Positions 1 through 64,000 of a DNA stretch of 64,000 bases are shown one piece after another (within the stretch, counting starts at the first letter, position 1; every line of letters begins with the position of its first letter). The stretch covers positions 48,956,645 to 49,020,644 of the forward strand of contig NC_090281.1 of assembly GCF_037392515.1 (NCBI RefSeq). Direction: 5' to 3'. The notes under the pieces are model-generated. The model made no database searches. It saw only the letters and a list, made by a program, of their open reading frames with translations, and was not told where the DNA came from. The position numbers were made by a program, and so were the translations under genes. This DNA is from Haliotis asinina. Its lineage: Eukaryota > Mollusca > Gastropoda > Lepetellida > Haliotidae.

Positions 1-3000
1 CGCACATACAAAGTTGTCCCTGTGTCTCAGGTAGCTCTGTTCCAGGTAGACTGCCTTGTCGTCCCAGCACAAAATCTGAATAACAAATACAGGAAGAAAT
101 ACTCAAAGAAAGAACAATGTGAGAATGCACTGACTGATTACAGTACGTTAACTGTGACACAGTGTCAGTATGGGTAAAAAGGTGGGTGGGATAGAGTATA
201 GGCTGTTTGCAGTGAATATGTACTGATGAATTTCACTTTAAACAAAAAAGTAAATAAATAAAGCGAAATTAAGATTTGTAAAACAAACCAATAATACTAT
301 CAATAGTGATTTGAAACCATGATCTTTTGTTAAACAACCTTTATCCTAAGTTGAATAAATCTCTGAGATTTACATGTTCAATAGGTAAGGTAAAATTATG
401 AGAATTCACAATCTTAATTTCACTTTATTTGATTTACCTTTTCACTGCAGACTATAGTACCAGTGGTTTAACTATTTGCTCATCACGACAAAGGCCTTGT
501 TTAATTCCCTGCATGGGTACAATGTGTGAAGCTCTATAAACTTTCAATCTTGTCAATAAGACTGTTAACTGGTCACTAATATAACTTCTGTACATATGGT
601 CACTCATATAACTGTACGTTATGTAACTTTACAGTTTTTACCCTTGTGTGGATGCGGTAGACATCAAACAACTGTAGGGACCTCCTATAGCGGATATTGC
701 TCCCAGCAAGATACATGTTGGCCCCGAGCCTTCTGGCTGTTGGGAATATTTTGCTCTCCATTATGTGGATGAATCTGGCAAAATCACAGTTCCTTAGATA
801 TCTGCCATTGTTCATATGCCATTGAAGATCCATGTCATTTGTCATACAGATGCCTGCAAGCACAAAAGCAAATTTTAACACCCTCTTTATGTGAAGAATA
901 AAGTGCAACTCTCACCAAAACAAATGTTAAAATGGTACGTTCTATCCCAAAACTACCACATCACCAAACATCCACATCTCAATACTACCACATATTGTTA
1001 AGTTAGGTTTGACATTCTACTTTGCGTAACTGGACAATCTGTAAGTATGGAGATGTGTACCTTTTATTTGGTCAATTTTACACAAATGTTGAATGATTCA
1101 TACAAAAAACACATTTTGTAACATATTGATTTTATATCAATTTATTACAAACATGAAAACAAATAGGTACAGGATCTCCAAATTAGTGGACTGATCAATT
1201 ACATTTGTAGATAGTCGTGCAAATTGGTGTAGAAGTTTACAAAAATATAAAAGAAGTATGAATGTCCTAAATCAGGTATCTGGAATTTATGACAGATATT
1301 AGCCATATTTGGTGGCTATTGATTATTTGGTATCCTCTATCATGTCTATACGTCAAACAGAGTCACCATTGTATCATAATTAACCATGTTAACAGACTTT
1401 TATCTAGACCTGTTCAAATGCATATCATTACGTTGAAGTTTACAGTACAAATATCCAATCTGAACAAAATGTTTTCAAATTTCTCTGATTTAATGATCAC
1501 AAGAACATTTGGAAAAATTAAACATCTCATGCAAATGCAAGCCCTTAGGCAATATTTGAGTTCTTGTGTCTAAAACAGGCAAAATCCAGGCCATCTTTGA
1601 AGGGAACAGGTCAAAATGGCCACATGACAAAATGTCCACAATGACCCTAGTCAAAATGGCCACACAAAAATGTAAAATGGCCACAACCCCTTGTCACACA
1701 AAAAAAGTCAAACTGGCCACACAGAAAAGTCAAAATGGCCATACATTGTTTTATTAGTTTTTAATGCTCTTGACATATGTATTATTTGATATCAAAGTGA
1801 GAAAACGACAATAGAAGCTACATCACACAACAAAACAGTGTTTCCTCCTTAGAGGTGTTATTTCAAGACACTTTGATCATTTGGTAGTGTTATGATAACA
1901 ATACAATATGTAAGCAACTTACTTACTTGACTCAGTTGACTCAGCTCAGTGTCATGATACATTACCATATAATGCTGGACAGATATGAACATGATATCAC
2001 TTACCTCTATCATGGCTGTAAAGCAGTGTTGGCTCAAGAGAGGGTTTTCGAGTGTTTTGACTCATCAAATTCAGTGAGGACCCCCATCTATTTTACATCT
2101 GCCCATCCATTTAACATTAGAGGGGGTGCAATCCACTGCATGTGATGAAGTGCCTTGCAACTGTAATTCATGACTTAGGCACATTAACTAAAGGCTCTTC
2201 ATCACATTCCCATCCCATAGAGCCTGGTAAAATTCAAGAGTCACAAGTTAAGATGAAGGTAATGACCACTTATCCTCCAAGCGGTTTGTCAATTACTGTT
2301 TAGCATCTGATTACATCCATAATTAACATGCCTCGTTAACTAATTAAGCCTTAATTGTTCTTCCCTGTCTTTGTTGTAATTGTTTTTATACAATCATGTG
2401 GAAGGTAAGTATAAATAAACAATAAGTACATGCACATATATATTTGTTAATTCACTGGTCTCATGAATGACATGTAAAAATAAAACGTAAAATGGTGTTT
2501 GTACTTGAAGAACATACATATACATATTTGTTATTTGCTGAAAATGATTTAATAATACATTTGTAATAAACATCAAGCTTTGCCTGATATAACTTCTTAT
2601 GTCTTAGTTCGCAAACAAGTATAAAAAATAATAAAATAATGTATGACCATTTTGACTTTTTGGTGTGGCCATTTTGACTAGGGGTTTGGGGCCATTTTGA
2701 CTTTTTTTGTGGCCATTTTGACTTTTTTTGTGGCCATTTTGACTTGGAAGATTTGTGGCCATTTTGACATGTGGCCATTTTGACTAGGACCCTCTTTGAA
2801 CACCTGTTGCAGAATTAATATAAGCACCTTGACCTTTTTTAGCCGCTATACGTGTATCTTCACATGTGAAAGTGAACAAAGGCCGGTGTCAATTATAGTC
2901 CAAAGGTTGTTGCTCAGTTTGCTGTCAGAGACCATGTAATAGTCATTGTATGAAAAACCCGATCGAGTAACTTACCGTATGTGACGCTTTCGCCCATCAA

Positions 3001-3120
3001 ATCTATTGGCGATATCAAACCTTTTATGTAACCATAAAGAAAAGTGAGGACGGCATAGATGAAATAGTTGACGTCAAACAAGACCCATAGGATCAACAGC
3101 AAGGTAACAAAAACCTCCAT
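1..3120 (-). CDS. THEM6: THEM6-like protein (thioesterase superfamily member 6), partial
   Basis: Three exons on the minus strand keep phase: 3120-2976 (start codon at 3120-3118, donor GTAAGT), 853-642 (acceptor TTGCAG, donor GTAAAA) and 75-1 (acceptor TTCAG), which runs off the window. The 144 visible residues begin with a hydrophobic segment (about residues 2-30), probably a signal anchor. A hotdog thioesterase-type region follows, with DMDLQWHMNNGRY in exon 2 and WDDKAVYLEQ in exon 3. Vertebrate THEM6 is about 208 residues, so roughly the last 60 are missing at the left edge. An upstream in-frame ATG at 3183 would add 21 residues that are not hydrophobic; I prefer the start at 3120, which puts the membrane segment at the N terminus as in the family. 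The family is related to acyl-CoA thioesterases but its substrate is not well defined. Intron 1 (854-2975) carries the inverted AAAATGGCC arrays. Confidence 0.9.
190..470. mobile_element. Palindromic MITE-like repeat, family M1
   Basis: The left part (about 195-280) reads as the inverse complement of the right part (about 395-467). Ends resemble CTATAGTCTGTTTGCAGT. Related copies sit at about 16517-16876, 27790-27910 and 40005-40200. It lies in intron 2 of the THEM6-like gene. Coding capacity is nil, so it is probably a non-autonomous DNA element; the superfamily is not resolved. Confidence 0.55.
1605..1746 (+). repeat. GTCAAAATGGCCACA array, left copy
   Basis: Degenerate tandem copies of a 15-30 bp unit with core GTCAAAATGGCCACA. 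At least four have an exact AAAATGGCC core and others have one change. The same unit occurs in the opposite orientation at 2644-2790, so the two arrays bracket about 0.9 kb. They may be the repetitive ends of a non-autonomous DNA element inside intron 1 of the THEM6-like gene. Confidence 0.7.
2644..2790 (-). repeat. GTCAAAATGGCCACA array, right inverted copy
   Basis: About seven tandem copies of TGGCCATTTTGACT, six with exact GGCCATTTTGAC, spaced about 20-23 bp. They are inverted relative to the array at 1605-1746. Spacers are T-rich (GACTTTTTTTGTGG). The outer flanks of the two arrays are only weakly similar (both contain a CTTTGAA-type segment). Confidence 0.75.
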
Positions 3121-3493
3121 TCCAACAGAAGCAGCCGACTCATTGACCGGTAATGAGAGTGACCTCCCTTTGAAAACCACCACAAACCATCGTTTTCATT
3201 CGTTCTCATCTCCATTGACCAAAGTCAAAAGATGTCCTAGAGACGTTTTGAGCGTTATTCTTAAGCTGTATTAAAAATACTCTTAACTAAAATTGGGTTT
3301 GATACCGGAGCTCACAAAACAAAATACATTCTCGAGTTAAACGAAAGTCGGTTAACACATCGGAAAGTCTAATTCTCGTTATGCATGGCATGAGGTTTCA
3401 GGGCTTCTAAATTTGAATTCCATGCAAACGTATCTTCGTACAGGTGCCAAATATATTCCCCAGTCGTTTAAGTCGATATCGTTGTAAAACATT

Positions 3494-3524
<31 letters not shown>

Positions 3525-3538
3525 TCCTTCCCTTTTTA

Positions 3539-3732
3539 GGACCCGACAACCCAGTGACCAACAACATGAGCATCGATCTGCGCAATATTGGGGGCCGATG
3601 ATATGTGTCAACCAAGTCAGCGAGCCTGACCACCCGATCCCGTTAGTCGCCTCTTACGACAAGCATAGTCCCCTTTTATGGCAAGCATGGGTTGCTGAAG
3701 GTCTATTCTACCCCGGAACCTTCACGGGTCCT
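3539..3732 (-). mobile_element. SINE-like repeat A, tail-truncated copy
   Basis: Matches the repeat A consensus visible in the two target-site-flanked copies at 26236-26504 and 31751-32019, but lacks the (ACTC)n-tail half. It is preceded by a TC-dinucleotide run at about 3507-3526. It lies just upstream of the THEM6-like start. Confidence 0.8.
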
Positions 3733-5029
3733 AGTTTGGCAAAGTCGTCATTTTGTGATATGATTTCAGATACCTTTAAGGGAGGAGGACACTTGGACAA
3801 TATTTCTAAATACATGTATGCCACTCTGAAAATATGAACATCATGATGGATTGTTTTGTGTTATGTGTTTACACATTTGAAAAGTGAACTGAGTCAAATT
3901 TCCACTTGGCAACATGGCAGCCATACAAAGCAAGGTGACTTCACAGTCATGCCAGTATAATTGTCCCAATTGTGGTTACACACACACCAAAAGTTTAATA
4001 TCTAACATTAGTAAAATGACATTTATTTCTTGAAAAGAAACATCCAACTGTTTCAAAACAAAATTTTCACCCACAAGACATTTTGGGTTTTCGAGATATG
4101 CCACCTCCAAGTGTACCTTCTGAATCTTCTGTTACGGAGGTGAGAATTTTTATTTATACCTTCAGATTTAATATCATCCTATCACGATAAGCCAGTTAAA
4201 TATTTTTCAAATTAGAATATGCAGTCTGTTGAAGCACAACAAAACAGCGTTCATAATCACATACTGTCAAGTGAAAACATTCTTAAGTGAACTTTAAGAA
4301 TACCACAGTTTAGTTAACTGCAGAACAAACGACATGATCTGTTACGCCAGATATACACTGGAATCTACCTGTTACAGAGGTTATAATGTGAAATGCAGTT
4401 CTCATATATAAGCATAAACATGAGAAATTACATTAATATCAGTGTAATAATTCAGAAATGACAATATCACTGTAATTCTAAAAGTTACACGCTGTACCTT
4501 GCAACACCTTATGAACTTTACACTAGAACTTGCTCCTGATACAAATACTCTTTAAAAAAAAGTAGGGGATCCTCATTATTTTAATTTACGATTAAAAATA
4601 TTTAAGAGATTTATCGGAGTCAATCAATGTTGATATGATATTATTGAATGTTTTGAGAGTGCATCACCATTTGCACTTCCTTACAACCATAGTTATTTGG
4701 AATGTAGTCGCTTTTGAAAGATGATTGGTGTATGGCATCTAATTTGCATGTACGATTTTCATTTTAAAACAAACTACTAGGCACAAACACTAACAAATGT
4801 GTGATGCAAGATGAGTGCCAAAATTTATGTTCTAAGTGATTTCTCGACCTTCTTGAAAAAACGTCAAAATCAAGAATGGGACCCCAAGCCCGTGTGTGGG
4901 GCTACTGCTTTGTGCGCGTGCATCTCATGCGTTGTGTTTAGGGGTGGTAAGAGAGGGAAATGGTGGTGCGTTCATAAGATGTCTGTACTTGAAACGTTTG
5001 TTAACGTTTACACTTCCTATCCAAACTGA

Positions 5030-5199
5030 GACCCGTGAAGGTCCCGCGGTAGAATAGGCCTTCAGCAACCCATGCTTGCCATAAATGGCGACTATGCTTG
5101 TCGTAAGAGGCGACTAACGGGATCGGGTGGTCATGCTCCGCCATATAGCTGGAATATTGCTAAGTGTGGCGTAAAACTCAACTCACTCACCCACTCACC
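5030..5199 (+). mobile_element. SINE-like repeat A, internally deleted copy
   Basis: It begins with GACCCGTGAAGGTCC and ends with the shared GGCGTAAAACTCAACTCAC tail and ACTC repeats. About 100 bp are missing from the middle relative to the 269-bp full-length copies. Confidence 0.85.
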
Positions 5200-6219
5200 A
5201 AATTGAAAGTTCATTATACCCTACTTTTTTAGAAGAGTATATTTCAGATTGCCGATACATTTAGCTCCCAGTCCATAGGAACTGATTCACAACTGCAAGA
5301 GCCCAATTGTCACAAGCTGCATGGGAAGTCGGTCTTCCATATGCACTGAACTGTTTTATATCGGAGTTTGAATCAAAATGGTGTTGTGTTTCAGCACCCT
5401 TGTTTTTCACATTGACTTATTCACATTGATTGCAGTGGGTGACTTCCTTCTGTTGACACTGCTGTTCTTAAGGGTCACAGGCCTATGTTACACACATCCT
5501 CTACCTCACAGTTGAATACAAGATATAACTCATCCTCTGACACACAATATTCACATCATAAATCTTCGCGAACATCAACGGGCAATCTAATGCAACACGG
5601 AGCACAAATACAAACCTATAACACCCTCAGGTAAATCTGGTCTTTGGATACATCTACACTACAAAATGAAGGATACAGTTAGCTTCTTGTCAGTGACGTA
5701 ATTAAAATCCACCTGCTTCGGATTTGTCAAATGATGAGATATCTGAACTTTTGGAGTTGAGGAAATTGGAATAATAATTAAAAGAAAAGAATTATTGTCA
5801 GTTGGAGAAAAAGAAAGGCATTTTAAATTAATGGAATTTGACTTTAATACTCAAAATTAAACAATCCGGGAGCTCAAAACCAACTTTGTATAATCAGGGA
5901 CACTCTACAACCTCTATACAGGCTCCCTGGTACAATTCAACATTTAGCGTGACACGGGGTTGGAGTGACTTCCCGCCGTCGTTGACCCCATTAGCTGTAA
6001 CATGACGAGGGGTCGGTTTGACGTGCGTGCGTTTCAGTTCACAAGGATGCATGTCTCAGGCGTTTGAGATATTGTTGCAACAGGCAATATCCATATCCAC
6101 GTCCTCTTCGTGTCACCTCCGCCATATCGCAGAATGGTCAGTTGAGGGTAGAACCTTGGAACAACATAATCAATAAATATTCTCATGCGCCATCTCACGT
6201 ACTGAGGATGTTGGTAGGA

Positions 6220-6357
6220 GTGAGAGATGGTTTTACTCCGCCTTTAGAAAAATTCTAGCAATATCACACCGCTGACACCAAACATCGGCTTCACCCGTTG
6301 TGGGGAATAGAACCCGGGTCTTTGTGGTGCCACTAGGCTAGCTACCTAACCGCCCCG
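6220..6357 (-). mobile_element. tRNA-derived SINE-like repeat B
   Basis: Read on the minus strand it has a tRNA-like head with box-B-like GGGTTCTATTCCCC, then the body shared with other B copies and a shortened tail. It abuts the purine-rich minisatellite. Confidence 0.7.
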
Positions 6358-6459
6358 GATGCTGGTAGCATGTTAAGGAATACGTTGAGAAAGATATCAA
6401 GGACAGTGTGTTTAAAGATGCTTGAAGAACGGATGCAAACAAGGATAAGAAGGGAGAGA

Positions 6460-7440
6460 TAAAAGAATGTGAAGAAGGGTGGTGAGAAGGATGTAGAGGA
6501 TGGTGTAATGAAGGATGCAAAGGAGGATGGTGTAAAGAGGGATGCAAAGAAGGATGGTGTGAATAATGATGCAAAAGAATATGATGTAAAAGATGTAAAG
6601 AAGGATGGTGTAGAGAATGTAAAGGAAGATGGTGTAAAGAAGGGTGCAAAGGAGGATGGTGTAAAGAAGGATGTAAAGGAGGGTGTTGAGATGGATGTAA
6701 AGGAAGATGTTGAGAATGTAAAGGAGGGTGTTGAGATGGATGTAAAGGAGGATGGTGTAAAAAAGGATGTAAAGGAGGGTGTTGTAAAAAAGGATGTAAA
6801 GGAGGGTGTTGAGATGGATGTAAAGGAGGATGGTGTAAAAAAGGATGTAAAGGAGGGTGTTGAGATGGATGTAAAGGAGGATGGTATAAGAAAGGATGTA
6901 AAGGAGGGTGTTGAGATGGATGTAAAGGAAAATGTTGAGCAGGATGTAAAGGAGGGTGTTGAGATGGATGTAAAGGAGGATGGTATAAGAAAGGGTGTAA
7001 AGGAGGGTGTTGAGATGGATGTGAAGGAAAATGTTGAGCAGGATGTAAAGGAGGGTGTTGAGATGGATGTAAAGGAGGATGGTATAAGAAAGGGTGTAAA
7101 GGAGGGTGTTGAGATGGATGTGAAGGAAAATGTTGAGCAGGATGTAAAGGAGGGTGTTGAGATGGATGCAAATCTGGATGATCGGGAGGGTGTAATGAAG
7201 GATGTGATGATTGATGTTAAGTTGTAAAGGAGGGCTTCGATCAGGGTGCAATGGAGGTTGTTAAGAAGGATGTTAGGGAGGTTAAAAAGAAGGATGTTTA
7301 TGGAGAATGTGAAGGAGGTTGTTGAAAATTGTGTAATGGAGGGTGTTGAGGATGATGTTAAGTGCAATCTTATGGAGGTTGTTAAGAAGGATGTTGAGAT
7401 AGATGTAAAGGGGGCTGTTAAGGAAGGTGTTACTCTCATC
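6460..7440. repeat. Purine-rich minisatellite with 99-bp higher-order unit
   Basis: The plus strand is almost free of C and built from GATGTAAAGGAGGGTGTT-type modules. Three adjacent copies of a 99-bp higher-order unit are nearly identical: 6871-6969, 6970-7068 and 7069-7167. The flanks are progressively degenerate. Because the modules are multiples of 3 and poor in stops, long open frames appear on both strands (for example 6469-7227 plus and 6342-7469 minus). These have no start context, domain or splice partner, and I do not call them genes. The strand bias could favour triplex structure. Confidence 0.9.
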
Positions 7441-7499
7441 CTACCATCAGCGAATCTGAGAGTTAACATTGACTCAACACTGAAGACAACTTGATACTA

Positions 7500-8514
7500 T
7501 TCTCTCCGAGTCCATTTGCAGTGTCATCAGCCCTTAACAACTCATTCTGATTCCTGTAGCTATCGAAAAAAAGTTATGCAGGTGACATAACACAATTCCA
7601 CCTGTGACGTCACATGTGGTTGACCTGACCTAGGGACATTAGCAGTGGTGCCAGTTTGCTGCAGTTGAATCTGAATATCATTAACAGTCAGACGGCTGCA
7701 CCCCATTGTCACTGCCACGTCACTTACTGAGGTTCAGGTTTCCAGCATGCCAACAGCTCATTCACGCTGCACATTTGAGAGGTTTGGCGTAAGAACTAGC
7801 TGTTCTGAATTGTTCTTTAAAGAGATATTTAACTTTGTGCAGTTGAAGGGAACGCGTGTGATCAAATGCATGTGACCAGTGGCACATTGAAAACACATTT
7901 TAGCACTAATGTGATGAGCACAATGTTTGGATTGACCTAAAATGTGTTGTTTTGATTTTTTTCTTGAGTCGATACTTAGAGATTAATATTATGATAATTT
8001 ATTTTGACTCAGTATACATTTGGTCAACAATGAAATGTTTAACCAATGAACCTTCAATTTAGCTGAACACTCATTAATATCAAAACCTTCAATGCTGCAA
8101 ACACTGCCCATGTGTGTAAAAAATAACAAGTCACCAAAGTATTACAAATTATTTAATATCCTAAACATGAATAACATATCTCCCACTGTCAACAAAGACC
8201 TCATAATAAACCCTAAAAACTGCCCAGCATTTGCAATACATAATAAAGTCAATAAACATATGTAAAAATCTTCATAACACATGAACAAGTTCACTGTAAA
8301 ATATATCTCAAAATGATACTAATCTGAACACATACTAATAAATACATTTGTGGCGATCTTCTAATATGTTACAAAGAAAAAGGAAGAGGGATGTTTTGAT
8401 CTACAATACTGCTTAAAAAAGGTAAAGAACCACTCAATTCTTTTGTACTACTTTAGTTAATCTGTCATGCCATGCTTTGACAGACTTTGTCATCCTTAAC
8501 TGTTTTGTGCAAAA
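7500..8514. other. Gene-free AT-rich stretch
   Basis: No exon with convincing splice signals, no RNA gene and no recognisable repeat were seen between the purine-rich array and the inverted SINE pair. Confidence 0.45.
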
Positions 8515-8660
8515 TATGTCATAGTTGGGATTTCACTTCTTAGTAAATTACAAATTCTAGTGCTTTTGGGGTTGAGTTCTATCCAGATTTGAACACACAC
8601 CCTCAGAGTCAGGTACCTAATCACCTGCACACAAAGTCAGCTGCCTAACTTGCTCAGCAG
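8515..8660 (-). mobile_element. tRNA-derived SINE-like repeat C, left half of an inverted pair
   Basis: On the minus strand it carries a degenerate tRNA-like head, the segment CTGACTCTGAGGGTGTGTG, a box-B-like TTCAAATCTGG, then a body ending GTGAAATCCCAACTATGAC. It is the inverse of the neighbour at 8662-8825. Confidence 0.75.
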
Positions 8661-8661
8661 A

Positions 8662-8825
8662 AGTCGCGGTGGCTGAGTGGGCTACGCAAGTGACTTTGTG
8701 TGTTGACTCTGACTCTCCAACCTGACTCTGAGGGTGTGGGTTCGAATCCTGGATGGGACTCCAAAAAAAAAAGTACTAGAATTTGTACTTAACTAAGAAT
8801 GTGAAATCCCAAATATGACATAAGT
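8662..8825 (+). mobile_element. tRNA-derived SINE-like repeat C, right half of an inverted pair
   Basis: Begins GCGGTGGCTGAGTGGGC, a good box A resembling tRNA-Leu/Ser, and has a perfect box B GGTTCGAATCC. An A-run and the GTGAAATCCCAAATATGAC end follow. It is not a functional tRNA gene: the anticodon arm and acceptor stem do not close. Further C fragments occur at 43396-43480, 59215-59275 and 59415-59570. Confidence 0.85.
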
Positions 8826-10163
8826 TGCAATTGACCACTATCTACATGGCATTGTGTAATCGTCCTTAACTGAGTAAATATTGGTACCATCGCATATATT
8901 ACCCATGGTTTTGAAAACAGCACTTAGGATCTCTTTTAATGTAATTTCTTTTCAGATTTTAGTCTACAATTTACATGCTCCCCTAAAATCCACATTCTGA
9001 TATTTTTGGCCATTTAACTTTTAGCAAGAACAGTCAGCCATGTTGTGAGATGTCCTTTGAACACAGTAAGACCCTGACACGTAAATACTAATCAACATAA
9101 GACAACTCAGATTCTATCTGCAATTTTAAACACTGTCATGTCATCAATTCCTAACAATTCAGCACTCATAACACACTTACACAGTAAAAATGTATTGCCA
9201 AATGCAAATAATCAAGAAGAAATAATGGTCAAATGGAGACTGACTTCAGGAACTAATATGGAGCATTTCTGAACCATACACATGACCCTGGACACGACAA
9301 CAAAATAATTCAACAAGAATCATACAGGAATCAAACAAGTTTCAGTCATCATTTTCTCCACATGAAACAGTCTGCAAATGAATACTATGAATAAAAAAAC
9401 TTAACCATGAACACTGTCATTCACGATCAGTCATTATACATGTACAGTACCAACTACTTCATGTAACAAGACACTCGGATATCGTACCACCAACAACTTT
9501 GCACAAACACAAACTAAAAGAACCCCAATTCTTTGCCTGACCCAATGATATATATACTACTCCACTTTTTGAAGGGATATATATAATTATTTGTGAGATA
9601 TTTTCAAATATACACCCAACATAACAGAATTATTTTTGAAGACCACAGAGAGATAACAAAAAAATATCTCATTACAAGTGGACTAGTATAATTAGCACTA
9701 CACTGAAAATTTACAAATGACTGCATGATATATAAAAATATTTTGATCTATTTATATTCACTGGTTGCGAAAAAATAACCTTTGCAAAGACTCATCACTA
9801 TTAATTATCTACATGTACGATTTACCCTCTTGGCACACAGGATATATGATAATTTTCTTTAATTTAAAGGATTTGTTTGAGCAGTATAACGGAAGTTAAC
9901 AGAGAACAAACAAATATATATAAATTTTTGATTCAATGTAATAAGCATTTCAATGAAGCCTTTGACAACTGTCTCAACAACTGATAGTTAGAAGCCTCAG
10001 TATCCTCGTCTTCAGGGAAATATAATTTACATATAAATATAATGCTGTAAAAAGTGTTGGCACCACAACACTGGGCATTCACAGGCGCCATCAGCAGTTA
10101 TGAGATACACCTTACAGGTCAGGTATTGTAAATGATACGTCATGATGCAGTTACTAATTTAAT
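8826..10163. other. Gene-free AT-rich stretch
   Basis: Low-complexity AT-rich DNA with many stops in all frames. I see no gene, RNA or clear repeat. Confidence 0.45.
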
Positions 10164-10345
10164 CCTTGTCTAACACAATGGAGTTTGTAATGTTGAAAAA
10201 CTAGCATCAAACTATATATTGTCACTGCAGAGGTTTTAGCATAATATAGAAGACAACCTTTCAAATGAAGGTAAGATCAAAGTAGTGACAATATATATTT
10301 TGATGCTAGTTTCTTGCATTACACACGCCAATGTGTTAGACAAGG
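10164..10345. mobile_element. Palindromic MITE-like element M2
   Basis: Inverted arms of about 62 bp at 10164-10226 and 10284-10345 match with only a few differences. Both start from CCTTGTCTAACACA and run to ATATATTGTCACT, around a 57-bp loop. The transcript would fold into a long hairpin. The right arm is followed by GGTCAAGGTCA. No coding capacity; superfamily unresolved. Confidence 0.8.
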
Positions 10346-11037
10346 TCAAGGTCACAGGGTAGTGGAAAGGTACTGTCTAAATCTAAACATTGCTAACACT
10401 ATCAACTGATAAGGATTTCAAAGAAATTTTACTTCAGAGTAATAACAAAGTGTTTTAATATTTGGATCACCATGGATGAAATAATTCAAACCAAATGTCA
10501 TAACACTTGTCATTTGAAATGATTCATACATTGAATTGTAAGGAAATCATGCAATGTCACCTAGATGCTTTATTGTGTGTTACACCACCTGTGGTCTAAC
10601 ATGAACTAACAACACTCGCTGATTAATTAGAATGTCTGCACTATATCAGGTATTTTATAACTTTCCATTAATGAGTTAGAATGTCTATTTCTCTGTCAAC
10701 AATACTGATTAACATTTGCTTTCAGTTGTGCAGCTGACAAGTGTGATTGTCAAGACCCATGCATGACACTGTATGTACATCACTTGTGAGAAAGACACGA
10801 ATCACCCACTCAGCTAAAATACTAATATTAATACTAACACATGCTCTTATCTTCTTACAAATTGATGCTAAAACATTCATATGAAAGACAAGATGATCAA
10901 ATTTTCACTGACGATAAGATTCTGACAACAACTCCAGCACATGCGCATGATGCAGATTAAACATGAATAACCCCAGCTGACACAGTACTTTGACTCTAAG
11001 CCAAACTGTCCTTGTTGCAATCTCTGAATGCACAAAC
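10346..11037. other. Gene-free stretch
   Basis: AT-rich intergenic DNA between the M2 element and a B repeat. Nothing recognisable was seen. Confidence 0.4.
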
Positions 11038-11038
11038 T

Positions 11039-11186
11039 GAGTGAGTTTAGTTTTACGCCACTTTTAGCAATATTCAGGCAGGGGACACTAGAAACGTCTT
11101 CATACAAAATGGCCATGTGGGGAATCAAACCCGTGTCTTCTGCATGACAAGCGGACACCTTAAACACTTGGCTACACCACCATCCA
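11039..11186 (-). mobile_element. tRNA-derived SINE-like repeat B
   Basis: The tail (GTGAGTTTAGTTTTACGCC) is at the left and the tRNA-like head (CACTTGGCTACACCACC) at the right. Box B is degraded to GGGTTTGATTCCCC. Confidence 0.8.
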
Positions 11187-11394
11187 ATCAAACATGAGGC
11201 AAGGTAACAACAAATACACCTTTGAATAGGACGCAGCTACGTTTGAACCACAAGCTTTCTGCTCTTGTCAAAGGTGCTCACTTTGATTCAGACCGTGAGA
11301 TAATAATACTTTCTTAATCATTCGCCATTGCTCAAATAACAAGCAGACACCTCGGCCATCACCATAGAAGCTAGTAAACATGATGCCCAAGAAA

Positions 11395-11480
11395 GACAAA
11401 TACCCTCATATATACACACACAAACACAAAAACACACATGCACGCACTCACACATGCACGCTATCATGCACACACGCATG
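11395..11480. repeat. Imperfect (AC)n-rich microsatellite
   Basis: Runs of ACACACA, CACACATGCACGC and CACACGCATGCA. Simple-sequence tract only. Confidence 0.7.
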
Positions 11481-11824
11481 CATACGACATCTGTAGGGTA
11501 TATATGTGCCACCGTGACCTGCAATAATACATAATGGTCAACCCCCATAATGCATCCAAGTCATATTGGCAAATATAACCAACAAATTCCCAATGTTATT
11601 ACTGATGTGGACAAACTGGTAACTATCTGTAGAGTCTCAGTTTGTCAACACGTGGTTGTTTGGAACTTCTAGATTTCTCCTACTCAGTTGTGAGCGGCCG
11701 CAATATTTTCATGTAGCATTTAGCTTGATGTATCGAGAAATCTGGTGACACAAAGGTAAAATTATAAATAACATCATCCCAGTACTCATTAAACAATCGA
11801 GTGAGTCATAGCCATGACAGGGAT

Positions 11825-12240
11825 GGTCAAATACACCACTGGACCCTCAATATTGAGGTGTACTAGACAATCAGTGTTTTAGTACACCCCTGGATCTTCA
11901 GTACTGAGGTGTTTAAGACAATAAATGTTTGAGTACTCCATGCGCCCTAAAGAACGAGATGCACATGACACTGATGTTTAAGTACAACTTGGCCCCTAAG
12001 AAATGAGACGCACATGACAATGAATGCCTAGGTATATCTGGTACCTCAGTATTGAGGTGTTCATGACAATGAAGGTTTGAGTACACTTAGACCCTAAGGT
12101 AAAAGGTGTACATGGCAATGAATACTTGAGTACACCTTGGACCCTAGGTATCAGGGTGTACAGGACCAGGAACATTCAAAGACACCCTCAGTAATGTACA
12201 AGACAAGGAACATAAGGGTGTATGAGTACACCCCTAGAGC
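11825..12240. repeat. Degenerate ~58-bp repeats with internal palindromes
   Basis: About seven diverged copies of a module GAGTACACC-(T)GGACCCT-...-GAGGTGTACATGACAATGAATG. The best-preserved copies contain the palindrome-like CCTCAATATTGAGG or CCTCAGTATTGAGG. It looks like an old array decayed by point change. Confidence 0.75.
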
Positions 12241-12244
12241 ATCT

Positions 12245-14635
12245 CCTTATGTCTGTACTGACAAATACTGCCACTGAATGATCAATAAATCAAGCACATC
12301 TACATTCTCATGCAACTTCTTCATCATAAGGAGGAGGCCATTTATTTGTCTATGGCAGTACAACCTGTTAAGTTTCAACAGAAAAAGCACAGCCATTTGA
12401 AAAATGCCTGTCACAAAGTTTGCATTCATATAAAGAGTGATTGTCTTGCACTCCTGACTCCAGTGGTAGGGAACTTGGTTATAGTGAGAGTGGAGTCTTT
12501 GTGATTATTGTGACTGAAACTTTGCAATATGTCAGAGTCTTTGATAAATAATCATTTTATTGTGACAAATGATCCCATTAAAAAGTGTAAAAATAATACC
12601 AAGTGTTCCATTGAGGACTTATCCTCTTTCATAATAAAAGCATGTGCTGTTTTATCTGAAAGTAGAACTGTACATATCAGTTTCCATGAATTGGTCAAAT
12701 GTCACAGAAACTTTGTGATTACGAAACTGATGTAATGAAAAATTCAATGTCACAGTTAATTCCCAACCCCAAAATATAGATGATGGGGTAAGATTCGTCC
12801 AATCTGATCCTAATTATTTGGACCTTATATTAGTAAATTTTAGATAAACTCTCTTGCAATATTGATTTTCTAGGTATACAAGCCAATTATTACTGTACCC
12901 TTCCCTTGCTGATACTAAAATTACAAAGACTCTGTGACAAATCACAAATTTTCCATCGCAAAAATCATGATGCCTCCTCTCTCATTGTAACCATGTTCCC
13001 TACCAGTGTGGAATCAGTGTCATGGATGGTCAGAAAACATGGTCATCATGTTACATGAACAGATGTATAGAGTGATATGAAAACACAGCGATGCCAACAT
13101 AAGTGGCCAAGCTCTGTTAAACAAACTGAAGAAAGAAGAGCTATTCAAGGGAAGCAACTCGGCTCAATTCTATGGCTAACCTTAATGCAGACCATTTGAT
13201 CACTTGTGTCTCACCACAATACACAATAGAGGGGAAAACTGAAATACATACTGCTCAAAAGATGGTAAGGAACATCCATGATATTTCAGACTGAACTTAA
13301 ATGAAACAACCAGATGTTCTTGAACTATTTTTCAGTATAACATTGTCTAAAAGAAGTAGTAACCAGTAACATGAGTTTTGACAACATAAGACGCAGAGCA
13401 AGGATGTTGATGCAACTATGTTGCAACAGGAAGATGACAGGAAGAGGAAGACAAGAGAATTCTACATATTATCAGGATACCAATACATTGTTTTTCAGAC
13501 TGACGTGATGCAGGTCCATGATGTTTATCACTTTAGCGAAATGACTGAACATAGACACTGACAAACATTGAAACCTGGTGGATTTCAACTGGAGATCACA
13601 GGCTGGCTTGCCCACCAGAACTACCGAAGGTGTCAGTGATGACACAGACACCCAGGTAACAAACTAGCTTAGGTATGTTAAATCAAAATAGAAACAACTT
13701 TTGGTGCTGAAAATTCCAGGGATTTACAGGACGCAAATTCCTGTGTCCTATACCCATAAATACTGACAATGGACGCAACAAAATTTATAAGCACATACAC
13801 AGGGATGCAGAAAAAGAGCAAATACTTGTAAAAATTCCTGTGAAGTAACGAATACTTATCACTGAGTTTGCTACTAGCTGGGTTATGGTATTATTTCCAG
13901 TTTAATTACTTTTAACAATTATTGTGATGATCATGATACACAATACAATAACAGTATTAACACTTTGGTGCTTGGATCCCCATTTTGTTGTCTAGGACCC
14001 CTGAAAATTAAAAGCATGAGTCCAATGGACCTTCAAATACTGGTCTCTCGGTGAATTACCGAATCTGTTTCAATGATATTTAGCTGGCGAGTTAATTTAA
14101 CAAGGAAAAAGAAATAGGAGTCATATATATGTGCAGGTTGTTAGAATCTCCTTAAGATTCATCTGGTCAGAAGAGGCTTACAGTGGTGTAGCAGTGGACG
14201 GGAAGGATAAATGCATGAGATTAAATATCAGAAACATCTTAAAGTATTTTTCTCTCTCATTCATCTGCCATCAATGGGCCTGTTTGAATGCCACATTGTT
14301 GAAGGAACAGCCTGATATAGCTGTAGACACTTACCACTTTCTACAAACATTGTTGTGCTGAATTACTTATGATCATCTATCATGATACAGACCAATAATC
14401 AGCAGACCCTTGCAAAGTAAACGGAAGCAACTGATGATTTATGATGGGTCATAAAACAAGGCAAATTGAGATATGCACCTACAGTCAGCACATATCTAAT
14501 AGAGTTATGGGAGGCAACTCCTCACACAGAATTGTGATGCCTTATACATGTGGGCCACAAATGTCAATTTAATGAACACTAACACAGAATCAACTATAGT
14601 GGGATGGGATGGGATGGGGATTGAGGTGGCAGTGG
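12245..14635. other. Gene-free intergenic stretch
   Basis: Only short frames, none with a recognisable domain or a plausible splice partner. No RNA gene or clear repeat was seen. Confidence 0.4.
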
Positions 14636-14775
14636 TGTTTCATTCGGTTTGCTGTTTTACACCGCACACAGCAGTATTCCAGCTATATGGCGACAGTCTG
14701 CAAATAATCGAGCCTGGACCAAAGAATTCAGTGATCAACTGCATGAGCACCGATCTGCGAAAATGAGATATGATG
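14636..14775 (-). mobile_element. SINE-like repeat A, head-truncated fragment
   Basis: Matches the tail half of repeat A (TTACACCGCACACAGCAG, then GCGACAGTCTGCAAATAATC) and stops after the ATCTGCG segment. Confidence 0.75.
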
Positions 14776-16516
14776 GCAGTGGGTATGGATGGGATGACGT
14801 GTGTGAGAAACAATCATCAAGTACACTGAATACTGGCCATGTTACAGTAACCTAGAGCATAAAACAGCACATTTGCATAAGGTAACTATTTGGTAGATGT
14901 TCCTCAAATAAGACGGTAAGTTAAAATTTCTCAGCAAAACCCTTACACATATATTTTAAGTAAATTAGCACATACCTAATGGTACAGTTCACAGACAGAA
15001 CTACATGTTCAGATTCTCTAAAACAGTGGTAAAATTACTAGTATACTAAAATATCTTTGGAGAAGGTAAGTAGACTGAGATACAAACTAAAAATCAAAAC
15101 AGTTAGATCAATGACAAAATTTATGAAATATAAGTAACTACATCATTGCACGTGAAAATACATCCAAAAATGGTGTTACAATTTATGAAATATGTCACCA
15201 TTGTATTACAAGTTATGAAATATCGATCACCCTTGTGTCACAATTTACGAAATACCTGCCATCATCATGTTCTTTATATACTGTTCAAAAAAGTTACATA
15301 TCCTGGAAATGTTGGTGGCTAAGCTATTGTAGACAGGACTGAGAACACAAATATGTCAAAATATCCTACAAAATATTCATGATCCCTTTGTTTTGTATAT
15401 GTCCATCATATCACTGTATCAATATCATCACCTAAAATGCATAAAATAATGAAAGACAACAGGATTGTTAGGCATGTCACTAGAAAGATCAACAAGCATT
15501 CATTACATGTGATATCATTGGTCGTTACATTAATACAACAAAATACCAAATTCTTAATTTTGAGGTGAATATCTGTTGAGGCTGATGTTACCATGTCTGG
15601 GTAAAACTGTGGTGTGTTTGTTTTGAAAGGCAGCTTGGTTTAAGACAATATCTTGTAACCGCTTCTGCCTTAATTTCAGATGTCTACAAAAAAAACCCAC
15701 AGATTTCCACAGCAACACATTGCTCTAAGTTTGGCATAAGTTATTTTACGTCCGAAATCTCCTTGTAAGCATCTACTGATACACCTCACACAAACACTCA
15801 CTGATCAAATCCCAGTAGTCTAGACATGGGAGTTACGATCACCTTGGCACTAGATGGTTTTGTACAAAGGCAACCCCGGCATTGTTCTGCAGAGCAAAAT
15901 TTGCACTGTGTCAAGGTATGTTGGCAGTCACAGCAAATTTGATTCACACCATTCAAAGGCACTGTTCTTCTTTTGATCTAATTGAAGCTTTGCAGTGATG
16001 ATCTACTGACCTAGATTACTGAAAGACAATATAACACAGGGATGACAACAGATGAAAGTGATTTCAGCTGAAAATCAGCTGCAGGTCTGGGGGGGAAACA
16101 ATGTATCTAAGAAGTTACAATGAAATCCTGAATTTTGATTGCCCAAGAGACACTGATGTGGGTACTTGGTGTTGACAAGCAGGACCTCACATCCTAAATA
16201 TTTTCTCCCTGGATTTGGACGAATCTCAAGACCGATTGGTTTACATTTAAATCCTCAGATTTGCGGAAAACTGCCATTCCTGACAACAGTTGCGCACTGG
16301 GTGCCATTTACCACATCTTCATCCCACACTTAGTCATTGTCTGAGGAGAAACTACATGTACTTCGTTGTAGGGCAGGACAGAAGTCGTTGAATCTCTGAG
16401 GAGACAAGGTGTGAAACACAGTTACCATCCAACAAATCTCCAAATTGTGACACCATCTGCTTAATCAACATCCCCAAAGTCTGAGGTATGTAAGTAGACA
16501 ATAATCGTCAGTACCT
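14776..16516. other. Gene-free stretch with a short degenerate repeat
   Basis: At about 15120-15265 there are three diverged copies of a ~43-bp module ending TTACAATTTATGAAATAT. The remainder shows no gene, RNA or clear repeat. Confidence 0.45.
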
Positions 16517-16876
16517 ATAGTCTGTTTGTCACTAATATTGGTTTGTATTACAAGGGGGAATGTACATTAAATAAAACACCAAGGGTTGGTAGGGTTGGTT
16601 ACCATTCATCATGTACCACAGATGCATTTGTTTCACTGTTCCAACTACTGCGCTTATCCCCTAGTAATACAAACCAGTAATAGTAATATGAATCTATGAT
16701 TGTTTGATAAACAACTTTTATCCTGAGTTGATTAAAATTGTGAAATTTAAATGTTCAATTGGCAAGCTAAAATTAGGAGGATTCACAATCTCAGTTTCAC
16801 TTTATTTGATTTCCTTTTTTGTGTAAAGATAAAGCGAAATTCCTTAATGTGTTTTGACTGCAAACAGACCATAGTG
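16517..16876. mobile_element. MITE-like repeat, family M1
   Basis: Inverted ends ATAGTCTGTTTG (left) and CAAACAGACCATAG (right) enclose about 360 bp similar to the copies at 190-470, 27790-27910 and 40005-40200, including TTCACTTTATTTGAT. No coding capacity. Confidence 0.6.
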
Positions 16877-17232
16877 TTAAACTGAGATTCCTTTCCATAA
16901 ATTTTCATGAGAAACAGAAAATATCAAAACTGCAGATTCAAACCTGAACATTTACAGGTATTAAATCAAACTTAGAAACCTTTAACTCAGATTACCTTCA
17001 CTAGAGTCAATAACAAAAGAAACACATACACCTACAACAATGATGATTAGTGATGTTCTGAATATGTCAAGTAGGCTGAAAGGCTGAACTGAAGGAACTC
17101 ATGGGATCTAATCCATCTGACTGTGACTTACACAGCCCATAGTTTCCATGGCCATACATAACAAAATTATGTTGGCAAAACCCTGAAAACATTTTCTCAC
17201 TGGCCCCCGTATATATCATGTTTTAAAGCTTT

Positions 17233-17395
17233 ACAGATGGGTGAGTGAGTGAGGTTCTATGTTGCAATATTCCAGCAAAATATCATGTTGAGGACACTAG
17301 AAATGGATTTCACACATTGTAACTATGTGGGCAATAGAAGCCAAGTTTTTGGTGTGACGCTATAACCACTAGACTACACCACCTCCCCTCTACAA
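17233..17395 (-). mobile_element. tRNA-derived SINE-like repeat B
   Basis: A GTGAGTGAGTGAGG tail is at the left and the tRNA-like head (ACCACTAGACTACACCACC) at the right. The middle matches other B copies (GCAATATTCCAGCAA, TTCACACATTGTA). Confidence 0.8.
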
Positions 17396-17814
17396 ACTGG
17401 AAGTCTGATCACAGTATGTGACTAAGTAGTGAGACATGTCAGTTATTGATTTCACTATTTTACACTCTCTTCCAACATGTTTGTCAAGTTCTCCAGCTGA
17501 ATCTTTTCCTCTTGTAAAACATGTAGGAAGTGCACTACCATATTAGCATGGTTAGTATCTGAAAGTATTAAATGGCTGAGATAGAATATATATATCTTTC
17601 ACAATAATGCAGTCGTCAGCAAAATCATGGTAAACATAGACTCAGCAATAATGGTCGCAAAGTCAGAAATGCAAACAGAATGTCTGGTAAAATGCAGATC
17701 CTGAATGATATGATTTGAATTCATCCTACTGCAAATCTATGCAAAGTGCCGTTTTAAGGCAGTAAGTGATGAAGAATATTAGGACGAAAAATGATCTGGA
17801 CAAACTTTGACAGA

Positions 17815-18100
17815 AACAAGTGGGACTGTTTCCAAGTGGGACTGTTTCCAACTGGGACTACCCTGAGACTTCCAAAGACTACCCCAAGCCTCTCCCAAGA
17901 TTACATAGAGACCTTCCAAGACTACCCAGGGAATTCCCCAAGAGTTCCCCGAGACTACCCCTCGGCTTCCCCAAGACTAGCCTGGGCTTTCCCCAGGACT
18001 ATCCCAAGACAACCCCAAGAGGATCCTGGGACTATCCCAGAACTCCCCTGGTACTACCCTGAGACTATTCTGGAGCTATCCCAAGAACACTCTGTTGGTC
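17815..18100. repeat. ~15-bp CCCAAGACTACCC minisatellite in the UGDH 3' UTR
   Basis: Irregular copies of CCCAAGACTACCC with variants (CCCAGGACTATCC, CCCTGAGACTATT). It starts only a few bases beyond the UGDH stop codon (18107-18105), so it should lie in the UGDH 3' untranslated region. The 106-residue plus-strand frame across it is a product of the repeat. Confidence 0.85.
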
Positions 18101-18104
18101 CCGC

Positions 18105-26850
<8,746 letters not shown>

Positions 26851-26939
26851 GTTATCCCACAGACTGAAAACAACAAAAAACTCACAAAATCTGGTTCCTA
26901 CAACAAGCGTTCGCCCCTAACATAGCAATGTCCCTCACT

Positions 26940-27250
26940 GCTAAAGAAGAAATATTCATAACATATTCATTTCTCTTTACGTTTTGCTCAAACACAAGAT
27001 TCATGAAATGACTGCTGTCTGGATAATCACCCAATGTAGGCTGTCAACAAAATTGAGGACATTGGTTGCAATGACTTATGGAATATTGCTTTCACATAAG
27101 TTCAAAATGTGGACAAAGTGTTTTGATCATATTGAAAATAAGAGCAAGGTCAACAAAATCGACTGGTGTCTGTGTAATTCCCTAATGTAGGCTGTCACCA
27201 AACTTAAAGACATTCAGTACAATAGTTCATGAGGTACCTATTTCATATTG
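26940..27250. repeat. Dispersed ~130-bp modular repeat, copy near the UGDH start
   Basis: Contains GCTGTCACCAAACTTAAAG and CAAGGTCAACAAAATCGACT modules, matching the larger cluster at 29070-29780. Lies in the UGDH 5'-UTR intron or upstream region. Confidence 0.7.
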
Positions 27251-28884
27251 AAAAGGAATAAATGTATTATAATATAATACCCATCATCAAGGGACAGTCA
27301 TATAACAAGAGTATCAAAGTCAGATTTCAAACTAGTATATAATGTTAAAATGATAGCGCTAAAGTACTGTTGGAAATAGGAAAAAAACTCCTTTCAGGCT
27401 TTTATTCTGTATCCCTCAAATTTGCACAACTGCAAATATGATACGGCTAAATAACTCACTTTGGCCTAACTGGGAACTCTGTGGGATGCATAAGATGTTG
27501 GGCAAAACTTTGACTAGCTGCTGAAAACAATAGATCAGACTGCAGATGCAATTGCGCCGCTCAGCCAGGTACGACAATGGACGGTCGACTCACCTGCCAT
27601 GATATGCATGCACAGCCTACAGGCACAAAGGGTTATCTCAAAGATATTTTATGCTTTTTCATGGGTGTTGAATATGTCTCATCTACTGATTAAAATCTTA
27701 TGTGTCTGTCTTTCATAAAGATTATGCTGAGATATGTAAAAGAGTATGATACCCATTGAAAAGCATTGTATTTAATGTCTCAAAAGAAGATAGGATAGAA
27801 ACTTTATCTTAAATTGAATACAATTCTGAGATATAAATGCTGAATTGGCAGGGTAAAATTATGAGGATTCAAAATCTTAATTTCACTTTATTTGACTTGC
27901 TTTTTCACTGAAAGTGAAATTCATCAATCGTCCTTTCAGATGTTAGCAATTGTGGTTAATGTAGCGATCACTCAAATATCCTTCAATTGAAAACCTGGTG
28001 CATTTAAATTTTCACACAATAGCTAAAAAGAACCTTGCTAGGCAAGGTTTTTAGCCACACATGTAGATATATGTCACCAAGAGTTTTACAGAATAATATC
28101 TGCACATCTTGTATTCCAACATTAGTAAACAGTGTTGTTTAATGACAGATATATAGATATCCTTATATTTACACATTCATTTTACAAGACTAAAAAAGTA
28201 ATGCACATGAGAGAATCTTACAAAAGATGGAAAATCATTATTATTCAAGATTATTCATGTGTATATCTTGGTATCTAAACTTATCAATGCCTCACCTACA
28301 TAACTAGAGATGGTTTACACTATAATTTTACATGACAAAGAGAGTTATACATAGAATATTCTTGGTCCTGATAAGGAGAGTCTAGCTCAAACAGACTTCA
28401 CATTAGTCATGTAATAAAACAATCACTTTGAGATTTCCATAGAATGTGAGATATTTAGCTGCACGTTATGCGGTGATGGTCTTTTGCATCAAAATGACTT
28501 GCACCTGTACACCTCACACCTGGTGACACTTAACTGCCCTGTGTGATCAATGTAATGTATATGTATGTTACAGTCAGATTATGAAATCATTGCCCCATAT
28601 CATCCAGTTCTGAACAACAAATTAATAACAGTAATCCGTACCTATCTCTACTCCCTGTTCTCAAGTACAGATTTACTTTATCAGATTACATAAATAATAA
28701 TGCAACAAAATATATATACAAACACTGCATATACAAGTTTGAACAATATTACAATATATACTTATACAGATCTTTATTATTATTAAATCAAATCTGGAAT
28801 GACACTACTGGTTACAAAGCTGTAAAAATTGTAATTCATGAGGAGATATTTTCTATTCAGGTTCATAACCAATTAGAGATGATG
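27251..28884. other. Gene-free stretch upstream of UGDH
   Basis: Includes part of an M1-like element at about 27790-27910 and a consensus splice donor on the minus strand at 27593 (ATGGCAG/GTGAGT). That donor is a possible end of a UGDH 5'-UTR exon. Otherwise AT-rich DNA with nothing recognisable. Confidence 0.4.
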
Positions 28885-28995
28885 ATCACTCTAGCAATAT
28901 TCCAGCAATATAATGACAGGGACAGCAGATTGAACACTGGTCTTCATTGTGACAAGCGAACACTTTAACCATTATTCTACCCCACCATCCCTTAA
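28885..28995 (-). mobile_element. tRNA-derived SINE-like repeat B, degraded
   Basis: GCAATATTCCAGCAATATAA body and TTTAACCATTATTCTACCCC head remain; the tail and box B are decayed. Confidence 0.65.
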
Positions 28996-29069
28996 CCAAT
29001 TACAGAGAAATATTACAATGTACGACTGAATCATGACCACTATAGATTATGAACTATTTGAGACTTTTG

Positions 29070-29780
29070 TCTAATAAAGGTTCATAAACAAGAATTGTTT
29101 GCCAACAATAAGCAATGTCTCCCACCGCTAAAGCAAATAAAATATTTAGAACATATTCATTACTTTTTTCTTTTTGGTCACACACAAAATGTGTGAAATG
29201 ACTGCTGACAATCACCCAGTGAAGGATGTCAATAAAATTGAGGGCATTAATTGCAATGTTTTATGAGATCGTGCACAAACGTAATTTCAAAATGTGGACA
29301 ATGTGTCATGGTCACATTGAAAATAAGATCAAGAATATCCAACTCGACTGGAGTCTACCTAATTTCCTAATGAAGGCTGTCACCAAATTTGAAGGCATTT
29401 GGGTACAAGAGTTTAGGAGATATTTTGTTAAACAAGAGTCGCTGTGACCTTCAAATAAGGTCAAGGTCAACAAAATCAACTGGTGTCTGCGCAATCCCCT
29501 ACTGTTGGCTGTCACCAAATTTGAAGACACTGGGTACAACAGTTCATGAAATATTGTGTTAATGAGTTTGAAAAGTGGTCAAAGACTCACTGTGACCTTG
29601 AAATAAGGTCAAGGTCAACAAAATTAACTGGTGTCTGCGCAACCCCCAGATGTAGGTTGTCACCAGATTTGAAGACATCCGTTACAATAGTTCATGAGAC
29701 ATTGTATGAACAAAAAACTGGACATACAGACGCTGCTAATACACAGTCTCCCATTCCAAGTTGCGGCAGGTGATAATGAA
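29070..29780. repeat. Cluster of ~130-147 bp modular repeats with AAGGTCAAGGTCA
   Basis: Modules share CTGGTGTCTGCGCAA, GCTGTCACCAAATTTGAAG and GTTCATGA, with module starts at about 29348, 29480 and 29627. Two modules carry AATAAGGTCAAGGTCAACAA. Similar to 26940-27250. Confidence 0.75.
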
Positions 29781-29789
29781 TTTCAACGC

Positions 29790-30400
29790 AAAACGTAGCA
29801 AATGTTAGGATGATAACATATGGTAATTAAAACACCTGGCCGACTGACATAAAATATTTTGAGATAGTTACTGTGTTCCACAGTTCCATGAAATAAACTG
29901 GTATATATAATAAATCTATGTAAAAGCATCTGATGTCCCACTGAGAGACAATCCTAAGCACCAATCAACATATCATTCCAAGAATAATGGGATTCAAAAT
30001 CATGACTATTCATGAAATATGTTTTGGTGCCACACACACTCATGGCCAAGCTTCCTAAAAAACATGGTCAACCTGTTTGTGGCCAAGAAATTAGGTTTTA
30101 AAACTACATCTTATTAAACAGAGAGAGTGTGCTCCTAATGTGACTGTTACTGTTTTAACTCAGATATGTGGCCCTAAGATCTTCAGAATTGCAAGCTGGA
30201 ATTACCAAAATCTGGAGTTTGCATAAAATGTTCAATTATGAAAGGAAATATATGACCATAGGAGTACAACCATAGGAGTACATGCAAGCTTTGTAAATAC
30301 TTAAAATTAGGAAAATGAAAGAAAGGGAAACAACTGTATGAAACACAACTTTCCACCATAGTTTTACATTTGATCAACATATTCATCAGTTTAAGACGTA
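29790..30400. other. Gene-free stretch
   Basis: AT-rich DNA between the modular repeats and a palindromic element. Nothing recognisable was seen. Confidence 0.4.
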
Positions 30401-30401
30401 T

Positions 30402-30555
30402 ATAGAATTTCACCCAAGTGTCTATTGATATCAAATATATCACAACGAGTTGATAAAGCAAAAAGTATCCATGGTTAGCTGACAACCGTGATTTTTACCT
30501 ATATCAGCAAGTGTTGATATATTTGATATCAGTAGACACACGGATGAGATTCTAT
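30402..30555. mobile_element. Palindromic MITE-like element M3
   Basis: Arms of about 54 bp at 30402-30455 and 30502-30555 are inverted copies (ATAGAATTTCACCCAAGTG against the complement of ATCAGTAGACACACGGATGA) with few differences, around a 46-bp loop. Noncoding. Confidence 0.8.
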
Positions 30556-30967
30556 TTATCATCCAAAATCATTCTTCATTAGTTTCAATGAAAAATGTAC
30601 ATCTCTGAACACAGTACTGCCATTACATTTGCAGTGCAGCAATGTCATAGCATTGTGACATCATCCAACTTCATGACATCATAGCATTGTCAGGCCATTG
30701 TACAAAATCTACTGTCAAAACAATATCTCCGAAGAGATATCATCTGATCTCACACAAGCGTATCCAAAACAGATACACTTTGCCAGTAACTTAACGCAAC
30801 GGGTTGGCCATCAGAGGTCAAAGTCACTGACCCCCAACTATACTTTGTGATAAGGGATAATGCTTTCCTAAAAATATTAGGATGTGACACAATTGGTTCA
30901 GTATATACGAAGTATTCTACGAGACACCCATCATATTTATTGCTGTAACCACTGGATGTAGCCATGC

Positions 30968-31608
30968 TTGTCCTACTGTGGGGATTCAGGGTTAGAATAG
31001 GTCCCCAGAAATCTGTGCTGGTCCTACTGTGGTGATTCAGAGTTAGAATAGGTCCCCAGAAATCTGTGCTGGTCCTACTGTGGTGATTCAGAGTTAGAAT
31101 AGGTCCCCAGAAATCTGTGCTGGTTCTACTGTGGTGATTCAGAGTTAGAATAGGTCCCCAGAAATCTGTGCTGGTCCTACTGTGGTGATTCAGAGTTAGA
31201 ATATGTCCCCAGCAACCTGTGCTGGTTCTACTGTGGGGATTCAGGGTTAGAATAGGTCCCCAGAAATCTGTGCTGGTCCTACTGTGGTGATTCAGAGTTA
31301 GAATAGGTCCCCAGACATCTGTGCTGGTTCTACTGTGGTGATTCAGAGTTAGAATAGGTCCTCAGAAATCTGTGCTGGTCCTACTGTGGTGATTCAGGGT
31401 TAGAATAGGTTACCAGAAACCTGTGCTGGTCCTACTGTGGGGATTCAGGGTTAGAATAGGTTACCAGAAATCTGTGCTGGTCCTACTGTGGGGATTCAGG
31501 GTTAGAATAGGTCCCCAGAAATCTGTGCTGGTTCTACTGTGGGGATTCAGGGTTAGAATAGGTCCCCAGAAATCTGTGCTGGTCCTACTATGGGAATTCT
31601 GGGTTCCT
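30968..31608. repeat. 51-bp tandem array
   Basis: About 12.5 copies of a unit starting GTCCTACTGTGGTGATTCAG and ending CCAGAAATCTGTGCTG. Starts at 30970, 31021, 31072 and 31123 give a period of 51 bp. Two interleaved variants (GGGGATTCAGGG and GGTGATTCAGAG) are seen. The 63-residue frame across its right end is repeat-derived. Confidence 0.93.
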
Positions 31609-31750
31609 CTGTGAGTTGTTTGTGAAAAGTATCAGCAGATTTCATCTAAATATTCCAGGGAAGATGTCTGTTAATGAATCTTCCCATCACGATATTTCTG
31701 ACTGTCGATCATTTTATCTGTACTAAGATCCATTACTTCTAAGTTTTTAG

Positions 31751-32019
31751 GACCCGTGAAGGTCCCAGGGTAGAATAGCCCTTCAGCAACCCATGCTTGC
31801 CATAAAAGGCGACTATGCTTGTCGTATGAGGCAACTAACGGGATCGGGTGGTCAGGCTCGCTGACTTGGTTGACGCATGTCATCGGTTCCCAATTGCGCA
31901 GATCGATGCTCATGTTGTTGATCACTGGATTGTCTGGTCCAGACTCGATTATTTACAGACTGCCGCCATATAGCTGTAATATTGCTGAGTGCGGCGTAAA
32001 ACTAAACTCACTCACTCAC
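31751..32019 (+). mobile_element. SINE-like repeat A, full length with target duplication
   Basis: A 269-bp copy bounded by an exact 13-bp duplication, TCTAAGTTTTTAG (31738-31750 and 32020-32032). Begins GACCCGTGAAGGTCC and ends with the CGGCGTAAAACTAAACTC tail and (ACTC)n. Confidence 0.95.
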
Positions 32020-32264
32020 TCTAAGTTTTTAGCTATCTATGCCACATATGACAAATACAGCCAGCATCACAGCATACTAATGATCAGAAATTCCTTGCTA
32101 TGTTATACATGCTAACAGTTTATAGAACACACTGAACATGTAAATATGCACTCATACTTACTCAGTAGTAAATGGAACAACACTGAGTCATGAAAAAAGT
32201 TATTTCAAAAACAGTTATTATATATATCACAAGATAAATCGAGAGGGGTCTTTTTGGGTATTTT

Positions 32265-32475
32265 TCAGAAGCTCCAGTTAGCCTAAACTTCTATAACCAG
32301 GGCTGTTTCTGTCCAAAAACTTCTAAACCCGGGGCTGTTTCTGTGTAAAAAAAATTGTACAACCAGAGCTGTTTCTGGCCCAAAACTTCTAAAACAGAGG
32401 CTGTTTCTGCCCAAAAACTTCTAAAACCGGAGCTCTGTCTAAAACCTTCTAAAGCCGGAGCTGTTCCTGGCTGAA
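32265..32475. repeat. ~38-bp degenerate repeat
   Basis: Five to six copies of CTTCTAAAACCGGGGCTGTT followed by TCTGTCCAAAAA, decreasing in similarity to the right. Confidence 0.8.
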
Positions 32476-33045
32476 AAAAGGCTTGTGGACTGTAATAAAA
32501 TTAAATGGTACTCTAAATTTTGTGACAGAATGCATTTATCCACCTCTGTTAACTGTTGAATGACAGTATTATGTGTTGTTATTATTAATGAAAATTGTCC
32601 ATAGGAAAATGATCAATGATTATCGATAAAAAATTGTGCTATTGATAATTTCATACATTAACTTTCATGACTGAAAAAAGTTTTTCGAATTTAGGACTTA
32701 ATTTATCGTCTGCTTCTAAATTCAGTTCAGGACTGTTTTTTTGAAATAATCAATGCAAAAACATGTCACCATTCAACAGTGATGTGAAAAAGTAATTTCT
32801 TTCAGATACATGTATTTTCAGCTTTATTGTTCAAAGTTACATCTCTGATATGTATTTGATAATCTACTGCTATTTAGTTAATGAATATCTCGCTGATCTA
32901 CATCACTAGCCAGCGCTAGTGAATTCAGATGACTTTTCTGTATGATAAGATGGGTGAACTTCTCACAATGATTAATTAGTATTACAAGATGATGTGACAG
33001 CAGCTATTGCTAGATGTACACATTGTATGCAGGGATGTATCAAAG

Positions 33046-33238
33046 GTGAGTGACTGAGGGAGGAAGCGAATGAAGAGTTTTACACCGTCATTAGCAATAT
33101 TCCAGCAATATTCCAGCAATATCACAGCAGGGACATCAGAAACGGGCTTCACACATTGTGCCCATGTGGGGAATCGAGTCCGGGTCTTTGGTGTGACAAG
33201 TGGACACTTTAACCACTAAGCTATCTCACCTCCCCAGA
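33046..33238 (-). mobile_element. tRNA-derived SINE-like repeat B
   Basis: Tail-side body with three GCAATATTCCA copies, CACACATTGTGCCCATGTGG, box-B-like GGACTCGATTCCCC on the minus strand, and the tRNA-like head at right. Confidence 0.82.
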
Positions 33239-33623
33239 TGAATATTAAAAGAGGTGTGATCAGTGGATGTGTCCCTACATAGGATGACAATAACAACAAT
33301 AACAACGACAATAACAACTGCTGCATTTATAACCCCTCCAAATCAGTGCGTAGGAAAATAACACAATATTACAACCCCAGTCAGTATTCACTTGAGTTGT
33401 TAACACCTCCCTGAGGACCATACAACCAAACCAGCCAGTGAGGATTAACAGACACACTACCACTCAACCAGGTACTCATTAACTGCTATGAACACCAATC
33501 TGGCACACACAAGTGACATGCAGGACCAAACTGCACCCAAAATGTCTCATGAGACAACCTACCAAACACAAATAACCAAAACTTTGTCTCTATATGACTG
33601 AAACTACTAAAACTTCAAACTAC

Positions 33624-33793
33624 AGTGGAATCTGTCTACACCGGCACTCATTGGGACTGAAGAAATAATCCAGTTTAGACAACATGCTGTAGAGATGATG
33701 ATAAATGTTCAAGCCACAGACAGGACGGCGATTTTATGCTGGTGTTGACAGCTTGCCGGATTGGACAGATGCTGGTTATGACAGCTTCCACTG
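33624..33793. mobile_element. 170-bp TA-flanked MITE
   Basis: Terminal inverted repeats CAGTGGAATCTGTCTACACC (left) and the complement of GGTTATGACAGCTTCCACTG (right), each flanked by TA. The CAGTGGAA ends plus a TA duplication suit a Tc1/mariner- or pogo-type non-autonomous element. No coding capacity. Confidence 0.75.
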
Positions 33794-33795
33794 TA

Positions 33796-35645
33796 TAGTT
33801 ATCAGTGATTCACAATATATTTTCAGACTTCATTAAACAGCCAATTCCTAGTATGTGGGATATGTTTGTAAGTCTACATTTTAAAACCACATGATTACTG
33901 CTCGAGTGTGACTTGCCATTCTTCTTTGATTCATGTCGTATGAATTTGTTAAAATTTGTGTCAAGAATTTCATGTTCATTCCTGACTCAGAACAACCACA
34001 ACAAAAATAGCATGACCTCCCTTGATTCACTGTCGAGAACAAACAACGTCAACTATATGCTTGGCTTTTCACATAAGCTTTTGTATTGTGCTCTATGTAT
34101 TGTACACAGACCAGAGGTCTTTGTACAAATAAAAACGTTTTTCCTTCTTTCACACAATGTAAGCCGGGACAAACAAGTTAAAGTGGCCAAGAAACTAGAG
34201 TGTGAGAATAAAAGAAGAAACACCTAGATTCTGATGTACTCAGACCTCTACGAGGCTATGTAGAACAGGGAGAATCTCTGTAACAATCTCACAGGAAAGT
34301 TAATGTTGTACTAGAGTTCTAAAAATAAATTCAACAAAAAGAATAAAAGATATACAGCAACATGCAGCACTTTGAATAGTTGTTATATTGCATTTGTGTC
34401 CATAAAATAAAGCTGCTGTGTCCGACAGCCAGTCACTCGGTAAGGACATCCGTACAATATCACTGAAAAGGCAAGAAATATTTCACACCTTCAAACTACT
34501 GTGTGTCAAAATTGAACAAAGGAAAGGGAGTTTTGTCACAAAGTAGGAATGTTTATCGGCGACAGAATATTGACACGTATGAAACGAGCAGTTCATCATT
34601 AACAACTGAGTTTTACGCAGACTTGGACACAAAAACTAGCCTGTTAGATCTTGACTGGTGAAAATCGAGACGGGCTAGTTGTTTTGTTTCAGCCACTTGT
34701 AGCTGAAATGACCAGATACATTTAACCAATGGTGTCCATCCTTGATAACAGGCTATGAGCTATGAATTAAAAAATATGTGTCTGAACTGACGAGCCAGAT
34801 TTCATTAGTGGTATCAACCAATTGATGGCTTGTGAACTTTGAGTCTTTCACTGTAAAGCCACAGACATTGATACTTCGCCAGGTTATGCAGTGCAGCATT
34901 GTTCAGTCCAGCCTTTCCAAACGGTTACTCCATAGCTTTCCATTCTTCAATTATCTGGGTCATTTAGAAAATACTTTAAACTGCTGGCACTTGTCAGCCA
35001 TACAAGTTTAATTACTAGAATATGTTTGCATATTTTTAACTTTAAATCAAGTCAGGCGTATTGTTGGCAATTTCCCAAGGCCTTTTTAGTTTGTGAAGAG
35101 TGGGGAACAGGGGTTTTAGATGTCATGCTAAAAATATTTTGTTAATATGATGACATGTATGCATGTGTATATGTGGCTGCTTGCACAAGCCCAGACTTTA
35201 GCTGATTTTATAGTGCTAGCTCACTGCGATACCATGCCACAGTCAAGCATGAATACCCCATGCTCAAACATGTTATGCTGACTCCAGTCCTTGTTTAATC
35301 CATTTATCCATGTTTATGCCGAGCTCCAGGCAGGGAGTAACAAGTAACATATTTTAACGTCTTTTGGTACATGCAACCAGAGATCAAATACTTAGTCTGG
35401 AGTTAAGCTTGTCAGTGTTTCAGATTTACATTCATTCCTGACCTGCCCCTACCTGGACAGTCCAGTGCCATGATAAATGTTTGTGGGTGAATGACAATTG
35501 TCATGTTAGAAAACACAACATGACTCGAAATGACCGAAGTTGATCATGGTGGGCATGATTTTCGATTCAGTTAGTTTGACATTCATGTTTTTCACAAGTC
35601 AGTTGAACTGAAATCAGACAGAATGTATTTGTTCTTAAATAGCAA
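33796..35645. other. Gene-free stretch
   Basis: Mixed-composition intergenic DNA. The longest open frame (33913-34227) resembles no family I know and lacks splice partners. No RNA genes were seen. Confidence 0.4.
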
Positions 35646-35649
35646 AACT

Positions 35650-36535
35650 ACTATATCAATATCAACACCAAAATAACATGAATACCACAAAGTCAGTATC
35701 AAAACCACAATATCATTATCAATACAACATCAATATCAACACCACAATATCATTATCAACACCACAATATCAATATCAAAACCACAGTATCATTATCAAT
35801 ACAATATCAATATCAACACCACAATATCAATATCAAAACCACAATATCATTATCAATACAATATCATTATCAACACCACAATATCAATATCAAAACCACA
35901 GTATCATTATCAATACAATATCAATATCAGCACCACAATATCAATATCAAAACCACAGTATCATTATCAATACAATATCAATATCAACACCACAATATCA
36001 ATATCAAAACCACAGTATCATTATCAAGATCAATATCAATATCAACACCACAATATCAATATCAAAACCACAATATCATTATCAATACAATATCATTATC
36101 AACACCACAATATCAATATCAAAACCACAGTATCATTATCAATACAATATAAATATCAACACCACAATATCATTATTAACACCACAATATCAATATCAAA
36201 ATCACAGTATCATTATCAATACAATATCAATATCAACACCACAATATCAATATCAAAACCACAGTATCATTATCAATACAATATCAATATCAACACCACA
36301 ATAACAATATCGGAGACCCGGGTTCGATTCCCCACATGGGTACAATGTGTGAAGCCCATTTTCTGGTGTCCCCCGCCGTGATATTGCTGGAATATTGCTA
36401 AAAGCGGCGTAAAACTAAACTCACTCACTCACTCACTCACTCACTCACTCACTCACTCACTCACTCACTCACTCACTCACTCACTCATAACAATATCAAA
36501 ACCACAGTATCATTATCAATACCACAATATAATTT
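35650..36535. repeat. ATATCA/ACCACA-type tandem array, split by a SINE
   Basis: Built from TATCAATATCAA, CACCACAATATC and AACCACAGTATCATTATC blocks with a repeat period near 57-60 bp. The 208-residue frame over it is a product of stop-poor repeats. The array resumes at 36498 after the SINE at 36312-36486. Confidence 0.9.
36312..36486 (+). mobile_element. 5'-truncated SINE-like repeat B inserted in the array
   Basis: Starts inside the tRNA-like head (GGAGACCCGGGTTCGATTCC) and keeps an exact box B, the body, and a long (ACTC)n tail at about 36419-36486. Exact 11-bp duplication ATAACAATATC at 36301-36311 and 36487-36497. Confidence 0.95.
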
Positions 36536-36601
36536 TTTTATTATCAACACCACATTATCAATAATAATACCAATCTGTCAATGCCTCAATATCAATATAA
36601 A

Positions 36602-36662
36602 GAGTGAGTGAGTTAATATTTAACATCACACTGGCAATACTGCAGCCATATCGTGACGACAA
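36602..36662 (-). mobile_element. SINE-like repeat A tail fragment
   Basis: GTGAGTGAGTTAATATTTAA then CAATACTGCAGCCATAT matches the tail end of repeat A only. Confidence 0.5.
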
Positions 36663-38977
36663 TATAAAGAAAAGACAAAATAAACTTATCATTGATGAAA
36701 TAATGACAACGTAAAACAATGATCCCTGACATTATCTATTATCATTCTGATCAATGTATGTCAAGGCTTTGGCATTTTTGTCTGTGTGTGTATTTATTAC
36801 CTAAACAAGTCAAATTTATAATTTTCACACTGTTTTAGCTCAGTTGGACCTCTTCATTGCCTATTTAATCAAGCAACAAACTTACAGATGCAACTTGTAT
36901 TGATCATGGTAAATGTGTCTGTCACTACTGACAGAAAATCGTCATAACATTTAGATTTGAATTCAATAGCATACACAAATATTAACTCATATTAGAAAAT
37001 GATCTTGTTTCTCCTGACTATTTTCAGCTGTAGCTGGGTTGGGAGTGTGTGAGTTTGCATGGAATAGTCAAGTCTTATGGCAGGTTTTTTCTGGAGTGTC
37101 CCACTGTCGTATCAATCTGCAGTTCATCATTTTGTATTTCTTCCCAGCCCTTTCTGAAACACTAAAGCCCTAAATGAAGCATGTCTAGATTTCCTTGGGT
37201 TCTGAACCTCCATGTCACTGGGACTCCATGTCAGTTTAAAAAGGGTTATTTATTTTAATCAAATTTACATACATACAGAGATTAAGTATTAGAATAAATG
37301 GTATGAGCAAAACATACAAATGCTGTGCAAAAATGGAATTTCAAATTAAATATTCTTTTCATAAAGCTAAAAACTGAAAAATATGGGGCAAATCCTCAAA
37401 GTGACTGGTATGGACACTTCAATCTATCAAGTAAATGCTTTGTGCCAAATATATAAATGCTGTGCCAAATGGAATTTGATTTGCAAATCTCTTCATAAAC
37501 CTAAGAATTAAAAAATATGGGGCAATATGCAACACTTCAAGAGAAAACGTTCTATTTGATGAATGTTACAACAAACAAAATAATATTCACACCATCTATA
37601 CTATATACAACATTCTGTGCATGGTCAAGATATTCAAATCCAAAGGGCATAAATCATCTCTTTGTCACAAAGACTGATTCAAGACAGCCTTCATCCAAGT
37701 TCACATTTAATTCTAAAGGCCAAATACTACCCAGTCAAAAATGTATAACTTCATTGTGAACATCTAACGCCATTCTCAACCCTCATCACCACTCCATGGT
37801 GTCACCAGGTGTTGAAGAAATATTCCCCATATTTTGAAATTCAGCTAGCACTAAGAAAAACGTTAACATTCACAAAACTCTTCAAGTTGGCTTGTGACAG
37901 TTTCATCCGTTTTGCAGCAGCATCCTTGAACCCAGGACATGCATGATGCACGATTATAAAGGTGCTTTCTTGACACCTGTTACTTACCCTGGCGACAGAC
38001 AACATGGAACAACAACATACTGGACAAACTTGATGGATAACAATTATCTTTATTTCATAAGTTCGAAACAAGTTGTTAACCACAAAGTTCCTTCAATATT
38101 TTACATCTCAAGTTCTAAAATGCCACTCACAGAAATATGGAACAAACCTCACAATCTTGTGAAGCCTTGCATAACCGAGATCCATAAATAAGTAAACAGT
38201 GAAACAGACTGGTGGACATGAAGACGTCAATGCCACAGAACGAACTTACAGACCCTGCAAACTGAACTCAACGCCTTTGTTGCAGTTTCGACATACTGAA
38301 CATCATGGCTGGCATAAACCATGTTCAGTGATGTATGCAACACTGCACCCTGCTGACTTGCTCAAGACACAAGGTAAGAGTGTGTACTCTGTGAATTGCA
38401 GGATGACGGAATACACTGCTTTCATCTTCATCACTTGAGAAAAGGGATGTTGGGATTCAGACCCAGCTGATGTTGCTGTGTTGAGTATTAGCAGTGTGGA
38501 CTGCTCACACTGCAATGTAACTGGTGTGAAGTCAGATTATTAAAGTTCACTGATGTAAAGCTATATTTTCATTTCTTGGATCATGCCACTTTACTTTTAC
38601 AAAGGTATTACAAAGGTAGTTGTTGGTGCTGTCAAACTTACCATATGTTGATTTAACCCGCATGACTAGTGAGACATATGACTAATGGGAGGACACCCTG
38701 GGCAACATTGTTCAAAATGATCTTAACTGTAAGAAAAGCTGAAGCAATTTATTGAATAATCAATAAATCAGTCAATATCATTTGCCTCTGTGACTATCAA
38801 TTGGCTCGTGAGACAAACTGATATTCATAAAAAATTAAACAAAAATTAAAGTTTAGAAAGTATGTTTCTTATTGTCATGGTTGCTACATCAAGAGATGAA
38901 ACAACTGATGCAGCTTTGTGACTCGCAAAAATGTGGTGCAACATAAACAAGTTACTCATCTGCATGTTTCAAAAGGA
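36663..38977. other. Gene-free stretch
   Basis: A few 70-85 residue frames exist but none shows a domain or a splice context. A short internal duplication (TAAAAACTGAAAAATATGGG and TAAGAATTAAAAAATATGGG) lies at about 37369-37520. Confidence 0.4.
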
Positions 38978-39136
38978 GTGAGTTTAGTTTTATTACACTT
39001 TTAGAAATATTCCAGCAATATCATGACAGGAGACACAAGAAATGGGCTTCACACATTGTATCCACATGAGGAATCGCACCCGGATCTTCGGCAAGAAGAG
39101 CAAATGCTTTAACCACTAAGCCACCCCAATGCCCAG
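38978..39136 (-). mobile_element. tRNA-derived SINE-like repeat B
   Basis: Tail GTGAGTTTAGTTTTATTACA at left, head TTTAACCACTAAGCCACCCC at right, with the usual body. Confidence 0.8.
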
Positions 39137-39748
39137 TCTCGACAGGAGGTATCTTCAGTTATCTTGACCATAGTATTAATCGGTCCCAGTTTCATTTGTA
39201 CAATGTTAAGATGTCCCATTAGTTTTGGGGTGTGGTTAACAATTACAATCAATTATTGATCAAATACTGAGCTCTGATTATCAATCTGACTATTGCATCT
39301 GATGACTAGCACGAGCCCCTGTTAGGTAACTCTTGCTCCCAGAATCTAGTATAAACTGAAGACAGTCATCGCACTAAGATTGTAATGTATAATATCACCA
39401 TGACTGCTTGATGTAGGTGAAAGCATTGTGGAGGCCTGGTATGAATATTGGGATGTGGGGAATATACCTGCCTGAGATTTCTTTATTTACAAATATTTTC
39501 TTACTGAGAACCACCAAAAAGGAGGGACACGTTTAGCACATCCTTTTCCATAAATATCCTACTACTAAAAGTTGAAAGGAATGGAAAGTTATCAGTTTTC
39601 TGGAAATCACGAAAGACGCTTCGTCAGAGTGTACATCTACAGAAGTAGATGAACGTCGTGCAGTTTTCAAACTACATTTATGTTTCTCTTCACGTTGAAT
39701 GAGAGCCAAAAGGGAAAGAGATATAATGCCTAATGTTTTATACAAGAG

Positions 39749-39918
39749 TGAGGGGTTGAGTGTGTCTGGTTTTATATTACTTTAAGCAATATTCCTGAAA
39801 AAGACATAGCCCAGGACACCACAAATGGGCTTAACATATTGTACCTATGTGAAGAATCAATCCCAGGTCTTCAGCATGACAAGCTAACACTTTAACCACT
39901 AGGCTATCACGCCCCTCA
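39749..39918 (-). mobile_element. tRNA-derived SINE-like repeat B
   Basis: Tail GAGTGAGGGGTTGAGTG at left, head TTTAACCACTAGGCTATCAC at right. Box B decayed (GGGATTGATTCTTC). Confidence 0.75.
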
Positions 39919-40004
39919 GTACACAGAATTTTGGATATGAAAAGGTGTTGAACATTTTGTTCAAAACTACTGCACATACCTTGTAACATGCATACTTGAC
40001 CTTG

Positions 40005-40200
40005 TAATACAAACCAACAATAGCGATTTGAAAATTTGACCACTTTTATTCTAAGTTGAATAAAATTCTGAAATTGAAATTTTCAGTTGGCAAGGTAAAA
40101 TTAGGAGGATTCGCAATCTTAATCTCACTTCATTTGATGTACGTTTTTGCTTAAGGAGAAATTCATCGGTACATTTTTCACTACAAACGGACTATAGACA
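40005..40200. mobile_element. MITE-like repeat, family M1, partial
   Basis: Shares TAATACAAACCAACAATAGC, TTGGCAAGGTAAAATTAGG and the end CAAACGGACTATAG with the 16517-16876 copy. The left end is not recognised. Confidence 0.55.
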
Positions 40201-43200
40201 GTCTGACCATTCTGATAGTCTATTCATTACACCAGCGAGATCTACATATAAGACCTTGTCGAAAACATATGATCATAAACTAACCACTGCTCAACATGAA
40301 GTACAATTAATTATTCCCAATACAAATGTCCACAGAACAGCTTCCACTGAATTTGCAGAGCTCCCACAAACTAACACTGTACAACGTGTATTCTACACTG
40401 TCCCCAAAGCATAAAACTTCCAATATGGCTGGCAATAAAAAGTAGCATCAAATAGCTTGACAAAAACTTCACTCATAAAATGAAATTATTTGTGAAAGTT
40501 GTCACACAGTAATAAAATTCCCAGACAGCTAAACTCTAGAGCAGACGTGTCATCTGCGAGGAATCCAGGACTCTGACTCGGCCACAGTGGCACCGGCAAG
40601 TGGAAGTATGGTGCTTACCCCACATGTCTCAAATGTCGACCAAGTTTACTCTTTATTCCCATGCACTATAAACTGAAAGGATCATTCAGTGCTTCACAAA
40701 CTGTTTTCACAACAGTAACCGGAGCTTTTATCATCTCCAACAAGTACATAACTATGTTGTAAGATCTGAAGAGACACTGACAGAAGTGCATTGTGTCACC
40801 CAGTCTATCAGAGTCATATGCCTATTTGAAAGCTATTTCGTAACTGGATAAATTAGAACACTTACTTTGTTAAAACATCTTACAGTGTCTAAAGACACCA
40901 TAGATGCATCATCAGCTATATAAGTTTCATCATTTAACACTGGACAATATACATAACTTACAATGATTTTCTCACAATACAGACCAACACATAAGCCTAG
41001 CCTTCGCGCAGTGTTGAACATCTGTTAATAATATTAGCTCTAGGTACTTTTACATTTTGTATTACACATCTAATTTCTTCACAAACCAGTCCTTCTAGTA
41101 ACCACTGAAGTGACAGCCACGTCACATACAATATAACATCAAGAGAACTGATATCAAGGATTTAGTATACTAATGACACTTTCATTTAACTTTATTTAAG
41201 ATTTCATTATTTTTAACAACAGTTTTCATCTGTTTACTATATTCCAGTGACCACATTTGACAACCAAGAAAATGCCCAATTAACTGAGAGAATTGATCCT
41301 TTTGTTGTATAATTTGAAAGAAAATTATCAAAGCAACACATGACATCGTAACCTGACCTAATAAAATCACTCACCAGTGCATGTTGTATGAATGAGTGGA
41401 GCAGACGTCTTGACTAGCAGCCTCCTCAACAAGAGCCGTCTGCTGCCACACACCTCACTGTCCTGGTACAGTAAGGCTGAGCTGTTTCAGCTTACTGTGG
41501 AACTCTCTCTCACACACACACACACACCTAACCTTCCTCTTCACTGGGACCACGCACCATCTGCTAACAACGTGTTTGAAAAATCCCAGTTGAAATTCCT
41601 CCTCCTATAAGCTTACAAACAAAACACACAGCCTAGTTGTGAGTTGTCATGAAGGATCAGAGTTCAGATGACATAGCACACCCTGATGTTGTAGCCTCCC
41701 ACCCTGATGAGGCTGTTCAACAGCTTTACACACTACTGGGTGGAGCACCACAATTGTTGACGGAAACATGGACTTACTACTAAAGCCACTACTCAGATAC
41801 ACATTAAGGTTGTCTAGATGGTTCAACAGGAACTGTCGTAGCAGATACATCTTTTATCATTGTTGGTTCAACCATATATCTGTTGAAAATCAATGAAAGC
41901 AAGGTAGGAAACACAGGACTGACTGTTAAAGGTTTGTGGGTTAATAATGAGTATGATTATGATCATGCTTCGATGAGTCCGACAACTGAAGCAAGAAGCT
42001 TCAGTATATTGAAACTGAAATAATATATACAGTAAGAATGCCATGATAAATAGCAGTAAATATAGTCTTTACTTCTTGTGAAATGTATTTCTCCTTTTTG
42101 TTTCTGTTGAGGGACAAATGCTTAGTCTCTGAATATACAGAATTTTCATAACAATATCAAAACTGACAAGAACATGGAAAATTCAGACCCGAAGAAATCT
42201 AGACTTGCTTCATAATCGGCTTTAGCATTGCTGGAAGTGCTAGTCACACATTAGTCACAAATGTGTTTGACGAAACTTTGAATATACTCAGACAAAGCAA
42301 TGTGCATCAAAATGTATTTGACTGTATTCATCTAGGATTCAAAGCAAAGCTCTTCTTGCATGATATTTGAGGAAAAAGCTGATAGTTTGTGCAAATTTAA
42401 AACTTCTTTAAAGGTCTTATTTTCTTGATGTGAGAAATACCTTAACATTGTATGTCAAGATAACATTCAGTGCAATGACATAAAACTAATAATAAAACTT
42501 TTCTGCTCATGAAATACAGGTTAGCGCTACAGTAATGAGTACTTAATACATTGACAAATTAAATTGTTCATGACATTTGCTGATTTGGGGATGAACATCA
42601 GCCACTGGAGCAGGTGTTGACAAATCCTTTGCAAGAGACAATATGTAGTCGTCATAGAGTTATGTAAGCAGTGGACACAAATCTCTCCACGTAAATTGAT
42701 TGTGACATAAGGGCCAGGTCATGAACTTTAATATTTGCATTATCAATAAGCAATGAACTTGATGAAATGATACAAATATGTAACATATCTCCAGCTCATC
42801 AACTTGTTATAACTGATTCATACCCTTATTTCAAAGCAGCACTATATAACTAAAATATTATCAAGTTCAGTACATTATCAGTTTGAGTGCATTAATTCGT
42901 TTTTCTTATATCCTTTCATAACATTTTGTCTGTACATTTTACATCATGTGCTATTATTGTTTCATTTAAAAATCAAGTTATCTGCTGACTGGTCAGCTGC
43001 TGTCATGTATGAACAAATACTGGTCACCTTGGATACCATCAATTCATTGATGAAAAGAATAGTGTTGTTCATTACTCTCAGGAACTCCAGTTTTCGAAAG
43101 TCATCAGTTCAGAAAATGTGTGTTTGGACTTCGACTAACTTGTTATGAATGCACAAACAGAAATAATGACAAAAATCCCAAATCATCAAAAGGCACCAGT

Positions 43201-44966
43201 TCACCACACGACTGATTTGTATAGCATGTTTCAGCAAGAAATATTTAAATATTTATGTGATCTGCTCCAGAAGCAGAAAGAAAGAATCAGAAGGAAAGAT
43301 GGATGGCCAATGTGGTCACTTCAATCACCCATTTCTCAAACCTTAGAAGTCAGCTGATGTGCGAATTTTGACAAAGAATATTTTCACGATTTCAGTTTGG
43401 ATTCTGAGGGTGCAGAGTGCAAGAAGTACTAGAATTAGTACTTTAAAAAGTTCACATAGAAAGTGCGATTCCAAATATGTTTCTTTTGTAAAGGAATATT
43501 TTTTATTACTTGTTCATGTAAGATACAGCAGTGTAATATTTTTAATTACCACTAGACATTTGACATCATAATGGTTTACAGTTATGACGTCACTGTGCTA
43601 ATACCTCTATCACAATAGTATTAGACCTTGCGTCATTTGCGGACAGTCATCACACAGTTAGGCAGACTCTATCAATTTATGTACAAAGAATACTTAACAC
43701 AACTTTTGCTTTCACCCATTTGAAATCAAATCATTAATTCGTTTAATAAAAAGGTATTACATGGAACATCGTTTACTATCCTCTCTATAATTCAGTTGTA
43801 TCATCATTGATTGCAGATAATAATACTCCAGTCACTCCAATGGTATGTTCATGTGTCCCAATTTTGTGTTCTCATCTGCAAATTCTCTCATCTACAGGTA
43901 TGTTCTTTCATCTACAGGTTCTCTGATCAAAGTTATTAGCCACTTCATAGACCTTATCAGGACAGGCAACAAAAGCAAGTTTTTTCACTCGTAAGTTCAT
44001 TCAGGCATAGTCCTTACAAATCAATCTACACACAGTACAAATTATTCAAATCCATGAGTTACCATTTTATTCTTTGGTTAGGAGGTGGAGGAATTTTTGG
44101 GGCTTGCAAAAGAGAAAGCACATTTGAAATATATGAAATATTCCCCGAGTATGGTAATCTGCTAATTCTGTTTTTGTACATGGATAGTTTTGAATTCCTC
44201 TCAGGGCAAATCAGTACAAATATGCATTGTGAAGAGCTTTTAGAAGAACATTTCATGTTGGTTGTTACATTCATATTCCAGTTATCAAGGAAAAGATTTA
44301 CAGTCCTTAGAGGCAATGAATCTCAAGTAATGCTCAGTACTTTGATCAAGACCTTCTACCTGTAAATCAGGGGTTCAAATTTGTTTAAAAGCCACTTTCC
44401 ACATGGCAAGTGACTTTTAGAATATCACTTGTCCCCACAAATTTGCCATTTGCCCTGATTTTTATGACATAATCACGATAATATAAATATGAAAGAATAA
44501 ATCAACATGGTATTTGCTGTAATGTTTACTAGAACTATTTACTGAGAAGTGATATATACCAAAGAAAGATAACTCTACTTTATTACCATTGTGAATTTAT
44601 TAACTACATTTTGAGCAGATATGAAATGAAATTCAAGTGTATTTGAAGTTTCAAACTCTCAGCAGAAATTATCTGGTAGCCCATGGACAAGTAAGACACC
44701 ATTATTTGTTTGCTTGAAATGAAAAATGACTTGTACTAGGTGTCTGGCGCTGGGATTTTTAACCCCTGTGTAAATTGAAATGCAGTTGTAAGTGATTTTG
44801 GAGTATACTTAGGTGTCAAGATTTGCAGCAGCACCAGTAGTAGTAGTAGAAGAAGATGAAGACACGGTGTTGGACAGTCTTAAATACATTACATAAACTG
44901 ATATTCACAATCAGACATTGATATTTACAAGTGAGAGGTGACTGGTTCCAAGGAGCAAACTGAAAT
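40201..44966. other. Gene-free stretch left of the DIRS element
   Basis: Contains a (CA)n tract at about 41511-41527, a fragment of repeat C at 43396-43480, and an AGT/AGA-rich tract near 44838-44865. A good minus-strand splice donor lies at 41374 (CACTG/GTGAGT), discussed as a possible distant UGDH 5' exon. Otherwise no gene was recognised. Confidence 0.4.
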
Positions 44967-45005
44967 TTATACAAACCTGTAGAGGTTATGAATTCTTTGA
45001 AGAAT

Positions 45006-45208
45006 GTCCTCCTTGGGGTACATATATAGCATTAAAATGTCCATTTAAAAATGCCTACGACAGTTGTAACAATATTGAATAAATATTTTACAAAACAAAA
45101 ACTCGTTTTTGTCTTGTGAGACCACCCCTACAGGGCCCCCACCCGGGCCCCTTAACAGCCAAGAGCAGGTAACTCTCGCCGTGTACCTCATACCTCACTT
45201 TTCATGCT
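45006..45208. repeat. DIRS inverted terminal repeat, left
   Basis: 203 bp from GTCCTCCTTGGGGTAC to CTTTTCATGCT. It is the inverse complement of 51165-51367 with no difference seen by eye. The outer extension to about 44967 is matched by the internal complementary region. Confidence 0.93.
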
Positions 45209-45245
45209 GAGATTGTCAGACAGAATGTGGGGAGGCGGGTGGCCG

Positions 45246-45342
45246 TACCCCAAGGAGGACATTCTTCAAAGAATTCATAACCTCTACAGGTTTGTATAAT
45301 TCTTTTTCAGAAGAAGTCCTCCTTGGGGTACATATATAGCAT
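45246..45342. repeat. DIRS internal complementary region
   Basis: The left part (TACCCCAAGGAGGACATTC to GGTTTGTATAA) is the inverse complement of the element's left outer end. The right part (TTCTTTTTCAGAAGAAGTCC to TATATAGCAT) is the inverse complement of its right outer end. They meet as in a circle junction, the hallmark used by DIRS1 elements to rebuild their ends. Confidence 0.93.
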
Positions 45343-45696
45343 AAGACAGACTCCCAACGAACGTGAGTCGGGAGCGGCATTCTGTCTGCTGATGTGTACC
45401 CTACACACACTCTCATACACTGCCGAAGCTGCGAGAGATAGAATACACTTACCCAATCACCAAGCCGCTGATGTCAATCAGGCGGGGGCGTGGCAACATA
45501 GGGCCGAAAGAGCCAATCGACAATAACCCAGCAAAGGTGATGGACATATGACCACACCTCATGCCATTCACTGTAAATATTCCCCCAAACCAGCGAAGTA
45601 GTGCCGGGAATAACAGTGCAAGGGTAAATATGAGCGTATGTCGACGCTAATAGTGAAAAAACCGTCTAGAGGTAGTTTCTCTTTGTGTTTTTGTTG

Positions 45697-45699
<3 letters not shown>

Positions 45700-45734
<35 letters not shown>

Positions 45735-45735
45735 C
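45700..45735. repeat. (TA)n microsatellite within the DIRS element
   Basis: A run of TATATATA about 30 bp long between the recombinase region and the internal complementary region. Confidence 0.85.
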
Positions 45736-45841
45736 ACCACCACCAGGGGATATCCGTCACCAATATAACAAGAAATGTTTCGTGAAAACCCACCACCAGG
45801 AACATTTCATGATAAACAAAGTCGAGATCTCAGACGCTCAT

Positions 45842-46918
45842 TCAGCTAGGGGAATCACGACTCTGCCCACTGGTGAGAACTGTATGGCCAAACCGAGCAC
45901 GTTCCCGTGAATGTTTGTCCAGTTGGTAGTGACGGATAAACGTGCTCGGTCGGCTCCAAATAGCCGCAGAGCAGATCTCCTCAATGGGCAGAGCCGCGGC
46001 ATAAGCCTGTGACGTAGCCACTGCCCTAACAGAATGAGCCTTTAACCCATTAGGGATAGGTAACCCTTTATGAGTATATGCCATACAAATGGCAGAGACA
46101 AGCCACCTAGATATGGTTTGCTTGTTCGCCGGCAGACCAGCTCTTCCCCCGCCATAACAACAAAACAACTGGTTATCTTTTCGGATATCAGCAGTTCGTT
46201 TGATATAAGCCCTAAGGGTCTTACGGACATCTAAGACGTGAGCACGTCGAAGAGAGGTACCGGGCGAGGGAGGCTGCATGAGCTTAGGGAGCTCGATAGG
46301 CGCTGTAACATGAAAAGCGCCTGCGATCTTAGGACGGTAAGAATCCGGCAGTCTAATACTGACCCTGTCTTTGTGAAAGACGGTCAAAGCAGGATCCGCT
46401 GACATTGCATGAATGTCACCTACCCGCCTGCCAGACGTTACCGCCACAAGAAAGGCAGCCCTCCACGTTAACAGCTGGAGAGAAAGAGACGATAGCTCGT
46501 GAAAAAGAGGACCGGACAACCAGTCAAGAACGACTGACAAGTCCCACGGGGGACTAATCCGCCGGACAGTCGGACGGATCCTATCCACACCCGCTAAAAA
46601 ACGCTGAACAAGAGGGTGCTGCCCCAAGAGAGCACCGTCAACAGGAATATGGAATGCCGAAATGGCCGTGGAATAGCCCCGGATAGTAGAGGCGGCTAGG
46701 CCTGACTCTAACCGGGACTGCAAAAATTCCAGTACTTCAACTAGAGTTGAAGAAAAGGGATCAAGAATCCCCCTGTTGACACACCAGCGCGCATAACAGG
46801 CCCATCTATCCTCATATTGAACGTTTGTCGAATCCCTCCGCGAAGCCAGAATTGTGTCTGCAACTGGTGCAGAAATTCCGCTCGCTTGGAGGCGATTCCT
46901 GACAGTGGCCAGGCCACC
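45842..46918 (-). CDS. DIRS tyrosine recombinase region
   Basis: The C-terminal part of a long minus-strand frame. It has an SAM-like N-terminal core-binding segment (VQYEDRWACYARWCVNRG, ASTIRGYSTAISAF) and a catalytic region with SGRRVGDIHAMS, KAHSVRAVATS and IRHYQLD, fitting the R-HxxR-Y pattern of tyrosine recombinases. The family uses it for integration instead of a DDE integrase. It overlaps the end of the RT region, as is common in DIRS elements. Part of a retroelement fossil; not a host gene. Confidence 0.9.
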   Translation of the reverse strand, partial: GGLATVRNRLQASGISAPVADTILASRRDSTNVQYEDRWACYARWCVNRGILDPFSSTLVEVLEFLQSRLESGLAASTIRGYSTAISAFHIPVDGALLGQHPLVQRFLAGVDRIRPTVRRISPPWDLSVVLDWLSGPLFHELSSLSLQLLTWRAAFLVAVTSGRRVGDIHAMSADPALTVFHKDRVSIRLPDSYRPKIAGAFHVTAPIELPKLMQPPSPGTSLRRAHVLDVRKTLRAYIKRTADIRKDNQLFCCYGGGRAGLPANKQTISRWLVSAICMAYTHKGLPIPNGLKAHSVRAVATSQAYAAALPIEEICSAAIWSRPSTFIRHYQLDKHSRERARFGHTVLTSGQSRDSPS

Positions 46919-48825
46919 CACTGAATCCTGGGATTCGGGTGCGGCGCTCCGTTCTGGGATAGTAAGTCCGGTCGAAAGGGTAAAAGGACAGGAGGCAATG
47001 CCAGAAACCTCATCATTACCGGAAACCAGCTTTGAGACGACCAAAGAGGAGCAAGAAGCACTAACAGTCGAGCTGGTTGGGTGGCAAGCTGCGAGAGGAC
47101 CCTGGGAATCAGCGGCAGAGGTGGGAACGCCCACAATACCCTGTCCGTCCAATCGAGCTGGAAAGCGTCCTGAGCGATGGCTCTCGGATCCGGTATCCGA
47201 GAACAAAACACCGGAATCTGGTTCGTCCCCCCAGAGGCAAACAGATCCACCTGGAACGATCCGAACAACCGGGAGATAATCCCGAATATCTCCCGATGCA
47301 ACATCCACTCGTGAGGAGCTAGGACACGTCGAGAGAGCGCGTCTGCTCGAACATTGTCCACCCCGGGGAGATACACGGGACACACCCGAACATTGAACCG
47401 GTCGCACCACTGTAGAAAGTGCCACGCCTCCTCTAGGAGGGACGGAGAAACCGTACCGCCCTGTTTCAGGATATAGGTCATTGCCGTCTGGTTGTCCATC
47501 TCTAGACGTACCACACAGCCTCGAACCGTCTCCCGAAAGTGTTGGAACACTAGCCGGACAGCTCTCAATTCGAGCACATTGATGTGCAGGCGCGTTTCGT
47601 GCCGTAACCATAGGCCCGAAACTGAATGGGCGCCCAGCACGCCACCCCACCCTGTGAGGGAAGCGTCCGTCTGAATTGAAAGGGTTGGTGAGGGAGCGTC
47701 CAGGGGTAACCCCCTGGATAGATTCCCTACCACTGTCCACCACCGTAAATGAGGAAGGAGCCACTCCGGAGTGAGGAGAATCATCTCGTAACTCCTGCCG
47801 TGGGACCACATTCGCGCCAAGGCGTACTGAATGGGTCGCATCCTCAACCGCGCCCTCCAAACAACGTCCACCGTCGCTGCCATGTTGCCTAGCAACTGGA
47901 GCCAAACCCGAGCCGAAGCCGAGGGGGACTCGAGGAATTGCATAACAACTCTCTGAACTTTGGAGATCCGATCCGGCGACAGGGAGACTATGCCTCTCGC
48001 TGTGTCGAACCGTGCGCCTAAGAAGATCAGATCCTGTGTAGGAACTAGGTCTGACTTCTTGAGATTGATAATCCAGCCCAACCTGGTGAGAATACACATT
48101 ATGGCGAATGTTGCGTCTCGACTCAAGTGAGCGGCAAGTGCTCGTATAAGCCAATCGTCCAGGTACGGGTGACAACACCTGCCCTGTGACCTGGCCACTT
48201 GCGCTGGGATTAACATAAGCTTGGTGAATACCCTCGGAGCCGTAGCGATGCCGAAGGGAAGCACCCGAAACTGATAGCATACCCCGTCGAAGGAGAACCG
48301 CAGGTACTTCCTGAACTCGGGATGCATCGGAACATGCAGGTACGCATCCTTGAGGTCGATGGACGTAAGCCAGTCGCCTCTTTCTACAGATGAGATCACT
48401 GACCGTAGTGTCTCCATCTTGAATGACGGTACCTGCAGCATAGTGTTCAGCCGTTTGAGATTGAGAATCGGTCTGAACCCTCCGTCCTTTTTGGTGACCA
48501 GGAAATAAGTGGAGTAAAATCCCTCTTGTTCCTGGCCCCCTGGAACCACCTCGATGGCCGCCTTGTCCAGTAAAGACTGAACCTCGGCTTTCTCCGGAAC
48601 TACCGGCACAGGAGTGCGCCGAATTCCGGAAAAGGGAGGCGGGTCTCTCTTCCATAGTGGTAAGTGGCCGTCCCTGAGTGTGGATAGGACCCAGGGGTTG
48701 GAGGTTACCTTTTCCCAATCCGACAGGAAGTGGGAAAGGCGGCCACCCACAGGAAGGTTTGGCAGAAGGCAATGAATGCCCGACGTCGGCAGTGCTCCGA
48801 CTGCTTGATTCGGGATCACTTGCAA
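46741..48825 (-). CDS. DIRS reverse transcriptase, RNase H and methyltransferase-like region
   Basis: A 694-residue minus-strand frame. Reverse transcriptase: FLVTKKDGGFRPILNLKRLN, SIDLKDAYLHVPMH, FRVLPFGIATAP and the active-site box YLDDWLI. RNase H: QTDASLTGWGG, LEMDNQTA and VRADALSR. The C-terminal part (VDLFAS, DAFQLDW, LWAFPPLPLI, LLAPLWSSQSWFP) matches the Dam-like methyltransferase region typical of DIRS1 elements. Part of a retroelement fossil; not a host gene. Confidence 0.93.
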   Translation of the reverse strand: MQVIPNQAVGALPTSGIHCLLPNLPVGGRLSHFLSDWEKVTSNPWVLSTLRDGHLPLWKRDPPPFSGIRRTPVPVVPEKAEVQSLLDKAAIEVVPGGQEQEGFYSTYFLVTKKDGGFRPILNLKRLNTMLQVPSFKMETLRSVISSVERGDWLTSIDLKDAYLHVPMHPEFRKYLRFSFDGVCYQFRVLPFGIATAPRVFTKLMLIPAQVARSQGRCCHPYLDDWLIRALAAHLSRDATFAIMCILTRLGWIINLKKSDLVPTQDLIFLGARFDTARGIVSLSPDRISKVQRVVMQFLESPSASARVWLQLLGNMAATVDVVWRARLRMRPIQYALARMWSHGRSYEMILLTPEWLLPHLRWWTVVGNLSRGLPLDAPSPTLSIQTDASLTGWGGVLGAHSVSGLWLRHETRLHINVLELRAVRLVFQHFRETVRGCVVRLEMDNQTAMTYILKQGGTVSPSLLEEAWHFLQWCDRFNVRVCPVYLPGVDNVRADALSRRVLAPHEWMLHREIFGIISRLFGSFQVDLFASGGTNQIPVFCSRIPDPRAIAQDAFQLDWTDRVLWAFPPLPLIPRVLSQLATQPARLLVLLAPLWSSQSWFPVMMRFLALPPVLLPFRPDLLSQNGAPHPNPRIQWVAWPLSGIASKRAEFLHQLQTQFWLRGGIRQTFNMRIDGPVMRAGVSTGGFLIPFLQL

Positions 48826-48842
48826 GGGCTCCGGAGGATGAC

Positions 48843-50720
48843 TTACTGGGAAGCCGGGGCCGACTTCCCTTTCCTCGGAAAAGGATGCTGGGGCGCCGCA
48901 GCCTTGCCCTTGCCCCTACCCTTACCCTTACCCTTCCGCGCCTGCAAGGGCTGTGCCCACTTAGCAGAGTCCTTGGCCGGAGCCGAAGGATAAGCGGAGG
49001 AAAGCACCGGGGGACGCGCACGAGAAGTGTGAGGCTGTTCTAACAAGGGTTTAGACTCCTTGAATGTAGACACAGCCTCCGCGGCCTCCCGGACTACTGA
49101 TGCCGCTCCCGGGAAGAGAGTAGATCCCATCCGGAATGGCAGTGAAAGTAGCGCTTGTTGAGTGGCCGGCGAATACCGTGCCACGGACAGCCACAGTCTA
49201 CGGAGGCCCATAACTGCAGACATCATCTGACACGCCGAGGACCTGATCGAGTCCCGCGCCAGATGTGACTGCACCTCCGTAAGCTGTTGAGCGAGCGTAG
49301 GGGAAACACACTCCTCCTCAACACCGCCGCCGTCAACAAGCCGACGCTGCAATACCGAAGTATATGCGGCGTGTATTGTGACCTTAAGGCATTGAGCTGC
49401 ATTTCGGTACTGCTCCTCAAACGACCTATAAGCCGATTTGAGGGCAGTAACGTTAGAGGTGAACGGAGGCAGGCGGCGTCCTTGCTTAGCCGAAGCTAAG
49501 GAGCTGCCAGAGGAACCCCCCAGGGCGACCGATGCATAGATACAGTCGTCGACCACTGGAGGGTTATACAAGTCAAGATCACCCATCAGGTAACGTCGGT
49601 CTAGCTCCGGCAAATCGAAGCGTGACCGCGCTCCCGTTAAAAGAGGGTTAATCACTTCTGACAAAATAGAAGGGAGGATGCGCAACCGAGAATCCACCAC
49701 CTTGGCTGGGGCAAAAGCCTCACCCGGCAGTCGGAATTCCTCGGGGTCAGGTGTCGCCGAAGCAACCACGACCTGCGGCAGGACAGAAGCAATACGCTCC
49801 CGTACCTGCCTCAGCGAGGCGCCGAGCGAAAACGAAAACTCACTCGGCCCACCCCGGTCCTCCCCCTCCTCCATTATCTCCTCGGCGCGATCCCCCATGA
49901 GTGACACCTCAGATCTGTCATCTAAGGATAGCTCCGGGGGATCGGTCGAGGGAACATCCGAAAGAGAGAGAGGCCCGAGCAGAGCCGAGCGGCCCGACGC
50001 CATAGACCCGACGCCCGAGACTGAGTCTGGGTGGCGGATCGCCGGCAACGCTCCCAACATAGGCATGGTCCCATGACCAACACTGGCAACCTCGGAGTGG
50101 CTGGCAACCGACTCTAAAGTCGGTTCCTGCGCACCCCTAATGGAAGTCCCCACACCGGCGCCAGAGGCGTGGCTGGGGAGTCCCATGGAAGCCGAAGCCG
50201 GATACACACCCGACTCCGGACGAACGCCGATCTCCTGACGGAGACCGGACATCGCATCCGAAATCAGGGTATGCACCGACGCCTTTTGCTGCTGTAACAA
50301 AGACGAAAGTAAATCAAAAGTTAACGGTTGCGAGGGTTCAGTGGGAGGTGCTGCGGAGGTAGAAGCCACCGCTGGAGGTGGAACCGAAGTACCCTTCGCT
50401 GGTTTTGCCGTATCCCCCCCCGAGACTGACGCCGAAGACGCCTTCTTAATATCTTTTTTAGCTTTTTTTGAAGGCGGCTCCTGAGCCCAAATATCCCCCC
50501 CCGCCTGGATCAAAGATCTATAAAAGATCAAGTCTGCATGACGGGATTTTTGAGCCCTGGGGGAAAAGTCCTGACATACGGCGCATCCTTGCTCGTCGTG
50601 AGCTTCCTCCGCCAAGCAACGCAGGCACAGAATATGCTTATCCCTCGGGGGGAGTTTTGCGTTACAAGTAGCACACACCTTGAACTGGAAAAAACCGAAC
50701 CGTGCTATGATTAATAGCAA
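48843..50720 (-). CDS. DIRS gag-like region
   Basis: A 625-residue minus-strand frame directly upstream of the RT region. It begins with a cysteine cluster (CATCNAKLPPRDKHILCLRC and CAVC), has Ser/Pro/Ala-rich middle segments and a basic Gly/Lys-rich C terminus (RKGKGKGRGKGKAAA). Assignment as gag rests on position and composition. Part of a retroelement fossil; not a host gene. Confidence 0.8.
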   Translation of the reverse strand: MLLIIARFGFFQFKVCATCNAKLPPRDKHILCLRCLAEEAHDEQGCAVCQDFSPRAQKSRHADLIFYRSLIQAGGDIWAQEPPSKKAKKDIKKASSASVSGGDTAKPAKGTSVPPPAVASTSAAPPTEPSQPLTFDLLSSLLQQQKASVHTLISDAMSGLRQEIGVRPESGVYPASASMGLPSHASGAGVGTSIRGAQEPTLESVASHSEVASVGHGTMPMLGALPAIRHPDSVSGVGSMASGRSALLGPLSLSDVPSTDPPELSLDDRSEVSLMGDRAEEIMEEGEDRGGPSEFSFSLGASLRQVRERIASVLPQVVVASATPDPEEFRLPGEAFAPAKVVDSRLRILPSILSEVINPLLTGARSRFDLPELDRRYLMGDLDLYNPPVVDDCIYASVALGGSSGSSLASAKQGRRLPPFTSNVTALKSAYRSFEEQYRNAAQCLKVTIHAAYTSVLQRRLVDGGGVEEECVSPTLAQQLTEVQSHLARDSIRSSACQMMSAVMGLRRLWLSVARYSPATQQALLSLPFRMGSTLFPGAASVVREAAEAVSTFKESKPLLEQPHTSRARPPVLSSAYPSAPAKDSAKWAQPLQARKGKGKGRGKGKAAAPQHPFPRKGKSAPASQ

Positions 50721-51164
50721 GGCCCGTTAATCCAACAAACACATGAGTATTTAACAGAAACAATAATACGCACTGGCGATATTTAACCGTTAAATAATAA
50801 GAAAGCTATTTATGAAAACATACAATAGCATATAAGGATTTCTTTACCATGGAAAAGAAAGGTAAAAAACCATACAAATATCCGGTTTGTATTTAAAACC
50901 ACCTAAAAGAATAGGCAGAAGAAATAACCACCAGGTACGTGCCGCCCGCCATCTTGTCAGCCACATGACTGAAGACCACGGTAGCCACGGAAAGTTACAA
51001 CATTTCATGAATGAAAAAGAGTGAAATATGCATTCCTAATACCGCCCGTGCGTTAAAAAGGAACCATACATACGGTTTTCGTAGCTTTCTCACTCATTTC
51101 TCTTCAATTCGTAGGTTCTCTAAGTATGAGAGCTTGCTGATGGACGACTGTCCTCAAAGACGAC

Positions 51165-51367
51165 AGCATGAAAAGTGAGGTATGAGGTACACGGCGAGAG
51201 TTACCTGCTCTTGGCTGTTAAGGGGCCCGGGTGGGGGCCCTGTAGGGGTGGTCTCACAAGACAAAAACGAGTTTTTGTTTTGTAAAATATTTATTCAATA
51301 TTGTTACAACTGTCGTAGGCATTTTTAAATGGACATTTTAATGCTATATATGTACCCCAAGGAGGAC
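51165..51367. repeat. DIRS inverted terminal repeat, right
   Basis: Inverse complement of 45006-45208. The outer extension GACTTCTTCTGAAAAAGAAT reaches about 51384 and is matched by the internal complementary region. Confidence 0.93.
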
Positions 51368-51384
51368 TTCTTCTGAAAAAGAAT

Positions 51385-52529
51385 AAGCTTTCTGTTTTCA
51401 GTCATATTCATATAGTATTAAAAATGATTCGAAACAGGCCAGAAAATTGTCAGAAATGTGTGAAATTGTGCCTTTAAGTCAGTTACGGGTTCAAAGAAGC
51501 ATACACATTGAGAATTACTTAAATGACATAGAGCAAAATACACAGCATTCACTACTGAATTTGAGGGAGAACAGGGCTAAGCCCATAATAAAGGATAATA
51601 TAAGAAACAAAATATCATGTAAAAGAAGAATATCCTGTTACCATGGTTATAATGTTATTATCTTAATATCAGAAAATGATATTTACCAAGAAATACACAT
51701 AAATTTCTAACATTGTTGGATAAGTCGAAATCCCACATATTATGGTTGAAAATAATAATAATAACTATAATTCATCTATGTATATAGCACTGAACTCCAC
51801 ATTGCCAGGACATACTCTAACCACATACAATGTGACAGACATTACAAACCTTGTTACAGGAAGGTTTATACACCTTTGATTAAAAATTCACTTTGGAAAA
51901 ATCAATGTCAGATAGGTGTATCTCCTAAATCACACATGCAACAGATGGTGCCAGAAGGTTGAAGCTTGTGTACTAATAAAGTAAGCACCTGTTGTCAGGA
52001 AACTTATTGCAGCAACGCTCTTGTCTCATGCTTTGTCACTTTAACGCTCAATTTGTCACTTCAAAGTTGTGCTATCGCTTTGAACTACTAAATGAAACAT
52101 TATGATACACTGAAAATCTCACCCAGTATATTGATAAATATAAAAATGTTGATTTAATCAATAATCAATAATTAATGAACATTATAGAAATGCTGATGCC
52201 ATAAAAGTGAATGTCTTTGTTGGTTATTGGAGGAGGCAGGGAAATTCCTGTTTAATATTTAGATAGCTTTAGCCCACTTGTTGCTTGGTTGATAGGAATC
52301 ACTAGAAAACACTCAAAGTCAAATGATGTCTTACTAGAGAGATCTAAACACTAGTGTTGGGAACTGACGATGTGTTCACAGCGATGTGTTCAATATACTG
52401 GCAGATTTTATCGGCAGTTTGTCTCAGGTGTAAATGTCAGATCTAAAATGACAATAATGTCAATAATAATTCATCCCTTGCTTATCCCTTTATCTGTATG
52501 CTGATCCACTGACCTGCACCACATTTCTC
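51385..52529. other. Gene-free stretch
   Basis: AT-rich DNA. One frame (51447-51710) has no recognisable domain. Nothing else seen. Confidence 0.4.
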
Positions 52530-53320
52530 AAAGCAGTCATAGTGCCATGACTATCATAGATCCTATATCTTAACAGAGAGTTACACCCGTTGTAGTGCCA
52601 TGACTATGATAGCTCCCATACATAGGTCCTATACTTTATCATAGAATTACGACAGATATAGTGCCATGACTATCATAGCTTCTATACATAGGTCCTATAC
52701 TTTATCATAGATTTACGACTGTCGTATTGCCATGACTATCACAGCTCCTGTACTGTAACACAGAGTACAACAGTTTTAGTTTTATGACTACCATAGCTCC
52801 TATACTTTCAGAGTTACAATAGTTATAGTGATAAGACTATCATAGCTCCTATACTTAAACATAGAGCTACGACAGTCGTAGTTATGAGTATGATAGCACT
52901 TTAACACAAAGTTGCAACAGTTGAAGTGCCATGACCATCATAGCTCCTATACTTTAACACAGAGTTGCAACAGTTGAAGTGCCATGACCATCATAGCTCC
53001 TATACTTTAACACAGAGTTGCAACAGTTGAAGCGCTATGACCATCATAGCTCCTATACTTTAACACAGAGTTGCAACAGTTGAAGTGCCATGACCATCAT
53101 AGCTCCTATACTTTAACACAAAGTTGCAACAGTTGAAGTGCCATGACCATCATAGCTCCTATACTTTAACACAGAGTTGCAACAGTTGAAGCGCTATGAC
53201 CACCATAGCTCCTATACTTTAACATAGAGTTGCAACAGTTGAAGTGCTATAACCACCATAGGTCCTATACTTTAACATAGAGTTACAACAGTTGAAGTGC
53301 TATGACCATCATAGATTCAC
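52530..53320. repeat. 53-bp tandem array
   Basis: About 14-15 copies of GTGCCATGACCATCATAGCT followed by CCTATACTTTAACACAGAGT and a GTTGCAACAGTTGAA-like end. Starts at 52921, 52974 and 53027 give a 53-bp period. Copies from about 52900 to 53300 are nearly identical. Those to the left carry many substitutions and small length changes. Confidence 0.92.
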
Positions 53321-53387
53321 TATTTTGTACAAATGTACATTCCATTTTAAGTTGCATGTACACATACGTTCTTGTAAAATGGTTCAT

Positions 53388-54440
53388 TTAAGGTTGAAGT
53401 TGATTCAAGATTTGGCCTACATCATTTTCCCCAATATTAATTTTCCTACAGAATTTCCTCCAGGCAGATAAAACGTCTCTCCAATAAGGATTATCATAGT
53501 CAAATAAACCATCAACAGCACTGGAGCCAAGAAAGATGTTTATCAATTTATTATTTTTGTTTGCATAGTTTTTCAATGAAGATAATTTCAAAGCATTAGT
53601 GGACCATTCTATATCAATCATTCTAAGACCTCCATCTTGATAATATCTGTTTATAGTTGCTCATTATTTTGTCATGTTTATTTCACCATAAAAACCTATA
53701 AATAATTTTACTGAGTTCTTTGATAAATGTTTCAGGTAGGTGGGGCAGTGCCGAGAAAATGTGTACAAGAGTTCAGATTGCCAAAGAACAGTGGTTTTTG
53801 AGAAAAGAGTAAGATATCTGCTGCGCCAATTGGAAAGTAGCCTGTTGATATGTTTTAAGTGTTTCCTTGCGTTAATCACCTTTAGGTCATTTAATGAAGC
53901 ATTTAAGGTAATTTCTAAAATTTCAAAGTCCTCCTTGTGCCAGTCAAGATTTAGGTCATTGGCTAAGTTGTATTACTTTCAAACATTGAACCTATGGTTT
54001 TATCTATGTTCATTTTCAGTCCTGAGATTTGGTGAAATCTGTTCAGTGTTTCAGTTGCCGCATTAAGGCTTTTTTTCAAATCCATCTTGAAATAACTGAG
54101 TATCGTCAGCATATTGTCCAATATTCAATATTATTAACCATTAATACCTTTATGTCCGGATTTGTCCTTATCACAGTACCTAAGATTTCAACTGCAAGAA
54201 TGAATAAGTACGATGAAATTGGATTTCCCGGTCTACATCCACATCCAAGTCTGAAAAAAGATGACAGATGTCCATTTCATATGTGTGATGCTGTTGAATT
54301 TGAGGTTCAGATTTTTGCCCATTTTATAATATTTGGACCAAATCCAAACTTGTCCAATACCTGAGTCAAAAATGACTTAGGAGATAGTATCAAAAGCTGT
54401 TTAAAAGTCATTATGACTTTGGCAGACATTTCACAATAAC
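53388..54440 (-). mobile_element. Decayed LINE reverse-transcriptase fragment
   Basis: Minus-strand pieces resemble a non-LTR reverse transcriptase in the right order: TAFDTIS and VLDKFGFGPNIIKW (about 54430-54300), GNPISSYLFILAVEILGTV (about 54230-54165), YADDTQLFQDGFEKSLNAAT (about 54110-54050), ISGLKMNIDKT, then the C-terminal MINARKHLKHINRLLSNWRS (from 53879) and MIDIEWSTNALKLSSLKNYA (from 53621). Pieces lie in different frames with several stops and frameshifts, and no 5' half is seen. The pattern suggests an L1/Tx1- or I-type LINE; the clade is not resolved. Confidence 0.8.
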
Positions 54441-54749
54441 ATCATTTTTTGCTGACCATTACATAGCCTCACATGTAATTCAAAAGGGAGAATTGCATTG
54501 TCCTGGAGTTCTGCTTCAGTTAAACTACTCTGTAATAGCAAATTGGATTTTTATTGCATCATACATGACTACCGTGAGCTGACATCAGTGAGGCATGCAT
54601 TGAAGTCATCTTCAGTGAGCAATTAGACAAAATGAGATCAAGAACCACTGTGTCAAACAAACGGGGAGGTGACACCATATTTGGACAAAAATATGAACAA
54701 GCATTGGAACTATATAGTGTATACACAAAACAACATTTAAAGCCTTACA

Positions 54750-55200
54750 GAGAAAACACTGTAGAAACCTAATGAACAAAAACTGTGAGGAGCCTTATAA
54801 CATGACAGTGTAGGGAGCCTTATACACACAACACTGTGGATTGAGTGAGTTTAGTTATAAGCCACACTCAGCAATATTCCAGCTATATGGCGGCGGTCTC
54901 TAGATAATCGAGTCTTGACCAGATAATCCAGTCATCAACAGCATGAGCATCCATTTGCACATCTGAGTACCGATGACATGTGTTAAACAAATCAGCAAGC
55001 CTGACCACCCGAGCCCATTAGTCGCCTCTTACGACAAGCATAGTCACCTTTTGTGGCAAAAATAGGTTGGTGAAGGATTATTCTACTCCTGATCTTCACA
55101 GTTCCAACACTGTAGGAACCTTATAGACATAACACTATTAGAAGCCTTATACACACAACACTGTAGAGAGCCGTAGAGACGCAACACTGTAGGGAACTTT
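54750..55200. repeat. ~28-bp degenerate repeat split by a SINE
   Basis: Copies of CACAACACTGTAGGGAGCCT followed by TATA and ACA occur on both sides of the repeat A copy at 54838-55104, so the array predates that insertion. Confidence 0.75.
54838..55104 (-). mobile_element. SINE-like repeat A, near full length
   Basis: GTGAGTTTAGTTATAAGCC tail at left; head CTGATCTTCACAGTTC at right. CAACACTGT flanks both sides (54829-54837 and 55105-55113), although the surrounding repeat also contains this word. More diverged than the copies at 26.2 and 31.7 kb. Confidence 0.85.
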
Positions 55201-55499
55201 ATGACCATATAGACAATACTTACGATAAATATGTCGTTCTAATATATCCATTTCAGGAATCATTTGTTCCTGATATTGAGGACAGTACATGATAAGCAGA
55301 GCTGATTACATATCTCTTTTGGAACTGGGCCCAGCTGTCACATGAATATATGCTAACTTAGAATATAACACAGAACTCGGAAAATAAAGGATGGTTCATC
55401 ATATATGTCTAGTGGGGTGATGTGAGGCATTAATTTTGCTTTTGTAGATGCTTCTCCATAAAAAAAAACATCATCACCATCATCACCTCTCACAACAAA

Positions 55500-55600
55500 C
55501 ATGACCCCTGACACCATTTCTGACTGGATCCCGTTAGTCGCCTCCTACAACAAACAAAAGCTGCTGAAGACCAACTGTAACCCAGATCCTTGTGCTTCTT
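55500..55600 (-). mobile_element. SINE-like repeat A, degraded head fragment
   Basis: ATCCCGTTAGTCGCCTCCTA and CTGCTGAAGACCAACTGTAA resemble the head half of repeat A. A further weak remnant lies at 55995-56062 (GCATGGGTTACTGAAGACC). Confidence 0.55.
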
Positions 55601-56285
55601 GAACCTCCCGGCTGACATCTGAACAGTGAAGGGAGGAGCATGATACTTTAGGTTGAGATTGACAGTATATTTGGATGGATGGTTGTGGGAGCACTTTGGA
55701 TGGGAGATACTTGAAAACTGGTCAGTTTTGTACATTTCCACGGACAGAGAATACCTTGTCACTTTCATATTTCTTGACATATCCTGCCTGGTCCACTATG
55801 TCAAGACTGTTCCTCAGATTCACCCAGTAAACATGGAACGCATGACAGAAGTCGCAGTTGGAAAGAAAACCAAACGAAGTTAAATGAAATACAACTCTGT
55901 TACTACAAACACTATAACTCTTTTAGTACCATGCACACTTTTGACTGAAGCCATAACATCATCACAATGTGTATATCACAGAGAAATTATGGCTTGGCAT
56001 CAAGTTGTCTCTTATAAGAAGCATGGGTTACTGAAGACCAATCGTAACTGATTCCTCATAGGTGTGCATGAAATAAATCAAAAGAGTGGGTTTGGCATTT
56101 TCATTTGAACAAATCTTAATTTGAATCTAGGGGTTATTGGAGGGTCGGAGATTTCTCATGACACCCCCAGCAATACCAAAATAACAATGTTTGAATGCAG
56201 TTCACACTGTGGTCACTTAATGAAGGGGAGATGTCCTTCCTTTCAACATCACCTTCACATCGTGTCAGTGTGGCAATATATTTTA

Positions 56286-56373
56286 GGGCGGTGGGGTAGC
56301 CAAGTGGATAAAACATTCGCTTGTCACACTTTACACCCAGGTTCGATTCCCCACATGGGTACAAAGAACTGAA
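56286..56373 (+). mobile_element. tRNA-derived SINE-like repeat B, head only
   Basis: GGGCGGTGGGGTAGCCAAGT (box A) and CAGGTTCGATTCCCCACATG (exact box B) are present; the body and tail are lost. Not a functional tRNA gene. Confidence 0.8.
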
Positions 56374-56570
56374 TGAAATAAGAAGAGTGTAATAAATGAA
56401 ATGCGCCCACCGCGGGTCCGAAAATCGATACACTAAGTCTTGGTTTACTATCCAACCCCCTTACTATATAACCTGCAAGGTTGCATCACAAAATCACTGC
56501 GATGTGATCGAAAACAGGACAATTACACACAATTTCGCCGGAAGTATGCAAATCTAGGTCGTCAGCGACG

Positions 56571-56699
56571 GGCTTTACGGCCTCTGGCAATCTGATTGGT
56601 TAATAATGCAAACTACAACTTCACGTGGGTGAAAAAACTGGAGTGTGTTTTGTACACAAATGTGTAAGCCAATCACATTGCCAGAGGTCGTAAAGCCTG
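56571..56699. repeat. Inverted repeat with ~30-bp arms and CCAAT-type ends
   Basis: The arm GGCTTTACGGCCTCTGGCAA at left is the inverse of TTGCCAGAGGTCGTAAAGCC at right. Each arm ends in a CCAAT/ATTGG word, around a loop of about 65 bp. It could be a MITE or a regulatory palindrome. It lies about 1.8 kb upstream of EIF2B5. Confidence 0.75.
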
Positions 56700-56919
56700 C
56701 AAATGAAGGTGGGGCCTGGTCTGTTTCATCACTGTTTGTGTCGTCGTCATTGCATTCCGAATCAACTCTGGATATTCCGTCGCGCTATTAATTAGTGTTA
56801 ACTGGGACTGCCGAGTATTTCAAAATGAGCATCGCTAACTGGCAGTGACAGTGATTGAGTTCGCTCAGTTCATTATTCACACCGTTAATTAGTGTTATCT
56901 GGGACTCGCGGGGATTGCA

Positions 56920-57080
56920 AATCAGTTCGCTATAGCCCGTAACTTCGTTATAGAGAATTTGTTATTCATGTCTTTTTTATATGATAACATACAGTGGTTT
57001 ATTCAGGACTTTCAAAACAGTTCGTTATAGCCGACAGTTTGTTATATCCATGTTCGTTATAAAAGTATTCTACTGTACTA
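56920..57080. repeat. GTTCGTTATAGCC-type dispersed repeat
   Basis: Three or more copies of TTCGTTATAG or TTCGCTATAGCC words, ending TATTCTACTGTAC, which resembles a transposon terminus. No partner terminus was found. Confidence 0.45.
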
Positions 57081-58470
57081 TTATGGCCATAGCCACTGTT
57101 CAGGTTTTACTCGAATAATCACATGACTTCCATGTTGAGTATTTAGAAAAGGCTGCCAAATGGTTGGCAATATGACAATTACTAAAAAAACTGAGTCTGT
57201 TGAGAAGGATTTATATTTATATATTTAGAAATACACAATAAGGATAAGAAGGTCTGTGTAAAAGTGAGGGGGATTTGTTAATAAAAACACAAAATACCTC
57301 TACCTATTTGTATCTACCTTAAGAAAATGTGAGCCAATTACCAAAGGTGAAAAAACTATAAACTCTGTACATGAAGTCAAGTTCCATTCAGTGAAACTCA
57401 TTACTTCAGTTTAAAAGTACAAATATGGACTCTTCGACATATGGTTGCACTACTGTGAGCCCTGATAATACCATAAGGGAAATAACTCTAATCTATCCAC
57501 AATGCAACTGCAAGCATGTGCTATTTAGGAAATGGCTGTTAATGAAAATATCCTCCATGTATTTGTGGTCTCTGTACAGCAGAGATAATAAAGTCTGTGA
57601 AGACAGTGACAGCATTTAAAGAGACCTCACACAGGAAACTGTCTTCATAGTAGTGGTGAACTGAAGCATATTCCCATTTGTGCCTGTTTAGTCAAAAGTG
57701 GATCGAATTGCATTGTTTGATTTGATGCACAACGTGCAAGGTCATAATCCAATGCCATACCACTGAAGAAAGGCCACCATGGTGGAATCATAACCGAAGC
57801 AGTTAATGGATAAAGGAGGTTATAAGTAGACCCGTTAAAGTTCCGGCGTCACTAGACTGAAATTCATCAAGAAGACTGACAGTGAATGAATAAGAGATCA
57901 GCGACGCGTGACCAGCAGGACTTAGCTAACCGGCGTCAGTCAAGCAGCGAACTGTATGCCGTTTTCGATACTTTTGTGTGACAAAATTGGGTGTGGCAAG
58001 TTTATTTTGTTTGGGCCTTGAAGTTGAACTTCGCGTCTTGTAGGCCCTATTATGTAAAATGTTCCTTCCTTATTAGTCGTTTCTTTTTCACATTCACAAA
58101 ATCATTTAACACAGTTATGAACGTAAGCATAATATCCAAATATACTTACTTCTTCCAGCAGACTTTAAGTCTTTACGTTTTAGGCAAACCAAAATGTGTC
58201 GAAGAACCGGAACTCGATTAGAGTTATCTCTCTTGGGGTTAAGTCTATTTGACAAATAGGGTAAATACCTCTTTTACATAACGAAAAGGTTCGTGATATG
58301 TCCAGTGCGTATGAGCATACTAATTTTGTATTTGACAAATTCGTAGTGTTCCACCACGAATTTCCCTTTCTGCTTATTTTATAGACAATAAAATGTTCAA
58401 GAAATAACTCGTGTAAACGCCTCCAAATCCCAAACCCTCCGTCATAGACTGGTCTTCCTGATGAAACAAA
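57081..58470. other. Region upstream of EIF2B5, includes its promoter
   Basis: No other gene was recognised. The DNA directly above the EIF2B5 start has no clear TATA box. A frame at 57425-57619 has no recognisable domain. Confidence 0.4.
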
Positions 58471-61400
58471 ATGGCTCCTAAAGGGAAAACAAGTCAACGT
58501 GAGGACTTGAAACAAGAAGATGTTTTACAAGCTGTTGTAATCGCTGACAGTTTCAATGTTCGATTTGGTCCGGTCACACAGAGACGTCCACGAGTAAGTG
58601 AAAGGAGGTTTCTCCGTGCACAATATAATGAACTGACCGACATGTTTTGTCACACTTGCCATTTTCAATTTATTAAATTTGATCGGGTGTCGTTCAATAA
58701 CTTACTCTGTAGCATGACATCGAATCACATTCACGTCCATCATAATCATATTTTCAGACAAATATCTAAAGTTGTTTTGTATTGTTTTTGTTAAGACTTG
58801 TTTCACTGAATGAGGTAATGAATTTATATACATGTATGTCAGCATATGGACAGAAATAGCCAAAGTTGTACAGATTCAATCTTTCCCTATTTATCGCTTG
58901 AGAACCAATGTATTAAGAAATCGTGTGGGGTGTACTGCACTTTCTCAGGCACACTTTTGTTCTGATTTCATTTTGGTAAGGGATGAATTTAGCTGAGAGT
59001 TTCTCTCAGCTAGGAACGATTGAGCTCACACTGGCACCTTGAAATTCGGAAAAACTACTCAGGTAATATAATCAGCCTACTGTTTATTATGAGACCATGT
59101 GTGTTATCTTTGGTTTGACATTAAACATTCAAACAAATATAATGTTAATAAGCAAAACTTTTCAGAAAGTGGTCTGATGTAACTTTTTCATTTCAAATTT
59201 CAAATTCATTTCAGATTCTAGACATTTTTGGGTTGAGTCCGATGCAAGATTCAAACCCACACTCTATGAGTACTAGGAAATATATTTCTAGGATCTGTTC
59301 TTTACACAAGTTTGCACAAAAATTTTCCCCTTGGGAAATATGCTGTTTCACACGTTTCAGAGGGATACAAAGTATAAGTGATTGAGACTGCCACTTGTCT
59401 GACATCCATTTCCTTGGAAGCCATAGTGGCTGTATAGGTTACATTACTGGCTTTTTGTGCCAGTAATTAGGTTCCTTTCTCTGCAGATGTGCGTCTGAAT
59501 CTCAGATGGGACCCAACCATCCTAAATTACTAGAATCTGTGCTCAGCCAAAAAGTGTAATCCCAAATGTAACAATTAGCATAAGATAACTAAATATTCAT
59601 TAAGTTCAATATAAGATCATTCCATGTGTATACTCTTATTCTCTTCACCAGACTCTCCTGCCACTTGTGAATGTTCCACTGCTGGACTACACACTGGAGT
59701 TCCTGTATGCAGCAGGGGTCCAGGAGGTGTTTGTTTTCTGCTGCCATCTCGCTGACCAAATCAGGACACACATCAAGTAGGTCATCTCATAACTGTCCCT
59801 TCTATTGTTATAGACCATCTCCATTGGTGGTTTAATCCCAAATCATCATTATACAAAGCATTGTTAAATAGATGTAGAGGCTTATCAGCATCATTACTCA
59901 TCCCATGTTATCACTAGTAGCCACAAAGAAATAGGAGATCCATATTTCTGTACTTGTTTCATAAGTTAATAATCTCTCCCTTTTTGCAGGTGTATCACAA
60001 CCATGATCTTTGTTTTTGATTTTAAGGGGTTTTTTTTAAGATGACAAAAATGGGATATTGTCAGGGAAAAATAAGTATGTTTAGGGACACTATGAAGACT
60101 ATTGCATTTACAGCTAGGAAATACCTAGGTACTGGTTCCTGAAGCTTTTTCTGATGTTATCTACTTGTATTTCCAACACTATAACTTTTAATGAATTGTA
60201 TGTAATCCAAAAGCATGAGTTGTGTGAATTAATCATATAATGTATTGTACTATGAACCTCATAATGTGATATAGTAGTAATTAAGTACTGAATCACTGTG
60301 TTGTTACACAAGTAGTCCACTGTCCCAGGTTAGGATTAGTCTGATGTGGGGCAGTGGGTGGAGAGTTGGTGGTGTGATCACAAGTCCTCATCTCACTATA
60401 AGAAGTCAAAGACTGAAACTGGGCTAGCATAATGATTGTGGCATTAGCCTTAATCATGTTGATGGTACAGGCTGTCAGGACACAGACAAAATTAACAGTC
60501 TTAAAGCAACGTTAAACCCAATTTCACATTACCTCAGCAACATCATCATCTCATTGAATCACAAGATCATACTCATTGTATGTTTTATTTCAGGAATTCC
60601 AAATGGAATGATAGTTCCTCGCCGATGCAGGTCAGCCCAATACTGTCTGATGGATGCATGTCAGTTGGAGATGCTCTGCGAGAGATTGATAGCAAGTCCC
60701 TCGTCAGAAGTGATTTCATCCTTGTGTCAGGAGACATCGTCGCCAACATCAACTTGAAAAAAATACTAGAAGAGCACAAGTAATTTCAATTTAGCTTGAC
60801 AATGTGCAGATTTTGTTTTTGTAAAGGATTTCACAATCCATAAAGTGCTTCGGAACTGGTTCCAGTTTCTCCATTCTATAATCTTCAGCTGTTTCTTAAG
60901 TAATTAAAGAAACCACAGATTGATATGTAGAGTTGCCTCCCTTAACCAAGCCAGGATCCTATGTTGTGAATCCCTTATTTGCTGTGATAAGATCCAACCT
61001 CATGTTTGTTGACTGAAGTCAGCAAAGTGGTAAGTGTCTTTGGTTATGATGGTGCATTACAGTTTTAGCGCACCATAAGTCATTGTATGTACTATGTTGT
61101 TTGTACTATTAAAATACCAAGACCTTGGAAAGCCTTAAAGCTGAGATTGTTGATTGGTTGACGGTACACTTATGATTGTATCAGAATTCTGTATATGACT
61201 GTAGATAAAACAAATTTTCAGGACTTGAAAAAAGAATTCTGTAGAAAAGGATCTTCAGAACATTGCTTCAGTGTGCAAAATAGTTTCAAAATGTTGCTAG
61301 CCAGTCAGGCTAGCTTTGACTGAAAGTTACTAGCCCTCAAAATATTTCACTAACCTTAAATTTGAACGTAGATACAGGTTTCATCATTAAGCTGCTAATA

Positions 61401-64000
61401 TGATGAACATTTTCATCAAGTCATAATCTTGCATTACTTAAAAGTATATTATAACTTAATAGGTCAGAGGGAGTGTTACATTTACTAACTAAATTCACTA
61501 GTCCAAGTGACCAAGTGATTTACTTTGCCCTACTGGATTTTTTCTAGCCCCAGGCTAGTTGGACAGTGGCTATTTCAAACACCGTGACTTTAAACATGTT
61601 AGAATTGTTGTAATATGTCATACCTGGTGTTACTTAACATGTTGGACTGAAAAACTGATATATTACAGAGGAAAACTTGTGTACAGCTACTTTCTGTGAC
61701 TAATTACAGTATCAGATATGTCCATTATGGATAATTTATTTCCTTGTCACAACTTCAGTTCCACAAATTACAGTGATCAGTTCAGGAAGCTAGGATCTGA
61801 GTATTGGGTTCATGAAGGCGATGTATTCATATTCTTGCAGTCTCAAGTATTGAGGATGTGTGCCTTTGTTCCAGGAAACGACGAGAGAAAGACAAGTCAA
61901 GTGTGATGACGCTGGTTTGCAAGAAGGCACCACCAGGACACCGTACACGCTGCAGTGAGGACGAAATCCTTGTTGCAGTGGAGAGCGACACAAACAGGGT
62001 TCTGCATTACCAAAAGGCATACCAGCAAAACAAGTTTCATATACCAGTGGTAAGTTGCACAGATGTGTAAGCTTATTTTATTGTTACTACAATCAATAAA
62101 TTGATAAGGATGTCATACTCACTTGTTTGTTTGATGAAGTCAGATTGTATGTAAAAGTATTCATGGAACTTAAACCTGTTGAACATGGGGCATTGAGGTA
62201 GCCTAGTGGTTAAGGCATTCGCTCATCACACCAAAGACACAGGCTTGATTCCCAAAATTGGTACAATGTGTGAAACCTATTTCTGGCATCCCCACTTTTG
62301 CTTAAATACTGCCAAAAACTGCATAAATAGAAACTCACTCACTCACTGTTCCACAATTCAACTCACCTGTTTGCTGTATTGATTGTTTCTGTTCTTTACA
62401 GAGTGTGTTTGTGGAGCACACAGATGTGGATGTAAGGTACGACATGTTAGATTCACAGGTATGCATCTGTACACCCCTCGTACCACAACTCTACACAGAC
62501 AACTTCGACTACCAATCTCGTGATGACTTTGTCCGTGGAATTCTCATAAGCGAAGAGGTAAGTGGTCAGCATAGTCGATTGAGAATTTCCCAAAGCATAT
62601 ACCCTTTGGTCTTTCGTTGTCTAGAGTTTTCCTGATGTGGTTCTAAATTGATTTGGTTAAATGTGTCATTACTCTTATTATTTCCCCCCTGTGGTGGATG
62701 TGTGGGTAGTTACATACTAATTCCTATGTCACACAAGTGTCGTATCGTGTTGACCTGTCTCATAACGTCATGACCTGAGATTCTAATGATTGGATTGGAT
62801 AACTGATGACCTCTCAGTTTGGTTACATTGTGACGGAACTACTTTTTCATTCATAACAAACATGTGAATTCATTCATTCTACAACTTACATGCATTGTGA
62901 GAATGTAAACATTCTCTTTGAACCTTGCCATGTTGCTGTTTAATCAACATGTTGCTGTTTAATCAACATAGTCAAACTAAGACTTTATATCCATCAAAAA
63001 AACCCATAAAGGAAATGTTTGCAACAGTGATGTTAGTACTGACTTCATTTATACACAACTATGACCATGAAATGAATTTGTATCAGTACATTTGTCACCT
63101 ATAAAAACTTCACAGATGGTGCTTTCTTTTTTTCATTCATTAACATTGAAACAGCTGTTCACAATAGACTGAATTAGTGAATAGTAAACCCACAACATCA
63201 TTCATTGTTATTGCCTGAATATTGCTTAAAGTGGCATAAAACTATATTCACTCACTCAAATAAAATTTAGATAAACAGAGCTTTTACTGAAAGGATGTTG
63301 AAGTTGAGACACTGGTGGTTCATATGGTACAGATGTATACCATGAATGAATGGATGTGTTCATTAGATATGTACATATGAAGTTTATTCAAGCGCTGTTA
63401 CTATGGTTACAGATTCTTGGAAACACAATTCACCTAGCTGTTGTGAGGGATGAGTACGCTGCTAGAATATCCAACCTGCAGATGTACGATGCAGTCAGGT
63501 GAGATGTTCAGTCAGTAAATTCCACTTTCAGTATCCCGTAGTGGTGTTCTGATTAATTGAAATAATCGAAAATTGGAAGCAGCAACCAAACAACCAAGCA
63601 ATAGATCATATTTTCTAATACTCTAACACAAGCCATTTTTCTCATACTCTAACACATACCATTTTGAAACTACTGTTATGGCATTTGAAACACATGATGA
63701 TGGAGCTTATTTTCATAGTTGTCAAGGCCTGAAAACTGGTTTAAATCTTCAAAAACTGACTTTACTAACTGAAACATCATGAGGGTATATTTCTTGAGAC
63801 GCCAGGTAATGTATGTTCATGTTATATTAGTCATCTCTTTAAAGTAGCATGTTGCATCTGTAGCGGCCACAAAATTTCCGAGTCCCGTGCTGGGATTCGA
63901 ACGACGGACCTTCCTATCCGAGGTCGGACACCTTGTCCACAAGCTGACAAGGTAAGGATGTCATCTTTGGGATGACTCCACACCCTGCTACATACTCCCC
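58471..64000 (+). CDS. EIF2B5: Translation initiation factor eIF2B subunit epsilon, N-terminal part
   Basis: Catalytic subunit of eIF2B, the cytosolic guanine-nucleotide exchange factor that reloads eIF2 with GTP. Six coding exons with GT-AG borders and continuous phase: 58471-58593, 59652-59776, 60594-60779, 61875-62049, 62402-62557, 63413-63498. They encode 283 complete residues and the gene continues past the window. The nucleotidyltransferase-like domain is clear: [82 protein letters not shown] and [15 protein letters not shown], in the order of human eIF2B-epsilon (721 residues). The left-handed beta-helix and the C-terminal exchange (W2-type) domain lie beyond the edge. The first ATG before the [13 protein letters not shown] segment is taken as the start. 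Introns hold C- and B-type SINEs. Confidence 0.96.
59215..59570. mobile_element. Inverted pair of repeat C fragments in EIF2B5 intron 1
   Basis: 59215-59275 on the minus strand reads GTGGGTTTGAATCTTGCATC then TCTAGAATCTG. 59415-59570 on the plus strand reads ATAGTGGCTG...TCTGAATCTCAGATGGGAC then AGTGTAATCCCAAATG. They share ends with the pair at 8515-8825 and lie just upstream of exon 2 (59652). Confidence 0.6.
62190..62347 (+). mobile_element. tRNA-derived SINE-like repeat B
   Basis: Head GAGGTAGCCTAGTGGTTAAG (box A), degraded box B (GGCTTGATTCCC), body, and ACTCACTCACTC tail. Located 55 bp before EIF2B5 coding exon 5. Confidence 0.85.
63216..63262 (+). mobile_element. SINE tail fragment (shared A/B tail)
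   Basis: GAATATTGCTTAAAGTGGCA then AAACTATATTCACTCACTC. Only the shared tail is present, so the family is ambiguous. Confidence 0.6.
63857..63980 (-). mobile_element. tRNA-derived SINE-like repeat, family D
   Basis: On the minus strand it has a good box B (CGTTCGAATCCCAGCACGGG) preceded by CTTGTGGACAAGGTGTCCGA, a degenerate tRNA head. It is distinct from A, B and C. In EIF2B5 intron 6, near the window edge. Confidence 0.6.

What the first reader, a model, noticed from the sequence alone, without database searches (positions are those of the whole stretch)
44967..51384. Architecturally complete DIRS1-like element in a mollusc genome
All hallmark parts are visible: 203-bp inverted terminal repeats that look identical, an internal complementary region matching both outer ends, and gag-, RT/RNase H/methyltransferase- and tyrosine recombinase-type regions. 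DIRS elements are patchily distributed in animals and usually found degraded. A copy with matched ends and long open regions suggests recent spread in this lineage.
Basis: partly seen in the sequence, partly recalled or inferred. Interest (0 to 1): 0.75.

Follow-up and report, generated by a model that had tools for sequence, protein, structure and literature searches.

The report
Young DIRS1-like retrotransposon family in mollusc
This is a complete copy of a known kind of mobile element that copies itself through RNA and inserts with a tyrosine recombinase; it belongs to a recently spread family whose copies show exactly where the element joins the chromosome, hinting that a folded single DNA strand may be what gets inserted.

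Summary
At 44967-51384, coding on the minus strand, lies a complete DIRS1-like element: 204-bp identical inverted repeats, an internal complementary region (ICR) matching both ends, and gag, RT/RNase H/Dam-like and tyrosine-recombinase regions. DIRS1-like elements have been reported from molluscs since 2011, so it is a new member of a known kind. The host genome carries mollusc-type haemocyanin.

The family is young: a 62-base piece occurs 54 times; of 20 copies read in full, closest pairs differ at 0.05-0.1% of sites and six keep all three frames open. Repeat identity alone is no clock, because four of six ITR variants shared between copies occur in both repeats of a copy.

Insertion is conservative, target N^NTT joined to circle A^TTC, without duplication; the ICR holds the exact circle joint. 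All 19 normally oriented copies show one junction class although target and circle differ beside the cut. As single-stranded DNA the joint folds into an imperfect hairpin with the cut in its stem. I infer that a folded single-stranded circle, joined by one strand exchange as in integron cassettes, is the substrate: attractive, unproven.

The parts
44967..51383 (-). DIRS1-like element proper (6417 bp); the finding's last base, 51384, is target DNA
51164..51367 (-). 5' conserved inverted terminal repeat, 204 bp
   Evidence: identical to the 3' repeat
45006..45209 (-). 3' conserved inverted terminal repeat, 204 bp
51368..51383 (-). 5' outer extension (16 nt, after the target base at 51384)
44967..45005 (-). 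3' outer extension, 39 nt, ends at the cut site
45245..45342 (-). internal complementary region; its complement on the + strand is the exact circle joint, which is predicted to fold into an imperfect hairpin
   Evidence: the 87-nt hairpin part is letter-identical in six of seven loci picked near pol copies of 78-90% protein identity
48843..50726 (-). gag frame, with N-terminal cysteines resembling a double zinc ribbon (not significant in Pfam) and a LAP2alpha-like C-terminal part
   Evidence: non/syn ratio to expectation 0.25 on 29 shared variants, 0.65 on single-copy variants
46741..48915 (-). pol frame: reverse transcriptase (YLDD), RNase H, Dam-like methyltransferase
   Evidence: ratio 0.53 on 7 shared variants, 0.57 on single-copy variants, 0.44 against L052
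45842..46924 (-). tyrosine recombinase region (R, HSVR and Y motif recalled); the longer 1065-aa frame upstream, where it overlaps pol, shows no constraint of its own
44964..44966 (-). target NTT immediately 3' of the element

Best explanation
A complete copy of a young DIRS1-like tyrosine-recombinase retrotransposon family. Shown here: the element inserts conservatively, without duplication or loss, by joining the circle joint A^TTC to a target N^NTT, at the same position in every normally oriented copy read; the ICR holds that joint exactly; the two ITRs of a copy tend to share variants. Inferred: the RNA lacks parts of the terminal repeats; the cDNA ends anneal to the ICR as a splint and are ligated into a circle; the joint, flanked by the inverted repeats, folds as a single strand into an imperfect hairpin with the cut in a short stem; the recombinase exchanges one strand with the target and replication resolves it. 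The confidence given is for identity, youth and the conservative junction; for the folded single-strand step it is about 0.3.
For: Architecture and domains. Empty sites for four of 19 copies: L035 (one locus, 96% over 301 nt) and L046 (four alignments to tandem units in its own locus, 92-94%; its leading G is in the empty units) are clear; L033 (20 alignments over the joint at 71-86%, at least three of them the same place fetched twice, two gapped across the joint) and L039 (one, 83%, gapped just after the joint) are weaker. In these the joined flanks lack one base, the N that starts the element. One junction class in 19 of 19 normally oriented copies (L034 has a substitution at its second base). 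Genome-wide, 3' ends with exact 30-nt context followed by NTT: 97+44 with GTATAA against 2 with another last base, one of them the rearranged copy L052; only 3 matches with a non-T first element base. N and n are independent: 29 AA, 14 A/other, 9 other/A, 5 other/other of 57 pairs, Fisher p=1.0. Target table over 33 distinct flanks: +2 T 32, +3 T 30, +4 T 26; +1 A 22, G 7, T 3, C 1, so target and circle (TTC) mostly differ at +1 and +3. Joint hairpin -30 kcal/mol, z -11.3 (+ strand, 87 nt); its 55-nt core between the ITR-derived arms z -5.6, 0 of 200 shuffles as stable, 3 of 1045 window pieces outside the element as stable; the cut lies in an 8-bp stem. Circular DIRS-1 cDNA has been detected in Dictyostelium according to PMC5633606 (passages).
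Against: Nothing shows a single-stranded circle in this animal. Strand bias or directed repair after an ordinary double-strand exchange would give the same junctions. The hairpin's outer arms follow from the ITRs, which DIRS1-like elements have anyway; its sequence is almost invariant here, so there is no covariation test, and 5 of 104 pieces inside the element fold as well. Only two of 19 copies had clear empty sites. Three of 33 distinct 3' flanks lack TT. Two of six ITR variants shared between copies sit in one repeat only (position 176 in L038 and L042, position 97 in L037 and L047), and counted by cells 18 are in both repeats and 35 in one, many of the latter from deletions in L037 and L047. 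One of 20 copies (L052) has its interior inverted relative to its ends. In the diverged copy L053 the ICR and the 3' end differ at three places.
Confidence: 0.9

Rival explanations
1. Published model: a circle recombines at its 3-bp joint with an identical 3-bp sequence in the genome (as stated in PMC3266345, section 3).
For: The ends read NTT, most often ATT, as in that paper's Table 3, and no duplication is seen.
Against: The empty sites place the 5' N and the whole 3' NTT in the target; the 3' end reads GTATAA-NTT, one base longer than the model's GTATA-ATT unless n is T (3 of 33 flanks); N and n vary independently.
Confidence: 0.07
2. A double-stranded circle is integrated by ordinary two-strand exchange, and the heteroduplex is always resolved in one direction by repair or strand bias.
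For: Known tyrosine recombinases usually act on double-stranded sites with a 6-8 bp overlap (recalled); the junction data alone cannot exclude it.
Against: Random segregation would give about half of the other class: 0 of 19 has probability 1.9e-6, so the bias would have to be nearly complete.
Confidence: 0.4
3. The two ITRs of a copy agree because of gene conversion between inverted repeats inside the chromosome, not because of replication.
For: L052 shows an interior inverted against its ends, as recombination between the ITRs would produce; two variants private to one copy (positions 147 and 165) are in both its repeats.
Against: The other variants private to one copy are in one ITR only, whereas four of six shared between copies are in both, which points to homogenisation before or during copying.
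Confidence: 0.25
4. The copy is an old, degraded remnant.
For: The window copy lacks 15 nt of pol in frame; 9 of 20 copies have none of the three frames intact.
Against: All three frames are open in the window copy; copies differ by as little as 0.05%.
Confidence: 0.01

Closest known systems
DIRS1-like elements of molluscs: AcaDIRS1/2 (Aplysia californica), LgDIRS1-3 (Lottia gigantea), Table 3 of PMC3266345
   Same: Host phylum; ATT ends and AAT circular junction in four of the five; ITR plus ICR plus right extension; no long overlap of pol and recombinase frames, if the unconstrained overlap here is discounted
   Different: Longer (6417 bp against 4680-5808); conserved ITR 204 bp against 31-36 (141 in LgDIRS2); shorter divergent part (about 17 against 30-36)
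SkoDIRS1 of Saccoglossus kowalevskii (same table)
   Same: Terminal layout: divergent ITR 16, conserved ITR 202, right extension 30, start and end ATT, junction AAT; also a high-copy family
DIRS-1 of Dictyostelium discoideum
   Same: ITRs, ICR, gag / RT-RH-MT / YR (PMC5633606, passages read); circular cDNA detected there according to the same passages
   Different: Long pol/YR overlap (Table 3 of PMC3266345). [quoted passage not shown]
Integron attC cassettes (recalled)
   Same: Works like: imperfect hairpin formed by one strand, cut next to TT within a stem, one junction class without duplication
   Different: Not a member: bacterial, different recombinase, no reverse transcription; single-strand activity not shown here

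Membership tests
DIRS1-like retrotransposons | Inverted terminal repeats | tested here: met
   204 bp, 100%
DIRS1-like retrotransposons | ICR near the 3' end complementary to both outer ends | tested here: met
   45245-45342
DIRS1-like retrotransposons | gag, then RT/RNase H, on one strand | tested here: met
   RNase H below its curated cut-off; gag named from position, zinc-ribbon-like cysteines and the LAP2alpha match
DIRS1-like retrotransposons | Methyltransferase domain after RNase H | tested here: inconclusive
   Dam at 2.2e-4, 21.4 bits against a cut-off of 28.1; right place
DIRS1-like retrotransposons | Tyrosine recombinase instead of a DDE integrase | tested here: met
   PHROG 1 integrase 2e-6; no significant Pfam, NCBIfam or PDB match; single-sequence model unusable, pLDDT 34.9
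DIRS1-like retrotransposons | No target-site duplication | tested here: met
   empty sites
DIRS1-like retrotransposons | Integration at a target identical to the 3-bp circular junction | tested here: not met
   target is N^NTT, circle A^TTC, one-base offset. This is part of the published mechanism rather than of the taxonomy
DIRS1-like retrotransposons | RT falls in the DIRS1 clade | not tested
   no reference sequences at hand; viral contigs gave no relative by tblastn
Ngaro / PAT elements | Split direct repeats | tested here: not met
   in 44000-52500 the only exact direct repeat of 20 nt or more is a 27-nt piece shared by ITR and ICR; three further pairs are short and 74-81% alike
Integron-like folded attachment site | Imperfect hairpin with the cut in a stem | tested here: met
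   (prediction only)
Integron-like folded attachment site | Single-strand exchange by the recombinase | not testable with these tools
   needs biochemistry

The most novel reading that the evidence does not exclude
DIRS1-like elements have inverted repeats and an ICR because they integrate from a folded single-stranded cDNA circle: the ICR measures and splints the joint, the ITRs fold it into an attC-like hairpin, and the recombinase makes a single strand exchange at N^NTT that replication completes. This would be a eukaryotic, retrotransposon-borne counterpart of integron cassette integration.
Probability: 0.3. Interest if true: 0.8.

Novelty: new member of a known kind. Interest (0 to 1): 0.5.

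Why it matters
How DIRS elements integrate has been modelled since 1985 but, according to a 2017 review (PMC5633606, passages), not fully proven. This family has many copies, readable empty sites and independent target letters on both sides of the cut, so the exact exchange point can be read. The reading corrects the printed 3-bp identity rule for this family and gives a sharp test of single- against double-strand integration. It also warns against using ITR identity as a clock in DIRS elements.

Tried and rejected
Reciprocal heteroduplex footprint: from 19 copies the first 5' base and first 3' flank base looked reciprocal. With 57 pairs they are independent and the empty sites place both in the target, so this was dropped. 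One of 58 pairs was removed as false (C1:101643912 is the ICR of another copy); one 3' end with several partners and 82 without a partner in the lists were not counted. The lists behind the pairs are uneven: the listing stops at contig C4, and further A-type 5' ends come only from the longer exact pattern, so the shares of A and non-A are not unbiased.

Rolling-circle tandem: three 3' ends spaced 6408 bp on C3 looked like concatenated circles. Each is followed by the same sequence that does not match the element, so I read it as a tandem duplication of a segment carrying a diverged copy.

Long pol/recombinase overlap: the 1065-aa frame is open over pol, but its frame there shows no constraint (ratios 0.95 on single-copy variants, 2.48 on seven shared, 1.82 against L052; third-frame control 1.21, 0.95, 1.18) while pol does (0.57, 0.53, 0.44); the recombinase-only part is 0.77, 0.40 on two variants, and 0.66, so its own constraint is only weakly shown. 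A first version of that count (part 'YRcat') used a wrong frame and is discarded.

ICR-to-end templating test in the diverged copy L053: its own ICR and 3' end differ at three places, so no support there for template-driven co-change.

Structure of the recombinase from one sequence: mean pLDDT 34.9, not used. Covariation of the hairpin: no useful variation. Relatives in viral contigs: none. PDB by sequence and NCBIfam for the recombinase: no significant match. tRNAs in the window: none.

Literature: the listings of searches show no title or abstract start about a folded single-stranded joint or an empty-site analysis of DIRS elements; most listed papers were not opened and the library lacks most subscription journals, so this is weak. 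Seen further: PMC3266345 outline, sections 3 and 10, and passages; PMC5633606 and PMC9210276 passages. PMC7192593 is not held. A look into PMC10294476 failed on a short term and was not repeated. Integron facts, the recombinase motif and usual overlap lengths are recalled.
Full report
WHAT IS THERE. The window is G000:C2:48956645-49020644 in a 1.14-Gb assembly of 159 contigs. The host is a mollusc: 16 haemocyanin beta-sandwich domains (PF14830) in two clusters of eight, none in 14 control genomes; a haemocyanin piece matches solved haemocyanins such as KLH1 (that they are molluscan is recalled). The element spans 44967-51384 with its genes on the minus strand. The conserved inverted repeats are 204 bp and identical, far beyond chance. 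Outside them lie a short 5' extension and a 39-nt 3' extension, and the ICR at 45245-45342 matches both outer ends without a mismatch.

GENES. Gag (627 aa) carries a LAP2alpha match above Pfam's cut-off and cysteines resembling a double zinc ribbon (E about 0.6, not significant); pol has RVT_1, and RNase H and Dam matches below their cut-offs; the recombinase region matches a phage integrase family at 2e-6 and has R, HSVR and Y residues of the kind expected (motif recalled). Among 19 copies, variants shared by at least two copies give non/syn ratios relative to expectation of 0.25 in gag (29 variants) and 0.53 in pol (7 variants); single-copy variants give 0.65 and 0.57; the recombinase-only part has two shared variants (0.40) and 0.77 on single-copy ones. 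The frame of the long upstream part of the recombinase ORF shows no constraint (0.95 and 2.48; third-frame control 1.21 and 0.95). So gag and pol have been under selection, the recombinase less clearly so, and the apparent long overlap is probably just an open frame, in line with the report that mollusc elements lack long overlaps (PMC3266345, section 10).

A YOUNG FAMILY. A 62-mer at the 3' ITR/ICR border occurs 54 times with up to 3 mismatches, 37 exactly. Terminal motifs occur 562 and 518 times with up to 3 mismatches, counting ICRs as well as ends. Protein search with pol gives 63 matches, only 62 of 6315 candidates being scored; 22, the window included, span the whole protein at 99-100% identity without a stop, and further matches without a stop exist at about 90% (3), 80-81% (2) and 77% (2) over nearly the whole protein. 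Twelve of the other 19 align to the window copy in one piece over 6.4 kb at 98.2-99.6% identity. Closest pairs differ at 0.05-0.1% of sites, median 0.94%, maximum 2.5%, with L052 left out and gaps not counted. Six of 20, the window copy included, have all three frames free of frameshift, stop and indels of 30 nt or more; four have two, one has one, nine have none. The window copy lacks 15 nt of pol, in frame, that 17 of the 19 others have.

THE REPEATS TEND TO EVOLVE TOGETHER. Of the six ITR variants that two or more of 19 copies share, four (positions 91, 138, 175, 177) are in both repeats of every carrier whose repeat is intact there; position 176 is in the 5' repeat only of two copies, and position 97 in the 3' repeat only of two. 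Counted by cells, 18 variants are in both repeats and 35 in one, many of the latter from deletions in L037 and L047. Within-copy difference averages 1.84 sites against 3.34 between copies, and 0 of 10000 permutations matched it. Hence identical ITRs do not safely date an insertion; identity between copies does better. L052 has 3'-type and 5'-type ends exchanged relative to its interior, as recombination between ITRs, or within the circle, would produce.

WHERE THE ELEMENT JOINS THE CHROMOSOME. In coding sense the 19 normally oriented copies begin N-TTCTTTTTC (L034 with a substitution) and end GTATAA followed by NTT; over 33 distinct 3' flanks, 30 have NTT and three do not (the end of L030 lacks the exact search word and is not among them). 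Empty sites decide what belongs to the target. L035's flanks are contiguous in another locus (L018), with one extra base equal to the leading N. L046, which begins with G, sits in a tandem repeat whose other units carry that G at the joint (four alignments). L033 (20 alignments, 71-86%) and L039 (one, 83%, gapped) agree but are weaker; L037 gave one weak alignment that cannot be read. Thus both N and the following NTT are target bases, the element is TTC...GTATAA, and its circular joint GTATAATTC is exactly what the ICR holds. Exchange is conservative: target N^NTT, circle A^TTC, no duplication.

ONE JUNCTION CLASS. Target and circle mostly differ at +1 (A or G against T in 29 of 33 flanks) and +3 (T against C in 30 of 33). 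A two-strand exchange with any overlap on that side would leave two kinds of junction after replication; 0 of 19 shows the other kind (probability 1.9e-6 at even odds; upper 95% bound 15%). Genome-wide, among 143 3' ends with exact context and NTT, 2 have a different base before the cut, one being the rearranged L052, and only three matches have a non-T first element base, one of which is L034, whose flanks do not fit the other class. The first bases on the two sides are statistically independent (57 pairs), which removed my first idea of a heteroduplex footprint. The pattern counts cover only copies with intact ends and a TT target.

A FOLDED JOINT. As single-stranded DNA the joint is predicted to fold into an imperfect hairpin (-30 kcal/mol; z -11.3 and -9.2 for the two strands) with bulges and with A^TT inside an 8-bp stem. 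The part inside the ITR arms still folds better than 200 of 200 shuffles (z -5.6) and than 1042 of 1045 pieces of the window outside the element, though 5 of 104 pieces inside the element fold as well. The 87-nt hairpin of the ICR is letter-identical in six of seven further loci (L057-L062; L063 has two changes), chosen by position near pol copies of 78-90% protein identity. This is strong conservation or exchange, but invariant pairs say nothing about pairing.

MECHANISM. Shown: exact joint in the ICR, conservative exchange at one position, a tendency of ITRs to share variants, selection on gag and pol. Inferred: splinting by the ICR, single-stranded circle, one strand exchange and resolution by replication, by analogy with integron cassettes (recalled). 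Circular DIRS-1 cDNA is reported from Dictyostelium (PMC5633606, passages), and a 2020 title speaks of linear, single-stranded cDNA (reference list only). In a single-stranded circle the second strand of the joint would be the ICR itself, elsewhere in the same molecule, so only one exchange would be productive; this would explain the single class. The rival, double-strand exchange with nearly complete one-sided resolution, remains open.

PLACE AMONG KNOWN THINGS. It is a DIRS1-like element by architecture. In terminal layout it resembles SkoDIRS1 more than the published Aplysia and Lottia elements, apart from LgDIRS2's longer ITR. No phylogeny was made. The confidence of 0.9 is for the element's identity, youth and conservative junction; for the folded single-strand step it is about 0.3.

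Noticed in passing
L052 (G000:C6:40923155-40932572): Copy whose interior is inverted relative to its two end types: the 3'-type end sits on the 5' ITR and the reverse.
   Followed up: partly
G000:C3:60974300-60987800 (L053-L055): Three 3' ends of a diverged DIRS copy spaced 6408 bp with the same following sequence; read as a tandem duplication, not circle concatemers.
   Followed up: partly
window 50684-50954, minus strand: The gag frame has no ATG before its cysteine-rich start but a pyrimidine-rich stretch ending in CAG just before it, with a short ATG frame 268 nt upstream: a possible spliced leader intron.
   Followed up: no
window 3539-3725, 23447-23627, 26300-26488, 31756-31955, 54901-55099: Five copies of a dispersed repeat, 81-86% identical to the joined flanks of DIRS copy L033.
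   Followed up: no
window 6463-7172, 22680-23270, 30965-31605, 35638-36311, 52687-53314: Long tandem arrays with units from a few to about 300 bp, some giving long open frames without gene character.
   Followed up: no
G000:C2:96255865-96318095: Two neighbouring clusters of eight haemocyanin domains each, on the same contig as the window.
   Followed up: no
window 48843-50726, minus strand: Gag matches LAP2alpha (Pfam), consistent with the recalled origin of the vertebrate LAP2alpha domain from a DIRS1-like gag.
   Followed up: no
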